Shown here one piece after another: positions 1 to 61,384 of a DNA stretch of 61,384 nucleotides (its first letter is position 1; each line of letters begins with the position of its first letter). The notes under the pieces are model-generated. The model was given only the letters and a program-made list of their open reading frames with translations. It searched no databases and was not told the origin of the DNA. Position numbers and translations under genes: made by a program. The DNA is taken from assembly GCA_013426015.1 (NCBI GenBank), contig CP058998.1:858758-920141 (forward strand), in the 5' to 3' direction. The stretch is from Candidatus Fermentimicrarchaeum limneticum. GTDB taxonomy: Archaea; Micrarchaeota; Micrarchaeia; Burarchaeales; Fermentimicrarchaeaceae.

Positions 1-2
1 AT

Positions 3-1223
3 GGGTTGTGGGAGACAGCAAAGGTTATCGTTGCAACGCCCCAGTGTGTGAAGAACGACCTGAAAAAGGATAGGATGAGCCTGGACTTCGGGCTTGTCGT
101 GCTTGACGAGGTGCACAGGGCTGTTGGCAATTATGCATATACGTTTGTTGCGGAGGAGTGCAGGAAGAGAGGGTTGCACATACTTGGCCTGACTGCTTCC
201 CCTGGAAGTTCCAAGGAAAAAATTGAAGGAATGAGCAGCCTCATGGGAGTGAAGAATATTGAGATAAGGGATGAGACTGATGAGGATGTAAAGGGATACG
301 TCCAGCCAGTTGACATCCGCTGGGAGAACGTTGACTTCCCACCTGAAATGGACGAAGTCAGGAAGCTTCTTGAAGCTATGATAGAGGAGAGGATGGAAGT
401 TTTGAGGAAGTTCGGGTGGATAAGTGCGAAAAGTTTTCATTCCTTGGGTAAGAGAGCACTAATGCAAGTTAGGGAGAGGATTGAGAGAAGCTCTGGGGGG
501 GTCAAGTGGATGGGGCTCTCCCAGCATGCAGCGCTGATGAATTTGCTGCATGCGCACGAGCTGCTTGAAACGCAAGGAGCATCCACTTTCCTGGAGTTCT
601 TCAAGAGAATGGAAGCAAGGGAACAGAAAAGCAAGGCAGTGATGAGGATATTAAAAGATGGAAGGATTAAGCTCGCACTGGGGAAGGCTGCACAACTGAA
701 GGCGGACCACCCGAAGCTGGGGAAGCTGCGCCAGCTCATAGAGGGAAGGAAGGACAAGACGTACATTGTTTTCGTGCAGTACCGCGACCAGATTAGAAAG
801 GTGGTTGAAGAGCTCAACAAAATACCGGGGGTGGAGGCAGAGAGGTTTGTCGGCAAGAGGGAGGGTGTCACCCAGGATGAGCAGAGGCGTACCATAGAAA
901 GATTCAGGAATAAGGAGTTCAACATACTCGTAGCAAGTTCGATAGGGGAGGAGGGGCTGGACATACCCACTGTGGATACTGTAATTTTCTACGAGCCTAT
1001 CCCAAGCGAGATAAGGAACATCCAGAGGAGGGGGAGGACCGCAAGGACAAGGGCAGGAGAGGTGATAATACTCATCACAAAGGACACAAAGGATGAGGCT
1101 TACTACTGGGTTTCAAGGAGCAGGGAGAGGAAGATGAGGAGGATTGTCAAGGGGATGCAGAGCAGGCTAGGTGGAGAAGCTAAGAAAGTGAAAGGGCAAA
1201 GCAGGCTTATTGATTTCGGCTGA
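3..1223 (+). CDS. hef: Hef-like DEAH-family helicase, 5'-truncated
   Basis: Superfamily 2 helicase part of archaeal Hef (FANCM/MPH1-like), which remodels stalled forks and branched DNA. The frame is open at the window edge, so the N-terminal Walker A region is missing. Visible motifs are DEVH near residue 35, GLTASPGS near 62, the helicase C-terminal segment SSIGEEGLD near 315 and the arginine-finger motif QRRGRTAR near 345. The protein ends soon after with SRLIDFG and has no ERCC4 nuclease domain, so this is a helicase-only version unless the nuclease is a separate gene. Identification as the Hef family is firm; loss of the nuclease is seen only for this gene. Confidence 0.9.
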   Translation, partial: GLWETAKVIVATPQCVKNDLKKDRMSLDFGLVVLDEVHRAVGNYAYTFVAEECRKRGLHILGLTASPGSSKEKIEGMSSLMGVKNIEIRDETDEDVKGYVQPVDIRWENVDFPPEMDEVRKLLEAMIEERMEVLRKFGWISAKSFHSLGKRALMQVRERIERSSGGVKWMGLSQHAALMNLLHAHELLETQGASTFLEFFKRMEAREQKSKAVMRILKDGRIKLALGKAAQLKADHPKLGKLRQLIEGRKDKTYIVFVQYRDQIRKVVEELNKIPGVEAERFVGKREGVTQDEQRRTIERFRNKEFNILVASSIGEEGLDIPTVDTVIFYEPIPSEIRNIQRRGRTARTRAGEVIILITKDTKDEAYYWVSRSRERKMRRIVKGMQSRLGGEAKKVKGQSRLIDFG

Positions 1224-1225
1224 TT

Positions 1226-1501
1226 CTAGAAAACTGCTACTCCGAAAAACTTTAGTATCAGCATTGTTGCTAGAGCTGGCAGTCCGAACAAGGCTACGGG
1301 TAATACTTGGGGCCATATTGGGATGTTAATTCCTATGAAGTGCAGCAGGAAGAAAAGCACAACTCCCATTACTGAGTTTAGGATGATTGTTATGAGCCAC
1401 TTGAATGTAACTCTTGCCAGCTTGAAGAATATCAGTATGCCGAATACCATCAGCACGATTGCTATGCCAAGCGTGCATACAAGGGCTAGATCCATTGCCA
1501 T
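1226..1501 (-). CDS. BofA-like small membrane protein
   Basis: Protein of about 91 residues with three hydrophobic segments and the pattern NSVMGVVLFFLLHFIGINIP, typical of the BofA family. Bacterial BofA inhibits pro-sigma-K processing; archaeal members have no known role. I chose ATG at 1501. A TATA-like TTTTAAAC on the minus strand lies at about 1521-1528, roughly 26 bases upstream, which fits a leaderless transcript. A TTG at 1516 would add five residues. It is convergent with the helicase, with a 2-base gap. Confidence 0.7.
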   Translation of the reverse strand: MAMDLALVCTLGIAIVLMVFGILIFFKLARVTFKWLITIILNSVMGVVLFFLLHFIGINIPIWPQVLPVALFGLPALATMLILKFFGVAVF

Positions 1502-1542
1502 GAGGAGTTGTCTCAACTGGGGTTTAAAAGAGTGATGCCAGT

Positions 1543-1941
1543 CTATTCCGTGGTTTTCCCGTCAAACTCCTCCTCGCTTGCCATTGCCTCTGCCTTTGTT
1601 TTTCGCACTATTCCGTCCTGGTGTTCAGGAGGCGAGTAGATTGTGTAGAGCTTGAGCTCAGAAGTTTTGGATGTGTTGATTACATTATGCTTTGCGCCTG
1701 CTGGGACAATAACTCCGTCTCCATCCTTGACGCGGTACTCGTTTCCGTCAATAAGCACCTTCCCCTCTCCTGCTTCAAATCTGAAGAACTGGTCTATGTG
1801 CGGGTGCACTTCCATGCCTATTTCTTCCATGGGTTTGAGGCTCATCAAGACCAGCTGGCTGTTCTTCCCCGTATACAGCACTCTGCGGAAGTCTAAGTTT
1901 TTCCTTGTCTCTTTTTCAAGAGCTGTTGCATACCCTTTCAT
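1543..1941 (-). CDS. Cupin-domain protein
   Basis: Single-domain cupin of about 132 residues. Cupin motif 1 appears as EVHPHIDQFFRFEAGEG near residues 43-60 and motif 2 as VPAGAKHNVINTS near 80-93, giving metal ligands His, His, Glu and His. Small cupins of this type bind a metal and may be isomerases, dioxygenases or sensors; the substrate cannot be told. I chose ATG at 1941 because GAGGTG sits six bases upstream; the longer frame from GTG at 1950 would place that site inside the start. A perfect palindrome at 1988-2005 lies just upstream, so regulation by a dimeric repressor is likely. Confidence 0.85.
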   Translation of the reverse strand: MKGYATALEKETRKNLDFRRVLYTGKNSQLVLMSLKPMEEIGMEVHPHIDQFFRFEAGEGKVLIDGNEYRVKDGDGVIVPAGAKHNVINTSKTSELKLYTIYSPPEHQDGIVRKTKAEAMASEEEFDGKTTE

Positions 1942-1987
1942 ATTCGTCACCTCAGTAATGATTTCGGTTGCGTGGTATATAAAATTG

Positions 1988-2005
1988 ACTTTACTTGAGT
2001 AAAGT
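1988..2005 (-). promoter_or_regulatory. Palindromic operator upstream of cupin gene
   Basis: ACTTTACT-TG-AGTAAAGT is a perfect 8+8 inverted repeat. It sits directly upstream of the TATA-like TTTATATA (about 1975-1982, minus strand) and so would cover the TFB-binding side of the promoter. A repressor role is inferred from position only. Confidence 0.6.
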
Positions 2006-2052
2006 TAAGGTATCAGTCGGATATTTAAACTGCGGAATGCACAATATCATCC

Positions 2053-2293
2053 GAGTGATGAGCCGGCAGCTTTCCCGCAAGGGAGGAAGTTCCACCCATC
2101 GCGAAGGCTTGAGAACCTAAGGTTCAGACGGGAACAGAAACGAGACTGGCTGATTCAGATGAGAATGAAGCAATGAGATGGGTCAAACCAGGTGAAACGC
2201 GCCCGTTGCAAAAGCGAGATGTGCGATGCAAGGCCTTTGAGCCGCTTAGTCAAATGCTGTCTAAAACAAAAGGTGGGCTATGGCTCGTCACTC
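2053..2293 (+). ncRNA. rnpB: RNase P RNA, archaeal type
   Basis: Catalytic RNA of RNase P, which matures tRNA 5' ends. The 5' strand GAGTGATGAGCC (2053-2064) pairs with the 3' strand GGCTCGTCACTC (2282-2293) to form P1. Conserved elements follow in order: GGGAGGAAGTTCCACCC near 2081, GGAACAGAAACGAGAC near 2131, GTCAAACCAGGTGAAACGC near 2180, AAGGCCTTTGAGCCGC near 2230, and ACAAAAGGTGGGCTA near 2266. It is short (about 240 nt) but has the core helices. A T-run follows the 3' end and may terminate transcription. Confidence 0.93.
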
Positions 2294-2320
2294 AATTTTT
2301 GATTAAAATGTTATTTTGGC

Positions 2321-3190
2321 TTAAGTGACCTCGTACTTTTTCTTCATCTCCTCGAAAGAAGGGAGAGAGAATTTCTTCCTTGCCTGAAGGATTTCGCGAA
2401 AATCTTCAACTGTCACTCCAAGTTTCTCTGGTGCTTCATCCTCCCGGATATAAAATCCTTTTTGCAGAAGACCAACCACTGCCACCATGTGAAACGACAT
2501 AACATCCTCCCATATGAGCTCTCCATGCGGGCTTTTCGCAAGTTCCTCTACAAGCTCCTTCCTCGCCCCCTCTATTCCTCTACCGAAGGTCTTTCCAGTG
2601 AAGAAAATAAAAACATGTTTTGCAGCATCCATATCACCGATAATCATGCCATTCTCCTCCCTTACTGCGTGTATATGCCTCTTTGCATCGGCAAGCCAGT
2701 GAAAGTCCGCGTGAACCTTCCAGTCCACGGTACCGCCAACTAATTTGTTTGTCGTATTGTAAGCCTTCCATAGTTTATCGCCATGGACGCTCCTCAACAG
2801 CAGCATCACATCAGCATCGCTTACCTTCCCGGCGTAACCTTTCGCATAGCTCCCATAAAGAGAGATTGCTATGAATTCGTCTCCTAGCTGCGATTCAAGC
2901 TCTTTCGCGATTTTCTCAAGAGTTTTTAAGAGCTTGGCGTTTACCTGTTTTTCCTCCTTCGTGCCTTCCCTCCCAATGAACTCAGGATATTCTGTTGACT
3001 TGAAAACCTCCGCCCTTCCGATCTGCTTCATTCTCCTCTTAGTGGGCTCTTCAGCGAATCTCGTGCCTGGTTCTGTCTCCTTAAAATGAGCATCTTTCAG
3101 AGCTTTTTTAATGCTGGACGTTATTTCTTCATTAAGAACTTGCTCTGCTTTCTTGGCAGTTGAAATTTTCTGCATGCTTGAATTATGCAT
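2321..3190 (-). CDS. Nucleotidyltransferase-domain protein
   Basis: Protein of about 289 residues with a polymerase-beta-type nucleotidyltransferase core in the middle: SLYGSYAKG followed by SDADVMLLL, giving the GSx10DxD metal-binding signature. The third acid may be in WKVHADFHWL. The N-terminal third is charged and helical; the C-terminal third is helical and may be a substrate-binding domain. Such proteins include antitoxin-like MNT enzymes, but there is no HEPN partner next door, so no toxin-antitoxin call is made. The start is uncertain (TTG 3199, ATG 3190, ATG 3175). A TATA-like ATTTAAAA at about 3229-3236 favours 3190. Confidence 0.75.
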   Translation of the reverse strand: MHNSSMQKISTAKKAEQVLNEEITSSIKKALKDAHFKETEPGTRFAEEPTKRRMKQIGRAEVFKSTEYPEFIGREGTKEEKQVNAKLLKTLEKIAKELESQLGDEFIAISLYGSYAKGYAGKVSDADVMLLLRSVHGDKLWKAYNTTNKLVGGTVDWKVHADFHWLADAKRHIHAVREENGMIIGDMDAAKHVFIFFTGKTFGRGIEGARKELVEELAKSPHGELIWEDVMSFHMVAVVGLLQKGFYIREDEAPEKLGVTVEDFREILQARKKFSLPSFEEMKKKYEVT

Positions 3191-3263
3191 TTCTGGCAAT
3201 ATTAACCTTGCCTTTTTCCCCTCACCCTTTTAAATTTTCTACTTCACAACTAATACGCCAAGG

Positions 3264-3385
3264 GCCAAGGTAGCTCAGCCTGGTTAGAGCACCAGACTCA
3301 TAAGCTCAGCTTGATGAGTGATGAGCGCTTACGCGCAATGATGTGGGTAATCTGGGAGTCGCGAGTTCAAATCTCGCCCTTGGCA
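3264..3385 (+). tRNA. trnM: tRNA-Met (CAT) with 47-nt intron
   Basis: The acceptor stem GCCAAGG (3264-3270) pairs with CCTTGGC (3378-3384), with discriminator A at 3385. The D arm is GCTC...GAGC and the T arm GCGAG-TTCAAAT-CTCGC. The anticodon stem CCAGA/TCTGG carries the loop CTCATAA with anticodon CAT at 3299-3301. An intron of about 47 nt (3303-3349) interrupts the loop after position 37, the standard archaeal site. The anticodon stem lacks the three G-C pairs of initiator tRNA, so this is elongator Met; a modified-C tRNA-Ile2 is a less likely alternative. EndA at 16105-17265 would splice it. No CCA is encoded. Confidence 0.93.
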
Positions 3386-3461
3386 TTAATACGCATACGT
3401 ACTACCGGATTCGCCCAAAATGTTTAATGACCTATCCACAAATAATAGTCTGGGGTGAACT

Positions 3462-3677
3462 ATGGAAGAGATAAGGACTAAGATAGACGATGTGCTTGAC
3501 TTTATCGAGGATAGGAGAGTAACAACAGCAGGAGAGGTGTCCTCGCAAGTTGGAGTCGACAGGGACATGCTTGATGTGTTCATTGAGATACTAAAAAACA
3601 ATCGGTTAATAGAGGTTAAGTACGTAATCATGGGTCCGCTTTTGTATGTTGGCGAAGAGACAGTTATACACGAATAG
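3462..3677 (+). CDS. Small winged-helix protein
   Basis: A 71-residue protein with the pattern VTTAGEVSSQVGVDRDMLDVFIEILKNN split over a helix-turn-helix and a short wing (EVKYVIMGPLLYVGEE). This resembles the small wHTH proteins common in archaea that bind DNA or act as subunits of larger regulators. It stands alone downstream of tRNA-Met with its own upstream region (GGTGAACT before the ATG). The target is unknown. Confidence 0.7.
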   Translation: MEEIRTKIDDVLDFIEDRRVTTAGEVSSQVGVDRDMLDVFIEILKNNRLIEVKYVIMGPLLYVGEETVIHE

Positions 3678-3746
3678 ACCATCGGCACTCCCGGATTAAT
3701 GCCGCTGAGTATATTTAGATGTATAATCGGATTATTTGACTGGAGC

Positions 3747-5009
3747 CTACTTCTTCTGTGTATGCGAGTCCAGCCACTCGTTGAACTCCTTCTCCAAGTC
3801 CTCATGCATCTCAGCAGGTGGAGCGGGCGGAGGAGCCTGGGGTGGAACAGAGGGAGGAGCTGAAGGCGGAGCTGAGGGTGGCATTCTCCTTGTCGGCTGC
3901 GCCCTTCTGTAAAAGAACAAGAGCACGACTGCTGCCGCAGCAATGATGATGACTGCTACTACCACGCCGCCTGCGATGAGCAGGACATTGCTCGAAGCTG
4001 GGGCAGAGGAGTTGTCCGATGACTCATTTGTGGTGTTTTTTCCTGCCGGCGGAACAACTGTTTCGTTAGGTTTGATGTTAGGGCATTTTCCTATTGATGC
4101 AACCGCGTCCACGATCGACCTGTTTGCAGAGGATAGCTTGGAGAATGCAAGGGAGTAGTTGTCTACCAGTGCCGCCTGCTTCGCTTCCTCAAGCGAGCTG
4201 TTGGCATTCCTGAGATTGGACTCGGACGTGGATACCTCGGAACCGCATTTCTTTCCCTCGAGGATTACGCCCGCAACGGATGCAATCCTCAATCCTGTCG
4301 AGTTTATAACTGAGAGCGCATCGCTGCAGTTGTAATTGGAATTGACGTATGACTGGTTGGCTCTGCTCACGGAGTTGGACGCATTCATTACATAATCCCA
4401 CGCAGAATACAGCTGGCATGCCCTGAGCGAGGAGTTCGCCTTGGAGAGGTTGCTTATTGCGTAGTAGGCAAAATTGTGGGCGTCTATCATCCCGCAGCAA
4501 ACGCCTTTGTAACAGCTTTTATCAAGCTCTGCGTTGAGCTGTTGAAGCGAGTGTTCAACATCCGCCATTCTTGTCACAATGCTGTTCTCATAAGGGGAGG
4601 TGTGGTAGGTAATCTCAACCTCGAATATATTTGTGTACTCTCCGGAATCACCTCTGCCGGTTATTCGGATCCTAGTTTTCGAGGTGCCGTTCAGACCGCC
4701 GGTCATTGTAAAGAGGTATATCCTGCAAGCACCATAGGCATTGGGGGGGAGATTACCCGAACCTCCCGTGCAGAACACCTTGCCGCCTTCCGCATAGGAG
4801 TTGTTTTCAGCGTCGTACCATTGGTATGAAAGCTGAAGGGATCTGGAGGAGGGGTTATGCACGGAAAAGCCTATCTCTACAGTGTTAGGAGTGCTGTCCG
4901 CCTTGCAGTTGCATCCTGAGAAGTAGGGTACCCCCGTTACTTCAAGAGGGAGTTCCGCGGCTGCAACCAAACTGACCAAAGCAAGCAAAATGAAAAGCCC
5001 TGCCTTCAT
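3747..5009 (-). CDS. Secreted, membrane-anchored surface protein with Pro-rich tail
   Basis: A 420-residue protein. Residues 1-18 form a signal peptide (hydrophobic run ending VAAAE). Next comes a beta-rich domain with Cys pairs (CNCK near 34), then a helical, Asn- and Ser-rich region with many N-x-S/T sites that are likely N-glycosylated. A single membrane segment (LLIAGGVVVAVIIIAAAAV) near residue 345 leads to a short cytoplasmic tail with repeated PPSAPPSAPPS units and an acidic/basic end. The layout is outside-helical-TM-inside. It could be a cell-surface adhesin or sensor-like protein, but no family was recognised. Divergent from the gene at 5035. Confidence 0.75.
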   Translation of the reverse strand: MKAGLFILLALVSLVAAAELPLEVTGVPYFSGCNCKADSTPNTVEIGFSVHNPSSRSLQLSYQWYDAENNSYAEGGKVFCTGGSGNLPPNAYGACRIYLFTMTGGLNGTSKTRIRITGRGDSGEYTNIFEVEITYHTSPYENSIVTRMADVEHSLQQLNAELDKSCYKGVCCGMIDAHNFAYYAISNLSKANSSLRACQLYSAWDYVMNASNSVSRANQSYVNSNYNCSDALSVINSTGLRIASVAGVILEGKKCGSEVSTSESNLRNANSSLEEAKQAALVDNYSLAFSKLSSANRSIVDAVASIGKCPNIKPNETVVPPAGKNTTNESSDNSSAPASSNVLLIAGGVVVAVIIIAAAAVVLLFFYRRAQPTRRMPPSAPPSAPPSVPPQAPPPAPPAEMHEDLEKEFNEWLDSHTQKK

Positions 5010-5034
5010 TTGTCCACCACTTAAATTTACGAGA

Positions 5035-5799
5035 ATGAGGTATTTAAGGTTTAGTTATGAAATAGAAAGCGTGATACCTGCGAACCATCCGAGGAGGAAG
5101 TCCTTGCTCCTGAGGGAGAAGCTTGTTGAAGGATACAGAAATGGGCTTGTGTGCGACAACGGTTTGATAGCGCACGGCAGGGGGGAGGCTTTCAATTACC
5201 TGCTTGGCGAGAGGACGCGCAGGCCTGCAAGGGAAGCGATAAAAGCTGCCGCAGCAGCACTGCTTCTTGCGGAGCGTCCTGTCATCTCAGTGAACGGCAA
5301 TGCGGCTGCGCTTGCTGCCGAGAGCATTGCAGAACTGGCAAAAGAGCTAAACTGCAAAGTTGAGGTGAACCTCTTTTACAGGACGCAGGAGAGGACAGAG
5401 AAAATCGGGGAGCACCTCAAAAGGGCAGGAGTCGGGGAAGTTCTTGGTGTGAAAGATGCATACGCAAGGATACCCGAGCTTTTCGGCGAGAGGAGGAAGG
5501 TCAGCATAGAGGGGATATACAGAGCGGACTGCGTCCTCATCCCTCTTGAGGACGGGGACAGGTGCGAGGCGCTTGTCAGGATGGGGAAGAGGACTATCGC
5601 GATAGATTTGAACCCGCTTTCAAGGACTGCGAGGAAGGCGGATATAACGATAGTTGATGAGATTACTAGGGCAATGCCTCTGCTGGTGAAGGAAGTGAAG
5701 AAGCTGAAAGGGAAGAACAAAGCATACCTAAACTCGGTTCTTAAGCATTATAACAACAAGAGGATTCTTGAGGAAAGCAGGAAACTAATAAATTTTTGA
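5035..5799 (+). CDS. 4-phosphopantoate--beta-alanine ligase (archaeal phosphopantothenate synthetase)
   Basis: Archaeal-type phosphopantothenate synthetase (COG1701), which joins 4-phosphopantoate to beta-alanine using ATP and replaces bacterial PanC in coenzyme A synthesis. The signature IPANHPRRKSLLLREKLVEG and the glycine-rich LIAHGRGEAFNYLLGE in the first 55 residues identify it, and the length (254 aa) is normal. I chose ATG at 5035 (MRYLRFSYEIE). The frame can be opened at 4990, but that would overlap the divergent signal-peptide gene and add residues the family lacks. It overlaps the convergent dihydroorotase by 15 bases at its 3' end. Confidence 0.92.
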   Translation: MRYLRFSYEIESVIPANHPRRKSLLLREKLVEGYRNGLVCDNGLIAHGRGEAFNYLLGERTRRPAREAIKAAAAALLLAERPVISVNGNAAALAAESIAELAKELNCKVEVNLFYRTQERTEKIGEHLKRAGVGEVLGVKDAYARIPELFGERRKVSIEGIYRADCVLIPLEDGDRCEALVRMGKRTIAIDLNPLSRTARKADITIVDEITRAMPLLVKEVKKLKGKNKAYLNSVLKHYNNKRILEESRKLINF

Positions 5800-7077
5800 C
5801 TGCATCGGTTGGCTGTACACTATTCTTCCTTTTGAGACTGTCATGATGGGCATACCTACTACTTGGAAGCCCTCGAAAGGAGTCCATCTGCATTTTGTGT
5901 GTAGGTCCTTCCCATGTATCTCCCACTTCTTATTCGGGTTAACAACAACTATGTCCGCATCGCTGCCTTCCGCGAGCAGGCCCTTCTGCGGGTACAACCC
6001 CATCCTCTTTGCTGGGTTGACGCACATCAGCTTAACCAGTTTGTAGAGGTTTATCCACCTTCTCTTTACAGCAGTCAGCATGAGCGGTAGCATTGTCTCT
6101 ATTCCTGGCACTCCTGCAGGAGCATCCCAGTACGGCTTCTTCTTCTCCTCCTTAGTATGGGGGGCGTGATCGCTTGCAACAACGTCAACCACACCGGTCT
6201 TTATCCCCCTCCACAGTGCATCCTGGTCCTCCTTGCTCCTTAGAGGGGGGTTCATCTTCCCGAAGTTGCCAAGCTCCTTCATGTTTTCTTCAGTTAGGAA
6301 GAGATGGTGCGGCGTAACATCACAGGTCACATCCGCCTTCTTCTTCATGATTCGTATGAGCTGGATGGATTCCTTCGTGGAAATGTGAGTCAGATGCAGC
6401 TTAACGCCAGTGGCTTTTGCAAGCTGCAGCGCTGTTGCAACGGCAACATTCTCTGAAAGAGGCGGCCTTACTTCGCCATGGATCGCAGGGTCGTTCCTCT
6501 TCCTGAACTTCTCCTTGAAATACTCGTTTATCTCGGCATCCTCGGCATGAGTTATCGCCACTTTTCCTGTCTTTGCAATCTCCTTGTATGCGTCAAGAAG
6601 CTCGGCTTTGCTTATCTGCAGCTCCCCGAAGGACTCGCACATGAATATCTCGCCAAACGCGCTGACGGCAGGGGCCATGCCCGTGAGCTCATGTATGTTT
6701 CCCTTCCTGACCCCGCCGCAGATTCTGTAGTCGATTACGGATTTGGATTCCGCAAGCCTCCTCTTCTCCTCCACCCTCTGCAGCGTCGTGGTGGGGGGCA
6801 TGGTGTTGGGCATGTCAAATACAAGCGTCACCCCTCCGTGGGCAGCTGCCTTGCTGCCGCTCTCCCAGTCCTCCTTGTAGGTTGCTCCCGGCTCGCGGAA
6901 GTGGGCGTGTATGTCAATAACACCTGGCAGAATCAGTTCCTTCTTGAAAACGAACGTCCTCTCAGCCTCGCCTATTTTCCTGCCTATCTTGGTTATCCTG
7001 CCCTCATTCATCCCAATCTCGCATTGCACGACCCTCCTGCTGAGCAATGCATTCCCGATAAGTTTTAGCTCGTACAT
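5785..7077 (-). CDS. pyrC: Dihydroorotase
   Basis: Class I dihydroorotase, interconverting carbamoyl-aspartate and dihydroorotate in pyrimidine synthesis. Amidohydrolase metal ligands are visible: HAHFREPG near residue 57, the substrate-binding MPNT near 90, HAED near 177, LTHIST near 231 and the catalytic SDHAPH near 303. The C-terminal GLLAEGSDADIVVV is also typical. The length (430 aa) is normal. No carbamoyltransferase or other pyr gene is adjacent. Confidence 0.93.
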   Translation of the reverse strand: MYELKLIGNALLSRRVVQCEIGMNEGRITKIGRKIGEAERTFVFKKELILPGVIDIHAHFREPGATYKEDWESGSKAAAHGGVTLVFDMPNTMPPTTTLQRVEEKRRLAESKSVIDYRICGGVRKGNIHELTGMAPAVSAFGEIFMCESFGELQISKAELLDAYKEIAKTGKVAITHAEDAEINEYFKEKFRKRNDPAIHGEVRPPLSENVAVATALQLAKATGVKLHLTHISTKESIQLIRIMKKKADVTCDVTPHHLFLTEENMKELGNFGKMNPPLRSKEDQDALWRGIKTGVVDVVASDHAPHTKEEKKKPYWDAPAGVPGIETMLPLMLTAVKRRWINLYKLVKLMCVNPAKRMGLYPQKGLLAEGSDADIVVVNPNKKWEIHGKDLHTKCRWTPFEGFQVVGMPIMTVSKGRIVYSQPMQSKIY

Positions 7078-7114
7078 GCAATCATTAATTTATTAATAAC
7101 ACCCATTTAAATTT

Positions 7115-7642
7115 ATGGCTACGTTAGGCAGATTGGGGTTTGCCAAAGAGGCCGTTATTGGACCGGTCACAAGGTTCATCGCAAGCCAGAACATATGGTT
7201 TTTCACCCTGTTTTCCGTATTTGCGGATTATTACGTCTTCATAGTGCTGCCGCTCTCGCTTATCCTGTTCTACAAAAAGCTTGGCAGGAAGAAGGTTGCG
7301 TCACTTGTCCTCAGCCTGCTGCTGCTCTATCTTGCCGTACCCTACCTCAAAGTGACGTTCGGTCAGAGCAGACCATGCAACGAATACCTGAAAGTGGCGT
7401 GCCCCACGGATTACTCGTTCCCCAGCGGCCATACCGCAGTTGCTTTCGCCTTTGCTTTTCTCTCGCTTGGCACCGTTGCATTTCCGTTCTACTACATAAG
7501 CGCCTTCCTCATTGCGCTGAGCAGAGTTTACATGGGGGTTCATTTTCTGAATGACATCGCGGGGGGGATTGTGGTTGGGATTTTCAGCTATATAGTTTCC
7601 GAGAAGGTGATTGACGCATGCTTGAGATACGCAGGAGGGTAG
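7115..7642 (+). CDS. PAP2-family membrane phosphatase
   Basis: Integral membrane phosphatase of the PAP2/BacA-like superfamily, 175 aa with about five membrane segments. The three catalytic motifs are present: KVTFGQSRP near residue 83, PSGH near 105 and SRVYMGVHFLNDI near 140. Likely substrates are polyprenyl diphosphates or phosphatidate. The next gene, a dolichol-kinase-like protein, overlaps its end by 25 bases, which suggests that the pair recycles or charges the polyprenyl phosphate carrier used for N-glycosylation. That role is inferred from context. Confidence 0.88.
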   Translation: MATLGRLGFAKEAVIGPVTRFIASQNIWFFTLFSVFADYYVFIVLPLSLILFYKKLGRKKVASLVLSLLLLYLAVPYLKVTFGQSRPCNEYLKVACPTDYSFPSGHTAVAFAFAFLSLGTVAFPFYYISAFLIALSRVYMGVHFLNDIAGGIVVGIFSYIVSEKVIDACLRYAGG

Positions 7643-8172
7643 TTCACATATCATTCGGCTTGCTTCTCATAGCCGTGCTTTCCATAGGGGGCGGCAGTTA
7701 TGAGGTAATAGAAGGTGCGCTGCTTGCAATTTTCCTGGTCGGGCTGTGGATTGTCGACATGAAGCTGAAGAAGAGGAAGCTGCCCGTGGTGGATTACCTG
7801 CTTGATAATTTTGAGAGGCCGCATGCACTCCCTGCATACGGGGCGTTCTGGTACGGGCTGGGTGTGCTTCTGCTCCTCTCGTTCATCAACAACGTGGATT
7901 ACGTAAAAGCCGGCATCGCGATACTCGCCCTTGGGGACGGGATATCGACGCTTGTCGGAAGGAGCGGGACTAGGAGGGTATTCTACAACAGGAATAAAAC
8001 AGTTGAAGGCAGCATTGCATTCTTTTTTGTAAGCGCGATAGCTTCCTACCTCTTCATCGGTGTTGGCGGCATACTCCTTGCATTCCTCTGTTCTGTTGCC
8101 GAAAGCATAGACTGGGGGATTGACGACAACTTAATCATACCTCTTGCTTGTCTGCTCTTCTATATAGTCTAG
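7618..8172 (+). CDS. Dolichol kinase / phytol kinase-like membrane protein
   Basis: A 184-residue protein with five to six membrane segments and the family motif LGDGISTLVGR near residue 105, followed by NKTVEGSIAFF near 125. These are the CTP-binding and catalytic signatures shared by dolichol kinase, phytol kinase (VTE5) and CDP-diacylglycerol-related enzymes. In archaea it is expected to make dolichyl or other polyprenyl phosphates. It is translationally coupled to the upstream PAP2 phosphatase through a 25-base overlap. The exact substrate is not readable from sequence. Confidence 0.82.
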   Translation: MLEIRRRVVHISFGLLLIAVLSIGGGSYEVIEGALLAIFLVGLWIVDMKLKKRKLPVVDYLLDNFERPHALPAYGAFWYGLGVLLLLSFINNVDYVKAGIAILALGDGISTLVGRSGTRRVFYNRNKTVEGSIAFFFVSAIASYLFIGVGGILLAFLCSVAESIDWGIDDNLIIPLACLLFYIV

Positions 8173-9185
8173 CAACAGCTGCAGCAGCCAAGACTTGACA
8201 TACTCGTCTGATCGAGCATTCCGCATGCGTGGTTGTATCCAATTGCATCTCCAGCAGTTGCCGAGATTTCAAACAGCACCAAACTGCACGTGCCGAAATA
8301 ACTGTCTATACAACAACTGCAGCCACTCCATGAGAAATTGGCACGCGCAAGCCCATTTGCATCCGTAAGCGGGACGGGCGGAGTTATTTGGTACGTAATT
8401 TCCTGTAGAAGGCCCGCAGGCATACCGACGTCTACTGGCTGGATGTAAACCGGTACATTGGACATCGTATGGGTGGACTGGTCCCTAACTGTTACGTTTA
8501 TTTCATAGACTCCGGTGTTTACGGCTATGAAATTATGTGCGCAGTCCGCTGTCCATGAAACTTGAACCGAAGAAGGTCTTGGCGATGGGCAGTCCCACGG
8601 GCAGTTGGTGTAATTCTCCCCCGTATCGCACTTCATATCCTTGCAGCGCGGGGCAACTATGGTGGGGGCCAGTTCCAAGTCTGAGTTTATCTTGCCCTGG
8701 AAGCTCCTGTTCATGCCGTTGATGCAGGAAGAGGGAACCGAGCTGGTGTCGCAGTTCGTGTAGTTGAGCAGAACCGTAAATGCTGAGATCTTTCCGACAG
8801 ACGGCGTAAACTGCTTGTCGGTTATGTTGAACATGCAGACTATGTCACCGCCGCTCTGTACAATGTCAGCGGAACCCACGCATACTCCTGTGTAGTTGTT
8901 TATGCCGCTCTTGCCTATATTCTGGACTTGGATTATCTGTTTCCTGTTGTACAGCAGTATCCTCTTTCCAAGGCTGTTGGTCATCTGGAAAGTCAGCTTC
9001 ATCGTCCCGTCGCTGTTTTTGATAAATTGGTAGCTGGTGCACTGGAAACTGTTACCGAAGTTGCATTCAGAGGGGATCGACTGCGTAGCTGACAGGAAGT
9101 AGAATGCAGCTACTGCAGCGACTATCACCGCCAAAAGAGCCCAGCCGTATGCAGTGAGGAATTCTACTGCCACCTGCGCCTTCAT
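8169..9185 (-). CDS. Class III signal-peptide (type IV pilin-like) Cys-rich surface protein
   Basis: The N terminus MKAQVAVEFLTAYGWALL followed by a hydrophobic helix is the archaeal class III signal form, cut by a prepilin peptidase before QVAVEF. The remaining 300 or so residues are extracytoplasmic, beta-rich and rich in Cys, with CSCC near residue 292 and a CCSCC end. A CARDB/Ig-like segment is possible around 205-290. It may be a minor pilin or adhesin. The Cys pairs imply oxidative folding outside the cell, for which this window also encodes candidate thiol-redox proteins. The 3' end overlaps the kinase-like gene by 4 bases. Confidence 0.75.
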   Translation of the reverse strand: MKAQVAVEFLTAYGWALLAVIVAAVAAFYFLSATQSIPSECNFGNSFQCTSYQFIKNSDGTMKLTFQMTNSLGKRILLYNRKQIIQVQNIGKSGINNYTGVCVGSADIVQSGGDIVCMFNITDKQFTPSVGKISAFTVLLNYTNCDTSSVPSSCINGMNRSFQGKINSDLELAPTIVAPRCKDMKCDTGENYTNCPWDCPSPRPSSVQVSWTADCAHNFIAVNTGVYEINVTVRDQSTHTMSNVPVYIQPVDVGMPAGLLQEITYQITPPVPLTDANGLARANFSWSGCSCCIDSYFGTCSLVLFEISATAGDAIGYNHACGMLDQTSMSSLGCCSCC

Positions 9186-9239
9186 GTAGATTGTTAATGC
9201 GGCACGATATATAAATTTACTGTATTATGGAAGACGGCT

Positions 9240-9419
9240 CTACTGCTGCTTTTCTCTGATGACTACCAGCGGTATTGCGTCCTTCTCAAACTCCGCATAC
9301 GCAATTTTAAGCGGGTTCACGATGTCTCCCGGCAGCTCCATGAGTGGAGGCGCACCGGACGCCAGCTGAAGCGCGCGTGCCCCGATAATTCTTGCTTTCT
9401 CGAACCTCGTCAACTCCAT
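9240..9419 (-). CDS. rpoK: RNA polymerase subunit K (Rpb6-like)
   Basis: A 59-residue protein starting MELTRFEKARIIGARALQ and containing LASGAPPLMELPGDIVNPL. This is the conserved Rpb6/omega core that clamps the largest RNA polymerase subunit during assembly. It lies 8 bases downstream of the geranylgeranyl reductase gene on the same strand, with GGTGATAAA before the ATG, so it is probably the last gene of that operon. It is easily missed because of its length. Confidence 0.9.
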   Translation of the reverse strand: MELTRFEKARIIGARALQLASGAPPLMELPGDIVNPLKIAYAEFEKDAIPLVVIREKQQ

Positions 9420-9427
9420 TTTATCAC

Positions 9428-10609
9428 CTAGATCAAAGCGCTCAGAACCTTCAGAAGCTGAGGCCTTTTGAGCAGAACCTTTTCAACAACCGGCTTGTAA
9501 TCTCCTTTTATCAGCCTGTCTATATCATTGTCGTTAAGATATTTGAATATTGCATTGAAATCGCCATCATCCAGCTTCTCCAGCACCTTCCTGAGGCGCA
9601 GCCTTCTCATCAGCTTCGGCTCCACCCTCTTCCTCCATCTACTTTCGTACTCAAACAGGTGCTTCCTGTCGGTCTTTCCCTCCAGGGCGCACTTGGCGGC
9701 GACCTCTCCAGCCATGCCGCCCGCCTCCATTGCAAGCGCCATCCCTCCTCCGTGAATCGGGTCGACCTGGTGGGCTGCGGTTCCGACAACCATCAAACCG
9801 TCTGCAACAAGCTCCTTGAGGGGTTCGCCGACAGGTATGAGACCGCCTTTTATCGCAACGGTCTGCGCATCCTTGAAACGCTCATTGTTCTTTATGAATT
9901 TGTCCAGATATTCAACAGCATTACCCTTCTCAAGACCACCGATACCAACACCAACATTGGCAACATCCTTGCCTTTCGGGAAAACCCACACGTAACCTCT
10001 TGGGGCGGCATTCCTGCTGAAATAAATCTCAATCAAATCCTCGCATTCAACATTGACCATCTCGTACTCAATCCCGAAGTCTGTGTCGTAAAGCGTTGCG
10101 GTTGAATTCATGCCCGCCATCCTTGCAACGGTGGACTCGCCTCCGTCCGCGGCAATGAGCACCTTGCAGGTGGCTTCAAGTCTCTCTCCCATCGAACATG
10201 CTTTCACACCGCACGGCTTCCCATCCTTCTTTATCACATCGTAAACCTCTGTTTTAACAATGACGTCAGCACCTGCCCTGCCCGCATCTATGGCCAGATC
10301 CTTGTCGAAAACCTTCCTGTCAATCACATATCCTTTTGTCTCTGGGTTCTGTATCTTAACAGCCCTCTTCATGTCCGGCGAGTACAGCACAGAGCCGCTT
10401 ATTTCAGCAGAAATCGCCTTGGGGGATAGCTTCAACCCAAGTTCCTTAAGCCAGTGGGAGCCAAGCCCCTCACCGCATCTGACAGGCGCACCGAGCTCCT
10501 TCCTCCTGTCGATAAGCAGGACAGAAGCCCCTCCCTTGGCAGCGTTCTTGGCGGCAAAGCTGCCTCCAGGCCCTGCTCCGACGACGATTACATCATAATC
10601 CGTCTTCAC
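9428..10609 (-). CDS. Geranylgeranyl reductase family flavoprotein
   Basis: FAD-dependent reductase of archaeal lipid synthesis, saturating the isoprenoid chains of digeranylgeranylglycerophospholipid. The dinucleotide-binding GAGPGGSFAAKNAAKGG lies at residues 11-27, PVRCGEG near 42, GYVIDR near 92 and the second FAD motif HQVDPIHGGGMALAMEAG near 280. The length (393 aa) is normal. A small ferredoxin gene ends 4 bases upstream and is a plausible electron donor; rpoK follows 8 bases downstream. Confidence 0.92.
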   Translation of the reverse strand: MKTDYDVIVVGAGPGGSFAAKNAAKGGASVLLIDRRKELGAPVRCGEGLGSHWLKELGLKLSPKAISAEISGSVLYSPDMKRAVKIQNPETKGYVIDRKVFDKDLAIDAGRAGADVIVKTEVYDVIKKDGKPCGVKACSMGERLEATCKVLIAADGGESTVARMAGMNSTATLYDTDFGIEYEMVNVECEDLIEIYFSRNAAPRGYVWVFPKGKDVANVGVGIGGLEKGNAVEYLDKFIKNNERFKDAQTVAIKGGLIPVGEPLKELVADGLMVVGTAAHQVDPIHGGGMALAMEAGGMAGEVAAKCALEGKTDRKHLFEYESRWRKRVEPKLMRRLRLRKVLEKLDDGDFNAIFKYLNDNDIDRLIKGDYKPVVEKVLLKRPQLLKVLSALI

Positions 10610-10613
10610 TCAA

Positions 10614-10787
10614 TCACTTCCTCATGGTAATTGCCTTCATGGGGCATGCTTTCGCGCAATTGCCGCAGTTTATGCACTTCTCCTGAGTGTATTCAACAAA
10701 CGTCTCCTTGAGGATAAGTGCAAGTTTAGGACAAACTCCTACGCACGCGCCACAGTAGATGCATCTGCTTCTGTCAATTTCTATCAA
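10614..10787 (-). CDS. 2[4Fe-4S] ferredoxin
   Basis: A 57-residue ferredoxin with two complete CxxCxxCxxxCP motifs (CIYCGACVGVCP and CINCGNCAKACP). The TTG start at 10787 gives MIEIDRSRC and is preceded by AAGGTG. A longer frame to 11009 exists, but its upstream part is antisense-like and not credible. The 4-base gap to the geranylgeranyl reductase gene argues for co-transcription and for a role in supplying electrons to chain saturation. Confidence 0.88.
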   Translation of the reverse strand: MIEIDRSRCIYCGACVGVCPKLALILKETFVEYTQEKCINCGNCAKACPMKAITMRK

Positions 10788-10839
10788 GCTTACACCTTCG
10801 GTTCTTGAATTATAGGCATGAATTAATAAAAAATTAACG

Positions 10840-11523
10840 TTACCACTCATTGTACTCCACATCGTTGAACTCATAGATGATTTTGTTCTCCTCATCCCTC
10901 TCGGTTGATATCTGCGCCTCCAGAATCTCCTTGCTGCCTGCCAGGTTGACATTGTGCACGGGGTCGAAGAGGAAGTAGCGGTTCCCGAAGCTGAACATGA
11001 CGAAAGCATGCTTCAGACCACCCTTCATCTCCACAACCACCTTGGCATTCCTGTTTCCAAGCGCTATCAGCAATGAGCATAGTAGGATTGCCTTGTCCAT
11101 CTCGTCAGCTGCCTTCAACTCCAATATTTCCTTGGGGCTCAGCCAGAACTCCACGGGCACATGCTCTGTCTTTATCTCGTCCTTGACGAACTGGAACGCC
11201 TTTTGCGCAGCTGCAAGGAAGTCCTTATTGTAATCGTAGGCGCCGAGGTCCTTCGTGAGCTTCTCCTTCAGCTCGGTTACGGCGGAGCTCTGCGGCCTGA
11301 CAAGGCTCCTCAGCTCAGGTATGGACTTGCTCTCTGAAGCCTCAATCAACTCTCTGTATCTCTCGATTATCTTTCTGTAGACTGCTTCCCGCCTCTTGGA
11401 GGCGTCCAGCTCGGACTCACACTCCTCACAGGGTGGTTTCTCCGGCTCTGGCTTGGGCTCGGGCTTCTCCTTCTTCCTGAGGAAGGGGATTATGTTCGCC
11501 GCGAATACAATTATATATACCAC
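10840..11523 (-). CDS. Transglutaminase-like protein
   Basis: A 227-residue protein. Residues 1-35 hold a short hydrophobic segment and a Pro/Glu/Lys linker; residues 36-110 are helical and charged. The last 100 residues resemble the papain-like transglutaminase core, with DEMDKAILLCSLLIALGN (candidate Cys), KHAFVMF (His) and YFLFDPVHN (Asp). The Cys sits in LLCSLL rather than the more usual G-C position, so activity is uncertain. The GTG start at 11523 is tentative because no in-frame ATG is near. The promoter region is shared with the divergent beta-CASP gene. Confidence 0.7.
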   Translation of the reverse strand: MVYIIVFAANIIPFLRKKEKPEPKPEPEKPPCEECESELDASKRREAVYRKIIERYRELIEASESKSIPELRSLVRPQSSAVTELKEKLTKDLGAYDYNKDFLAAAQKAFQFVKDEIKTEHVPVEFWLSPKEILELKAADEMDKAILLCSLLIALGNRNAKVVVEMKGGLKHAFVMFSFGNRYFLFDPVHNVNLAGSKEILEAQISTERDEENKIIYEFNDVEYNEW

Positions 11524-11558
11524 CTACTATTCTCTTATGACGCTTAATTAATAAAATC

Positions 11559-12869
11559 ATGGGTGATTTCACGGATATAACTTTTTTTGGCGGTGCCAAT
11601 GAGGTAGGCAGGAACTGCTTGTTGGTTGAGGATGGAAGGGCGAATTTGCTGCTTGATGCGGGCGTGAAACTTGGGGAGAAGGATGAGTATCCCTTAATCA
11701 GCAATGACATGGTCAGGAGGCTCCACAGGATAGCGATAAGCCACACCCACCTTGACCATGTGGGCTACCTACCCCATATGTATGCAAAGGGGTGCAGGGC
11801 AGAGGTGTACTCCACCAAGCCCACGCATGACCTGACCCAGTTGCTGCTTGCGGACTACCTCAGGATAAACCGGGGGATGAAGTTCTCCAATAATGACATA
11901 ATAAAAGCAATGAAGATGTGGAAGATGGTGGAGTATGGGGAGGTTGTGGGAGACAAGCTGAAGTTTTCCTTCCACAAGTCCGGCCACATACTGGGAAGCT
12001 CCATGGTGCTTATAGGAGGGAGCAGCAGGCTGCTGTTCAGTTCTGACGTAAACGACAGGGAAACAAAGCTGCTTGATCCCGGGGAGAAGAACCTTGTTGC
12101 TGAAAATCTTATAATTGAGAGCACATACGGAGCTCCTAGCGACCAGCTTCCCACCCTCAAGAGTGCCTCAAAGATGCTGTGCGACAGTATAAACAGGACT
12201 ATAAAGAAGGGGGGCAAGGTTTTGATACCCAGCTTTGCAGTCGGGAGGGCTCAGGAGATTCTTTTCATACTGGAGAGTTACATGAGTTCTGGGGTACTTG
12301 AACAGGTTCCCATATTCGTTGATGGCATGATACTGAAGGCGAACAGGATATACAGGCAGAACGTCATCTACGCACGCGATGAGATACAGAAGAGAATCCT
12401 GATGAGTGATGACGACCCGTTCAAGAGCAAGTTCTTCCACACCCCGAAAACAAAGGACAGGAGTGATGTGCTGAAGGCAGGGAGCGCAATCATTGTATCC
12501 ACTTCAGGAATGCTCACAGGAGGACCGGTGCTGCATTACCTCAAGAAGCTTGCGGGGGACAGCAACAACCTTCTCATACTTGTTGGTTACCAGGCAGAAG
12601 GAACTTTGGGCAGGAAGCTGCTTGATGGTGAGAGGAGAATAATGATAGACGGCAGGGAAATTGAATTGAAGATGGGTGTTGAGCAGGCTCACTTCAGCGC
12701 ACATGCTGATTACAAGGGGCTGCTTGATATTGTGAGGAGCATGAGGAAGCTGAAGAAAGTTTTTGTCATGCATGGGGAGGGTGAGAAGCCAAAGAAGCTC
12801 GGCGAGGCGATACAGAACATGGGATATGAAGTCATCCTTCCAAGGAATGGGGAGAGTTTCAGAATCTAG
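11559..12869 (+). CDS. Beta-CASP metallo-beta-lactamase ribonuclease (aCPSF2-like)
   Basis: CPSF73-like RNA nuclease of 436 aa without N-terminal KH domains, matching the aCPSF2 type. Metal-binding motif 2 is SHTHLDH near residue 68; GHILGSSM near 147 and SSDVND near 163 supply other ligands. The beta-CASP motifs follow: ESTYG near 190, PSFAVGRAQE near 230, STSGMLTGGP near 315 and HFSAHAD near 375. Family members cut or trim RNA 5' or 3' ends. The transcript is probably leaderless, with TATA-like sequence around 11511-11518 or 11546-11555. Confidence 0.93.
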   Translation: MGDFTDITFFGGANEVGRNCLLVEDGRANLLLDAGVKLGEKDEYPLISNDMVRRLHRIAISHTHLDHVGYLPHMYAKGCRAEVYSTKPTHDLTQLLLADYLRINRGMKFSNNDIIKAMKMWKMVEYGEVVGDKLKFSFHKSGHILGSSMVLIGGSSRLLFSSDVNDRETKLLDPGEKNLVAENLIIESTYGAPSDQLPTLKSASKMLCDSINRTIKKGGKVLIPSFAVGRAQEILFILESYMSSGVLEQVPIFVDGMILKANRIYRQNVIYARDEIQKRILMSDDDPFKSKFFHTPKTKDRSDVLKAGSAIIVSTSGMLTGGPVLHYLKKLAGDSNNLLILVGYQAEGTLGRKLLDGERRIMIDGREIELKMGVEQAHFSAHADYKGLLDIVRSMRKLKKVFVMHGEGEKPKKLGEAIQNMGYEVILPRNGESFRI

Positions 12870-12900
12870 TTTTTAAACTTCAGATTGCAACTCTAACTGC

Positions 12901-14217
12901 ATGGAATCCGCTTTCATTAAAAGATGCAATGAGGTCAGAGGAACTATAGAAGGATTCGGGAATCCTCTTATTGTCAACCACTACGATGCAGACGGACTGG
13001 CAGCCGGATCGCTCGTTGCAAAGGCGCTCAGAAATAGAGGAATAAATTACAGCATGCTGACTCTCCGCAAGCTTGAGTATAGGAGTGAGATGAGGGACGC
13101 AGGGGAGCTGATTTTTGTTGATTTTGGAGGGGTCGAAGAGGCGCTTGGAGATGTGCTAAAAGGGAAGAAGGTTGTGATAATAGACCACCATCAGAGTAGT
13201 GAGGGTGAAATCCTCCAGGCAAACTCCCAGCTTTTCGGCTTCGACGGCGGGAGCGAGATAAGCTCCTCTGGAACGGCCTACATGGTGTTCAGGGATGCCG
13301 AACTCGTGGACTTGGCTCTGGTTGGCGCAGTGGGGGACATGCAGTTCCCTCTCAAAAGCCTTAACAGAAAAATTCTCAGGGAAGGGATTGAGAATGGGAT
13401 TGTGAGATGCGACATTGATTTGAACATCTTTGGGAGGATGAGCAGGCCGCTGGTGTGGTTCCTTTCCTACTGCACAGAGCCGTTCCTCCCGGGGCTTACG
13501 GGTAACGATGGGAACTGCTACAGGTTCCTCAGCGAGACCGGGATAGATTTCAGGAAGGACGGGAAATGGAGGAGGTATTTCGAGCTGGATATGGAGGAGA
13601 GGATTCAGCTCATATCCGCCCTTGTTGCCTACCTCCACTCAAAGGGTGCTGGAGAAGCTGCAAAGGAGCTGATTGGAGAGGTCTATATACTTGCGAAGCA
13701 GCCCGAAGGAAGCGAATTGAGGGATGCAAAGGAGTACAGCACGCTCCTCAACGCCTGCGGGAGGCACAACAGACCAGAGATAGGGATTCGCGTATGTTTG
13801 GGCGAGGAAGGAGCAATTGAAGAAGCCAGAACTCTTCTGAACGAACACAGGAAACAGCTCAGGGAAGGAATGTTCTATGCGATTTCAAACTACGAGGATT
13901 TTGGGAAGTTCTACTTCCTGGATGGAAGGGGCAGGATAGAGGATGGAGTGATAGGGGTGGTTGCCGGCATGCTGTACGGAGGGGCGCTGCCTGGAGACAA
14001 GCCGATAGTTGGGATTGCTTTTGATGAGGAAGGAAAGATAAAAATTTCAGCAAGGGCCACCAGGAAGCTTGTTGACGGTGGTTTGAATTTGGGCGAGGCT
14101 CTCAGCAAGGCCTGCAGTAGTATAGGGGTTGGTGGGGGGCACAACATAGCTGCGGGAGCGACTATAGAGAGGGACAAGCTCAACGAATTCCTGCTGAACT
14201 TCGGGAGAGCGCTGTGA
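12901..14217 (+). CDS. DHH/DHHA1 phosphoesterase, GAN/RecJ-like exonuclease
   Basis: A 438-residue DHH-superfamily nuclease. HYDADGLAAG near residue 23 supplies two metal-binding Asp residues, VDFGG near 63 another, and IDHHQ near 96 the DHH motif. The C-terminal DHHA1 domain ends with SIGVGGGHNIAAGATIE. Archaeal members include GAN, which binds GINS in the replisome and degrades single-stranded DNA or RNA. It lies 31 bases after the beta-CASP gene and is probably co-transcribed. The end overlaps the convergent transporter by 38 bases. Confidence 0.9.
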   Translation: MESAFIKRCNEVRGTIEGFGNPLIVNHYDADGLAAGSLVAKALRNRGINYSMLTLRKLEYRSEMRDAGELIFVDFGGVEEALGDVLKGKKVVIIDHHQSSEGEILQANSQLFGFDGGSEISSSGTAYMVFRDAELVDLALVGAVGDMQFPLKSLNRKILREGIENGIVRCDIDLNIFGRMSRPLVWFLSYCTEPFLPGLTGNDGNCYRFLSETGIDFRKDGKWRRYFELDMEERIQLISALVAYLHSKGAGEAAKELIGEVYILAKQPEGSELRDAKEYSTLLNACGRHNRPEIGIRVCLGEEGAIEEARTLLNEHRKQLREGMFYAISNYEDFGKFYFLDGRGRIEDGVIGVVAGMLYGGALPGDKPIVGIAFDEEGKIKISARATRKLVDGGLNLGEALSKACSSIGVGGGHNIAAGATIERDKLNEFLLNFGRAL

Positions 14218-15097
14218 CCCTGCTGCCAAAGACCTCCAACAGGGTCATGAGTATGAGCTGCGCTATCAGGTTTGCCGCCATGGGAAGCGCGGCAGCAGTT
14301 CCGAAAAGTTTCAGCACTATGGCAAAGGACAGCAACGCATTCTTGATGCTGGTTGCAACGAAAAAGGTGATTGCAGTTTCCTCCCCGTACCTCCTGCCGA
14401 AGAGATAGGCCAGCCCGCCCCCGAATAGGAGGAGTATGAGTATTGCCGCTGTCAGGCCCAGAAGCTGGTACTCGTTTCCGACTATTGCGTCATGGCTTAT
14501 TCCTATTATGCCCGCGCCTAGGAGAAACATGACTACGAGCTGGTAATCCCTGCGCCTGTTTATCTCGTCAACTGCCCTTTTGAAAAATTTCTTCGTCAGG
14601 AGCGCAATGAGTATGGGTACCACTATGACTTCTACGAGGATGCTGAAAATTTTGTTGTTGTCAACCTGAGCCACTGCTCCTGCGAGGGCCTGGATTGTAA
14701 GTGGGATTGTCACCAGGGAGAGCAGCGAGGAGATGAACGAAATTATTACTCCAAGCGCAATGTCCCCTCCGAGAAACGAGGTGAAGAAGGCAGTCGCCGC
14801 AGCGCTCGGGGACGAGAAGGCGAACAGCACTCCCAGGAAAGTTGTTGAATTCAGCCGTCTGAATGGAAGCGAGAGCAGGGGCATTAGAACGAAAACAAAA
14901 AGCAGGAGGACGAGCAGGCCCTTTGAGTCAACCTTCTTGAATTCGTCCTTTTTCACCCTCAGGGCGGAGAAGAACATCAGCAGGGCAAGAAGGAAGTTGA
15001 GGTAGTCTCTCCACAGGACTGAAACTCCGGGCAGCAGCAGCCCGAAGAGTATTGAGATGACTATTACAAGGGAGAACAGGTATTTACTCATCGGCAT
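14180..15097 (-). CDS. Bile acid:sodium symporter-family transporter
   Basis: Integral membrane protein of about 305 aa with 9-10 hydrophobic helices of the SBF/BART superfamily. The motif FAFSSPSAAATAFFTSFLGG near residue 90 and the discontinuous-helix-like FVATSIKNALLSFA near 245 match this fold. The substrate could be an organic anion or a small carboxylate. The gene overlaps the end of rnhB by 14 bases, so it is translationally coupled to it. ATG 15097 and ATG 15091 are both possible starts. Confidence 0.82.
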   Translation of the reverse strand: MPMSKYLFSLVIVISILFGLLLPGVSVLWRDYLNFLLALLMFFSALRVKKDEFKKVDSKGLLVLLLFVFVLMPLLSLPFRRLNSTTFLGVLFAFSSPSAAATAFFTSFLGGDIALGVIISFISSLLSLVTIPLTIQALAGAVAQVDNNKIFSILVEVIVVPILIALLTKKFFKRAVDEINRRRDYQLVVMFLLGAGIIGISHDAIVGNEYQLLGLTAAILILLLFGGGLAYLFGRRYGEETAITFFVATSIKNALLSFAIVLKLFGTAAALPMAANLIAQLILMTLLEVFGSRVTALSRSSAGIR

Positions 15098-15740
15098 CAA
15101 ACTCGCTCAGCTTTCTCTGCTTCAGGTTGTCGATGGTCTCCCACTCCTTCCTTATATATTTGTGTATCTCCTCCCTGTGGAAGTTCTTCTTCAGGAAGCT
15201 TATCGTCCTATCATCCGAGGTGTATCCGCTGCCGAAATCACAGGCTAACTCCTTCTTTATCTCTTCTATCACTGCGTCCCTCTCAACCTTTGCGATTATG
15301 GATGCAGCAGACACTATGGGGTATTTGAAATCCGCCTTGTGCTCGCAGAGTAGTTCCTCATTTCCCTGGTGGTACTTACTTATCCTGCTGCAGAACCTCC
15401 CAGCAACCGTGTCTGGTGAGTCTATGTAAACAACCTGTGGCTTGTACCGGAGCATTGACAATGCCTTCCCAAGCTCCATTGCCTCAATCTCATTCAAGCT
15501 GCGCTTCTTCATCACATCGTTCAGGGTGGCAGCAGTCGTTTTCATGACAATGAGCTCGGTACAGATCTCCCTTATCTTTCCGTAGAGGTGCTCCCTTCTC
15601 TTTGGGGTGAGCAGCTTGGAATCCTTCACCCCAATCTTCCTCAGCTCTTCTTCTCTCTCCTGCTCGACAGTTGCAAGGCACATGACGAGCGGACCGAGCA
15701 CACATCCCCTGCCTGCCTCGTCAGCACCTCCTATGAGTAT
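15084..15740 (-). CDS. rnhB: Ribonuclease HII with likely ATA start
   Basis: Cuts RNA in RNA-DNA hybrids and at embedded ribonucleotides. The hallmark ADEAGRG lies upstream of every in-frame ATG, GTG or TTG, so a start at GTG 15701 would delete an active-site Asp and Glu. Reading from ATA at 15740 gives MLIGGADEAGRG, the normal family N terminus, and AGAGGTG lies five bases before it. Other active-site residues are in VYIDSPD near residue 119 and in the HKADF segment near 151. Either an AUA start or a small sequence error explains the lack of a standard start. The C terminus is normal. Confidence 0.9.
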   Translation of the reverse strand: MLIGGADEAGRGCVLGPLVMCLATVEQEREEELRKIGVKDSKLLTPKRREHLYGKIREICTELIVMKTTAATLNDVMKKRSLNEIEAMELGKALSMLRYKPQVVYIDSPDTVAGRFCSRISKYHQGNEELLCEHKADFKYPIVSAASIIAKVERDAVIEEIKKELACDFGSGYTSDDRTISFLKKNFHREEIHKYIRKEWETIDNLKQRKLSEFDADE

Positions 15741-15790
15741 GGTATCACCTCTTACTAGCTAGAAGAAATAGAATGAGAATATATTAAAAA

Positions 15791-16042
15791 TCAAAGGACC
15801 TTCTTGTCCAGGATTATATGGTCCGAAACAGCAAGCACTGCGGTATAGGGTATCAGGAGCATTCCCTCCTCCCTCTTCATCTTCCTCACTGTCGGGTTGT
15901 CTACATTTGGTTCAACAATCAGCGATTCTATCTTGCCAGTGACCTCACTGATGTAGGCATCAACGAACTTGCCTATCTCCTCGCCGTCATTTGTTATCAA
16001 CTTCTTACCGGCCAGCTGCTTCGCAATAACGAATTTGCCCAT
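15791..16042 (-). CDS. PRC-barrel domain protein
   Basis: An 83-residue single PRC-barrel protein (IAKQLAGKKLITNDGEEIGK, then SEVTGKIESLIVEP). In archaea such proteins are small and common, with links to RNA processing and cell division (CdpB-like), but the role here is not readable. I chose ATG at 16042 because AAGGTGGT precedes it by five bases; an upstream start at 16063 would bury this site. Confidence 0.85.
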   Translation of the reverse strand: MGKFVIAKQLAGKKLITNDGEEIGKFVDAYISEVTGKIESLIVEPNVDNPTVRKMKREEGMLLIPYTAVLAVSDHIILDKKVL

Positions 16043-16104
16043 TAGTACCACCTTCAATTCCAAGAAAGAATTTCTTAGGCGTTATTTAAATAGCTTTCTA
16101 TTTG

Positions 16105-17265
16105 CTAGGGCTGCTCCCACTCTATCTCGTAATATTCATACCTGCTTCCAGGAAGCTCTATTCTCCTCACTCTGTAGTATGTTACAGAGGTCTCCCTATC
16201 GCTTATCGCAAGAATCAGGTCCAGCCCAAGCTTTTTTGCAGCCTCAATCGCCTCTGCCAGTTCTCCGCCTCCAATGTGCTCCTCCTCGCTGAGTGAAAGC
16301 ATCACAAAAGTGGGGTCATCCTTCCCAGGCGTTTCCACACCGCCGTTCTTCCTGTGGTAGAGCAGGAAGTCCAATTTCGCCTTTGCCTTTCTTTTTGCAC
16401 CTGGGATTGCCAGTATGAACGTCTTCCTCACGCTGTGAGCAACCCTTATTGCCCTTGCCCATTCCGAAATGAGCATCCTGTTTCTCCTTGGGAAGACGTG
16501 AATGACGTGCCTGGAGTGCACCCAGTCCTCCCCTGTCTTTGTCGGGGATGCCTTTGGGAAGTATACCCTGAAATGGGTGCCGAACTTGAAGCCTGTCTTC
16601 AATATGAAGCCCCTCAGCCTCCAGTCCTCGTAAACCTCGTACATGTAAGGCAGGTCAGACCTGAGCCCCTTCACGTATCTCCTGATTTTTCTCTCGTTCG
16701 AGTTCTTCAGGTGGAGCCCGCAGTGCTTCAGCATGAAAAGAGTTTCATATATGTCAAGCTTGGACAGCTTGCCCCTCTGCTCTGCCTTATAACTGCCGAA
16801 CTGCCCGAACCAGTAGTTTTCGTACAGCTCCCTGCCCACAGATTCGTCATCGATGATTGTGACCAAATCATCCGGGAACAACACGCCCTCTATGCTATAT
16901 TTGGGGGAAGTAAATTTTCCCGAAGGATACTTCTTCATCGGATTCTTTCCGTAGTTTCCCTTCGCCTCTTCAACGGGGCGCACCATGAGGCCGCGGTCCT
17001 TCCAGTCCTTGTACGTAAAATAACGCGCCATGAGCTTCTTGGAGTACAGATGCCTCGCAAGATCATTGAAGAGAAGTTCATTTCCCTTCTCATCGTAGCA
17101 TTTGGCATTCCTGATATCCATGAGGTAGAGCGCCTCCTCAGGGGAAAGGTGGATTACCCCGCTTCTCATCACACCGTAATGGCCGTTCTGCAGAGCGCTC
17201 ACTGACTCAGGCTCCGCTACCCGCAGCTCTCTGCTTTTTTTGTTGACTTCTATTGTGATGCCCAT
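16105..17265 (-). CDS. endA: tRNA-splicing endonuclease, three-unit epsilon-2 type
   Basis: Removes tRNA introns at bulge-helix-bulge sites. The chain of 386 aa has three units. An N-terminal-domain copy at 1-100 ends with YFTYKDWKDRGLMVRP. A second N-domain plus catalytic C-domain covers 135-290, with YEDWRLRGFILKTGFKFG, then Tyr235 in HFRVYF, His250 in DWVHSRHV and Lys281 in SVRKTF. An additional C-terminal beta unit at 295-386 contains ISDRETSVTYYRVRRI. This matches the epsilon-2 layout (alphaN-alpha-betaC) known from ARMAN-type archaea rather than the 180- or 340-aa forms. It serves at least the split tRNA-Met at 3264. Confidence 0.92.
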   Translation of the reverse strand: MGITIEVNKKSRELRVAEPESVSALQNGHYGVMRSGVIHLSPEEALYLMDIRNAKCYDEKGNELLFNDLARHLYSKKLMARYFTYKDWKDRGLMVRPVEEAKGNYGKNPMKKYPSGKFTSPKYSIEGVLFPDDLVTIIDDESVGRELYENYWFGQFGSYKAEQRGKLSKLDIYETLFMLKHCGLHLKNSNERKIRRYVKGLRSDLPYMYEVYEDWRLRGFILKTGFKFGTHFRVYFPKASPTKTGEDWVHSRHVIHVFPRRNRMLISEWARAIRVAHSVRKTFILAIPGAKRKAKAKLDFLLYHRKNGGVETPGKDDPTFVMLSLSEEEHIGGGELAEAIEAAKKLGLDLILAISDRETSVTYYRVRRIELPGSRYEYYEIEWEQP

Positions 17266-17400
17266 TCACTTCACGAAATATAAATATGTAAGCATATATT
17301 TAACAAGGTAGTAAGTTTTTAGGACTTTGCAGATGAATGCACATCTTAAACAGATTAGTCATCAGGATGGTTTAGTGGAAAGTTACCCCCCTTCACATTA

Positions 17401-17452
17401 TTTAAATACTCTCCTTCCGAGTACATACCACTACCGAGGGGCACTCGGGAAG
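17401..17452 (+). promoter_or_regulatory. taw1 promoter with inverted repeat
   Basis: The 206-base gap between endA and taw1 has a strong TATA box TTTAAATA at 17401-17408 and no gene that I can see. CTTCCGAGT (17413-17421) and ACTCGGGAAG (17443-17452) form an inverted repeat that straddles the expected transcription start near 17428. It is therefore more likely a protein-binding site than a full RNA hairpin. The role is inferred. Confidence 0.4.
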
Positions 17453-17471
17453 TAACGCCTGCAATTCCATA

Positions 17472-18551
17472 ATGGAGAGAGATGCTGCAGAAGCAGCGTC
17501 AATGAAGCAGGAACTACACGCCATGAAACAGGGGCTGAAAGCACACGTCAACCGTGTGAGGATGTCACTTGGTGTTGGAATGGGTTACCTGCCTGATGCT
17601 CTCTCAACACAGTTGATGAAGCAGCACTATCACTTGGTCGGGAAGCACTCTGCAGTGAAAGCATGCAAGTGGCTAAGGGAGAGCATACTGGGAAGGAGGA
17701 CGTGCTACAAGAACACGTTCTATGGAATAGACAGCTGGAGGTGCGTGCAGTGCTCACCTGTGATAGGATGCAATCTGTGTTGCCGCTTCTGCTGGAGGAT
17801 ATCGCCTGAAGATATTGGAATCAAATGGGATGAGATGAGCGAGCCCGTATGGGATGAACCGGAGCTGCTTGTTGAAGGATTCCTAAAGGAGCAGAGGAGG
17901 ATAGTTTCGGGCTACAAGGGGAACCCCAAGGCAGACAGGAAGAGGTGGGAAGAGGCAAACAGACCTGCGCATGTCGCAATAAGCCTCATAGGTGAGATAA
18001 CCATGTACCCTTTCCTCTCCGAACTTATTGATAAATTTCATAGGGCTGGCATGAGCACGTTTGTGGTTACGAATGGGACCCTGCCTGAAAAGATTGAGAA
18101 TCTGAGCACGCTGCCAACGCAGCTTTATATGTCTCTGGAAGCGCCTGACGAGGAAACATACAGGAAGACGTGCAGGCCTAAGATTAAAATTGCTTGGGAG
18201 GGAGTGAACAGGACCTTGGAGCTCTTCCCATCAATAAAAACGAGGAAGGTGCTCAGGCTGACGCTTGTGGATGGTTTGAACATGCTTAACCCCGAAGGGT
18301 ATGCAAAGCTTATACTAAAAGCAGAGCCAGATTACGTGGAACCGAAAAGCTTCGTCTTTGTTGGAGGGTCCAGATACAACAGAGGCTTGGAGCTTGGCAA
18401 CATGCCGAAGCACGAGGAGATAAGGGAATTTGCAGGAAAGCTCTCCAAAGAAACAGGATACATGGTTTCGGATGAGAGGGCTGACAGCAGGGTTGTGCTT
18501 CTCTGCAAAGACAGGGAGGCAGAAAAGAAAAGGTTTATTCAGAAGAAGTAG
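17472..18551 (+). CDS. taw1: tRNA 4-demethylwyosine synthase (TYW1/Taw1)
   Basis: Radical-SAM enzyme that builds the tricyclic wyosine base at position 37 of tRNA-Phe from N1-methylguanosine and pyruvate. It has the cluster motif CNLCCRFCW near residue 100 and the family segments YKNTFYGIDSWRCVQCSP near 77 and AISLIGEITMYP near 171. No flavodoxin domain is present, as is normal in archaea. The start may be ATG 17472 or the internal ATG ten codons later. It overlaps the convergent thioredoxin-like gene by 13 bases. Confidence 0.93.
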   Translation: MERDAAEAASMKQELHAMKQGLKAHVNRVRMSLGVGMGYLPDALSTQLMKQHYHLVGKHSAVKACKWLRESILGRRTCYKNTFYGIDSWRCVQCSPVIGCNLCCRFCWRISPEDIGIKWDEMSEPVWDEPELLVEGFLKEQRRIVSGYKGNPKADRKRWEEANRPAHVAISLIGEITMYPFLSELIDKFHRAGMSTFVVTNGTLPEKIENLSTLPTQLYMSLEAPDEETYRKTCRPKIKIAWEGVNRTLELFPSIKTRKVLRLTLVDGLNMLNPEGYAKLILKAEPDYVEPKSFVFVGGSRYNRGLELGNMPKHEEIREFAGKLSKETGYMVSDERADSRVVLLCKDREAEKKRFIQKK

Positions 18552-18835
18552 GTATTCCTATCCTCTTCCTTTTCCTTCACTTCCATCACGGCATTCCTGA
18601 GCTCATCAGCAGTTGGCACCCCAACAAATGCCACCCTTCCGTTTATGAGTATGGCTGGGGTGGAGTCAACATTGAATTCATACGCCCTTATCTGCCCCTC
18701 CTCGGTTATTATGCTGGACTCCTGCAGTATTACAGGGAATTTGCATTTGGTAATAATCTCTCTCGCAACCTTCAACGCCTTTGGAGAATGAGGGCAGTTC
18801 GGTGAGGTTATCACTTCAATGAATATTGGGTCCAT
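18539..18835 (-). CDS. Thioredoxin/glutaredoxin-like protein
   Basis: A 98-residue thioredoxin fold with the active-site-like CPHS motif (TSPNCPHSPKAL, residues 10-21) and the conserved cis-Pro in DSTPAILINGRV near 57-68. Only one active-site Cys is present, so it is monothiol or uses an external thiol. It resembles archaeal small Grx-like disulfide reductases. It stands alone downstream of the NAD kinase operon. Confidence 0.83.
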   Translation of the reverse strand: MDPIFIEVITSPNCPHSPKALKVAREIITKCKFPVILQESSIITEEGQIRAYEFNVDSTPAILINGRVAFVGVPTADELRNAVMEVKEKEEDRNTYFF

Positions 18836-18879
18836 GCATCCCTTATTGCCCTTCGTGTATAAAAATCTATACTAAAAAG

Positions 18880-19590
18880 TTAGGTGGCAGGCAGAAGAAG
18901 GCCGAGCTTTCTGTCGCTCAGCCGCACCCTGATCTTTGAGTTCAGCTTCACCTTGTGGATGAACTGCCCGTCTATAACTAGGTCAGCGTTGCTTCCGAGG
19001 ACTGTCAGCTCGCATTCTGTTGAATCCGGAACAACAGCAGGTTTGAAGGATCTTCTGTACGGTGAGATGGGTACTACCTCGTACTTTCTCGCCCGCGGGT
19101 GGAGTTGCGGGGCACCGCAGGAGTAGGCATATGCCGTGGAACCAGTGGGTGTTGAGAAGAGAACGCCGTCGGATTTGAGCAGCACCTTCCTTCCCAGGAA
19201 TGACAGTGACGTTTCTATGACCCTGTGGTCCCTGCTGCGTATACATATCTCATTAAGCGAGTTTTCATAAACTCTTCCTGAAATCTCGCACTGCAGCATG
19301 GTCCTCCAGTCAATCCTGCAGCTGCGCAGCACGCGTGGCAGCAGCTTCCTCCAGTTTCTGTAAGTCGACTGGCATATGAAGCTTTTTTCATTCCCAATGC
19401 CGAAGATTGGCTGGCGGTATCTGTTTTTGTTGTATAAGAGAGTACCGTCTCCGCCAAGAGTTATCAGTGCATCCCCGTCTTTTTTCAGCTTAATGCCGTG
19501 CTTGACGAGCAGCTCTGCAACTTCCTTTGTTAGTTTCACCGCCCACTGCTTTCTTGGGTTTGGCACGACAAACGCGCTTCTTATCCTCAT
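18880..19590 (-). CDS. nadK: NAD kinase
   Basis: Phosphorylates NAD to NADP. The phosphate-binding GGDGT lies near residue 46, the NE motif (NEICIRS) near 112 and the glycine/serine-rich STPTGSTAYAYS near 145. At 236 aa it is shorter than most homologues because the N-terminal part is reduced. It is the last gene of the minus-strand operon that starts with tRNA-Cys, 7 bases after yjbQ. Confidence 0.92.
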   Translation of the reverse strand: MRIRSAFVVPNPRKQWAVKLTKEVAELLVKHGIKLKKDGDALITLGGDGTLLYNKNRYRQPIFGIGNEKSFICQSTYRNWRKLLPRVLRSCRIDWRTMLQCEISGRVYENSLNEICIRSRDHRVIETSLSFLGRKVLLKSDGVLFSTPTGSTAYAYSCGAPQLHPRARKYEVVPISPYRRSFKPAVVPDSTECELTVLGSNADLVIDGQFIHKVKLNSKIRVRLSDRKLGLLLPAT

Positions 19591-19597
19591 TGAATCA

Positions 19598-19996
19598 CTA
19601 CACTTTCATGACTGTGACTGTTATATCTCGCTTTGCCCTCGGACCGTCAAACTCGCAGAATATTATCCTCTGCCACGTGCCGAGCGCAAGCCTTCCATCC
19701 TGCACAGGTATAGTCCTTCCGGAACCCAGTATCCCGCTGAGCAGGTGCGCTGAGGCATTGTCGTCAATTTTATCATGCATGTAGCCTCCTCCAGGAAGCA
19801 TCTTTTCGAAGACCCTCTCGAAATCGCTCTGCAGGTTCGGCTCGAACTCATTTATGATTACCGCTGCAGTGGCATGGGGGGCGTACACAAGACATGCGCC
19901 AGTTTTAACTCCGCTTCTTTCAACAAAACCCTCAACCTGCTCGGTTATGTCAATCAATTCCACCTTTTTCTTCGTTGATACGAAAAACTCCATCAT
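19598..19996 (-). CDS. yjbQ: YjbQ / UPF0047 family protein
   Basis: Protein of about 132 aa of the YjbQ family (secondary thiamine-phosphate synthase activity reported for members; main role uncertain). HATAAVIINE near residue 41, the histidine-containing MHDKIDD near 72, LLSGILGS near 83 and GTWQRIIFCEFDGPR near 105 define it. I chose ATG 19996 because it overlaps the upstream stop as ATGA; the open frame extends to 20050 but inside the preceding gene. Confidence 0.88.
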   Translation of the reverse strand: MMEFFVSTKKKVELIDITEQVEGFVERSGVKTGACLVYAPHATAAVIINEFEPNLQSDFERVFEKMLPGGGYMHDKIDDNASAHLLSGILGSGRTIPVQDGRLALGTWQRIIFCEFDGPRAKRDITVTVMKV

Positions 19997-20349
19997 CCCA
20001 CCCTCAACCTGCACAATTCGGCAGTTTCGTTGTCCTTTATCCACCCGCACACCAGGGAGATATTATTCTGCACGCCCTGCACGACCTGGTTGCACTTTAG
20101 GTCGGCACTTATGTTGGCACATTTTGATTCATTCGCATCCGCAATTGCTATCTTCATGATGCAGTAATCCCTTGCAGTCAGATTCTGGACTTGCTTGCAC
20201 AGCTCTGTATCATCGTCATTCAGCGCAAGGACGGAGAAACATCTGTCCCTCAATTCTTGGTTGGCGGCGTGCTCGCATGCTGAGCGCATATTCCACAATC
20301 CGCAACATCCCAGCAGGAGCATTGACAGCAATAGAATGTGAACATTCAT
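19993..20349 (-). CDS. Small Cys-rich lipoprotein
   Basis: A 118-residue protein starting MNVHILLLSMLLLGCC, a signal peptide with lipobox LLGC. The rest has about ten Cys residues and helical repeats (CKQVQNLTARDYCIMKIA), suggesting a disulfide-stabilised extracytoplasmic domain. I chose ATG 20349 over 20385 because TTTAAATA lies about 30 bases before it, so it has its own promoter inside the operon. No family recognised. Confidence 0.7.
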   Translation of the reverse strand: MNVHILLLSMLLLGCCGLWNMRSACEHAANQELRDRCFSVLALNDDDTELCKQVQNLTARDYCIMKIAIADANESKCANISADLKCNQVVQGVQNNISLVCGWIKDNETAELCRLRVG

Positions 20350-20381
20350 GGAGGCTATTATTGAAGCGGAATTATTTAAAC

Positions 20382-21131
20382 TCATATCTCGAAACGTTGC
20401 AACGCCTCCTCCTCCATGAAATGCAGTTTGCCCGGCAGTACGAGTAGGAACGGCGGCTTGCCAAGAGACGTTTTCAGAAGCTCATCCGGTCTGCCGTATG
20501 TTATCTTCTGCTCGCCGCTGCCTACCCTGCTCAGCACCACAAGCTTGAATTCGCCCAACCTATGCCTCTCGCTCTCAATTTTCAGCAGCTGCTCAATCGC
20601 CTCTTTGGCATCCATGCACCTGTCCTTCAAATCAAGGAACACGACCGAGTGCAACCCCCTGCCGAAGTTGTCTGCAATCACGTCATAGCTGCTGGTTGGC
20701 TCGAATCCCTTGCCCCACATGGCAAGCGTGCATGGCTTGCCGAGCTTGTACACCTGAAGCCCGCATTCGCCGATGGCAGCTGTGAGGATTGAGGAGGAGT
20801 GCACCACCACTGTCTCTATGCCTTTCTTCTCTGCGGAAAGTTTCAGCGATATGTGCGTTGTGGAAATCAGCGGGTCGCCGGGTACGAGCAAGGCAACCCT
20901 CTTTGACTCCGCCTCTTTGAGAATTGTCTTCTCCTCTTCGACTTCCTCCCTGCTCAGCACGGTTATCTTCTTCCCTGCAGCATCCTCCAGACGTTCTATT
21001 GAGCCTTCCTGCATCCTTCCGGTATACTGCTCTGCAAAAATAACATCAGAGTCAACAAGCTCCTTAAGCCCTCGCACGCTGATATCATTCTCATTCCATA
21101 TTCCCATGCCTATGAAAATCAATGTTCCCAT
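20382..21131 (-). CDS. dphB: Diphthine synthase
   Basis: SAM-dependent methyltransferase that trimethylates the modified histidine of elongation factor 2 during diphthamide synthesis. It has the tetrapyrrole-methylase fold: FIGMGIWNENDISVRGLK at the N terminus, LLVPGDPLISTTH near residue 83 and SSILTAAIGECGLQVYK near 112. The length of 249 aa is normal for archaeal DphB. It follows the DUF63 gene directly. Confidence 0.93.
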   Translation of the reverse strand: MGTLIFIGMGIWNENDISVRGLKELVDSDVIFAEQYTGRMQEGSIERLEDAAGKKITVLSREEVEEEKTILKEAESKRVALLVPGDPLISTTHISLKLSAEKKGIETVVVHSSSILTAAIGECGLQVYKLGKPCTLAMWGKGFEPTSSYDVIADNFGRGLHSVVFLDLKDRCMDAKEAIEQLLKIESERHRLGEFKLVVLSRVGSGEQKITYGRPDELLKTSLGKPPFLLVLPGKLHFMEEEALQRFEI

Positions 21132-22016
21132 TCAAACACCTGCAAGCATTCTCAGTGTGTCCCGCACTCCCGGGGCCAGACCAAATATCATCAGAAGGAG
21201 GAGCACGTAGTTCTTCTCCTCCCTGCTGTCGTTGGAAGTTTCAACAAGCAGCACCGCAAGCGATGAGAAGGCCACCTTTACCACATAGAATGCAAACATT
21301 GTTCCGAAAACCGTTCCAAGCGCAGCGCTGAGGACATGCTGTTCAAAATAAGCCGTCCCCCCGCCGAAAAGCTCAATTGCAACGTACGAGGCAGCCCCGT
21401 CAAGTGAGTGCGATAGAATTACCAAGAGCTGCGTCAAACCAGGCTTAAGCTTCATTTTCCTAAGGATGAACCTCCCGACAAGCAGGCCTGCAAATGTGAG
21501 CAGCAGCACCAGGAGGGTATACAACCAGTTTTTCATCAGTGGTATGAGAAGCAGCAGGTGCGGGAGCAGGAGAAGCAATGCAAATTTAGGAAGCAAGTTC
21601 ATCCTCCTAATCCTGCTGAAGAACAGCAGAGAGAGGAAGGTCAGCATCCCTATTACTATGTATATTCCGGGAGTGGTTGTAATGAAACGGTAGTCATATA
21701 TGCGCAGCCTCCCAATAAAACCGTACAAACCAAACAGGTAGTTGCTGTTTGAAAGGAACTGATTCGGCACTCCGGCGGCTGCGTCACCGGTTGCATCGGT
21801 TACAACCCTCAGGGTAGAACCAAGAAGTATGAACGGAATGATGCGGAGCACGAATTTGTCGTCAATCTTAACCTTCACTCTTTTTAGAATTTTGAAGAAG
21901 AGATATGCGAAGAAGAGGGCGATGATTGCGTAAACTACCGTGTTTATCATGTTATAGCCAGTCCTCTCGTAAACCGGGCGTGTGAAATAGTTGTTGATGA
22001 ACTCTGCTACGTCCAT
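21132..22016 (-). CDS. DUF63-family membrane protein
   Basis: A 294-residue archaeal membrane protein with about eight hydrophobic helices. Family-like segments are the N-terminal GYNMINTVVYAIIAL, the loop LGSTLRVVTDATG near residue 66 and SHSLDGAASYVAIELFGGG near 197-215. DUF63 proteins are widespread in archaea and uncharacterised. It abuts dphB. Confidence 0.82.
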   Translation of the reverse strand: MDVAEFINNYFTRPVYERTGYNMINTVVYAIIALFFAYLFFKILKRVKVKIDDKFVLRIIPFILLGSTLRVVTDATGDAAAGVPNQFLSNSNYLFGLYGFIGRLRIYDYRFITTTPGIYIVIGMLTFLSLLFFSRIRRMNLLPKFALLLLLPHLLLLIPLMKNWLYTLLVLLLTFAGLLVGRFILRKMKLKPGLTQLLVILSHSLDGAASYVAIELFGGGTAYFEQHVLSAALGTVFGTMFAFYVVKVAFSSLAVLLVETSNDSREEKNYVLLLLMIFGLAPGVRDTLRMLAGV

Positions 22017-22017
22017 G

Positions 22018-22530
22018 TTATCTCTCCCATATCTCTATGAATCTGTCAACTATCTCATCGAGAAAGCTTGAGCGGTGGGCGACTATCACCTTTGCAACTT
22101 CGTCTGGTCTTGAGAGCGAGTAAAGGACTTCCTTACCCTTCCTCCTTTTCTTGACGACTTTTGCCTCCAGCATCTTGCCCAGATACCAAGAGGTTGTTGC
22201 CGGAGAAAGCTTAAGCTCTGAGACAAGTTTCTTGTGGTTGAGTTCATTATTGGTGAGGAGGAGCACCGCTATGTGACGCACGGGCTTCTGCCTGAGAAGC
22301 GAGAGCAGCTTCTTCTCCATCTCGGTGAACAACCCCAGCGCATAATATCTGACGTACTCGCCGTCCTTTTTGGAGATTATCAGCTTGCCGTCAAGAAGCT
22401 TGCCGAGATGGTACTGGAGAGTTCCCACAGGAAGGCTGAGATGGCGCTGTATCTCCCTGAAATGGCTTCCTGGAAAACGAACGATGTGTTCGTATATCTG
22501 CTGACGCTGCTCCAGTCCTTGGATTTTCAT
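22018..22530 (-). CDS. Double winged-helix transcriptional regulator
   Basis: A 170-residue protein with two tandem wHTH domains. The first is HFREIQRHLSLPVGTLQYHL near residues 23-42 with its wing (DGEYVRYYA). The second is KKLVSELKLSPATTSWYLGK near 99-118 with a basic wing (KKRRKGKEVLY). This two-domain archaeal type often controls membrane or surface genes. It overlaps the small membrane protein gene by 4 bases (ATGA), so the pair may work together, the membrane protein perhaps tethering or sensing. Confidence 0.85.
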   Translation of the reverse strand: MKIQGLEQRQQIYEHIVRFPGSHFREIQRHLSLPVGTLQYHLGKLLDGKLIISKKDGEYVRYYALGLFTEMEKKLLSLLRQKPVRHIAVLLLTNNELNHKKLVSELKLSPATTSWYLGKMLEAKVVKKRRKGKEVLYSLSRPDEVAKVIVAHRSSFLDEIVDRFIEIWER

Positions 22531-22802
22531 GCAGTTCTAACCCTCACAACAGCGGAGAATATCAGGGCTAGGGTCAGGAAGTCAAGGATGTTTGAAAGAG
22601 AGATGGTTAGCATTGATGGTTCTGCGACCGTGAATTTTATCAGCGTCCTGGCGAAGTACGCCACGAACGCAAGCGAAACGAAGAAGATTATTCTCCTCCG
22701 GTTCTTCCTGTAAGCCAGGAACGAGATCAGAGCCATCCCCAGCGCGAGGATGACCGTTGATATCCCGACCAAAAGATTGAAACCAGCCGTGTATTCGCTC
22801 AT
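22527..22802 (-). CDS. Small three-helix membrane protein
   Basis: A 91-residue protein with three hydrophobic helices (residues 8-28, 38-56 and 64-86) separated by a basic loop (YRKNRRR). No family recognised. The tight coupling to the downstream double-wHTH regulator resembles archaeal pairs in which a membrane protein accompanies a transcription factor; this is inference from position. Confidence 0.7.
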   Translation of the reverse strand: MSEYTAGFNLLVGISTVILALGMALISFLAYRKNRRRIIFFVSLAFVAYFARTLIKFTVAEPSMLTISLSNILDFLTLALIFSAVVRVRTA

Positions 22803-22806
22803 TCCA

Positions 22807-23415
22807 TCACCCCAAAACTCTGACTATCTCCTCACCAAACTTCCTCGCAGATGACGGACCATCCGCGGTTATCAGCTTCCCATCAACCTCAACCGCCCTT
22901 GCGGTGTATACTGCTCCTGCATTTTTAAGAGAGGAAACGGTTTCCGTATCATTAAAGCTTGTCACCTTCTTTCCCCTCACCAAATCTGCGGCTGCGAGTA
23001 TTCTCGGAGCAATGCATATTGCCGCGACAACCTTCCCTCCTTCCTCCGCATCCACCGCTAGCTTCACGACGTCCGGGTTCTCCGGCAGGTTGTTTGTTTC
23101 AACCCCCTGCCCTCCGACGAACACGACCGCGGAATACTCGGAGAGGTTCACCTTTGAAACAAGCAGGTTCGGCTTCGCCCTTCCTCCCAGCATCCCCACC
23201 GCTTCATTCAACGTCGTGCTTGCAACTGCAGTCTTATAGCCCGCAGCCTCAACAACTTCCTTTGTGTAGAAGAGCTCCTCGTCCCTGAAATCCGAAGGAG
23301 CAATGACGAAGAGAACCTTTCCCATCCCATCACCTCCAACAGCTTCTTGTTCGGAAGCTTTTTGCTGCGCGCATCCCGCAAGAAGCAGCATGCAGAGAAG
23401 AATTACACCCCTCAT
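22807..23415 (-). CDS. DJ-1/PfpI-family lipoprotein
   Basis: DJ-1/PfpI domain of about 170 aa preceded by a lipoprotein signal (LLCMLLLAGC). The nucleophile elbow is VAAICIAPRIL with its Cys near residue 130, and a conserved Glu is in SDFRDEELF near 48. DJ-1/PfpI proteins are glyoxalases, deglycases or chaperones, normally cytoplasmic; a predicted surface-anchored version is unusual. The gene overlaps cysS at its upstream side if GTG 23424 is used; ATG 23415 is equally possible. Confidence 0.85.
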   Translation of the reverse strand: MRGVILLCMLLLAGCAQQKASEQEAVGGDGMGKVLFVIAPSDFRDEELFYTKEVVEAAGYKTAVASTTLNEAVGMLGGRAKPNLLVSKVNLSEYSAVVFVGGQGVETNNLPENPDVVKLAVDAEEGGKVVAAICIAPRILAAADLVRGKKVTSFNDTETVSSLKNAGAVYTARAVEVDGKLITADGPSSARKFGEEIVRVLG

Positions 23416-23420
23416 ACCGC

Positions 23421-24854
23421 TCACTCAAGCTTCCAGCTCGTCCCCTCCTTCTCGTCGTTGAGCGCTATTCCTATCTTCCTCAGCTCGCTGCGTATATCGT
23501 CAGAAGCTTTCCAATCTCCCTTCTTTCTAAGCTCCTCCCTTGCTTTTATCAGGAGCTCCACCGCCCTCTCCAGCTTCTCTCCTCCAGCTTTCCTCTCCTC
23601 GGTGAGCTTCAGCCCCAAGATTCCGCCAAGCTCGTCAAACATTTTCAGTATCTTGCTCTTTAACTCCTCTGACATCGAATCGTTCTTCGAAGTGAATGTA
23701 TTCAATCTTCCTGAGAATTCGAAGAGGGCTGCAATTGCTCCTGGAGTGTTGAAGTCGTCATCCATCGCCTTCTCAAAGTCCTCCGCTGCCTTCTTCATCT
23801 CTTTCTCAAGCTCCTCCTCATCCGAGCCCTTTCCGGTTTTCAGCCTCTTCAGAAGCATCACAGAGTTCTTCAGGCTCCCCAGACTTCTCTTCGCCTGCTC
23901 CAGATTCTTTTCTGTGTAGTCAATAGGGCTCCTGTAGTGCGTTGAGGCGAAGAAGAACCTCAGGGTATCCGGCTCGTACCTCTCAAGCACCTGCCGCAGA
24001 GTCACGTAGTTCCCCAGCGACTTGGCCATTTTCTCCCCATTTATTGTGAGGAACTCCGTATGCAGCCAGTATTTCACAAACGGCTTCTTGCCTGTCAGCG
24101 CTTCTGCCTGCGCAATCTCGTTCTCATGGTGGGGAAACTTCAAGTCCCTCCCTCCGCCATGGATGTCAATCTGCTCCCCCAGGTATTTCCCTGCCATTAC
24201 GGAGCATTCGATATGCCAGCCTGGGAACCCCTCCCCCCATGGGCTGGGCCACTTGAAGGGGTCTCCCTCCTTCGCTTTCTTCCAAAGCGCAAAGTCCTCA
24301 GGATGCCTCTTGTCTGGATGCACCTCGAACCTCGTCCCTGCAGCCATCTCCTCTGGGTTTATTTTTGAAAGCTTCCCGTAACCTTTGAACTTTGAAACGT
24401 CGAAGAAGACGTTCCCCCCAACTTCATATGCATACTCCTTCTCAATGAGCTTCTTCACAGCCTCAATCATTTCAATGATGTGCCCTGTTGCCCTTGGGGA
24501 GATGCCCGGCCTCTCCACCCCAAGCGCATCCATGTCCCTGAAATATTCCCGCATGTATTTCTCAACCAGTGTCATGGGGTGGATTTTCTCTTCTGCGGAT
24601 TTCTTCCCAATCTTGTCCTCTCCTGTATCCTCCCTCAGATGGCCCACATCGGTGATATTCTGTATGTACATCACCGAGAAACCCTTGTGCTTCAGCCAGC
24701 TGACTATTGTATCGAAAGCCGTATACGTCCTCGCATGCCCCAGGTGTGCCCAGTCATACACAGTAGGGCCGCACACGTAAATTCCAACCCTTCCTTTCTT
24801 GATGGGAACGAACTCCTCGCGCCTTCCTGATAAACTGTTATGCACCTTGAGCAT
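23421..24854 (-). CDS. cysS: Cysteinyl-tRNA synthetase
   Basis: Class I synthetase charging tRNA-Cys. The zinc and ATP site CGPTVYDWAHLGHA covers residues 28-41 (HLGH is the HIGH motif), GWHIECSVMA near 217 gives further zinc ligands and GEKMAKSLGN near 272 is the KMSKS motif. The length (477 aa) is normal. The tRNA-Cys gene lies 14 bases upstream on the same strand, so enzyme and substrate RNA are probably made from one transcript. Confidence 0.95.
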   Translation of the reverse strand: MLKVHNSLSGRREEFVPIKKGRVGIYVCGPTVYDWAHLGHARTYTAFDTIVSWLKHKGFSVMYIQNITDVGHLREDTGEDKIGKKSAEEKIHPMTLVEKYMREYFRDMDALGVERPGISPRATGHIIEMIEAVKKLIEKEYAYEVGGNVFFDVSKFKGYGKLSKINPEEMAAGTRFEVHPDKRHPEDFALWKKAKEGDPFKWPSPWGEGFPGWHIECSVMAGKYLGEQIDIHGGGRDLKFPHHENEIAQAEALTGKKPFVKYWLHTEFLTINGEKMAKSLGNYVTLRQVLERYEPDTLRFFFASTHYRSPIDYTEKNLEQAKRSLGSLKNSVMLLKRLKTGKGSDEEELEKEMKKAAEDFEKAMDDDFNTPGAIAALFEFSGRLNTFTSKNDSMSEELKSKILKMFDELGGILGLKLTEERKAGGEKLERAVELLIKAREELRKKGDWKASDDIRSELRKIGIALNDEKEGTSWKLE

Positions 24855-24868
24855 CTGTTCACCTCAAA

Positions 24869-24939
24869 AGCCAGGAAGGGGAATCGAACCCCTCTATGCC
24901 GGTCTGCAGCCGGCCACATGGCCACTCTGTCATCCTGGC
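24869..24939 (-). tRNA. trnC: tRNA-Cys (GCA)
   Basis: Read on the minus strand, acceptor GCCAGGA pairs with TCCTGGC, with discriminator T. The anticodon stem GCCGG/CCGGC carries the loop CTGCAGA with anticodon GCA. The T arm is AGGGG-TTCGATT-CCCCT. No intron and no encoded CCA. It is followed after 14 bases by cysS on the same strand. Confidence 0.95.
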
Positions 24940-24965
24940 AGCGCATAATATTTGATTAATATTAT

Positions 24966-26252
24966 TTAAGTGCCTTCCTCCCATGAGCGAGCGTAATTCT
25001 GTTGCTCCTTCGTGGGATTGGAAAGCTTTATGCCTTTAACTGCAAGCGCAAGCTCTGCAATTTTATCATCAATCTCCCTTGGGACGGGTATCACCTTGTT
25101 TGGAAGCTTCCCGCTCCTTGAGATGAACTCCAAGCTCAACGCCTGGATTGCGAAGCTCCCGTCCATGATTTCAATCGGATGCCCCTGACCAGACGGCCTT
25201 GCCAAGTTGACCAGTCTGCCCTCGGAGAGGAGGTAGAGCTTTCTCCCGTCTCTCAGGGTAAACCTCTCCACGTTTTCCTTCACTTTCTCCCTCCTTTTTG
25301 AGAGCTGCTCAAGACCGTTTGTGTCAATCTCATTGTTGAAATGCCCCGCATTTGCCAGTATCGCCCCGCTTTTCATTTTCTCAAAATGCTTCTTTGCTAT
25401 CACGTTGATATTGCCAGTTGAGGTGATGAATATGTCCCCCTCCCTTGCTGCCTCCTCCATGCTCATCACTCGGAATCCGCTGTACAATGCTTCGAGGGCT
25501 TTATGCTGCCCGGCAGGACCGGACTCGCTTGTGAGTCTGCCGAGGACTTCAACCACAGTCACGTTCGCTCCCAAACCCCTCATCCTCTCGCTTATGCCCC
25601 TCCCGCACGAGCCGAACCCAACCACCACAACAGTCTTGCCGGCAATCAGCTTGTTGGTTGCCCTCATTATCGCCTCAACCGTGCTCTGCGCGGTGCCAAA
25701 CCTGTTGTCGAAAAGGAATTTGGAGTAAGCGTCATTCACTGCGATGACTGGGAGTTTCAGCTTTCCTTCCTTCTCCATTGCCCTCAGGCGATTGACTCCT
25801 GTCGTGGTCTCCTCGCACGCTCCTCTTATTCTTCCGATAAGTTCCTTCCGTTTCGTGTGCACCGTGAATATCTGGTCGCATCCATCATCAATCAGCAGCT
25901 GCGGCTCATGGTCAAGCACGCGGTTTATGTTCTCGTAGTATTCCTTCTCATTCTCGCCAGCCCATGCGTAAACGTCAACTCCTTTCCCAGCAAGTGCGGC
26001 AGCCACCCTGTCGTCCGTTGTGAGCGGGTTACAACTTGCAGCAGCAACCCTGGCCCCTCCCTTCATCAGCGTTTCAAGAAGAATTCCAGTCTTCTTCTCC
26101 AGATGGAGGCAGACACCGATGGATAATCCTTTGAAGGGCTTCTCCTTTTCAAAGCTCTCAGCAATGAGAGCAAGCATGGGCATGTTTTCCCTCGCCCACT
26201 CAAGCTCTTCCTTTCCCTCTTTTGACAATCCTGCGTCTTTTATCCTGCTCAT
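24966..26252 (-). CDS. ahcY: S-adenosylhomocysteine hydrolase
   Basis: Reversibly splits S-adenosylhomocysteine to adenosine and homocysteine, clearing the product of SAM-dependent methylation. NAD-binding GFGSCGRGISERMRGLGA lies near residue 215, substrate-site segments NDAYSKFLFDNRFGTAQS near 172 and NAGHFNNEID near 300; the length (428 aa) is that of the archaeal form. It starts 4 bases after the stop of a cysteine-synthase remnant and shares a divergent, palindrome-bearing promoter region with the ThiI-like gene. Confidence 0.95.
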   Translation of the reverse strand: MSRIKDAGLSKEGKEELEWARENMPMLALIAESFEKEKPFKGLSIGVCLHLEKKTGILLETLMKGGARVAAASCNPLTTDDRVAAALAGKGVDVYAWAGENEKEYYENINRVLDHEPQLLIDDGCDQIFTVHTKRKELIGRIRGACEETTTGVNRLRAMEKEGKLKLPVIAVNDAYSKFLFDNRFGTAQSTVEAIMRATNKLIAGKTVVVVGFGSCGRGISERMRGLGANVTVVEVLGRLTSESGPAGQHKALEALYSGFRVMSMEEAAREGDIFITSTGNINVIAKKHFEKMKSGAILANAGHFNNEIDTNGLEQLSKRREKVKENVERFTLRDGRKLYLLSEGRLVNLARPSGQGHPIEIMDGSFAIQALSLEFISRSGKLPNKVIPVPREIDDKIAELALAVKGIKLSNPTKEQQNYARSWEEGT

Positions 26253-26256
26253 ATTC

Positions 26257-26418
26257 TCACAATATGTTTATACAGTTCATTCTAAAAACTTCTCCCTCAG
26301 CCACCCTGTTGAGCTTTACAACTGGGGTGTTGCCTATCACCCCAAGCAGATTTTCATAAACTTTCAGAGAAGCAGAACTGGCGAAAAAGGACTTTCTTTC
26401 AGATGCAAAGTGAATCCC
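26257..26418 (-). pseudogene. N-terminal remnant of cysteine synthase
   Basis: A minus-strand open stretch between ahcY and its promoter region encodes KVYENLLGVIGNTPVVKLNR and stops about 14 residues later. This matches the N terminus of O-acetylserine/O-phosphoserine sulfhydrylase or cystathionine beta-synthase (the IGNTP-V-LNR segment that precedes the PLP lysine). The lysine region and the rest of the enzyme are absent, and no standard start codon precedes the fragment. It is best read as a decayed cysK-like gene left in the ahcY leader. Confidence 0.65.
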
Positions 26419-26462
26419 TTACCATCCGTTCACAGCTAATATTGCGTAGCTGGGCTTTTTGG

Positions 26463-26479
26463 ATATAACCAGGTTATAT
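26463..26479. promoter_or_regulatory. Palindromic operator, sulfur-island site 1
   Basis: ATATAACCAGGTTATAT is a perfect 8+1+8 palindrome between the divergent ahcY and ThiI-like genes. It overlaps the plus-strand TATA region (TTATATTTAAAA, about 26475-26485), placing the start of the leaderless ThiI-like mRNA near 26507. The same arms, ATATAAC and GTTATAT with three central bases, recur at 31009-31025. Confidence 0.65.
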
Positions 26480-26506
26480 TTAAAACCATTTGTTCAAAAT
26501 AAACTC

Positions 26507-27133
26507 ATGAGGTGCATTGCACTGGTTTCGGGCGGCATTGATTCCCCGGTTGCTGCATACCTTGCGATGAAATGCGGTTTTGAGGTAATCCCGCTTGTGA
26601 TGGACAATGGTTCATTCTCGCAGGAGAGCGTCAGGAAAGCAGGTGCGATAATGAAGGTTCTCAAAAAACACCCAAGAGGAAAATTCTACTACTTCACCGC
26701 ACCGCAGGATAGATGTCTCGGGGAGTTTGTCTCAAGATGCTCCAGAAAGCTCACCTGCGTGCTGTGCAAGAGGATGATGCTGAGGGTTGCATGCAAACTG
26801 GCCAGAGAGGAGAAGGCAGACGTAGTTGTCACGGGGGAGACGCTCGGAAGCAAGGCAAGCCAGACGCTCCACAACCTCGGCATAGTTTCGCAGGCTTCAA
26901 CTCTCCCAGTCCTAAGACCGGTGCTTGCGCTAAACAAGGAGGAGATAGAGAAGATTGCGAGGAGGATTGGGACATACGAAATATCCTCGCGAGGAGGCGA
27001 GTGCTGCAAAGCGGTACCGAACAGCCCTTCAACAAAGGCACGTTTGGAGGACATCACCCAAGCAGAAAGTTTTGTTGATGCTGAGGCTCTCGCCGAGGAG
27101 GCGTTTTGCAGCCGCAGAAGGGTGAATGTATGA
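26507..27133 (+). CDS. ThiI-like PP-loop sulfurtransferase without THUMP domain
   Basis: A 208-residue ATP-pyrophosphatase of the ThiI type, which adenylates tRNA U8 for 4-thiouridine formation. It has the PP-loop SGGIDSPVAAY near residue 8, a Cys pair in TCVLCKRMML near 84 and GETLGSKASQTLHNL near 110, all typical of ThiI. The N-terminal ferredoxin-like and THUMP domains and any rhodanese domain are absent, so tRNA binding or the target may differ. I chose ATG 26507 (MRCIALVSGG), which is leaderless behind the TATA box. The stop overlaps the regulator start as ATGA. Confidence 0.87.
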   Translation: MRCIALVSGGIDSPVAAYLAMKCGFEVIPLVMDNGSFSQESVRKAGAIMKVLKKHPRGKFYYFTAPQDRCLGEFVSRCSRKLTCVLCKRMMLRVACKLAREEKADVVVTGETLGSKASQTLHNLGIVSQASTLPVLRPVLALNKEEIEKIARRIGTYEISSRGGECCKAVPNSPSTKARLEDITQAESFVDAEALAEEAFCSRRRVNV

Positions 27134-27510
27134 CAATGCCATGTGAGGTGATAGTGCGGTATTACCTTCCCGCAATAAGATGTGGGATAGCCGAGGAGCT
27201 GATGAAGGAATACGGCTGGACGCAGGTTGAAGTTTCTGACAAGCTCGGTATAACCCAGGCTGCCGTGAGCAAATACATGGGAGGGAAGCTTGATGACAAG
27301 GCTAAGGAGTTTGCCAATTCTGCTGAAATAAAGAAAGCTGCAAAAGCCATAGCAAGGAACATTGCAGAGGGTAAGATCGGGACCCCAAAATCCATAAACG
27401 AGATGTGCAGTGTGTGCGTCTCCCTAAGAAAGGGGGGCAAACTGTGCAAGCTGCACTTCGACATGAAAAAACTGGAAAAATGCAAGTGCGATGTCTGCCT
27501 GGATAGGTGA
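27130..27510 (+). CDS. XRE-family regulator with Cys-rich C terminus
   Basis: A 126-residue predicted regulator of the archaeal COG2522 type. The HTH is TQVEVSDKLGITQAAVSKYM near residues 32-51. The last 35 residues hold six Cys (MCSVCVS, KLCKLHF, KCKCDVC) that could bind an Fe-S cluster or zinc. It is translationally coupled to the ThiI-like gene upstream (ATGA) and to the DUF2085 gene downstream (GTGA). A palindromic operator stands in front of this operon, and the same palindrome precedes iscS and the ferredoxin/thi4 genes. It is therefore the best candidate for the regulator of that motif. Confidence 0.85.
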   Translation: MTMPCEVIVRYYLPAIRCGIAEELMKEYGWTQVEVSDKLGITQAAVSKYMGGKLDDKAKEFANSAEIKKAAKAIARNIAEGKIGTPKSINEMCSVCVSLRKGGKLCKLHFDMKKLEKCKCDVCLDR

Positions 27511-28388
27511 AGGAGTTGGGAAGGAACCCCAGGGGCGAGGAGCTTCCTGAATTCATTTTCTACCTGTGCTTCTTTCTGGTAGGGTTATACCTGCTCATGG
27601 ACTTGCTCTCGCCGTTGCTCATCCAGTCTGACAACAGGATACTGCTAGGCGCCGGAGCAGTGAGCTACATATTCAACGTGCTGATGTGCCACCAGCTACC
27701 CGAGAGGAGTTTTGGGTTGTTCGGCCAGCACATGCCGCTCTGCTCAAGGGACATCGGGTTGATTGCCGGAGTGGTCGCAGCATGCGTTGCTTCATTTGCA
27801 AGCTCCAGGCTGCCCCGCATCCTTAGGTCGAGCTGGCTTGCGATACTGAGCGTTGTGCCGCTGGGAATCGACGGCGTGATGCAGTTCATGGATCTGTGGG
27901 AGAGCACGAACCTTGTCAGGTTTGTAACCGGGATCGTTGCGGGATTCTTCATATCATATTATGCGATATACGTCTTCGTGGGCGAGCCGAAGCCGAGCAG
28001 GGCTGCACTCCGAAGCATGCTCGCCCTCACGCCTCTTCTGCTGATCCTGCTCGTCGCATCAGCCTATGTCGGGAGCGGCTACCAAACAAAATCGGAAATT
28101 TTATCTAAAACAAAAGCAATAAATAACGCAACGGACATAAGGGTATTCTACATCGCCCCACGGGCGTTCAGTTCGGCCATACCCAACGACGTGTATGTAA
28201 AGGATTACAATGACACCGTGCTGAGGGATGTGGCAAGGATTGGGGGAGGAGGGAACCCTTATGGGGTATGGGTTGCAGTTGCTTCTGATGGAAGTGACAA
28301 TGTTGGGAGATATGTTTTCGCATCTAGAGGTGTGAATTACTTCTACGATGCGATGGATGGCATGTTAATAGGAAAGTTTGAACATTGA
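27507..28388 (+). CDS. DUF2085-containing membrane protein
   Basis: A 293-residue protein. The DUF2085 signature, CHQLPERSFGLFG followed by PLCSRDIG near residues 61-86, lies between hydrophobic helices; there are about five membrane segments in the first 190 residues. The C-terminal 100 residues are soluble with N-x-T/S sites and so probably lie outside. Function unknown. It starts with GTGA overlap to the Cys-rich regulator and sits 10 bases before the thiol-redox gene, suggesting a shared thiol- or metal-related role. Confidence 0.82.
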   Translation: MKELGRNPRGEELPEFIFYLCFFLVGLYLLMDLLSPLLIQSDNRILLGAGAVSYIFNVLMCHQLPERSFGLFGQHMPLCSRDIGLIAGVVAACVASFASSRLPRILRSSWLAILSVVPLGIDGVMQFMDLWESTNLVRFVTGIVAGFFISYYAIYVFVGEPKPSRAALRSMLALTPLLLILLVASAYVGSGYQTKSEILSKTKAINNATDIRVFYIAPRAFSSAIPNDVYVKDYNDTVLRDVARIGGGGNPYGVWVAVASDGSDNVGRYVFASRGVNYFYDAMDGMLIGKFEH

Positions 28389-28398
28389 GGTGAGAATG

Positions 28399-29964
28399 AT
28401 GGAACACAAAAAGGAGAAACACGTTTCGGAGGGGGGTTCTCAGAGTTTCTTTGGGGACCCATGGAAGATTTTTCTTTCTCTGGTTGTGGTTATACTGCTT
28501 GCGTATATTGCATTGAACTCCAAGCCCCCGCAGACAAACGGAGGGAACGACCAGAATGGCACCGTACAACCCACAACACAGGCAAATGCTACAATTGAGT
28601 TGTTCGTGATGAGCCAGTGCCCTTATGGAGTTGAGGCTGAAACGCTTGCGAAGAGTGTCATAGACAACTTCAACGGAGAGGTCAACCTGAGTGTCCGCTT
28701 CATTGCCGGTGAGAATGCTGACGGAAGCTTCACAAGCCTGCATGGGGCGAACGAGGTTGCGGAAGATTTGAGGCAGGTGTGCATAATGGAGTATTACCCC
28801 ACTGCATACGTTAACTACCTCTCCTGCATCTCTGCAAATTACCAGACAGTCGGACAGGTTTGGGAGGGCTGCGCATCACAGAACAACATTGACGTGAATA
28901 AGATAAAGGGCTGCAGCACGGGCGATGAGGGCAAAGCGCTGCTTAGTGAGAATATAAAGAAGGCAAAGAACCTCGGTATAGGCACCTCCCCTACGATCTA
29001 TCTTAATGGGCAACCTTACAGCGGAGGCAGGGACGAGAGCTCCATGACAAGGGCGGTATGCACAAGCATTCCAGACAGCAATGTCTGCAAGAACCTCCCG
29101 CCCGAGATTGGCGTAGAGCTGACCGTGGTAAACGATGATGACTGCTTACTGTGCGACCCAAGCGGTATTGAGAGCAGCATAAGAAGCTTGATATCCAACC
29201 TGAGCGTGAGGGAGGTTAACTACACAAGCAGCGAGGGAGCCGCACTAATACAGGAATTCAACATAACCGGAGTGCCGGCGTATATTTTTGGCCCAACAAT
29301 TGCACAACATGGGAGTTATGAGACGCTCAGCAGATACCTGTACAAGGTTGACTCCGACTACTTATTGATAGTCCAGCCGGTGAAAATACTGGGCAGGAGC
29401 GAGGAGAACGACACCCTGATGTTGTTCGTGATGAGCCAGTGCCCATACGGGACTATGGCAGAGACAGCGATGAAGGAGCTGCTTGAGGCATTGCCTGATG
29501 TGAAATTCGCCGGCTTGTACTTCATTGCCGGTGAGAATGCTGACGGAAGCTTCACAAGCCTGCATGGGGCGAACGAGGTTGCGGAAGATTTGAGGCAGGT
29601 GTGCATAATGGAGTATTATCCAGCGAAGATAATGAATTACACCCGCTGCATAGCCGCAAATTACAGCAACGCCGGCAGCATATGGCAGAACTGTGCCAGC
29701 AGCAACAGCATTGATTCCACAAAGATTAGCAACTGCTCAACCGGGAACGAGGGTAAGGCTCTCCTCAGCGAGAATATAAAACTGGGTGAGTCGCTTGGCA
29801 TAGGCTCGTCTCCAACGATGATGCTGAACAACAATACGCTATTCAGCACGATATACGCTGACCAGATAAAGCAGGTGATATGCGCCTACGACCCTGAGCT
29901 GAATGGCTGCAACAAGACGCTAAGCGGGGCGGGCAGTACCACTCCAAGCGGAGGATGCGGCTAG
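28399..29964 (+). CDS. Membrane-anchored protein with tandem GILT/DsbA-like thioredoxin folds
   Basis: A 521-residue protein. An N-terminal membrane segment near residues 23-42 is followed by three thioredoxin-like units. Units 1 (about 65-225) and 3 (about 340-510) are copies that start with LFVMSQCPYG and share conserved Cys in QVCIMEYYP and NCSTG/GCSTG segments, as in the GILT family. Unit 2 (about 240-335) has CLLC and resembles glutaredoxin. It is probably an extracytoplasmic thiol oxidoreductase. I chose ATG 28399, six bases after GAGGTG. Units 1 and 3 share a 99-base identical DNA block, a sign of recent gene conversion. Confidence 0.85.
   Translation: MEHKKEKHVSEGGSQSFFGDPWKIFLSLVVVILLAYIALNSKPPQTNGGNDQNGTVQPTTQANATIELFVMSQCPYGVEAETLAKSVIDNFNGEVNLSVRFIAGENADGSFTSLHGANEVAEDLRQVCIMEYYPTAYVNYLSCISANYQTVGQVWEGCASQNNIDVNKIKGCSTGDEGKALLSENIKKAKNLGIGTSPTIYLNGQPYSGGRDESSMTRAVCTSIPDSNVCKNLPPEIGVELTVVNDDDCLLCDPSGIESSIRSLISNLSVREVNYTSSEGAALIQEFNITGVPAYIFGPTIAQHGSYETLSRYLYKVDSDYLLIVQPVKILGRSEENDTLMLFVMSQCPYGTMAETAMKELLEALPDVKFAGLYFIAGENADGSFTSLHGANEVAEDLRQVCIMEYYPAKIMNYTRCIAANYSNAGSIWQNCASSNSIDSTKISNCSTGNEGKALLSENIKLGESLGIGSSPTMMLNNNTLFSTIYADQIKQVICAYDPELNGCNKTLSGAGSTTPSGGCG
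28698..28796 (+). repeat. 99-bp perfect direct repeat, copy 1
   Basis: Identical, base for base, to 29520-29618. It encodes the FIAGENADGSFTSLHGANEV region through MEY of the first GILT-like unit. The flanking unit sequences differ clearly, so identity is limited to this block. Confidence 0.95.
29520..29618 (+). repeat. 99-bp perfect direct repeat, copy 2
   Basis: Second copy of the 28698-28796 block, in the same frame, in the last thioredoxin-like unit of the same gene. The two copies are 822 bases apart. Confidence 0.95.
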
Positions 29965-30782
29965 ACTTCTAGCACCTCCTCAATCTCGCTATCTATTTTT
30001 ATTTTTTTGTTGAATTTTTCCAGGGCCAGCTTTGCAGCCTTCACGCCGCTTATGAACATTGCTCCGTACAAAGGACCCATCCTTGGCAAGCCACCAATTG
30101 AATTTGAAGCCATCCCGCAGACAATCAGGCCGGGGTATACCTCCCTTGTGTTCCTTATCGTCGCCTTCTCCCCTTCCACAGCCCACATGGAACCTTCAAG
30201 CGGTTCTGGTATATCCAGCCTGAGCTTCTTCTTTGCTATCCTCGCAACCTCTGCCTGGTGGCCGGTTGCATCAATCACGACTTTTGATTTCAGGGAAAGG
30301 GGGTCCACGCACGTAAGGAAGGGCGGCAGCATGCTGACTGCGTGCCAGTTTACAACAACTCCGGTTATCCTATCCTTTCTGTAAATCACGTCCTTCACTT
30401 CCAAGGAGTTGAAGACAACCGCCCCTGCATCCATTGCAGCAGCAATGAGCTTCGCTGAAATGTGCGGCGAACTCCCGACGTAGACTCCTTTCTCATACTC
30501 CTTCATCTTGAAACCGACTTCCTCAACCAGCTTGTGGGCTGGCGCCTCAACAACCATCTCAGGGAACAGCATCCCGCCTTGCCACATTCCTCCTCCCATC
30601 ATTATGTTCCTCTCAAGAATAAGGGTTTTCACTCCTGCTTTTGCAAGATATCTTGCGGCTGTAACCCCGGCTGGGCCCGAGCCTACTACAATCACATCTG
30701 ATTCAGTGTAATCCATGAATTTTTTCAGAAATTCCTCGGCAATTGCTCTTGTAATCGTGGTTTCATCTACCTCTTTCATCAT
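29961..30782 (-). CDS. thi4: Thiamine thiazole synthase Thi4, Cys type
   Basis: FAD/NAD-dependent enzyme of the Thi4 family, making the thiazole half of thiamine from NAD and glycine. FAD site VVGSGPAGVTAARYLAKAG covers residues 32-50; MMGGGMWQGGMLFPEMVVE and SNSIGGLPRMGPLYGAMF are family signatures. The sulfur-donor position reads LTCVDPL with Cys158, as in yeast and haloarchaeal enzymes that give up their own sulfur, rather than the His of sulfide-using methanogen enzymes. Some archaeal homologues were annotated as ribose-1,5-bisphosphate isomerase, which matters because RuBisCO is present. The start has GGAGGTG five bases upstream. Confidence 0.9.
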   Translation of the reverse strand: MMKEVDETTITRAIAEEFLKKFMDYTESDVIVVGSGPAGVTAARYLAKAGVKTLILERNIMMGGGMWQGGMLFPEMVVEAPAHKLVEEVGFKMKEYEKGVYVGSSPHISAKLIAAAMDAGAVVFNSLEVKDVIYRKDRITGVVVNWHAVSMLPPFLTCVDPLSLKSKVVIDATGHQAEVARIAKKKLRLDIPEPLEGSMWAVEGEKATIRNTREVYPGLIVCGMASNSIGGLPRMGPLYGAMFISGVKAAKLALEKFNKKIKIDSEIEEVLEV

Positions 30783-30805
30783 AATCTCACCTCCTGTGAG
30801 CGAAT

Positions 30806-30985
30806 TTATAAGCTTATTGCGTGGACAGGACAGTTGTCAGTAGCAGCCTGGCAGTCGCACTTCTTGCATCCCTTTGGATTGTATGCCTCCGACTTGCCGT
30901 CGCTCCCAATTCTGAATACGTCGGGGCAGAGCGAAACGCATGCGCCGCATCCTATGCAAATCTCCTTGTCAACCTTCACTGCCAT
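30806..30985 (-). CDS. Ferredoxin with atypical second cluster motif
   Basis: A 59-residue ferredoxin: CIGCGACVSLCP (Cys 10, 13, 16 and 20) binds one [4Fe-4S] cluster. The second half reads GCKKCDCQAATDNCP, a CxxCxCx6CP pattern rather than the classic one. GGAGGTAG precedes the ATG. It is the first gene of the thi4 operon and lies opposite iscS across a palindrome, so its link to Fe-S assembly or thiazole synthesis is plausible. Confidence 0.9.
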   Translation of the reverse strand: MAVKVDKEICIGCGACVSLCPDVFRIGSDGKSEAYNPKGCKKCDCQAATDNCPVHAISL

Positions 30986-31008
30986 TAAAATCTACCTCCT
31001 ACATTTAA

Positions 31009-31025
31009 ATATAACTGAGTTATAT
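31009..31025. promoter_or_regulatory. Palindromic operator, sulfur-island site 2
   Basis: ATATAACTGAGTTATAT is a perfect 8+1+8 palindrome between the divergent ferredoxin/thi4 and iscS/iscU operons. It overlaps TATA-like sequence on both strands. It has the same 7-base arms as the site at 26463-26479, differing only at the three central bases. Confidence 0.65.
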
Positions 31026-31085
31026 ATACCTAATAATATCTCTTGTATATGAACATTTTTAAAATAGTTGGTGGGAAGCGAGTCT

Positions 31086-32279
31086 ATGAGAAGGGTATAT
31101 CTGGATCACTCTGCAACGACTCCTCTTGACAGGGGCGTTTTCGAGGAGATGAAGCCCTACTTCAGCAAGAAATTCGGCAATGCGTCCAGCCTCCACTCAT
31201 TCGGGAGGGAAGCATCTGAAGCAGTTGAGGAGGCGAGGGAGAAGGTTGCAAACGTCCTGAAATGCAAGCCATCAGAAGTGTTCTTCACCTCTGGGGGAAC
31301 GGAGGCGGACAACTGGGCTGTAAAAGGAACTGCATTTGCAAACTGGAAGAAAGGCAGGCATATTATAACAAGCTCCATAGAGCACCACGCCATCCTTTAT
31401 ACATGTGAATATCTGGAAAAGAATGGCTTTGAAGTCACGTACCTGCCGGTTGATAGGTATGGCTTGGTGAAACCCGCCGATGTCGAGGATGCGATCAGGA
31501 AGGACACCATCCTAATCTCAATCATGCATGCCAATAATGAGATAGGCACGATTGAGCCAATTGGGGAGATTGGGAAGATTGCAAGAGAAAACGAAATTTA
31601 TTTCCATAGCGACGGGGTCCAGAGCTTCTGCAAGATTCCTACGGATGTAAACAAATTAAACGTTGACATGTTCTCAATTTCTGCACACAAATTCTACGGG
31701 CCGAAGGGGGTTGGTGCCCTCTTCATCCGCTCAGGAACGAAGATTGAGCCTCTGCTTCATGGAGGCGGACATGAGAAGGGGATGCGCTCGGGCACAGAAA
31801 ACACTCCGGGCATAGTCGGGCTGGGCGCTGCGTCGGAACTTGGTTTGAAGAGAATGGAGAAAGATGCGGAGAAGATGATTTCATTGAGGGACAGGTTGAT
31901 AAAGGACGTTCTGAAAATAAATGGCTCTTGGCTTAACGGCCACCCTGTGAAGAGGCTGCCCAACAATGCGCATTTCTGCTTCTCCCTCATAGAAGGGGAG
32001 TCGCTCATCCTTTATCTGGATGAGAAGGGAATTGCAGCCTCAACCGGCTCGGCCTGCTCATCAAAATCCTTGGAGCCAAGCCATGTTCTTCTTAGGATTG
32101 GTCTTAGGCACGAGGAGGCGCATGGTTCGCTGAGGCTGACTCTCGGAAGGGAGAATAGAAAAGATGAAATAGATTACGTGATCAAAGTCATTCCTAAGGA
32201 AGTTGAGAGACTGAGGGCGATATCACCGTTCAAGACAAAGAAGCAACTGTCATCTTTCAAATCCACGGAGGAGGATTGA
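31086..32279 (+). CDS. iscS: Cysteine desulfurase
   Basis: PLP enzyme that takes sulfur from cysteine for Fe-S cluster and thio-tRNA synthesis. YLDHSATTPLD at the N terminus, the PLP lysine in SISAHKFYGPKG near residue 200, the GGGHEKGMRSGTENTPGIVG segment near 225 and the active Cys in STGSACSSKSLEPSHVLL near 317 make this an IscS/NifS-type enzyme. I chose ATG 31086 after GGTGGG; TTG/GTG starts just upstream are possible. It ends directly at the ATG of iscU, so the two are one operon. Confidence 0.95.
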   Translation: MRRVYLDHSATTPLDRGVFEEMKPYFSKKFGNASSLHSFGREASEAVEEAREKVANVLKCKPSEVFFTSGGTEADNWAVKGTAFANWKKGRHIITSSIEHHAILYTCEYLEKNGFEVTYLPVDRYGLVKPADVEDAIRKDTILISIMHANNEIGTIEPIGEIGKIARENEIYFHSDGVQSFCKIPTDVNKLNVDMFSISAHKFYGPKGVGALFIRSGTKIEPLLHGGGHEKGMRSGTENTPGIVGLGAASELGLKRMEKDAEKMISLRDRLIKDVLKINGSWLNGHPVKRLPNNAHFCFSLIEGESLILYLDEKGIAASTGSACSSKSLEPSHVLLRIGLRHEEAHGSLRLTLGRENRKDEIDYVIKVIPKEVERLRAISPFKTKKQLSSFKSTEED

Positions 32280-33800
32280 ATGTATTCAGAAAAACTGATG
32301 AAGCTTTTCAGGAAGCCGCACAACTTCGGCAAGATAAAGAATGCCGATGCAGTCGGTAAAGTTGGCAATCCTGTGTGTGTTCTCCCAGAGACAATGGTGT
32401 TTTGTAACGATAATATTAGACCTATAACTGAGATTGGTGTTAGGGAAAAAGTCCTAAGCCATGATGGTGGATATCATGAGGTTAAAGAAACATTCAGGAG
32501 AAGATACTCTGGAGAGATTATAATACTAAAAAATAAGCTAGGAACTACAGCTCTAACGCCAGATCATCATGTATTGGCGATTAAAAGACCATCTGGACAT
32601 CGTTTCAATTATACAAGAAATAAAAGGAATCTGGTTTCATCTTGGTGCCATGCCTCTGAGTTGAAAAGGCGGGATATTCTCTTGTATCCTATTTTAAAAG
32701 AAACTGCTGATATAAAAGAAATCCCACTACAAATAGAAAGACTAAAGTTCGATTTTAAAAGCAAGAAGCTACCGAAAAAGATAAAGGTTGACAAAGATTT
32801 TCTTCTGCTTGCTGGGTACTTCATTGCAGAGGGGAGTACGAAATGCGAAAAATGTAGAACTTTTCTAACTTTCACATTCGGGAGTAAAGAGAAGAGTTAT
32901 GTTGAAGATGTGAAAAGACTGGTTAAAAATATATTCGGGTTAGATGTGAAAATTGTCTACAAGCATGAACATAATAGCGTAGATGTTATTGTATATTCTG
33001 CTGGTTTAGCTCGGTTCTTCAGAAGTTTATTTGGAGATAAGGTGGAAAATAAACACATACCGCATTTTATGATGCTGCTACCCACACAAAAACAAAAGAA
33101 TTTGATTCTGGGGTTATGGCGCGGGGATGGATACATCGGAATTGCGGGTGGAAAATGGCCGCGCGCAGGTTACTCAACTGTTTCACATCAATTGGTGCAA
33201 CAAATCAAAATACTGCTTCTTAGACAAAAGATATCGCCTTCGTTTTATGAGGATAAGGAAAGAGTCAAAGATGGCGTACACCACCAAAAAAGTTATAGAG
33301 TACACGTATCAGAAAGGCGGTCTATGGTCCGGTTGGCCAATATACTTGGGGTTAGATTAAAATTTGTGAAAAACGTTTCAGAAAAAACATGGTTTGATTC
33401 TAATTTTTTGTATGCGCCAGTAACTAAAAAAGAAAGTCTTCCCTACGAAGGTTTTGTTAATAATTTAGGAATCGACAAGCCGAACTCGTATATTTCAGAA
33501 TCAGCGACATTGCATAATTGCGGGGATGTGATGTATCTTTATTTGAAGATAAAAGATGACGTGATAAAAGACGTGAAGTTCGAGACGTTCGGCTGCGCTG
33601 CCGCAATAGGGACGAGCAGCATCATCACTGACCTGATTAAGGGCAAGAAGATTGACGATGCATTGAAAATAAGCAAGGACGACATCGCCAAGGAGCTGGG
33701 AGGGTTGCCTCCGATAAAGATGCACTGCTCTGTGCTCGCTACAGAGGCGCTGAAGAAGGCGGTTGAGGAGTACAGGATAAAGCAGAGAAGAAAGAAGTAG
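32280..33800 (+). CDS. iscU: Fe-S scaffold IscU interrupted by a LAGLIDADG intein
   Basis: Precursor of 506 aa. Exteins are residues 1-32 (ending GKVGNPV) and 414-506 (starting CGDVMYLYLKI). Joined, they give a 125-residue IscU with the usual three ligand Cys (CGD, FGCAAA, MHCSV). Residues 33-413 are an intein. The insertion lies exactly before the catalytic Cys of the CGD motif, so no functional scaffold forms until splicing occurs. It follows iscS without a gap. Confidence 0.95.
   Translation: MYSEKLMKLFRKPHNFGKIKNADAVGKVGNPVCVLPETMVFCNDNIRPITEIGVREKVLSHDGGYHEVKETFRRRYSGEIIILKNKLGTTALTPDHHVLAIKRPSGHRFNYTRNKRNLVSSWCHASELKRRDILLYPILKETADIKEIPLQIERLKFDFKSKKLPKKIKVDKDFLLLAGYFIAEGSTKCEKCRTFLTFTFGSKEKSYVEDVKRLVKNIFGLDVKIVYKHEHNSVDVIVYSAGLARFFRSLFGDKVENKHIPHFMMLLPTQKQKNLILGLWRGDGYIGIAGGKWPRAGYSTVSHQLVQQIKILLLRQKISPSFYEDKERVKDGVHHQKSYRVHVSERRSMVRLANILGVRLKFVKNVSEKTWFDSNFLYAPVTKKESLPYEGFVNNLGIDKPNSYISESATLHNCGDVMYLYLKIKDDVIKDVKFETFGCAAAIGTSSIITDLIKGKKIDDALKISKDDIAKELGGLPPIKMHCSVLATEALKKAVEEYRIKQRRKK
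32376..33518 (+). mobile_element. IscU intein with homing-endonuclease domain
   Basis: A 381-residue intein. It begins with Cys (CVLPETMV), has block B TALTPDHHVLAI and ends LHN followed by extein Cys. The two LAGLIDADG helices read LLLAGYFIAEGS and LILGLWRGDGYIG, so homing activity is possible. The DNA is clearly richer in A+T than the flanking gene and uses AGA rather than AGG for Arg, which suggests recent acquisition. The last splicing block (NNLGIDKPNSYISESATLHN) is divergent but keeps the terminal His-Asn. Confidence 0.93.
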
Positions 33801-33870
33801 ACAACAGCCAACCAGTCGAATTCTATTAAGTTTAAATATTCGAAATGAGCAATTTTAGGTGGTGGTGACA

Positions 33871-34893
33871 TTGGCTTCTGAATTCGACAAGATCATTGCA
33901 AGGCTGGATAAAGAAAAGACGACAGGGGCATTCGAGCATGCTGCCGATGAACTCATAAGCTTCATCACTGACGATTCGACAGTGGGGCGCGTATCCGATA
34001 CCTTCAGAAAGAGCGAGTCGGTCTGGGTGAGATACGGCATCCTGAAAGCCTATGAGATGATGGACCATGCAGGCTCCACCGCCTACAGGACGCTCTCGCA
34101 GCATTGCAGGGAAGTGATTCTCGAGGACCTTCTAGTCGGGCTTGCGGACAAGGACAAGGGCATCCGCATGACAAGCTCCGATATTCTTTCAAACGGCGAG
34201 GAGCTTATGAAAGGGGCAAAGCCAGAACTTGGCGAGAGAATAGTCAAGGGGCTCATAGCGAATTCCGACAGAGCGAGGGAGAGCAGCGTGGTTGAAGCTC
34301 TGGGAGTGGCTGACTACTCCGGGATATCGCAGGAAACCAAGAAGCAGGCAGCTGACTTCCTGGTAAAAGCGGCCGTTGATGGGAGCAGGAACGCAGCAAG
34401 AGGTGTTGACAGGATAGGGGACGAGGCTTCCAAGGACATAGTCAGAAAGCACTGGCTTCCGAAGCTTGACAGCAGAAAGGAGAAGGAGGTTGGGAGGGCA
34501 TTGGGAATATTCGAATTCATCGAATGTAAGGAAGCGGCCAACAAAGTTGACGGGCTCGTGAAAAAGGGGAAGAGGGATTCTGACTACATAGACGTCCTGG
34601 TAAGATCCGGAGATGAGAGGCACGAGGACAGCATGATCAAGCTGATGGAAGGGCGTGACTGGATGGGAGGGCGTTACTGCATAGCGGACATGGAAATCCT
34701 TGGCAAAAAAGGCTGGAAGAAATCCTCGGAGATCCTCAACAGAATTGTAAAAAACAAAAAAGACTATGACGAGCAGGAGATTGAGGCTGCACGCAAGGCA
34801 AGCAAGGAGATTGAGGGAAGGATGACTGTGTCGTCAAAGCCAGCTGAGAAGAAGCTTGAAGAGGCAATGAAAAGGAAGAAGGTGCCTGCGTAG
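33871..34893 (+). CDS. Helical (HEAT-like) repeat protein
   Basis: Protein of about 340 residues made almost wholly of helices about 35 residues apart (for example VWVRYGILKAYEMMD, SSVVEALGVADYSG and GGRYCIADMEILGKKGWKK), which suggests ARM/HEAT-like repeats and a protein-binding role. No catalytic motif. The start is uncertain: TTG 33871 follows GGTGGTG, and GTG codons just upstream are possible. Its TATA box and leader (33831-33870) are nearly repeated at 34939-34977 before a short ORF. Confidence 0.65.
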   Translation: MASEFDKIIARLDKEKTTGAFEHAADELISFITDDSTVGRVSDTFRKSESVWVRYGILKAYEMMDHAGSTAYRTLSQHCREVILEDLLVGLADKDKGIRMTSSDILSNGEELMKGAKPELGERIVKGLIANSDRARESSVVEALGVADYSGISQETKKQAADFLVKAAVDGSRNAARGVDRIGDEASKDIVRKHWLPKLDSRKEKEVGRALGIFEFIECKEAANKVDGLVKKGKRDSDYIDVLVRSGDERHEDSMIKLMEGRDWMGGRYCIADMEILGKKGWKKSSEILNRIVKNKKDYDEQEIEAARKASKEIEGRMTVSSKPAEKKLEEAMKRKKVPA

Positions 34894-34977
34894 GATTTCG
34901 AGAAACCTGCTTAAAATTCGATTTTCAGTTGCCGTATCTTTAAATAGTAAAAATGAGCAATTTAAGTGGTGGCGTCT

Positions 34978-35085
34978 ATGGCAGTAACGGTAATGGGCAA
35001 GCCGAGAATGAGCATAGAACTAATGTTAAGCGGCTTGAGTCACTATATTATAAGCGCTTATAATAAACTGTTTAGCGCTAAATAA
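34978..35085 (+). CDS. Possible 35-residue small protein
   Basis: A short ORF (MAVTVMGKPRMSIELMLSGL, then 15 more residues) with TATA box TTTAAATA at 34939-34946 and GTGGTGG before the ATG, both resembling the set-up of the upstream gene. Its second half is encoded by the palindromes at 35026-35082, so it could be chance. A second overlapping frame from ATG 34953 is open for 36 codons but would lie upstream of the expected transcription start. Real coding is unproven. Confidence 0.3.
   Translation: MAVTVMGKPRMSIELMLSGLSHYIISAYNKLFSAK
35026..35082. repeat. Palindrome cluster upstream of the TBP gene
   Basis: TTAAGCGGCTTGA (35026-35038) is followed by a perfect 20-base palindrome with core TTATAAGCGCTTATAA (35046-35065) and a perfect 12-base palindrome TTTAGCGCTAAA (35071-35082). 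The first two elements recur in the same order and spacing after the TBP gene. Confidence 0.85.
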
Positions 35086-35117
35086 AGCATGTTGAGAGGA
35101 ACAGGCTAGGTGTTTCA

Positions 35118-35438
35118 GTGACAAAGAAACTCACAATTGACTCAGCGTTCAAGATAGAGAACATAGTAGCTTCAGCCAATTTGGGAGTGGAGCTTGACCT
35201 TTATGTTCTTGCCCAGAAAATCAGGAACATAGAGTATGAGCCAGAGCAGTTTCCAGGTGCAATACTCAAGCTGAAAGACCCAAAGGCATCTCTTCTGCTC
35301 TTCAAGAACGGCAAGGTAATATGCACAGGCTGCAAAAACGAGAGAGAAGTGAAGTATGCCTTAGAGCGAGCAATAAAGCTACTGGCTCCCCATGCAAATC
35401 CCTTCCCAGTTTACAAACAAAAGATCAAACCAGCTTGA
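35118..35438 (+). CDS. tbp: Half-length TATA-binding protein (single TBP repeat)
   Basis: A 106-residue protein matching one TBP repeat: FKIENIVASANLGVELDL at 11-28, YEPEQFPGAILKLKDPKASL at 40-59, LLFKNGKVICTG at 60-71 and ALERAIKLL at 81-89. Archaeal TBP normally has two such repeats in about 180 aa. Here the frame stops after the first and no second repeat is seen downstream. The DNA-kinking Phe residues (Phe45, Phe62) are kept, so a homodimer could form a symmetric saddle. It starts with GTG. It may be the main TBP or a paralogue; the rest of the genome would decide. Confidence 0.88.
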   Translation: MTKKLTIDSAFKIENIVASANLGVELDLYVLAQKIRNIEYEPEQFPGAILKLKDPKASLLLFKNGKVICTGCKNEREVKYALERAIKLLAPHANPFPVYKQKIKPA

Positions 35439-35446
35439 GATTGACT

Positions 35447-35490
35447 TAAGCGGCTTAAATCATGAGGATATTGTAAGCGCTTACGATATA
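35447..35490. repeat. Palindrome pair downstream of the TBP gene
   Basis: TTAAGC-G-GCTTAA (35447-35459) is followed by a 22-base palindrome with core GTAAGCGCTTAC (35469-35490, one mismatched pair). Element order and the 21-22 base offset match the cluster at 35026-35065 on the other side of the TBP gene. Confidence 0.85.
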
Positions 35491-35612
35491 ACTCCGAAGG
35501 TGGGAAATCAGCAGAACAAGTAGGCAAGCTCTTTCATCCTGTTAAAAAAAGAGGCAATTTCTTAACACGCAAATTTCCAGTGATTCAAATATTAGGTATA
35601 ATATACGCTCAG

Positions 35613-35920
35613 TAAATCCGCCCGGTTTACTCCTGAACCGGCAAAGAAGCAGGCAGAGTCAGAATCGGCATCACCTAGACCGGTCAAGACCAGAAAAAGC
35701 AGGCTTCTCAGACGTTAAACTCTCGGCTTCTTGCATAAAACACTGAGAATAAGGTGATTTACCTCGGAGAGGCAAGACAGGTAAATCCGCTCCTGATGCC
35801 TCTCCGACGGCAACCGCTCAGAAAAACGAAGGTGATTTACCGGATTTATCAGGCGTATTTTATACCTCTGCGAAAACACCGCTTTTACCCGATTTACCGG
35901 TGATTTACATGCGATTTACG
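35613..35920. repeat. GATTTAC repeat cluster and hairpins in a 486-base non-coding gap
   Basis: No gene is visible between 35439 and 35924. The heptamer GATTTAC (or its complement) occurs seven times: 35613, 35757, 35782, 35835, 35892, 35903 and 35914. The last three are exactly 11 bases apart. An 11-base perfect inverted repeat, TCGGAGAGGCA (35765-35775) and TGCCTCTCCGA (35798-35808), encloses one copy, and CCGGTT/AACCGG (35623-35642) forms a smaller one. It may be a protein-binding array or part of a non-coding RNA. Confidence 0.7.
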
Positions 35921-35924
35921 CAAT

Positions 35925-36698
35925 CTATACCTTCTCATACCTCACTCCCAGAACTTCCAGGAAGTTGAGCACCTTCTCCCTCTGCTCCTTGTTCATTCCC
36001 TTCCAGTCAAGCAGAGCAAGCTCAGTCTTCTCCTTCGACCTCTCCACCCCCTGCCTGAAGCCTTCCAGCTCAATCCCGTCGATGTAATACTTCGGCAGCA
36101 TGTGCCCCACGGCGAACTCCTTCTCAAGAATTACTTTTGTGAAAGAGGGAGCGTAGTGCCCTCCCCCGATGCCGAAAGCAGCGGGAAATGTCTCGTTTGA
36201 GGAGAGCATCTTCATCACTGCGGAGGCAACTATCTCGCCTGCACGGGCATTCTGCCACTCCTTCTCGGTGCTGCCTATCTCCACAAACAGGGCAGGCGCC
36301 TTTGTGAGAGGCCCGTGGTGGTCAACTTCGGCACAGACCTGCCAGCCCAAGTCATTCAAAGAATTCAGTTCTCTCAAAACAACTTTCAATTTGCTGGGAA
36401 AGCACGGACAAACCTGTTTTGGCTTGCCTCCGAGCTCGGCAGCGCCCCAGTTGCCCGGCGTGTGAGCTGTTAAGCAGGGCTTGCCTGTTTCACTTCTATG
36501 TTTGCTTATGAAAACGAAGAAGTCCGTCTCCTTGTCGTAAAGATGTTCTGCATCGACAATTTTCGTTTCAACTTGGATGAGCTCCAGTTCGTCTTTCATC
36601 CATTTATCTTCTTTCTTTTCAAAATTGAACAGTTTTATGAGCTTGTCCGCTATGTTCTTGCCTGCAATATCCTGCGAGGAAAAAACAAGGGTCGGCAT
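35925..36698 (-). CDS. dtdA: D-aminoacyl-tRNA deacylase, archaeal DtdA
   Basis: Archaeal/plant-type D-aminoacyl-tRNA deacylase (DTD2), removing D-amino acids from tRNA. Conserved segments are FVFISKHRSETGKPCLTAHT near residue 61, HTPGNWG near 79, EVDHHGPLTKAPALFVEIGS near 123 and GIGGGHYAPSFT near 175. The length (257 aa) is normal. It stands alone, its 3' end touching the repeat-rich gap. Confidence 0.93.
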   Translation of the reverse strand: MPTLVFSSQDIAGKNIADKLIKLFNFEKKEDKWMKDELELIQVETKIVDAEHLYDKETDFFVFISKHRSETGKPCLTAHTPGNWGAAELGGKPKQVCPCFPSKLKVVLRELNSLNDLGWQVCAEVDHHGPLTKAPALFVEIGSTEKEWQNARAGEIVASAVMKMLSSNETFPAAFGIGGGHYAPSFTKVILEKEFAVGHMLPKYYIDGIELEGFRQGVERSKEKTELALLDWKGMNKEQREKVLNFLEVLGVRYEKV

Positions 36699-36733
36699 AA
36701 AGAGGATATGCAGTCCAACTTATTTAACCCATT

Positions 36734-37582
36734 CTAAGCAATGTAACTTTTCGGTTTCTCCCTGAATTTCCTCAGCTCCTCCCTTCCCAAGTCAGTGAGC
36801 ACCCTTCCCCGCTCCTTCGTCATTTTTGTATATTCCTGGGCGTCAAGCGTGCCTATGGTAAAACCCATCTGATAAATCATAGAGTAGTCCATCTTGCCTC
36901 CGTTTTTCTTTATGAACCACTCCGCAACAGCAGCAAAGTCTGCCTTCCTCCCACTTTCGTTTATGCTCTTTATCGCTGAGAGCACTTCCGCCTGCTCGCC
37001 CGTCAGGGGAAACTTCTCCCTGATGAGCCCCTTCTCCTTGGCAAGACTGATCACTTCAGGATGGTCCTTTATCTTCATGGCTTCAGGCACGAGCTGGCAA
37101 GCCTCCCTTATCTCAGCCTCGTGGTTTATTATTCCCGTGAGATGCTCAAGGCGCGCTTCATCAAGCTCCTTCAGCTCTGCAAGCTTCAACATGCCGCTCT
37201 CCCGCAGCCTCAAGGCATCCTTCACACCGTCGAAGCTGAGGAAGGAGCTGACCTCGCCCTTTCCTCCTGCTTTCCTGAAAAGATCCGTGTCAACAAGCTG
37301 CAGTTTCGGGAAATGCGGCTCCCCCTCTATGAGGTAGACGAGCCAGTACCATTTGTCATTGCCCTCGTGTACTGTTATCGAGAAGTTGTCCTTGTGATAT
37401 TTGCCGGACCATTCCCTGTTTGTCTTGGCACTCTTGCCGATTACAGAAACCGTTCCGTCCACATCAACCAGAATCTCAAATGGGCCTGCCTTGCCCTTCA
37501 CAAACTCCCTTTTCTCATCTATCTTGAAATCCTGCAACGGATGCCCAGCGAGCGTGTATCTCTCCTCAAGCTTCACGGCCAT
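36734..37582 (-). CDS. Uncharacterised protein with C-terminal helical domain
   Basis: A 282-residue soluble protein, no family recognised. Residues 1-105 look beta-rich (FEILVDVDGTVSVIG, WYWLVYLIEGEPHFP). The remaining part is helical and acidic, ending with a possible winged-helix-like segment (EYTKMTKERGRVLTDLGREE). No catalytic signature. It lies 31 bases downstream of the Lhr-like helicase on the same strand, so it may share that transcript. Confidence 0.6.
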   Translation of the reverse strand: MAVKLEERYTLAGHPLQDFKIDEKREFVKGKAGPFEILVDVDGTVSVIGKSAKTNREWSGKYHKDNFSITVHEGNDKWYWLVYLIEGEPHFPKLQLVDTDLFRKAGGKGEVSSFLSFDGVKDALRLRESGMLKLAELKELDEARLEHLTGIINHEAEIREACQLVPEAMKIKDHPEVISLAKEKGLIREKFPLTGEQAEVLSAIKSINESGRKADFAAVAEWFIKKNGGKMDYSMIYQMGFTIGTLDAQEYTKMTKERGRVLTDLGREELRKFREKPKSYIA

Positions 37583-37613
37583 GGGCTGAATTATGCAGTT
37601 TTAAGTATAAAAA

Positions 37614-39884
37614 CTAGACTTGCCAGTATCTCTTCGTCCTGATGAACGTCTTCTGCGCCTCAAGCAAATCCGCAAAGAAAAGCATCTCGTCCTTCCTCAC
37701 GTTTGCAAGCACCCTTGCCGCAGTTTCAGTTCCAACTCCGTAGGTTGAAAGCGCGATTGCCGCCCTCTTCCCGTATGCATCAAGTAGGCTTGCGGACTTC
37801 ATTATGTATGTGAAGCCCTTCTTCTCTCTATCATTCGGGCTTTTTCCCTGCGCTTTTCTCCTCAGTATCTTCTCAGGCCAGTCTTCCTTTGTGTCGAAGC
37901 AGGCAACCATGTTACTTCCGCAGTTCGAGCAGGTTATCCTCCTCTTAAGCTTCTCGAGGGGAGAGTAGGATATATTGCAGCAGTATGTGCAGAGGAATTT
38001 TGCTGTTTTCTTCAGCAGTTGTTTTCTGAACGCCTTGAGGATTTCCGAGGAAGGTTCAATTGGGGCGATGAATTCCGCAGCACGGGAAATTTTTGAGAAG
38101 CCCAGTCTTCCGAAAGGAGTCGGTTCTGCAACGAGAAGCTCCTTAACTTTTATCTCCCCAGAATGGATTTTCCTCACGAGAAGCCTGCATTTTTCTGCAT
38201 CAAAATAATCAACAAGCAGCTCGCGCATTGTTTCTCTGAATATTGGGGATTTTGAGAAGTAATCAACAAGCCTCCTCACCCTTGAGGAAGTTAAATTTTC
38301 GGTTTTGCCAACCAATCCGAATGCTTTTGCAATATGGACGAACTTGTAGTTGAAGAAGCTAGACTTAGAGATGTTTCTCTCGAGCAATGGAACAACATCA
38401 TTCTCTGTAATTTTCAGCAACATTTCCTTGATAATTCCCTTCCCACTTCCAGGAAGCTGCAGCATTACCCTGTATGGGTCTGCGCTCCCCCTCACGCTTG
38501 ATGAGAAGTGCGAGGACAGGAAGGAGGAGAGGCAGCGCATCAATGCGTTGTTCACAAGCGAGCCGCCGCAGACGTGGATTATTGCCATGTCCTCGAAAAT
38601 CTCAACAAGTATTTCTTTCTCATCAGGCAAAAAGAACTTCGATTGTTTTGCAACAACCTCCCCAAGCTCCCTCAAAGCTTCCTTGGAGGCGTGGAGCCCC
38701 TTCTCCAGCTCAAGCACGCTTTCCCCCCTCTCAATCTTCTCCCTAACCTTCCTTCTCAGCTCACCAACTGCCTGCGCAACTTCATACGGGACGGGGATTT
38801 CCTCACCGACCCAGTCAGGCACTGCCGCTGAGATGTCCTGCGAGGGCTCAACAATTATCTCCCTGTCCCTCACGTCAAGCACTTTCCACGGGACGCCTCT
38901 TGTTATGAAAACTGAATTCCTCTCGATGTAGCTCGCAACAAACGCCTCGTCCAGAGTCGAGATGTTTGAATTCGTCACCGCATTCTTCACAAAGTACCTG
39001 CTCTGGCTCGGAATCGTGCTCAGGTTTTCAAAGTAATACGTCAGAATCCGCCCTCCCTTCCCAACGGAGTTGCCGTCAACTTTCAGGATCCCTTCCGAAC
39101 GGAGCTGCTCTGCAACCGCTTTCAATTCGGAGATGGAAAGCTCCCTGAAGGGATATGCCCTTGTGATTATCCTGTGCACCCTCCCCAGCTCCAAAGTGCC
39201 ATGCTCCATAACCAAGCCGCAGAGCTGGTGCGCAACAACGTCGAGGGAGTTGCTCTGCATCGGCATTTCCTCAAGCCTGCCCGCATGCGCCAGCTGCATT
39301 ATCGCAATCGACTCGCAGATGTCGTCAAAATCGCTTGTTATTACAATGCCTTTCGGCATCCTCCCCACCGCATGCCCGCTCCTCCCCACTCTTTGGATGA
39401 GACGGGAGACCTGACGGGGAGACATGTACTGCACAGCCAAATCTACCGAACCGATGTCAATCCCCAGTTCCAATGAAGAGGTGGCAAGCAGGCCCCTTAT
39501 CCCCTTCTCCTTGAACCTTCTCTCAGTTGATTTTCTAACGTCTTTTGAGAGGGAACCGTGATGAATCCCGACAGACCCCTCGTACCTCTGGGCTTTCCTG
39601 AATGCAATCAACCTGGAAGTCAAGGTTTCCGCAATCTGCCGTGTGTTCACGAAAGCAAGGGTGGAGGTGTGAGTCTCAATCAATTCGTTCAAGAAGCGCA
39701 GTCTTGCGAGCGCATGTGGCTCCAGAAAAAGCTTGTCGGAAAGCTCCTCATCCCTGCTGGAAGGGAGCGGATATTCCACCTTCAATTCGATTTCCCTTTC
39801 CAGTTTTGGCTGGATGATTTTGCACTCCCTCCCTCCGGTTAGGAAGTTTGCAACTTCCCCGGGAGAGCCGACCGTAGCGCTCAA
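37614..39884 (-). CDS. lhr: Lhr-type helicase, C-terminal part after a frameshift
   Basis: Carries helicase motif III onward ([15 protein letters not shown]), the second RecA domain with [19 protein letters not shown] near residue 115 and [12 protein letters not shown] near 143, the winged-helix and Lhr-core domains, and a C-terminal zinc-like segment ([15 protein letters not shown]). The upstream frame at 39748-40413 supplies motifs Q, I and II. Together they would make one Lhr of about 930 aa. As written, this part lacks the ATPase Walker motifs and cannot act alone. Confidence 0.88.
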
Positions 39885-40413
39885 GCCTCCTCTGAAACGG
39901 CACGCCGGTCTTCTCTAGCAGCCTCTCCAATGCGATTGAAAGCTGCGCTCCCCTTTTGCTCTCAAAAAGCTCATGCACCTCGTCAACAACCACGTATCTA
40001 ACGTTTTTCAGCGCCTGCCCCAGCCTTTTTGCGGTTAGGATGGACTGCAATGTTTCCGGCGTTGTTATTAACAACTGGGGAGGGTTGTGGGACTGTTTCA
40101 ATCTTTCACTCTGGGAGGTGTCACCATGCCTCACCGCACAGCTAACGCCAAGCTCCTCACACCACCAGCGGATTCTTTCGAGTATATCCCTGTTCAAAGC
40201 GCGGAGAGGGGTGATGTAAAGCGCTGCTATTCCCTCCCCTGAGATGCTGTTCAGCACAGGAAGAAGCGCGCATTCCGTCTTCCCATAGCCGGTTGGCGCA
40301 ATCACCAAGGAGTTTGCCCCGCTGAGTATGGCCGGAATGGAAAGCTTCTGAATCTCATTCAGCTCCCCGAATCTACTCTTCACAAGTGATTTCAATTCCC
40401 CCCGGAGCTCCAT
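39748..40413 (-). CDS. lhr: Lhr-type helicase, N-terminal part before a frameshift
   Basis: The first RecA domain of a large Lhr-family helicase: the Q-motif region, Walker [15 protein letters not shown] near residue 40, [12 protein letters not shown] near 65, TTPETLQ near 115 and DEVHELF near 141. The reading stays in family register to GVPFQRR at about residue 175, then runs into unrelated residues and stops. Motif III continues in another frame. Restoring two bases (AGG-ATA-GGC instead of AGG-AGGC) would give QRIGLSATV, the family consensus, so a 2-base deletion or an assembly error near 39888 is likely. Confidence 0.85.
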
Positions 40414-40490
40414 GCTATCCCACGTTTGGACTTAAAACAAAAAAGCAGTCTATATTTATAAATACAAAATTATAACAGTATTGGACCTCT

Positions 40491-40847
40491 ATGGACTACA
40501 ACTTGGTTCTTGCAGCCAATTTCGTCGCAATAGTAATCGGCGTCATAAGCTCGATTGCGGCTTTCATGGCCTCGCAGAGATATTACGGAGGGCCATGGAG
40601 ATCGACGGTTCTGTGGATCACCTGGGGCACGTCCCTTTTTACGATACGGGCCATACTGATTTTTGCGGACAGTTTTTTCGACCCTGCAGTGGAGAACATA
40701 GCAGCTTGGATAAAGTACCCTCCGGTGATACTGGGCTTCCTGTGCCTGATGAACGCCGCGCTTGTGATGAACCAGATGGTGGACTTCTATTCCAAAGGGG
40801 GCCGTGGAAAATTCGGCGAGGATGTTAAAAAACCGGGGAAAAAATAG
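40491..40847 (+). CDS. Small three-helix membrane protein
   Basis: A 118-residue protein with hydrophobic helices at about 8-27, 40-62 and 76-96 and a basic C-terminal tail (KGGRGKFGEDVKKPGKK). No family recognised. Divergent from lhr; the gap contains an A+T-rich promoter with TATATTTATAAATA. It ends one base before the convergent lipoprotein gene. Confidence 0.7.
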   Translation: MDYNLVLAANFVAIVIGVISSIAAFMASQRYYGGPWRSTVLWITWGTSLFTIRAILIFADSFFDPAVENIAAWIKYPPVILGFLCLMNAALVMNQMVDFYSKGGRGKFGEDVKKPGKK

Positions 40848-42461
40848 TTATATCTTCCTTATTGTTAGATTTCCGGTTATCACCTTTGATTCATTGCTGC
40901 CTTCAAACGAGTAGTTCAGATACATCTTGGAGTTGAAGTAGACAAGCACTTCCTGAAGCACCCCTCCGAACTCATCGTAGCAGGGGACCTCCAAGTTTAC
41001 TGATGAATTTGGGGGTACAACCACTGACTGATTTAGATTGAAATATGCAGTGGGAGTGGTCTCTTCAGTGCTGCACTTGAAGCCATGCAGCACAACCGTC
41101 CTGCCAGTATCCTGGGTGAGGTTGAGCTTCAGTGTGGAGTTTGAGAAGTCGTATGAGTTGCATGTGAAGTTGTCAGGAAACTTGCAGTTGCTGGGGTGCA
41201 GCATATCGAGAAAGCCCCTCCATGTCCTCTCCTCGCCGGAGAAGTTGAAGGAGTAGCAGATGTCAAGCGCCTTCATCTCAATATCTATCGTTGGCTCGTT
41301 GGATTTCGGGATTGACAGGCATATGATTGAGTAATCGCCAACCTTCCTCTCGGCAAGTGTCCATGTGGAATTCCCCGCTGGGCGACTCTCGCAGAGCTGC
41401 ATGCTGCTTCTGTTTGCTATCCTGTCCTGGCAGGTGTTGTTCTGCGGCTTGTAGGGCGCTTTGGTAACGTAGAAACCGTAGAATCCCTCATCGTCCTCAA
41501 ATGCGGCACCGTACTCCACCTTGGTGAGGTTGGATATGTGGTGGGTATCGCCTATCAATGTTGCGTTGAATGGCAGTTCTTCATTAAGCTCCTTTGTCTG
41601 TGAGAGAAGCTCTGTTGAATTCGATTGGTAACCCCTGCCTGCAATATCCTCGCATGTTTCGAATGAAAATATGTTTGTATAAACAAGCGCTCTCGTCCAA
41701 CCGCCCTCTCTCCACAGGCAGATTGGCAGGGAATCATTTGCCGTAGTTAGTACTGTAATTGTTTTTCCGTTTATGGACTTGTTCTCCATCATAAACCTTG
41801 AGTTTGTCAGAAGGGAGAGCGCCACCGCCATCTGCTCAAGCGACATGCCTCCCCTTGCGGCGACGACTATCGCGCTGGACGAATCATTATAGTCTACAGT
41901 TGCAATTTTGACCTCGTTCAGGTTTTTTATGTATGATTTTAGGAAGCTGAACTGCTGCGGAATGTCATTCACTGTCGCGGAGTATTTGTACACGGCGTTC
42001 AAGCCGGCGTTATTCACGTCAATAAGCGCAGAGTTAATGACCGACTTGCTCGGTGCCAGTGAGAACGGGTCAAGCTCTTCGGGGGCAGCCACCGATAGCT
42101 GAACGCTGCTCTCCTTGCCAGCGGATGGTTCCGACACTACATTGCCCGAGTCAACTCTGACAACAGCCTCATACACGCCAGCTTTGAGCGGCGTCCAGAG
42201 CAGGCTCACCGTGGTGTTTGAGTTGGGCGCAAGCGTCAGGGCTTCGGTCTTCACCGAAACGTTGTTCACAAGAAGCTCGACCGCGAAATCCTTTGCTTCC
42301 GCTCCCCCTGAGTTGGCTGCAGTCACGTCAAAAGTCACCACGTCGCCTTCGCAGGGATGCTCCGGAGATATTTTTGAGAATGAAACTGAGAGATTGGGTT
42401 TGCTGCCCAGACATCCGAAAAGCAGCACCAGCAGCAGGAATGGAATAATATATTTCTTCAT
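40848..42461 (-). CDS. Lipoprotein with CARDB-like domain
   Basis: A 537-residue secreted protein. The signal peptide ends in a lipobox (LLFGCLGS, Cys near 17). A CARDB-like Ig domain covers about 25-125 (VTFDVTAANSGGAEAKDF, WTPLKAGVYEAVVRVD). The remaining 400 residues have many N-x-S/T glycosylation sites and paired Cys. A surface role such as binding or scaffolding is likely. It may be controlled by the wHTH gene 33 bases upstream on the same strand. Confidence 0.75.
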   Translation of the reverse strand: MKKYIIPFLLLVLLFGCLGSKPNLSVSFSKISPEHPCEGDVVTFDVTAANSGGAEAKDFAVELLVNNVSVKTEALTLAPNSNTTVSLLWTPLKAGVYEAVVRVDSGNVVSEPSAGKESSVQLSVAAPEELDPFSLAPSKSVINSALIDVNNAGLNAVYKYSATVNDIPQQFSFLKSYIKNLNEVKIATVDYNDSSSAIVVAARGGMSLEQMAVALSLLTNSRFMMENKSINGKTITVLTTANDSLPICLWREGGWTRALVYTNIFSFETCEDIAGRGYQSNSTELLSQTKELNEELPFNATLIGDTHHISNLTKVEYGAAFEDDEGFYGFYVTKAPYKPQNNTCQDRIANRSSMQLCESRPAGNSTWTLAERKVGDYSIICLSIPKSNEPTIDIEMKALDICYSFNFSGEERTWRGFLDMLHPSNCKFPDNFTCNSYDFSNSTLKLNLTQDTGRTVVLHGFKCSTEETTPTAYFNLNQSVVVPPNSSVNLEVPCYDEFGGVLQEVLVYFNSKMYLNYSFEGSNESKVITGNLTIRKI

Positions 42462-42494
42462 AGAATCCCTCCAATAGATTAGGAACAGAAATTA

Positions 42495-42971
42495 TTATTT
42501 TGGTTTGTACATTTTCCTGAGAGCCCTCAGCGCCTCCTGGATTTTGGAGAATGCTACGTCTGACCTGCTCTTGTAGTTGTACTCTATCGCGCTGGCAACG
42601 TCACCCCTCTCTGAATAAGGCGAGACGGAGAATGAGTATCGCCCCTTGTCCCTTCTTACCAAGCCGGCATTCTTCAGCTGGAGAAGGTGATACAGAATCG
42701 TCTTATCGCTGACTGATTTCTCGCCCTGACTCCCGCGCATGTAGCTTGCTATCTCATGAACGTCAGGGTCCTTGTCCTCGGAGAACTGATAGTAGAACAA
42801 CGCCTCCAGCAAATCAAGAATGGTTTTCCTGCTTTCATTCGGTGAGATGAGCCCCATAGCTAATGCGAGCCACCTTATCATGGACTTCCTCGTCATCCTC
42901 ACGTCCTTCGTGAGCTGCATGTCTCTTATGACAAACTCTCTCTCAATCAATGCTGCTTCAGGAATCTGCAT
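42495..42971 (-). CDS. Winged-helix transcriptional regulator
   Basis: A 158-residue protein. The central wHTH is HEIASYMRGSQGEKSVSDKT into ILYHLLQLKNAGLVRRD near residues 68-106, followed by a wing (GRYSFSVSP) and a C-terminal helix with basic residues. The N-terminal 60 residues are helical, perhaps for dimerisation. It precedes the lipoprotein gene and is divergent from the KaiC-like gene, so either may be its target. Confidence 0.75.
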   Translation of the reverse strand: MQIPEAALIEREFVIRDMQLTKDVRMTRKSMIRWLALAMGLISPNESRKTILDLLEALFYYQFSEDKDPDVHEIASYMRGSQGEKSVSDKTILYHLLQLKNAGLVRRDKGRYSFSVSPYSERGDVASAIEYNYKSRSDVAFSKIQEALRALRKMYKPK

Positions 42972-43048
42972 TCTCTCACACTAAGTTTAACAATAACGTG
43001 TATATTTAAATATCTGAGAGTGAATTATTAATCTGTTGGGGTGGTACC

Positions 43049-43753
43049 ATGGAAGATAGAGTGAAAACTGGCATACCAGGTCTTGATGAACTTGTGGAAG
43101 GCGGATTCAAGAGAAGCCAGGTGATAAGCGTCAGCGGAGCCAGCGGTTCTGGTAAAACCACTTTTGCCGTCCAATTCCTGTACAACGGCGCTACGATGTA
43201 CAACGAACCCGGCCTGTACATCACCCTAGGTGAGCAGAAGAAGCAGATATTCGCGAACATGCTGAGGTATGGATGGGATTTGAAGAAGCTTGAAGATGAA
43301 AAGAAGATTCTGTTTGTGGAATACCCTCCGTATGAGATAGAGGTCTTCCTCTCCCAGGAGGTTGTGATAAGGGATTCCGTTGAAATGGTTGGTGTGAGGA
43401 GACTGGTTATAGATCCGGTAAGCTCATTGCTGATGGGTTACGGCGACGAGCAGAAGAGGAGGGAAAGACTTCTGAGGCTGCTGGAGAGGCTGAGGTCGCT
43501 TGGCTGCACATCAGTGACGACTTCAGAAAGCGTGGGAATCGACACGGAAGTTCCGCTTGGCAAATTCGAGGTAGAGCTGTTCTCGGACGGTATAATCTAC
43601 CTCTACAACGTCAGGAGGAGGAACCAGAGACAGAGGGCGATTGAGGTAATAAAGCTCAGAGGGACGAAGCACAGCAACAAGATATGTCCTATTGAGTTCA
43701 CGGAGCATGGAATAGAGGTCTACCCGAACAGGGAATTTTTTGAGGGCAAGTGA
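43049..43753 (+). CDS. KaiC-like RecA-superfamily ATPase
   Basis: Single-domain KaiC-type ATPase of 234 aa. GIPGLDELVEGGF at the N terminus, Walker A SGASGSGKTTFAV near residues 28-40, catalytic Glu in GEQKK near 61 and Walker B RRLVIDPVSSLLMG near 115. Archaeal KaiC-like proteins act in signalling and in motility (FlaH is related). It overlaps or nearly touches the next gene, an Ig-like protein whose paralogue lies at 60863, hinting at a small functional module. Confidence 0.9.
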   Translation: MEDRVKTGIPGLDELVEGGFKRSQVISVSGASGSGKTTFAVQFLYNGATMYNEPGLYITLGEQKKQIFANMLRYGWDLKKLEDEKKILFVEYPPYEIEVFLSQEVVIRDSVEMVGVRRLVIDPVSSLLMGYGDEQKRRERLLRLLERLRSLGCTSVTTSESVGIDTEVPLGKFEVELFSDGIIYLYNVRRRNQRQRAIEVIKLRGTKHSNKICPIEFTEHGIEVYPNREFFEGK

Positions 43754-43755
43754 AA

Positions 43756-44121
43756 ATGACAACCTTCCACATATCCACGAAGTTCTACCCTATACGGTTG
43801 AATGCGTTCATGAGGAATGAGGTAGAGCTGACCATAGAGATAGAGAACACTGGGAAGGAGCCTTTGTGGACCCAGTGCGAGGTGGCGGTCCCAGCGGCAG
43901 TATCACTCGCCGCGGACAAGGAGGTTGAGCGGGGCAGGATAAACGTCGGGATAGTAAACCCGAACGAGATAATGACTAAAAAATGCAAAATCTACGGGAG
44001 CGCAAAAAGCTACCCTGACGTGTACTCGATAAAGCTTACAGTATACGGATTCGGGAAGGATGCCGCGATAGTCGCAAGGGAGGACAAGACTGTGGAGCTC
44101 AGGTGCGAGAGGATAAGGTAG
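43756..44121 (+). CDS. Ig-like (arrestin/CARDB-fold) cytoplasmic protein
   Basis: A 121-residue beta-sandwich protein with no signal peptide. KFYPIRLNAFMRNEVELTIE resembles YHPYRLNANKMESVMLIIEL-like sequence in the gene at 60863-61276, and both continue with GRI/LGEL, P-GE and a YP-V-S/T segment, so they are paralogues. Probably a protein-binding adaptor. The start may be GTG 43750 (overlapping the KaiC-like stop) or ATG 43756. Confidence 0.72.
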   Translation: MTTFHISTKFYPIRLNAFMRNEVELTIEIENTGKEPLWTQCEVAVPAAVSLAADKEVERGRINVGIVNPNEIMTKKCKIYGSAKSYPDVYSIKLTVYGFGKDAAIVAREDKTVELRCERIR

Positions 44122-44262
44122 TCATTTCAGCATCATTTTTACGAATCTCTCTTTGGGGGGGACGAACTGGATATCTCCGTCCTCCAGCAACATTATCTCT
44201 CCCCGTACCGTGCCGCCTAGAAAGCCGTCATCGCAGCGGAGCGTGAACATCCCCCTTTTCAT
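44122..44262 (-). CDS. 46-residue small protein coupled to AbrB-like gene
   Basis: MKRGMFTLRCDDGFLGGTVR, then a short acidic strand region and PPKERFVKMMLK. The ATG overlaps the stop of the AbrB-like frame upstream (ATGA), which supports real translation. The stop abuts the convergent Ig-like gene. No family recognised; the strand-rich pattern suggests a small beta protein. Confidence 0.5.
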   Translation of the reverse strand: MKRGMFTLRCDDGFLGGTVRGEIMLLEDGDIQFVPPKERFVKMMLK

Positions 44263-44484
44263 GGAATCAGCTCCGTGCAGTTTTTTGAGATGGGCTGGCC
44301 TGAGCTGCGCTCCACTCTTTTTACTAGTAGCCTGTCCCCTTCAAACTCGAAAAGCACGAACTCTGAGATATCTAGACTTTGCCTGAGAGTTAGAGGCAGA
44401 ACTAGCCTTGCCTTCCTATCCAACCGGCAGATCCATCTTCTTCTTATAAAGTGGCATCCCTGCCATTTTCTTGTGAACTGACAT
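44259..44484 (-). pseudogene. AbrB/SpoVT-like DNA-binding protein, apparently frameshifted at the 5' end
   Basis: The frame ending at 44259 encodes LDRKARLVLPLTLRQSLDIS and FEGDRLLVKRV, an AbrB-type swapped-hairpin domain. It has no good start: only TTG 44423 lies inside the domain. A different frame gives a well-placed ATG at 44484 (MSVHKKMAGMPLYKKKMDL) that stops early. Joining the two by one frameshift near the AAGAAGAAG tract (about 44445) would give a normal AbrB protein. Either a decayed gene or a sequence error. A TATA box TATTTATATA lies at 44521-44530 on the minus strand. Confidence 0.5.
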
Positions 44485-44571
44485 TCCTTCCAACTCTGTA
44501 TTGATTTATGCCTTTCCCACTATATAAATATTCCCGCATTTCTTTTTTAAATCGGAACGTGTAATTTACTC

Positions 44572-45654
44572 ATGGTTCACGTTACGAAAAAGGAGGAGAA
44601 GCCAACTATCCCGGGGATTCTCAAAGAAAGTGATTTGCTCGATAGAACGATGGCCCCTAGAGACGGCGAAGGGAAACTCTTCATGAGTTTTAAAAAAGAG
44701 ATTGTTGAAAACCTGCATACCAACGCGGGCTGTATGGCTTTTGCAAAAAAAATGTGTGATGATTCTGATTTCTACAAGCTTTTGGAAGGGGCATTGCTTG
44801 AAAGGGAGAGGAGGGGGTATAAGTATCAAGCTGACAACGAAGTCTACGGCTTTATGGAAACTGAGATTTTCAACCTCAGGTCAGTCCTATCTGAGATTTC
44901 TGGGAAAAGGCCATTTAGGTATGACAACCTCCCAGCCAGGATGCCGCATAGCAAGCTGGGTTACGCAGATTTAAAGAGATTGGCTGAATCGGATTATGAG
45001 GTAAAGCAGGAAGCTTCGGCCCTGAACACGCTTCTTGAAAAACATCGCGAGGAATTCGGCAGAAGAATAGTTCTTCTGACACTGCATGACGGGATGTTGG
45101 ATCACCGAGCAACCCAGTTCGTAAGTGACCTTCTCAGAACCCTGCAGGAGAAGCACCTTTATGAAGGTAAATTTAAGTTTGCGGATATCGGGACGGGCTC
45201 CGGAGAGTTTTCCGATGAGTTTGTGTCTTTCATAAGGGAGAGGTTCAGCAGTTACAGCATTATGAGAACAAATCCTATTGAGTTGGAGATAGCGCACCAG
45301 AAGGATTTGGAAGTGAGGATTCATGACATAAGCAAGGAACCCTTGGGGGATAAATTCAATGTCGTGATCATTAAGGATGTGATGAAGTTCTTCAAGGAGG
45401 GGGAGCCAAGAGGGGCAATCTGGGAGAACGTCAAGAATAGTACTGAAGAAGGTGGGGTGGTCCTCTCAGGTGGGAAGGGGGTATTCAATGTGCACGTCAT
45501 GTGCCATGGCGAACTCAAGAAAGTGGCTGCTGATGCATTTCTCCGTAAGTTGGATAAGATCAGGGGGCATGAGAGGTATCTTGAAAACCTTGATGATATT
45601 GTTAGGAGGAGCGACTACGACCTGATCACGGCGCGTTGGACTGGGGATGGCTAG
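44572..45654 (+). CDS. Putative SAM-dependent methyltransferase
   Basis: A 360-residue protein. Class I methyltransferase motif I is FADIGTGSGEFSDEF near residue 202; an acidic loop and VVIIKDVMKFF near 262 follow, and EGGVVLSGGKG near 290 fits motif III. The N-terminal 190 residues are helical and may bind a partner or substrate. The arrangement (helical domain before a Rossmann domain) resembles CheR-like enzymes, but this is not firm. Transcribed alone, from a TATA box near 44545. Confidence 0.65.
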   Translation: MVHVTKKEEKPTIPGILKESDLLDRTMAPRDGEGKLFMSFKKEIVENLHTNAGCMAFAKKMCDDSDFYKLLEGALLERERRGYKYQADNEVYGFMETEIFNLRSVLSEISGKRPFRYDNLPARMPHSKLGYADLKRLAESDYEVKQEASALNTLLEKHREEFGRRIVLLTLHDGMLDHRATQFVSDLLRTLQEKHLYEGKFKFADIGTGSGEFSDEFVSFIRERFSSYSIMRTNPIELEIAHQKDLEVRIHDISKEPLGDKFNVVIIKDVMKFFKEGEPRGAIWENVKNSTEEGGVVLSGGKGVFNVHVMCHGELKKVAADAFLRKLDKIRGHERYLENLDDIVRRSDYDLITARWTGDG

Positions 45655-45698
45655 AGAACGCTTTTTAATTCTTGGAGAGAAATTCTATTGGTGAGAGG

Positions 45699-46598
45699 AT
45701 GAACAGGATTGTGGAGTGTATACCCAACTTTAGCGAGGGGAAAAGGAAGGAGGTAATAGACGAGATTGTTGGCGAGGTGAAGAAAGTCAAGGGAGTTAAA
45801 TTGCTGGATGTTGAGAGCGATGCTGACCACAACAGGAGCGTTGTCACCTTCATTGGCGAGCCCGAGGCTGTTGCTGAGGCAGCCTTCCTAGCAACGAAGA
45901 AGGCATCCGAACTGATTGACTTGAACAAGCACAAGGGCGAGCATCCCAGAATTGGAGCTATGGATGTGATTCCATTCGTGCCAATCTCAGACGTGACAAT
46001 GGAGGAGTGCGTGGAGCTTGCGAGGAAGGTCGGGAAAAGGATTGCTGACGAGCTAGGGATACCGGTTTACTTCTACGAGGCTGCCGCAACGTGCTCCGCA
46101 AGGGCGAATCTTGCGGATATAAGAAAGGGCGAATATGAAGGTTTGAAGAAGGAGGTTGAGACAAAGCCTGAGAGGAAGCCGGACTGCGGACCGGCAAAGC
46201 TGCATCCGAAGGCAGGTGCAACTGTTGTTGGGGCAAGGGAGCCGCTCGTCGCGTTCAACGTCAATTTGGGGACGAGTGACATTGAGATTGCCAAGAAGAT
46301 TGCAAAGGCGGTGAGGTTCAGCAACGGCGGCTTGAAGTGCGTGAAGGCGAAGGGATTTGAAATAAAGAACAGGGGAATCGTCCAGGTTTCCATGAACCTG
46401 ACAAACTACAAGGAAACCCCAATATTCAGGGTTTTTGAGATGGTTAGAAACGAGGCGGATAGATATGGGGTGCCGATAGTCGGCAGCGAGATAATCGGGC
46501 TTGTCCCGCTTGACGCGATGGTTGATGTCGCTGATTTCTACCTGAAGCTCGAGAATTTCAAGAAGAACCAGATACTTGAAACACGCTTGCGGGAGTGA
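45699..46598 (+). CDS. ftcD: Glutamate formimidoyltransferase
   Basis: Transfers the formimino (or formyl) group between formiminoglutamate and tetrahydrofolate. Family motifs: IVECIPNFSEGK at residues 4-15, DADHNRSVVTFIG near 44, KHKGEHPRIGAMDVIPFVPI near 79 and GLKCVKAKGFEIKNRGIVQV near 217. About 300 aa, the transferase half only. The ATG follows GGTGAGAGG. The cyclodeaminase half is the next gene, as a separate chain. Confidence 0.93.
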   Translation: MNRIVECIPNFSEGKRKEVIDEIVGEVKKVKGVKLLDVESDADHNRSVVTFIGEPEAVAEAAFLATKKASELIDLNKHKGEHPRIGAMDVIPFVPISDVTMEECVELARKVGKRIADELGIPVYFYEAAATCSARANLADIRKGEYEGLKKEVETKPERKPDCGPAKLHPKAGATVVGAREPLVAFNVNLGTSDIEIAKKIAKAVRFSNGGLKCVKAKGFEIKNRGIVQVSMNLTNYKETPIFRVFEMVRNEADRYGVPIVGSEIIGLVPLDAMVDVADFYLKLENFKKNQILETRLRE

Positions 46599-46602
46599 TC
46601 AA

Positions 46603-47220
46603 TTGCTGAAGGATATGAAAGTGCATGAATTCCTTGACGGACTGGCTTCCCCCTCACCTACGCCAGGAGGAGGAGGCGCATCTGCTTTGCTCTGCTCAAT
46701 GGGAGCTGCGCTGGTTTCGATGGTATGCCACCTCACCATCGGCAAGAAGGGATATGAGGAGAGCGAGCCTGAGTTGAAAAAGATTCTGGAGGAGGCAGAG
46801 ATCCTCAGGAAGAAGGCAGAAGAGCTGATTGACAAAGATACAAATGCTTTCAATGAAGTGATGGCCTCTTACAAAACCCCGAAGGACAAGCCCCAAAGGG
46901 CCGACATGATCCAGGCTGCCTTGAAGAATGCTACGGCCACTCCTCTAGAAGTTGCAGGGCTCGGCGTAAGGGTGATGGAACTGTCAAAGATTATTGCTTT
47001 CAGGGGGAACATCAACTCCGTAAGTGATGCCGGCGTTGCCATGCTTGCAGCAGATGCAGGGGTGCGCGGGGCGCTTCTCAACATTCGGATTAACCTCAAA
47101 TCAGTGGAGGATGAGGCGTTTAAAGGGAAGATGCTTACCGAGATACATGAGCTGGAAGAAAAATCGAATGGCCTGCGTGAAGAAGTCAGCGGAACAGTCT
47201 CATTCAAACTGGCGAATTAA
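46603..47220 (+). CDS. fchA: Formiminotetrahydrofolate cyclodeaminase
   Basis: Converts formimino-tetrahydrofolate to methenyl-tetrahydrofolate and ammonia. Its helical family begins with FLDGLASPSPTPGGGGASAL near residue 9, the hallmark, then VSMVCHLTIGKKGYEE near 39. About 205 aa. I chose TTG 46603, preceded by GGGAGTGATC. It follows the formimidoyltransferase by 4 bases; the pair is fused in animals. Together they imply a folate-type C1 carrier in this archaeon. No histidine-breakdown gene is next door. Confidence 0.92.
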   Translation: MLKDMKVHEFLDGLASPSPTPGGGGASALLCSMGAALVSMVCHLTIGKKGYEESEPELKKILEEAEILRKKAEELIDKDTNAFNEVMASYKTPKDKPQRADMIQAALKNATATPLEVAGLGVRVMELSKIIAFRGNINSVSDAGVAMLAADAGVRGALLNIRINLKSVEDEAFKGKMLTEIHELEEKSNGLREEVSGTVSFKLAN

Positions 47221-48254
47221 GCTTTTACCACCTTATACGCGGCCTTCTTCAGCCTGTTCATTATCGCAAGCCCCAAGCCTTTCTCACCGACCCCTTCCGC
47301 GAGGATTACATCGACTCCCTCCTCGTCAAACTTCCGGAAAACCTTGAAAAGATTCTTTGCAACGGCTGCTGGATCATTCCCGGCGAATTTCACCACGTCT
47401 GCCGTATATCCGCAGCGCCTGTTGGTAGCCATCACGCCAACTATTTTTCCTTTCCTTTTGTATTCTTCAACAAGCTGGCGCATCTTCCTCCCTACTTTCC
47501 TTCTCCTTCCCTCAACCACAATCACGCTCGCGTCAGGAGCATAGTGCCTGTATTTCATCCCGGGAGACTTGGCGGTTATCCTTGTTTTCTCCACCCTGAC
47601 TGCGGGATGTAATACGACCCTCCCTAAGACCTTCTTCAGATCCTCCAGGCTGATCCCGCCCGGCCTGAGGAGGGTGGGTGGCGTTGTGGTCAGATCAACC
47701 ACAGTGGATTCAACTCCTATCCTGGCCACGCCTCCGTCTATGATCACGTCCACTTTTCCATACAGGTCATGCGCCACATGCGCCGCAGAAGTCGGGCTGG
47801 GCTTGCTGAAAATATTTGCGGACGGGGCTGCAACCGCAACCCCCGCCTCCTTAATCATGGCAAGAGCAATCTTGTTGTCCGGCATCCTCACTGCAACCGT
47901 ATCCAGACCGCCTGTCGTGACGTCAGGAACAACTTCTGATTTTTTCAGGACAAGAGTAAGGGGGCCCGGCCAGAATTCATTCATCAATTCCCTTGCATTA
48001 TCGGGAATTTCCTTTGCAAGTCTGCAAACCTCCTTCCTGTCGGCAATATGGACTATCAGCGGGTTGTCGAACGGCCTTCCTTTCACTTCGAATATTTTTC
48101 TCACCGCGGCTGCGTTCAGGGCGTCAGCTCCCAACCCGTACACTGTTTCCGTCGGAAAGGCGACAAGCCCGCCCTTCCTCAGGACTTCTGCAGCTATCCG
48201 TATTTTGGGAACTTCCGGCCTGCGCCTGTTTATCTTGAGTATTTTTGTCATCAT
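47217..48254 (-). CDS. sua5: L-threonylcarbamoyladenylate synthase (Sua5)
   Basis: Makes threonylcarbamoyl-AMP for the t6A37 modification of ANN-decoding tRNAs. The YrdC domain covers about 1-205 with GGLVAFPTETVYGLGADA near 28, KGRPFDNPLIVHI near 58 and APSANIFSKPSPTSA near 137. The C-terminal Sua5 domain begins after GMKYRHYAP near 238. The length of 345 aa fits the two-domain form. ATG 48254 overlaps the RuBisCO stop (ATGA), so the two are co-translated, though no functional link is known. Confidence 0.93.
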   Translation of the reverse strand: MMTKILKINRRRPEVPKIRIAAEVLRKGGLVAFPTETVYGLGADALNAAAVRKIFEVKGRPFDNPLIVHIADRKEVCRLAKEIPDNARELMNEFWPGPLTLVLKKSEVVPDVTTGGLDTVAVRMPDNKIALAMIKEAGVAVAAPSANIFSKPSPTSAAHVAHDLYGKVDVIIDGGVARIGVESTVVDLTTTPPTLLRPGGISLEDLKKVLGRVVLHPAVRVEKTRITAKSPGMKYRHYAPDASVIVVEGRRRKVGRKMRQLVEEYKRKGKIVGVMATNRRCGYTADVVKFAGNDPAAVAKNLFKVFRKFDEEGVDVILAEGVGEKGLGLAIMNRLKKAAYKVVKA

Positions 48255-49564
48255 TCCCCGCCGCTCCCCGCACCTTCCTTGCACACGCCCCATTTTTTTA
48301 TCGCTGCTGCCAGCTCCTCATTCTTCCTGGCAGCATCCTCCAAGGAGATTTTGCCCAATGCCGCGTCAAGAGCCTGCCTGCATGCGGCCGCACCGGCTTT
48401 TGTGCCGGACGGATGCGCATGTATTCCTCCCCCGAACTGCATTATGATGTCATTGCTGAATATTTTCACCAACTCTGGAATCATTGTCGGCTGCAGGCCG
48501 CCGGATGCGACTGGAAACATGGGTTTTATGCTTCCCCACTCCTGCTCAAGGACGTTTGCCTCGTAATCCTCCCTCACATGCTTCTGAACGCACTCGTTCC
48601 TCAACGCCAGCACCTCTGTCCTCCCTCCATGCATCTTCCCTATCACGGTGCCGATGTGGAGCTGGTCTATCCCCACAAGGCGCGTAAGTTTTGCTATCGT
48701 GAGCATGCTTATCCCATGCCTCGGATTCCTTGTAAACGCGGAGTGCATGCACCTGTGCGCGTGTATGACCAGCTTCAGCTCCTCATTCTCCTCCCTGAGG
48801 GTCTGAAGCGCTGTCCATCCCGTTGGGATTATGTCAACCATCACATACTCCCCGCCATGCCCCTTTATGAATTCTGCCCTCCGTATCATCTCCCTGCACG
48901 TCGGGGCGGTGATGTTGCACATGTACATCTTCCTCTCGCCCGTCTCCTTCTCGGCTTTGTCCCTTGCCTTCAGCGTCAGCTCGGCCCTCCTCTCAAACGG
49001 GTTGAATGTCTGGTTTGTCAGGTTTTCATCATCCTTCACAAAATCGCATCCCCCGGCCCATGCATTATACGCAACTTCTGCATGCTTTTCAGAAGTCAAA
49101 CCAACCTTCGGCTTCACAATCGTCCCGACAAGCGGTCTTTCTGTAACATTCAACAGCTCCCTTATCCCCTCTATGCCAAACTTCGGGCCTTTGAACCGAT
49201 TTATCACATCCTTTGGGAATGAAACGTCCTGCAGCCTCAAGTTATCAAGCAGATTCATGCTGAATATGTTGCCGGCTATGCTGCTGAGAAGCTGTGGAAT
49301 GGAATTCGTTTCAAATAACTCCGAATGATACGCGACCTTGATGGTATTCCTTTCCTCGTCAATGAAGAAAACGTGCGGCCTGAGCTTCTTTGCCAATTCC
49401 GGGCTGAGGGTCTTTACATCCGCCCAGGTGTCTATCGAGCTCTCACCAGCCATGTTCTCTGCAGCTTCCTCAAAACTTACCCCTTTTGCGGGCTCGATTC
49501 GGTATTCGCATGTCAGATCATCGGCCGTAGGCCCATACTTCGTGTTGATGTACTCCCTCAGCAT
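48251..49564 (-). CDS. rbcL: RuBisCO large subunit, form III
   Basis: Archaeal RuBisCO of 437 aa. Catalytic residues are present: Lys151 in GTIVKPKVGL, carbamylated Lys177 with metal ligands Asp179 and Glu180 in GGCDFVKDDE, His residues in HAHRCMH at 268-274 and loop-6 Lys310 in HIGTVIGKMHGG. Form III enzymes usually process ribulose-1,5-bisphosphate made from AMP rather than run a Calvin cycle. AMP phosphorylase and the ribose-1,5-bisphosphate isomerase are not in this window, unless the Thi4-like gene is considered. GGAGGTG lies five bases before the ATG. Confidence 0.95.
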   Translation of the reverse strand: MLREYINTKYGPTADDLTCEYRIEPAKGVSFEEAAENMAGESSIDTWADVKTLSPELAKKLRPHVFFIDEERNTIKVAYHSELFETNSIPQLLSSIAGNIFSMNLLDNLRLQDVSFPKDVINRFKGPKFGIEGIRELLNVTERPLVGTIVKPKVGLTSEKHAEVAYNAWAGGCDFVKDDENLTNQTFNPFERRAELTLKARDKAEKETGERKMYMCNITAPTCREMIRRAEFIKGHGGEYVMVDIIPTGWTALQTLREENEELKLVIHAHRCMHSAFTRNPRHGISMLTIAKLTRLVGIDQLHIGTVIGKMHGGRTEVLALRNECVQKHVREDYEANVLEQEWGSIKPMFPVASGGLQPTMIPELVKIFSNDIIMQFGGGIHAHPSGTKAGAAACRQALDAALGKISLEDAARKNEELAAAIKKWGVCKEGAGSGGE

Positions 49565-49617
49565 ACCAACACCTCCTATCTCTTTTTTCTTCCCTTTATT
49601 AAATAGACTTCGTCACT

Positions 49618-49650
49618 ATTCTTAAACTATTTTAGAAATTCTAAATAAGT
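49618..49650. promoter_or_regulatory. TTTAGAA-N-TTCTAAA palindrome between rbcL and GNAT gene
   Basis: Contains the perfect 15-base palindrome TTTAGAAATTCTAAA (49631-49645) within a 33-base stretch that is repeated with a few changes at 50534-50566. It lies in the divergent promoter region of rbcL and the acetyltransferase gene. Confidence 0.5.
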
Positions 49651-49705
49651 TTTGTATTTTACCGCTCCCAGCTGTTTTTTATATTCTAAACAACATAAAA
49701 ATCGT

Positions 49706-50107
49706 ATGCATACAGAGAAGCCAGCTGTGATAGATGTCACTGTTGGCAAGGCTAAACCAGAGGAAATGCCTAGTGTCGTACAGCTCTACAAAAAACGCGG
49801 TGTGGAAACCAGTGGAGTGGGTCCTGCCAACACACATGTTGCAAGAACTGAATCCGGCAGAGTGGTTGGGGCATTGTCAGTTGTCAACTGTGGGGGTGTG
49901 CCGGTTATCAAAAATATTGCGGTTGATATGGAGTTGGAGGGGAGGGGTGTGGGAAGGCAACTTTTTGAGTATGTTATTGAGGAATTGAAAAAACAAGGTC
50001 ACCACCACATAATTATAGCCCACCAGAACAGAAACCAAGGATTCTACTCAAAATTCGGCTTCAAGGAACTGAACCCATCTGAAATGGTGCTGGAGTTGAG
50101 AGGCTGA
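49706..50107 (+). CDS. GNAT-family N-acetyltransferase
   Basis: A 133-residue GNAT domain. The acetyl-CoA site is ELEGRGVGRQLFEYVIEEL near residues 73-91, preceded by IKNIAVDM, and QNRNQGFYSKFGFKEL near 106-121 is motif B. The substrate is unknown. I chose ATG 49706; a TATA box (TTTTTTATATTC, about 49675-49686) lies about 25 bases upstream, so the message is leaderless. Confidence 0.88.
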   Translation: MHTEKPAVIDVTVGKAKPEEMPSVVQLYKKRGVETSGVGPANTHVARTESGRVVGALSVVNCGGVPVIKNIAVDMELEGRGVGRQLFEYVIEELKKQGHHHIIIAHQNRNQGFYSKFGFKELNPSEMVLELRG

Positions 50108-50339
50108 AATTCCCCTCCAATTTTCATGCCAAATTTCAGGCCAAGTTTCAATGTGCCAAAAACGCATTTTCACCAATTGATTTTTTTCATGATTATGAAA
50201 AATATGGGCTGGTAGTGAAGAAAGCAAGCTTCCAAGGCAAAAGAGGGCTGAAAAAAGCGATTACGACGGAGGGTGTGATTATAAATTTGTATATAACATT
50301 TTTATATGTGTTTGTTATAATAGATGACAAGGCGACAAG

Positions 50340-50534
50340 ATGAAAGAAAAAGAAACCCAGATCTACAAATTCGGACGAGGCGGCTCATGCATCTACGTGC
50401 CGATGGACATTTTCAAGGACAGCGCCTTTCCATTTCAAATCAATGAGAAAGTGAGAATGAGGATTGACGGGAGGAAGGTAATAATTGAAAAATTGAAGGA
50501 AGAGGCAAAAGAAGTTGCTTCGGCTTCCGGTTAA
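50340..50534 (+). CDS. Small AbrB/SpoVT-like protein
   Basis: A 64-residue protein: YKFGRGGSCIYVPMDIFKD then FPFQINEKVRMRIDGRKVII, matching the swapped-hairpin AbrB fold with KVII as the last strand. Likely a dimeric DNA-binding regulator. The 232-base gap before it (50108-50339) has no gene; it holds an inverted repeat TTTTTCAT-GATT-ATGAAAAA near 50190 and an A+T-rich promoter. A repeated TTTAGAA-type motif follows its stop. Confidence 0.75.
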   Translation: MKEKETQIYKFGRGGSCIYVPMDIFKDSAFPFQINEKVRMRIDGRKVIIEKLKEEAKEVASASG

Positions 50535-50566
50535 TTCTTAAATTATTTTGGAATTTCTAAAACTAT
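50534..50566. promoter_or_regulatory. Second copy of the TTTAGAA-type element
   Basis: Imperfect repeat of 49618-49650; the palindrome core TTTGGAATTTCTAAA has one mismatched pair. It lies between the convergent AbrB-like gene and the gene ending at 50563. A third related site, CTTTTCTAAA-N5-TTTAGAAAAG, is at 51520-51544. Confidence 0.45.
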
Positions 50567-51465
50567 TTATTCCATGTGCGCGTGATGTATTTGAAGTATG
50601 CAAGCTGGTCCTGCGTTGGCCTCTCACCGCCGCCGGCAATTGCATCCATTATTATTGCATAGTCGGAAAGCAAGCTCCTAACATCCTCTGACATCTTCGT
50701 GTACCTCTTAACTGCTTCCCGCCTCTTGTCCATGTTCGATATGCCGAAGTCCCGTGCAGGGTCGCGGAGCACTATCTCATCTATTCTCTCCTTGCTGGTT
50801 CCGGTTCCCGGCCTGTCCGAGAATAGGTATGTGAGGAGATCCACTCTCTCCTGTATGTGGGAGTTGAATTCTCCTCTATCAATGGCGGTGTTGTCGACAA
50901 TTTGTTTTATTCCCCTCTTCAGTTCCTTCAGCTCCTGGGCGACTTCAAGAAAGTTTCTTGGTTTCAATGCTTTCTCGCCCCACTTCTCTGAGAATTTACA
51001 AATCATAGAGGAGAACTCCTTCTCAAGCTCCTTGCATCTCTTCTTGCGCATCTCTGGTGAGAGAGAGACGAAAGGAGTTTTCTCACCGGTTATTTTGAAT
51101 CCGTTTCCCTCTAGTTTTCCCCGGAGCTGGTTGTATAACTGCGAGTGGTTCACCCAGTAGAGTGGATTTTGGAATGCTATGTCAACGGAGAGTGAGCGCA
51201 TTGTGGGGTGCACTGTCGGAGTGGAGGCGAAATGAATTTCCATCCTTCCACCTCCGTTCCTTGAGTTGAAGTGATAGGTGTGGTTCTCATGCCAGCGCAG
51301 TACATGGTTGCGGGAAGCGTCCCAATTTGCATAGTTACTTCTTTCGTGCCCATCGCAGACGATTCCGCTGCATAATTCCTTCTTCAAGTGCTCTATGCTG
51401 GAGCATTCCATTTCCCTGCAGTCTGTTCTGAGCTCACCGCTTATGCGATTGGCAAATTTTTGCAT
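50563..51465 (-). CDS. Uncharacterised soluble protein
   Basis: A 300-residue protein, not recognised. The N-terminal 45 residues contain several Cys (DCREMEC, KKELCSGIVC) and CDGHERSNYANWD, then a His-rich stretch (LRWHENHTYHF) and beta segments. From residue 130 on it is helical and charged, with coiled-coil-like runs (KRCKELEKEFSSMICKF). It could be a nucleic-acid or metal-binding protein. Its upstream region has the strong inverted repeat at 51520-51544 and TATA-like TTTATAAAT. Confidence 0.6.
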   Translation of the reverse strand: MQKFANRISGELRTDCREMECSSIEHLKKELCSGIVCDGHERSNYANWDASRNHVLRWHENHTYHFNSRNGGGRMEIHFASTPTVHPTMRSLSVDIAFQNPLYWVNHSQLYNQLRGKLEGNGFKITGEKTPFVSLSPEMRKKRCKELEKEFSSMICKFSEKWGEKALKPRNFLEVAQELKELKRGIKQIVDNTAIDRGEFNSHIQERVDLLTYLFSDRPGTGTSKERIDEIVLRDPARDFGISNMDKRREAVKRYTKMSEDVRSLLSDYAIIMDAIAGGGERPTQDQLAYFKYITRTWNK

Positions 51466-51519
51466 GCGGTTATTTGCTCAATTAAAATTTATAAATAGTA
51501 TTTTCTAAGATAGTTTTAG

Positions 51520-51544
51520 CTTTTCTAAAAAATATTTAGAAAAG
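51520..51544. promoter_or_regulatory. Inverted repeat CTTTTCTAAA-N5-TTTAGAAAAG
   Basis: Perfect 10+5+10 inverted repeat in the 114-base gap between two minus-strand genes, upstream of the gene that starts at 51465. It may be an operator or a terminator of the gene at 51580-52749. It shares TTCTAAA/TTTAGAA half-sites with the elements at 49618 and 50534. Confidence 0.5.
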
Positions 51545-51579
51545 ATGGAGGGCTCCGCCGTGAGCGCCTCCGTCTAGGA

Positions 51580-52749
51580 TTACTTCTGTTTTGCACTTCT
51601 TCTAACCGGCTTCTGTGCTGGCGGTACTGGAAGCCTCTTGTTCCTCCTTGTATATTCGGCTGCTGCGATTCCTATGACACCGGGTATCGCCAGGAAGAGG
51701 AACTCGTAGAACCACTTTACTGGCGGGGGGTCGCTGTACAGGAAGTCGTTGAAGCCCGCAAGGAAGAGGATGACTGCGGGTATGAGGAGCAGCACGCCTG
51801 CAACGTACATCGTGGTTGGGAAGCCGGTGCTCTCCTCTCCGTCCTTCCATGAGAGATTGTCACTTATCATGGAGAAGATTACCCCAAGCGCTCCGAAAAC
51901 GACTGCCTCCACAAACCAGTTGAGAGTCTTCGTTCCGTATTCCCTGTAGATCCAGTCAAAAGAACCGAAGACATACACCGCCAAGAATAGGATTACAAAT
52001 ATCACGCCCATTGCCGCTGTTGGGAAGGTGAATATCGACTTCTGCCTCCCCTCTGCTCTGTTTATGTTCTCGCTCATCTTCAGAGTGTAGTAGGACATCA
52101 GCCCGAATACGAATGTCTCTATAACCCATGCGAGGCTCTGCCTGTATTCAGTGTAGTCGGTCAGGTACATGAATGAATGGAAGCCTGAGACGAAGAGGAG
52201 GAATGTCGCAAGGAGGAGGAATACTCCGATTGATGAAGTCGCTGTCGGGATTATTGAGCGCACCTCTCCTGCCTCCTTCCTCTTCTGCTCCGCGTAGTAG
52301 AGCAGAACAACGCCTATTATTCCGTATACAATGAACTGTATGAGCCAGCCGTACTGCTGCCCGAAGGTTGGCTTTTTGGCAGCCTCGTATGTTGTGAATG
52401 TGAGCAGGTCATGCAAGCCTGCTACGAGGCTGTAGACGCTCATGAACACGAAGATTATTCCGATGAGGGCCAGGATTGTTGGGATGTTTGCCTTTATCCT
52501 CTCCCTCAAATCGCCAAGAGACCAGAAGAAGATTATTGCGCCAAGAATGAATGCGATAAAGCCTCCGCCTGCCAGTGGGTTGTAGATATGGTAGCCTCCT
52601 GCGGCATACTCCGCTCCGCCCACCGGCACACCACGTGCCTGCTCAGCGGGCGCGGCGGGGTTTAGAACACCCAGATAGAAGAGCGGCATCCCGAAAATGA
52701 ACAGAAAACCAATTGCGGCCAGTATCATCCATATCGCTTTGTTGTCCAT
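51580..52749 (-). CDS. Polytopic membrane protein with repeated helix pairs (DUF5671-like)
   Basis: About 389 residues with some ten membrane helices. Four times a helix-rich unit recurs with a aromatic-acidic loop and then W-(I/V)-E/Q-x-(F/I)-V-(F/Y)-G: YGWLIQFIVYGIIG, LAWVIETFVFGLMS, LNWFVEAVVFGALG and VKWFYEFLFLAIPG. This repeat is like that of DUF5671 proteins of unknown function. The C-terminal tail is basic. ATG 52749 follows GGTGGTG. Function unknown. Confidence 0.75.
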   Translation of the reverse strand: MDNKAIWMILAAIGFLFIFGMPLFYLGVLNPAAPAEQARGVPVGGAEYAAGGYHIYNPLAGGGFIAFILGAIIFFWSLGDLRERIKANIPTILALIGIIFVFMSVYSLVAGLHDLLTFTTYEAAKKPTFGQQYGWLIQFIVYGIIGVVLLYYAEQKRKEAGEVRSIIPTATSSIGVFLLLATFLLFVSGFHSFMYLTDYTEYRQSLAWVIETFVFGLMSYYTLKMSENINRAEGRQKSIFTFPTAAMGVIFVILFLAVYVFGSFDWIYREYGTKTLNWFVEAVVFGALGVIFSMISDNLSWKDGEESTGFPTTMYVAGVLLLIPAVILFLAGFNDFLYSDPPPVKWFYEFLFLAIPGVIGIAAAEYTRRNKRLPVPPAQKPVRRSAKQK

Positions 52750-52807
52750 CAACACCACCAAGTAGGTATACGGAAAAGTAGTTATTATTCCTTTCCGTTT
52801 AGTTTGG

Positions 52808-52990
52808 CTATTTCTTCTTGAAGTAGATAGCGCCCTCGGGGCAGTTGAGGGAGCACGCCTTGCAGTTTATGCATGCGGAGGGATTCGCAACGACGGATTT
52901 GTCTGCCTGAATCTCAAAAACTCCTGCAGGGCAGACCGCAACGCACGTGCCGCAGCCAATGCAACGTTTTCTGTCAACCTTCGGTGCCAT
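52808..52990 (-). CDS. 2[4Fe-4S] ferredoxin
   Basis: A 60-residue ferredoxin with CIGCGTCVAVCP and CINCKACSLNCP, each a full CxxCxxCxxxCP motif. It is preceded by an A+T-rich promoter (TTTAATATTTTT). Third ferredoxin gene in the window. It stands alone and is divergent from cobO, so a role in cobalt reduction for cobalamin adenosylation is possible but unproven. Confidence 0.92.
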   Translation of the reverse strand: MAPKVDRKRCIGCGTCVAVCPAGVFEIQADKSVVANPSACINCKACSLNCPEGAIYFKKK

Positions 52991-53092
52991 GAGATTTTTT
53001 TATCCGGAAAAATATTAAATGCATTGGGAGGAAGGCTTATATAATCGAACAAGACAAAGTATTTGGGGTGACTATTTTCTGGAGGTGAATGC

Positions 53093-53602
53093 TTGCTATA
53101 CATTTACACAGGCGAGGGTGGAGGAAAAACTACGGCTGCTCTTGGTTTGGCTCTCAGGTCCGTCGGGCACGGGCACAAGGTCGTAATAGTGCAGTTCATG
53201 AAGGGAAGGAAAGATATTGGGGAGTGGAAGATTGCGAGGAGGCTGCACCCGCATTACGAGATACACCAGTTCGGCAGGGAGGAGTTTGTTGATCTGAAAA
53301 ACCCTGCGAAGGAGGATGCGGAGCTTGCGCAGAAAGGGATGGAGTTTGCAAGAAGCGCGGCAGCCAACAGGCCCAATCTTCTGATACTGGATGAGTTGAA
53401 CATCACGATTGCAGCGGGTTTGGTGAAGCTTGGTGATGTGATGAAGCTGCTTGATGAGGTGCCGAAGGAAACTGTTGTTGTGATTACCGGAAGGTACGCC
53501 CCGAAGGAGCTGATTGACAGAGCCGACTTCGTGAATGAGGTGAAGGACGTCAAGCATCCGTTCAAGAAGGGGATGCCTGCAGCGGAAGGAATACAGTACT
53601 AG
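53093..53602 (+). CDS. cobO: Cob(I)alamin adenosyltransferase, CobA/CobO type
   Basis: Transfers the adenosyl group of ATP to reduced cobalamin or corrinoid. P-loop YTGEGGGKTTAALGLALR near residues 5-22, VQFMKGR near 33, LLILDELNITIAAGLV near 92-107 and VITGRYAP near 126 define the family. It starts at TTG 53093 after GGAGGTGA. It precedes nrdR and the B12-dependent ribonucleotide reductase on the same strand, so it likely supplies their adenosylcobalamin. Confidence 0.93.
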   Translation: MLYIYTGEGGGKTTAALGLALRSVGHGHKVVIVQFMKGRKDIGEWKIARRLHPHYEIHQFGREEFVDLKNPAKEDAELAQKGMEFARSAAANRPNLLILDELNITIAAGLVKLGDVMKLLDEVPKETVVVITGRYAPKELIDRADFVNEVKDVKHPFKKGMPAAEGIQY

Positions 53603-53610
53603 GTGTTTTG

Positions 53611-54075
53611 ATGAGGTGTCCCTACTGCTCCAGTGACAGGACAAGAGTTGTAGATTCGAGGGATGTTGGGGAGCTTGAGATCACCAGAAGGAGGAGGGAG
53701 TGCAGGAACTGCAAGAAGCGTTTCACCACGTACGAGAGGGTTGAAACGATTGATCTGGTTGTGATAAAGAAGGACGGGAGGAGGGAGAGGTTCGACAGGG
53801 GGAAGCTGCTTGCCGGGGTGCAGAAGGCGTGCGAGAAGCGACCGATAAGCCAGGAGAGGATTGAGAAGCTTGTTGAGGAGATTGAGAGAGAGCTCAGGAA
53901 TATGGAGACATTGGAGGTGGAGAGCAGGAAAATTGGCGAGCTGGTTATGAGGAAGCTGAAGAAATTGGACAAGGTTGCGTACATACGCTTTGCTTCTGTT
54001 TACCGTTCATTTGCGGATATTGAATCGTTTGAAAATGAGCTGAAGGCATTGAGGAGAAAGTTGAAGAGGAGGTAA
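53611..54075 (+). CDS. nrdR: Ribonucleotide reductase regulator NrdR
   Basis: ATP/dATP-sensing repressor of ribonucleotide reductase genes. The N-terminal zinc ribbon has Cys pairs CPYC and CRNC (residues 3-34) and the remaining part is an ATP-cone (VVIKKDGRRERFDRGKLLAG near 50). The length is 154 aa. ATG 53611 or the TTG one codon earlier may start it. It lies 9 bases after cobO and 110 bases before the reductase it presumably controls. Confidence 0.93.
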   Translation: MRCPYCSSDRTRVVDSRDVGELEITRRRRECRNCKKRFTTYERVETIDLVVIKKDGRRERFDRGKLLAGVQKACEKRPISQERIEKLVEEIERELRNMETLEVESRKIGELVMRKLKKLDKVAYIRFASVYRSFADIESFENELKALRRKLKRR

Positions 54076-54092
54076 TTCCCGAAAACGCAAGG

Positions 54093-54123
54093 TTTATATA
54101 AATTAGGCTATATAGTATTTAGG
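54093..54123 (+). promoter_or_regulatory. Ribonucleotide reductase promoter with possible NrdR site
   Basis: TATA-like TTTATATAAA at 54093-54102 is followed by the palindrome CTATATAG at 54108-54115, between the TATA box and the expected start near 54122. The palindrome resembles half of a bacterial NrdR box. Only one copy is clear. Confidence 0.35.
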
Positions 54124-54184
54124 CTTCTCTTGAACCACTACGGGTTGTGTTTGAGAGGATGCTATTGTTGTTGAAGGTGGTGCG

Positions 54185-56833
54185 ATGGCTGAGGGAGGGA
54201 AGGCGGATGTTAGTCAGATAAAAAAGAGAGATGGAAGAATTGTTGATTTTGACAAGAGCAAGATAACGAACGCTATCTTCAAGGCTGCTGTTGCGGTTGG
54301 CGGGGAGGACAGGGAGACTGCCGAGAGGCTTGCCGACAAGGTTGTTGCTCTTGTGAATGAAAAGTTTGCCGGGAGCATTCCAACTGTGGAGGACGTGCAG
54401 GATAATGTTGAGAAGGTCCTGATTGAGGAAGGTCATGCGAAGACTGCGAAGGCGTACATTATCTACAGGCAGAAGCGAGCTATTCTCAGGGAGCTGAAGG
54501 CGGAACTGCTGAATGTTCCCGTGGATGAAGTTGATAATAAGCTGAGCGTGAATGCGATAAAGGTTCTTGAGAGGAGGTACCTGAAGAAGGACAAGAACGG
54601 ACAGGTTGTTGAGATTCCGAAACAGATGTTCAGGAGGGTTGCAAGGGCGATTGCGCTTGTTGATGCGTTCTATAACAAGAATGTTGACAGGACAGAGGTT
54701 GAGGAGGAATTCTATAATGCGATGGTGAATCTGGAGTTCCTTCCCAATTCACCAACTCTGATGAACGCCGGGACAGGTATAGGGCAGCTTTCCGCGTGCT
54801 TTGTCCTGCCTGTCGAGGATTCAATTGACAGTATATTCAAAGCAGTGAAGGACACCGCTTTAATTCACCAGAGTGGAGGAGGAACGGGATTTTCCTTCTC
54901 CCATTTGAGACCGAAGGGGGATGTGGTGAAATCAACAGGCGGTATTGCGAGCGGCCCTGTCTCCTTCATGAGGGTGTTCGATGTTTCAACAGATGTGATA
55001 AAGCAGGGTGGGAAGAGGAGAGGGGCAAATATGGGAATACTGAGGGTGGACCACCCGGACATATTGGAGTTCATAACGGCGAAGAGCAGCAACCATGTTT
55101 TCAACAACTTCAATATTTCCGTCGCAATAACCGACAAGTTCATGGAGGCGCTGGAGAAAGATGCGGATTATGAGCTGATAAACCCGCGAAGTGGCAAGGC
55201 AGTGGACAGGCTTTCTGCTAAGAAGGTTTTCAAACTTATAGTGCAGCAGGCGTGGAGGAACGGGGAGCCTGGAGTGATTTTCATTGACAAGATAAATGCC
55301 GCGAATCCGACTCCTTCACTGGGGCAGATTGAGAGCACAAATCCTTGCATAGCCGGAGATTCATTTATTTCCACCGCAGGCGGTATGGAGAGAATGGGAG
55401 AGATTTCTTCCAGAGGGGAAGCGGAAGTATGTGTGGACAATAGAATGCTTGCAATGAATGTCGTGACTGCTGATGGTAAAGAAACAATTCAGAGTTCTGG
55501 CACTTCGCTGAGTCATGTTGATAAAATTTGGATGAGCGGCATAAAAAACACCTTAAAGTTAGTTACAAAAAATGGTTTCAAGCTTGTTGCAACGCCCGAC
55601 CACAAGATAATGACGAATGAAGGGTGGGTTGAGTTGGGGAGACTGGTACCTGGGAAGCATAAGGTAATGGTGCATGACAGCACGGGGTTGTTTTCAAAGG
55701 GTAAAAGACTTGAATTCGATGAAGTTGCAGAAGTTCTGCAGTTCGGTGTGATCCCAGTTTACGATTTGACAGAACCAAGAACGCATTCATTCATAGCAAA
55801 TGGGATAGTTATTTCAAATTGTGGTGAGCAACCATTGCTTTCCTACGAGTCGTGCAATCTGGGCTCAATAAATCTTTCAAGGATGGTTAAGGATGACGGA
55901 GAAATTGACTGGGGCAGGTTCAAGAAAACTATTTGGACCGCAGTACATTTCCTGGATAACGTGATTGACGCGAACAAGTATCCCATTCCGGAAATTGAGA
56001 AAATGACGAAGGGAAACAGGAAGATAGGGCTGGGCGTGATGGGTTTCGCGGACATGCTATTCCAGATGGGCGTTGCTTACAATTCCGACAAGGCGGTCGA
56101 GGTTGCGGAGAAGGTGATGAAGTTCATAGACGAGGAGGGCAAGAAGGCATCTGCGGCTCTTGCGGAGAAGAGGGGCGCATTCCCGAATTTTGATAAGAGC
56201 ACCTACGACAAGCCCGGAGCGCCTAAGCTGAGGAACGCCACCACCACGACAATTGCTCCCACTGGAACGCTGAGCATAATCGGGGGATGCTCGGGTGGAA
56301 TTGAGCCGCTTTTCGCGATTGCATACATAAGGAGAGTGATGGACAACACCGAGCTGTTGGAAGTGCATCCTGTTTTTGAGAAGATTGCAAGGAAGGAGGG
56401 CTTCTACAGCCTTGAGCTGATAAGGAAGATTGCCAAGAGCGGGGGAGCGCAGGGCGTTGATGAGGTCCCAGAGAAGTGGAAGGATGTTTTCGTTGTTGCC
56501 TATGGGATTCCCCCAGAGTGGCATGTGAGGATACAGGCCGCATTCCAGAAGTACACGGACAACGCAGTTTCCAAGACGATAAACTTCCCGTTTGATGCAA
56601 CCCAGGAGGATGTGGAGAAGGTTTATCTGCTGGCTTACAAGCTGGGCTGCAAGGGAGTTACAGTCTACAGGGACAAGAGCAGGGAGGGACAGGTGCTCAG
56701 CATAGGGGCTTTCAAGAAGAGTGAGAAGGCGGAGCTTGTTGAGGAAGAGGCCGTCTCTCATCCAAACGGGGCTGAGGAGAACGGAGTCGTTTCTGCTGAA
56801 TACACCGGCGGGTGCGCAACCTGCCATGCATAG
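54185..56833 (+). CDS. nrdJ: Adenosylcobalamin-dependent ribonucleotide reductase (class II) with mini-intein
   Basis: Reduces ribonucleotides to deoxyribonucleotides. An ATP cone covers residues 8-95, followed by the reductase barrel: [12 protein letters not shown] near 201, [17 protein letters not shown] near 229, [17 protein letters not shown] near 278 and the radical-site motif NPCGE, which is broken by an intein at residues 388-545. Later motifs are [15 protein letters not shown] near 698 and the C-terminal redox pair GGCATC. Spliced length is about 724 aa, normal for class II. cobO and nrdR upstream fit B12 dependence. Confidence 0.95.
55346..55819 (+). mobile_element. Mini-intein in ribonucleotide reductase
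   Basis: A 158-residue intein without an endonuclease domain. It starts [13 protein letters not shown], has block [16 protein letters not shown] and ends [20 protein letters not shown]-Asn, followed by Cys of CGEQP. The insertion is directly before the thiyl-radical Cys of NPCGE. Lacking a homing endonuclease, it can no longer invade on its own and must keep splicing for the host to make dNTPs. Confidence 0.95.
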
Positions 56834-56841
56834 GTTGTCAG

Positions 56842-57495
56842 ATGGGAACCGAGACTCTTTTCTGGAAGGACTCGTACATGAAGGAGTTTGAAGCGAGAGT
56901 TGTTTCCGTCAATGGTAAGGAAGTTGCGCTGGACAGGACGTGTTTCTTCCCACAGGGAGGGGGTCAGGTTGGCGATACTGGTTTTCTGAATGACGTGAGA
57001 GTTGTTGACACAAGGAAGGACGCTGAGTACAACATAACTCATTTTCTTGAGAATGATGCACAGTTCAAAGTTGGAGATGCTGCGAGGGGCGGGATAGATT
57101 GGGAGAAAAGGTACAGGACGATGAGGCTGCATTCTGCAGCGCATGTTGTCTATTATCTGATGATTGATGTTTTCGGCGAGGGGTGCAGGCTTGCCTCTTC
57201 AGGAATTGTTAATGAGAAGAAAGATATAACGGATTACCTCACTGAATCTTTTGACAGGGAGAGGCTTGCGGTTGTTGAGAGCAGGGCGAATGAATTGATT
57301 AAGAAGGGAGGGGAGATAAGGACGTGGAGTGACGAGAGCAAGTCGAATTACAGGTACTGGGAGGTCGACGGCTTCCCAAAGATGCCGTGCGGAGGGACGC
57401 ATCCTAAAAGGTTGGAGGAGATTGGGGAGATAATTGTGGTGAGGGGCAAGAAACCAGGTGCAGGAAAGGAGAGGGTAGAGATAACGCTCAAATAA
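56842..57495 (+). CDS. alaX: Alanyl-tRNA editing protein AlaX
   Basis: Free-standing editing domain that hydrolyses Ser- or Gly-mischarged tRNA-Ala. FFPQGGGQVGDTG near residue 34, the zinc motif HSAAH near 93 and CGGTHPKRLEEIG near 186 identify it; its length (217 aa) fits AlaX-M. I chose ATG 56842 because the open frame before it lies inside the reductase gene. It follows the reductase by 8 bases and probably shares its transcript. Confidence 0.93.
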   Translation: MGTETLFWKDSYMKEFEARVVSVNGKEVALDRTCFFPQGGGQVGDTGFLNDVRVVDTRKDAEYNITHFLENDAQFKVGDAARGGIDWEKRYRTMRLHSAAHVVYYLMIDVFGEGCRLASSGIVNEKKDITDYLTESFDRERLAVVESRANELIKKGGEIRTWSDESKSNYRYWEVDGFPKMPCGGTHPKRLEEIGEIIVVRGKKPGAGKERVEITLK

Positions 57496-58032
57496 TCAGA
57501 ACTTCTCGAAGTGCAGCGTTTCTTTCAGTGGTTTTCTCTCCTTGGGTTTTGGTTTTTCATCAGGGTAGCCTAGCGCTATTATTCCGATAATCTCGTATTT
57601 TGGCGGGATGTTGAAAAGCTCCCTCAGCTCGTTGAGGGTTTTCTCAACTCTCAAAGGTCGGCACATCCACACGCTTCCCAGACCAGAAGCGGTTGCCGCA
57701 AGGAGGATGTTCTCCACGGCTGCGGATGTTGAGAAGAGGTGCAGGGTTTTTTCGGAGTTGGAGAGAACCACGAGCAGGGTCGCGTTTTCGATGAATTTGG
57801 TATCCTGCCTGTACAGCCCTCCGCTGGTTGAGGCTTTGTCATAAATCGCTCTCACTTTCGTCTTTGTTTCTGCATCTTTTACAAGAATGAATTCCCACGG
57901 CTGGGTGTTGATTGCGGAGGGGGCCCAGGTGCCTGCCTCTATTATCTTTTCAAGAAGTTCCATCAGTATCTCTTTCTTCTTGAATTTCCTCACCGCCCTT
58001 CTCCCTTTGACAACTGAGAAGAAATCAGGCAT
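57496..58032 (-). CDS. Nitroreductase-family flavoprotein
   Basis: FMN-dependent oxidoreductase of 178 aa: RRAVRKFKKKEI near residue 11, TWAPSAINTQPWEFILVKD near 34-52, AAVENILLAATASGLGSVWM near 104 and ALGYPDEKPKPKERKPL at the end. Substrates of such enzymes range from quinones to nitro compounds; some act on cofactors such as DMB in B12 synthesis (BluB), but its specific motifs are not evident. Convergent with alaX, with no gap. Confidence 0.9.
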   Translation of the reverse strand: MPDFFSVVKGRRAVRKFKKKEILMELLEKIIEAGTWAPSAINTQPWEFILVKDAETKTKVRAIYDKASTSGGLYRQDTKFIENATLLVVLSNSEKTLHLFSTSAAVENILLAATASGLGSVWMCRPLRVEKTLNELRELFNIPPKYEIIGIIALGYPDEKPKPKERKPLKETLHFEKF

Positions 58033-58063
58033 GGTTTTATTTTATTAAGTGTAATTTAATATT

Positions 58064-58483
58064 ATGGGCGTTCTCAGGTGGTTGGCCAGAATAGGGATAA
58101 GCCTTGTTATCTTAATCTTGTTTTTTGCAGGGGTGATGATGCAGCTGTACGGGGATTTCTACCTCGGGCTGCTGCTTGTCCTGCTCTCGCTCGGGATGGG
58201 GCTGTTCAGGGAGATTTGGAGAGTGGGCAGGCAGGATAGAATGCGTTGGAGGGGCTTCCTAGGGCTAGGGTTTAGCTTGGTGGTATCGCTCCTGGGTCTG
58301 CTCATAGTTGCGGTGCCTTCCTTGCTCAGTGGAGGAAGGGCAATGAGCATAATCCTCCTGAACAGCGCCCTTTCCACATTTGTTTTCCTTTTGGGCGTGT
58401 TTATGAGGGTCTGGAAGCATTGGAAAGAAAGAGATGCTAAAAGTAGCAGAAGAGGGACTAAATGGGCGTCGAAGAGAAAATAA
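58064..58483 (+). CDS. Small four-helix membrane protein
   Basis: A 139-residue protein with hydrophobic helices at about 8-27, 30-47, 65-85 and 95-115 and a strongly basic tail (WKERDAKSSRRGTKWASKRK). No family recognised. It overlaps the GTPase gene by 22 bases and so is probably co-translated with it. The upstream region has TATA-like TAATTTAATATT. Confidence 0.7.
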   Translation: MGVLRWLARIGISLVILILFFAGVMMQLYGDFYLGLLLVLLSLGMGLFREIWRVGRQDRMRWRGFLGLGFSLVVSLLGLLIVAVPSLLSGGRAMSIILLNSALSTFVFLLGVFMRVWKHWKERDAKSSRRGTKWASKRK

Positions 58484-59274
58484 AGGCAATTGAAGATGAA
58501 ATGGCGAGGACGCAGTATCACAAGGGGACTGAGCACCATTTCGGGAAGCTGAAGGCGAAGCTTGCGCGACTGAAGAAGATTGTCGGGCAGCACAGGAAGG
58601 GCGGTGCCAGATTCTCTGTCAGGAAGGGCGGGGATGCAACTGTCATTCTCATAGGTGCGGCTTATGCAGGAAAATCAAGCATATTCAACAGGCTGACTGG
58701 GGCGCATTCAAAGGTGGGGGACCATCCATTCACAACGCAGAGGATAATCCCGGGGATTATGGACTACAAAGGGGTGCAGATACAGGTGCTTGACACCCCC
58801 GCACTGGAGCTTGCTGAGGGGGAAATCCTCTCCTTCGCATCCATGGCGGACTTGGTTGTGATTGTATGCGAGGCGCCAAAGAGGAATTTGGATAGAATGC
58901 TGGAAGGAGTCAGAAGGGTGAAGGTGAAGGAGGAACCTCTGGTGATAATAAACAAGAGCGATGTGGGGTGGGGGGGAGGTTTCTGCGTCTCCGCTCTGAG
59001 CGGGGAGGGGATTGGTGAGCTGAAGGAGCAGATATACCGAAGATTGAGGTTGGTGAGGGTGTACCTGAAGCCTAGGGGTGGAGAGGCGGACAGGAATCGG
59101 CCGCTTGTTGTGAGGGAAGGTTCAACTGTGAGAGATGTGTGGGAAAAATTGAGGCTGAGGGGTGAGATGGGGTTCGCTATGGTGTGGGGCGATTCCGCGA
59201 AATTCCCGGGGCAGAAGGTGGGGGCGGAACATGTTCTTAAAGACTGCGATGTGATAACAATCGCGGTGAAGTGA
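58462..59274 (+). CDS. DRG/Obg-type GTPase with TGS domain
   Basis: A 270-residue GTPase. The N-terminal helical region EEKIKAIEDEMARTQYHKGT is typical of DRG proteins; G1 is GAAYAGKSS near residue 67, G3 DTPALE near 108 and G4 NKSD near 161. A C-terminal TGS domain (RPLVVREGSTVRDVWEKL, then GAEHVLKDCDVITI) follows. It is shorter than classic DRG (about 360 aa) because the S5D2L-like insert is missing. Such GTPases act on translation or ribosomes. Confidence 0.88.
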   Translation: MGVEEKIKAIEDEMARTQYHKGTEHHFGKLKAKLARLKKIVGQHRKGGARFSVRKGGDATVILIGAAYAGKSSIFNRLTGAHSKVGDHPFTTQRIIPGIMDYKGVQIQVLDTPALELAEGEILSFASMADLVVIVCEAPKRNLDRMLEGVRRVKVKEEPLVIINKSDVGWGGGFCVSALSGEGIGELKEQIYRRLRLVRVYLKPRGGEADRNRPLVVREGSTVRDVWEKLRLRGEMGFAMVWGDSAKFPGQKVGAEHVLKDCDVITIAVK

Positions 59275-59275
59275 G

Positions 59276-59701
59276 ATGGTTTCCCTTAAATATTGGGAGT
59301 GGGAGGATGCAGTCCTCAAGGATAAGCTGAAGAGGTTGACAGTAAGGGAGGTAGCCAGGGTATATTTCGGCAATGAGACGGAAGCTTACAGGTTCGCGTC
59401 CGCACTCCTGCTTGTGAAGAGGAGGGGGATGCTTCGTCTGAGCGACTGCCCTGATGAGCTGCCGCTTGCAACATGGAGGAGGTACCTGAATTTCGGTGTG
59501 CAGGTTGGCATACTGAAGCATGAGGATAGGGTTTACTCCTTTACTGACAGGTTCACAAAACCGCTGAAAAATTTCGGGGAGTATGTGAAGGCATGGGTGA
59601 AGGATGGAGATGCGAATGAGGATTTGGGTCTGACCTTTGCTCTTGCCCGGCGAGGAAAAGAGAAGCGTAGGGGAGGGAAGAAGCCTACCTCTTCGCCATA
59701 G
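59276..59701 (+). CDS. Uncharacterised basic protein, possibly winged-helix
   Basis: A 141-residue protein starting one base after the GTPase stop. The segment LTVREVARVYFGNETEAYRF and the later YLNFGVQVGILKHEDRVYSF look like a helix-turn-helix with a wing. The tail is Lys/Arg-rich (RRGKEKRRGGKKP). It may bind nucleic acid and work with the GTPase. It overlaps the convergent dehydrogenase by 17 bases. Confidence 0.6.
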   Translation: MVSLKYWEWEDAVLKDKLKRLTVREVARVYFGNETEAYRFASALLLVKRRGMLRLSDCPDELPLATWRRYLNFGVQVGILKHEDRVYSFTDRFTKPLKNFGEYVKAWVKDGDANEDLGLTFALARRGKEKRRGGKKPTSSP

Positions 59702-60782
59702 CGGCGAGCACCCTCTCCTTTGCTATGTTCATTGCAGCATCCCGTGGTGAGATGGATTCATTCTTCGCCTTCTCCAGAATCAGCTTGGTGTTCTTCTTAA
59801 TCGTCTCAGTTATGCGGGAGAACGCCTGCTCCTTGGTGCCGCCTATATGTTCTGTGTAGGATAGTATTACTCCCCCGGCATTGGTGATGAGGTCTGGGAC
59901 AATTAGTACTCCTTTCTTTTGGAGAATCATCTCACTATCCAACTTCGCGGGTATGTTAGCAGCTTCCACAAGTATCTTCGCCTTTACGTTGTTGACATTC
60001 TTTTCGTTTATCACGTCCGGTCTTGCACCAGGTATGAGTATCGTCACATCAAGCCCGAAGAGTTCTTCTGTCGAAAGTTGTTTGCCAGAGGTATGGTTTA
60101 TGACGGTTCCCTTCTCCTTCTTGGTCTTCATGAGTTCATCATAGTTCAATCCGTTGGGATCGTAGATTGTCCCCTTCGAATCTGAGACGGCAACAATTTT
60201 TGCACCCTTTTCTGAGAGGAATTTCATTGTGAAGGATCCGACATTTCCAAACCCCTCAATCGCGACTGTTGTTCCCTTAAGCCCTATACCCGCAAACTTC
60301 GCGGCGACCTCTGTTGACTCGGCAACCCCGAAGCCCGTGGAGCCCAGCTCATGCGGCAACCCTCCGAGGTCTGCAGGTTTGCCCGTCGCAGCTGCAATGT
60401 TTCCCGCGCCTTCAACAAACGCCCTCATATCCTCCTCACCGGTGCCCATATCCGGACCGGCCAGATACTCGCCGGGGCAGAGAGACTTGAGAGCTCTCCC
60501 GAAGGCCTTCATTATTGAAATTTTATCTCTGTGCGGGTCTCCCTTCACCCCGCTCTTACCGCCACCGAAGGGAAGCTCTGCAAGGGCATTCTTCCATGTC
60601 ATTACTCTTGCAAGCCTGAATACTTCTGTGACGGTGATGTCTGGCGCGAGCCTTATCCCGCCCTTGCCCGGCCCCAGTGAGCTGTTGTCTATAACAAGAA
60701 TGCCTTTGGTCTTCGTCTTCGGATCGTAGGTTATGATAATTTTCTCCGGTCCGAATTCATCCATGAGTCCGTTGGGTTCCAT
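59685..60782 (-). CDS. Glu/Leu/Phe/Val dehydrogenase family protein
   Basis: A 365-residue NAD(P)-dependent amino-acid dehydrogenase. Substrate-binding segments are LGPGKGGIRLAP near residue 36 and LPFGGGKSGVKGDP near 69; GPDMGTGEEDMRAFV near 107 gives the catalytic Asp; the Rossmann motif is AIEGFGNVGS near 173. The length is closer to leucine dehydrogenase, but the motifs are closer to glutamate dehydrogenase, so substrate is left open. Promoter region 60783-60850 is A+T-rich. Confidence 0.9.
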   Translation of the reverse strand: MEPNGLMDEFGPEKIIITYDPKTKTKGILVIDNSSLGPGKGGIRLAPDITVTEVFRLARVMTWKNALAELPFGGGKSGVKGDPHRDKISIMKAFGRALKSLCPGEYLAGPDMGTGEEDMRAFVEGAGNIAAATGKPADLGGLPHELGSTGFGVAESTEVAAKFAGIGLKGTTVAIEGFGNVGSFTMKFLSEKGAKIVAVSDSKGTIYDPNGLNYDELMKTKKEKGTVINHTSGKQLSTEELFGLDVTILIPGARPDVINEKNVNNVKAKILVEAANIPAKLDSEMILQKKGVLIVPDLITNAGGVILSYTEHIGGTKEQAFSRITETIKKNTKLILEKAKNESISPRDAAMNIAKERVLAAMAKR

Positions 60783-60862
60783 CAGATTACCTTTTTGGGA
60801 TAACTCTTAAGTTAAGTAAAGAATAAAAAGGGTTAGGGATAATAGGATAACAAGGTGGTCTG

Positions 60863-61276
60863 GTGAAGCTGCTTGATATCTTTGGAAAGAAGGATGTGGG
60901 GGAGGAACTTACCAAAAAAATTCCTTACGGGATGAAGCTCAGCTTCCACCCATACAGGCTGAATGCCAACAAGATGGAGAGCGTCATGCTTATTATCGAG
61001 CTGAAGAATCTGAAGGAGGAGGTGCTGCTCACCTCCGTGGTTGTGCAGCTGCCGAAGAACCTTGGTTTTGACCAGACCGCGCTTTCAAATGCAAGGGAGA
61101 TACGGCTTGGGGAGTTGAGGCCTGGCGAGGAGAAGGTTGTGAAAGTGGAGGTGTGGGGCAACCCGAGGACGGATGCAGGCGAATACCCGGTTGACGTCAC
61201 TGCGATATGTCATTATAGGAATTATGGTTACATGCTGAATGCTGAGAAGAAAAATGTAGTGCTGAGGGCGGTTTGA
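60863..61276 (+). CDS. Ig-like (arrestin/CARDB-fold) cytoplasmic protein
   Basis: A 137-residue beta-sandwich protein, paralogue of the gene at 43756-44121. Shared pattern: FHPYRLNANKMESVMLIIEL, then LGELRPGEEKVVKVEVWG and AGEYPVDVTAIC. It has about 20 extra N-terminal residues (MKLLDIFGKKDVGEELTKKI). No signal peptide, so intracellular. It starts at GTG 60863 after GGTGGT. Its neighbour is a DNA-binding-like gene cut by the window end. Function unknown. Confidence 0.72.
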   Translation: MKLLDIFGKKDVGEELTKKIPYGMKLSFHPYRLNANKMESVMLIIELKNLKEEVLLTSVVVQLPKNLGFDQTALSNAREIRLGELRPGEEKVVKVEVWGNPRTDAGEYPVDVTAICHYRNYGYMLNAEKKNVVLRAV

Positions 61277-61384
61277 TTACTTCTGGACGGGCTTCTCTTC
61301 CTTTTCCTCAAGCTTCACCATCATTTCGTTTAGCGCGGCCGTAACCTGCGTTCCTTTCTCAGTGAGCTTCACCCTCTTTGTTCT
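61277..61384 (-). CDS. C-terminal end of a probable winged-helix regulator, partial
   Basis: The minus-strand frame is open from the window edge and ends RTKRVKLTEKGTQVTAALNE, then MMVKLEEKEEKPVQK. V-LTEKG is typical of the wing and last helix of MarR/PadR-like wHTH proteins. Too little is present for a family call. It is convergent with the Ig-like gene. Confidence 0.55.
   Translation of the reverse strand, partial: RTKRVKLTEKGTQVTAALNEMMVKLEEKEEKPVQK

Follow-up and report, generated by a model that had tools for sequence, protein, structure and literature searches.

A preliminary description of the window, the 61,384-nucleotide stretch of archaeal DNA analysed here, pointed to seven exact copies of the heptamer GATTTAC/GTAAATC gathered in about 310 bases of a non-coding gap, and proposed that they are iteron-like sites for a multimeric protein, such as a replication or nucleoid factor, or part of a structured RNA. 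The question raised by this locus is what these heptamers belong to.

The heptamer cluster and its locus

All seven copies were counted again between 35612 and 35919, the first heptamer beginning one base further to the left (35612) than described. The gap between the flanking ORFs likewise measures 486 bases (35439-35924), the last three heptamers are spaced by 11 and 11 bases, and a perfect 11-base inverted repeat encloses the copy at 35781, as had been claimed (Table 1). The heptamer is neither common nor enriched elsewhere in the window, whose total of eight copies compares with an expectation of 5.2 +/- 2.6. A 310-base stretch would hold 0.04 copies at the window's rate, and no other 7-mer clusters six or more times in 310 bases anywhere in the whole 61 kb. 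The cluster was thereby confirmed as a genuine observation.

The gap separates a TBP-like gene from the 3' end of the gene for DtdA, a D-aminoacyl-tRNA deacylase. In three relatives (loci L116, L117 and L118) the NifU/IscU-like gene directly adjoins the DtdA gene, and the 2.1-kb segment found between them in the window, which carries an ORF with no Pfam match (33859-34893), the TBP-like gene and the element containing the heptamers, is absent.

Several other features were observed in and around this segment. The TBP-like protein is only 106 aa long, with one TBP repeat; a paralogue (L030:3381-3683) located near 5S rRNA and L21e seems to be the resident copy, because its DNA region is matched in genomes G002 and G004. 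Direct repeats TTAAGCGGCTTRARTCA...TAAGCGCTTA, with a palindrome, lie on either side of the TBP-like gene (35026-35065 and 35446-35488), and short matches similar to them are present in other Micrarchaeota genomes. A promoter- or leader-like block, TTTAAATANNNAAAATGAGCAATTTTAGGTGGTG, found upstream of many accessory genes in the genus (also at L093, L094, L095, L092, L119 and L030), occurs in the window at 33831-33865, upstream of the ORF at 33859, and at 34939-34982, farther upstream of the TBP-like gene. The NifU/IscU-like gene (32280-33800) contains a large insertion reading like an intein, with a related insertion in G004 and none in G001 and G003. At a second DtdA locus (L119, G001:C14), a fragment resembling the DtdA 3' end is repeated next to an inserted gene, a pattern that would fit the 3' end of DtdA serving as an integration target. 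Elsewhere in the window, an archaeal RNase P RNA (2053-2293) scores just above the family cut-off and a tRNA gene (3264-3385) has a length that suggests an intron.

Table 1. Coordinates of the heptamers, the element and its surroundings (window positions unless a contig is named). R1, model of the element end; R2, model of the core.
Feature	Position	Strand or orientation	Remarks
Segment missing in three relatives	33801..35924	.	between NifU/IscU-like and DtdA genes
TBP-like gene	35118-35438	+	Pfam TBP; left of gap
Left end (LE), GGTATAATATAC...CAGTAAATC, terminal inverted-repeat arm	35594..35620	-	R1 match, 25.1 bits
Variable LE-core stretch	35621..35733	+	indels between copies; purine-rich; short hairpins
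Structured core, 134 nt, ends with right end	35734..35867	+	alignment A8; R2 match E=6.5e-30
Helix 1 5' arm, AGGTGATTTAC	35752..35762	+	heptamer copy at 35756
Helix 2 5' arm, TCGGAGAGGCA, interleaved with helix 1	35764..35774	+	perfect inverted repeat I3
Helix 1 3' arm, GTAAATCCGCT	35781..35791	+	heptamer copy at 35781
Helix 2 3' arm, TGCCTCTCCGA	35797..35807	+	perfect inverted repeat I3
Right end (RE), GATTTACCGGATTTATCAGGCGTATTTTATACC, other terminal inverted repeat	35822..35867	+	R1 match, 41.1 bits, E=2.3e-11
Tail sites CTTTTAC, GATTTAC x3, same orientation	35882..35919	+	RE offsets 14, 23, 34, 45; 9-11 bp apart
Exact GATTTAC/GTAAATC starts	35612(-), 35756(+), 35781(-), 35834(+), 35891(+), 35902(+), 35913(+)
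DtdA gene	35925-36698	-	Pfam tRNA_deacylase; 3' end faces gap
Array 1	G000:C1 612-614 kb	same orientation	three left-end sites
Array 2	G001:C56	same orientation	two left-end sites after full element

Structure and distribution of the element

A DNA search revealed related sequence at other places in this genome as well as in congeners (carrying the label Candidatus Micrarchaeota in the pattern search), the left and right ends of these stretches being inverted copies of GATTTACCGGATTTACTNGANGTATATTATACC. In the window the element is non-coding and covers about 275 nt (35594-35867), with a tail to about 35924, giving about 275-330 nt overall. Its ends, GGTATAATATAC...GTAAATC on the left and GATTTACC...GTATTTTATACC on the right, are imperfect inverted repeats, the 27-nt left arm being 81% complementary to 35841-35867. 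The core aligned over 134 columns in 11 copies with pairwise identities down to about 40-50%, the only gaps being one internal base in one copy and the missing last base of another; indel events per pair of copies amounted to 3.9 in the stretch between left end and core versus 0.25 in the core. Some copies contain open frames of 81-86 aa, and GAT TTA CCN could be read as repeated Asp-Leu-Pro; protein coding was rejected because the copies show no codon periodicity (mismatch rates by codon position 0.407/0.411/0.406) and several contain stops. In its length below 600 bp, its lack of coding capacity and its terminal inverted repeats, the element corresponds to a MITE.

The distribution was established with a sequence-only model of the element end (R1) and a covariance model of the 134-nt core (R2). 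R1 gave inverted end pairs 274-309 bp apart at eight places, plus extra single copies, and R2 gave 11 core copies; of the five genomes in the genus, four contained them, with four loci in the window's genome and seven in three congeners. No copies were returned by R2 from the other 297 genomes of the phylum, under stricter filters that can lose weak matches. The element is restricted to one Micrarchaeota genus, and the 1.2-Mb genome from which the window derives holds four full copies and three left-end copies at separate places. In an exact-pattern scan of 85k genomes, the window's own being excluded, matches came from congeners and from four bacteria, the latter looking like chance, and the scan revealed no longer element in which such ends enclose a transposase; plasmid, phage and viral collections gave no match. 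An Rfam covariance search returned no family and only a chance miRNA match (E=9.7), and SRP RNA, considered because part of the element resembled SRP helix 8, was rejected, there being no Rfam match and the SRP RNA of the genome lying at C1:740748. The compared genomes are metagenome assemblies, among which G001 has 7% contamination and two DtdA copies.

Folding of the core and phasing of the tail

Folding of the core is conserved across the copies. Standard pairs occupied 83% of the cells of helices 1 and 2 in the 11 copies, against 37-45% in slid controls, and double changes were found in 31 cells compared with 13.1 +/- 2.8 in shuffles (0/500). Specifically, compensatory changes affected 7 of 11 pairs in helix 1 (87.6% of cells paired) and 5 of 11 pairs in helix 2 (78.5% of cells paired) over the same 11 copies. 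The first eight copies gave the same covariation result, the remaining three having been found after the helices were defined, with a model that included only the first of the two helices. Together the helices could make an H-type pseudoknot, or they could exist as two alternative hairpins, and the 3' arm of helix 1 has an alternative pairing with the right-end heptamer at 35834-35840 (columns 48-54/101-107). Because helix 1 includes heptamers, a protein-binding motif whose copies change in concert could account for some of its apparent covariation. Helix 2, which has no heptamer, shows independent covariation, weaker in the distal half. The heptamers within one copy tend to change together, as GATTTAC, GTTTTAC, GATTTTC or GTTTCAC, which would be expected of a co-evolving binding motif or of a pairing arm. 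Compensatory changes in both helices thus back the folding part of the earlier structured-RNA proposal.

The tail of the window copy and those of G000c, G003a, G001a and G003b carry heptamer-like sites, some of them degenerate, at RE offsets 14, 23/24, 33/34 and 44/45, and the divergent copy G002a shows a comparable phased series. Four copies have four or five such sites in a row, 9-11 bp apart, an arrangement reached in at most 0.1% of Markov controls. That the 11-bp spacing might be peculiar to the window was rejected, the comparison of offsets showing it to be conserved. Helical phasing, which had been attributed to the cluster as a whole, holds for the tail (six copies, 9-11 bp) and not for the cluster as one array, since most heptamers are inverted-repeat arms in a larger element and only the last few are phased direct repeats. 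The phased tail sites are most simply predicted to be protein-binding sites.

A candidate mobile element

The GATTTAC cluster belongs to one copy of what is most likely a non-autonomous, MITE-like mobile element, or recombinase site, with folded, multi-site ends, which would depend on an enzyme supplied in trans; we assign this reading a probability of about 0.5. Mobility is suggested by the 11 copies, which lie in four congeners among flanks that are for the most part unrelated, a dispersal like that of MITEs, by the inverted ends, 274-309 bp apart in eight copies, by the position of the window copy in a segment absent from relatives, and by two different copies, 49% identical and with different left genes, that share one right flank, as at an insertion hotspot. 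The nearly gap-free core beside an indel-rich stretch, the covarying helices, the co-changing heptamers, the conserved phasing of the tail and the lack of codon periodicity are also consistent with a mobile element.

Other observations argue against mobility. With four copies in the genome, the element has a low copy number, no target-site duplication is visible around the copies, no clean empty site lacking just the element is available for alignment, and a larger transposase-bearing relative was not found. At the neighbouring genes used in the search for empty sites (NifU-DtdA, DUF424-like, RNase H, L21e), the one absence demonstrated was that of the entire 2.1-kb segment at the window locus. 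The near-absence of core indels points to a lasting function and so argues against a decaying MITE. Across the five genomes of the genus, PF00589 recombinases were detected in G000, G002 and G003 and none in G001 and G004. The lack of a target duplication and of a cognate enzyme among the results leaves room for a mobile structured RNA or an attC-like site, both weighed below. In G000:C1:341443-414983, a set of matches that includes tyrosine recombinases is repeated three times at intervals of exactly 25,989 bp, which suggests a 26-kb tandem triplication, whether an integrated concatemer of plasmid or viral origin or a product of misassembly.

If the element is mobile, the heptamers would serve as repeated binding sites for a candidate transposase or recombinase supplied in trans, with two heptamers near each end and four or five in the tail at approximately one helical turn. 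The core between them, folding as one strand, forms the two interleaved helices, with inverted heptamers and a TCGGAG/CTCCGA pair as arms, and the putative enzyme would recognise the heptamers together with the palindromic GTATA-N-TATAC ends and move the element, sometimes with neighbouring genes.

Alternative explanations

The same compensatory changes in two interleaved helices and the same gap-free core would be found in a family of genes for a structured non-coding RNA, spread through the genome by duplication or by being carried along, in which the core is a pseudoknot or a two-state switch and the TATA-like left end (GGTATAATATA) its promoter. The + strand folds better than shuffles with a z of -3.9 (-2.3 for the - strand), and wobble-type cells favour the + strand without reaching significance (G-U 9 versus A-C 4), whereas mismatches in the terminal helix (C-A and A-C cells) lean the opposite way. 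An RNA gene would have no need of inverted ends, left-end copies after ORFs, phased tail repeats or a changing neighbourhood, and no Rfam family was matched; we regard this explanation as rather unlikely.

Left-end-type copies without core or right end bear on a further explanation. In two arrays (Table 1) they follow successive ORFs in one orientation, as attC sites do, with a cargo of rhomboid protease, 8xMP, trypsin-like protease and SEC-C protein; genes near the arrays include those for SEC-C, rhomboid, 8xMP, trypsin-like, HNH and HEPN proteins. These arrays, a structure conserved more than the sequence and a tyrosine recombinase about 6.5 kb from the G000 array would suit an integron-like cassette recombination site with new sequences; the left-end copies would then function as cassette sites, and the full element would be a compound site or the primary one. 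However, clear cassette-type sites number only five, the sites end in GTATATTATACC or a close variant with no attC boxes RYYYAAC/GTTRRRY (R''/R') at this conserved boundary as read by eye, and G001 holds an array yet has no detectable tyrosine recombinase. Such a site is improbable, and owing to the missing boxes and to the G001 result membership of the integrons is not claimed.

Iterons at an origin of replication, or one site for a nucleoid protein, as first proposed, might account for the roughly helically phased direct repeat of the tail but are highly improbable for an element dispersed over many loci, with four full and three left-end copies at separate places in a 1.2-Mb genome, no copy at the same locus in relatives and no special turn of GC skew at the heptamer cluster.

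Relation to known systems and significance

Similar to MITEs, the element is short, non-coding and dispersed, with terminal and internal inverted repeats; it differs from them in the target-site duplication and parent transposase not found, in its low copy number, in a core under strong length and structure constraint, and in a tail whose phased direct sites lie beyond the right inverted repeat. Transposon ends of the Tn7/Mu type are asymmetric and carry several copies of one short transposase-binding motif. The element resembles these in its asymmetric ends and repeated short motif, a likeness with no homology shown, and differs in being only 275-330 nt long, in having no transposition genes and in using a heptamer as its motif. 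Pseudoknots also occur in RNAs of mobile elements, for example in the omega RNAs of IS605/IS200-type elements. A non-coding, pseudoknot-like core within a mobile-like element is shared with these, whereas no TnpB/IscB was seen beside the element, which has terminal inverted repeats and no Rfam match. Integron attC sites, including those of archaeal integrons, are conserved in structure, recur behind accessory ORFs and often have no integrase close by (PMC9668308). The element is like them in these respects and unlike them in its termini (GTATATTATACC), its lack of an R-box consensus, its length of 100-300 nt and its interleaved rather than nested stems.

It is conceivable, at long odds, that the element represents a new gene-mobility system of DPANN archaea, in which a single-strand recombination site, folded as a pseudoknot and carrying phased heptamers for recombinase binding, would build accessory-gene arrays in Micrarchaeota without known integron sites. 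The Micrarchaeota have small genomes, known mostly from metagenomes, and their mobile elements and gene capture are little understood. The occurrence of the element beside accessory genes and in cassette-like arrays offers a concrete handle on gene gain in these symbiont-like archaea and, if the core acts as RNA, the element would constitute a structured RNA family not described before.
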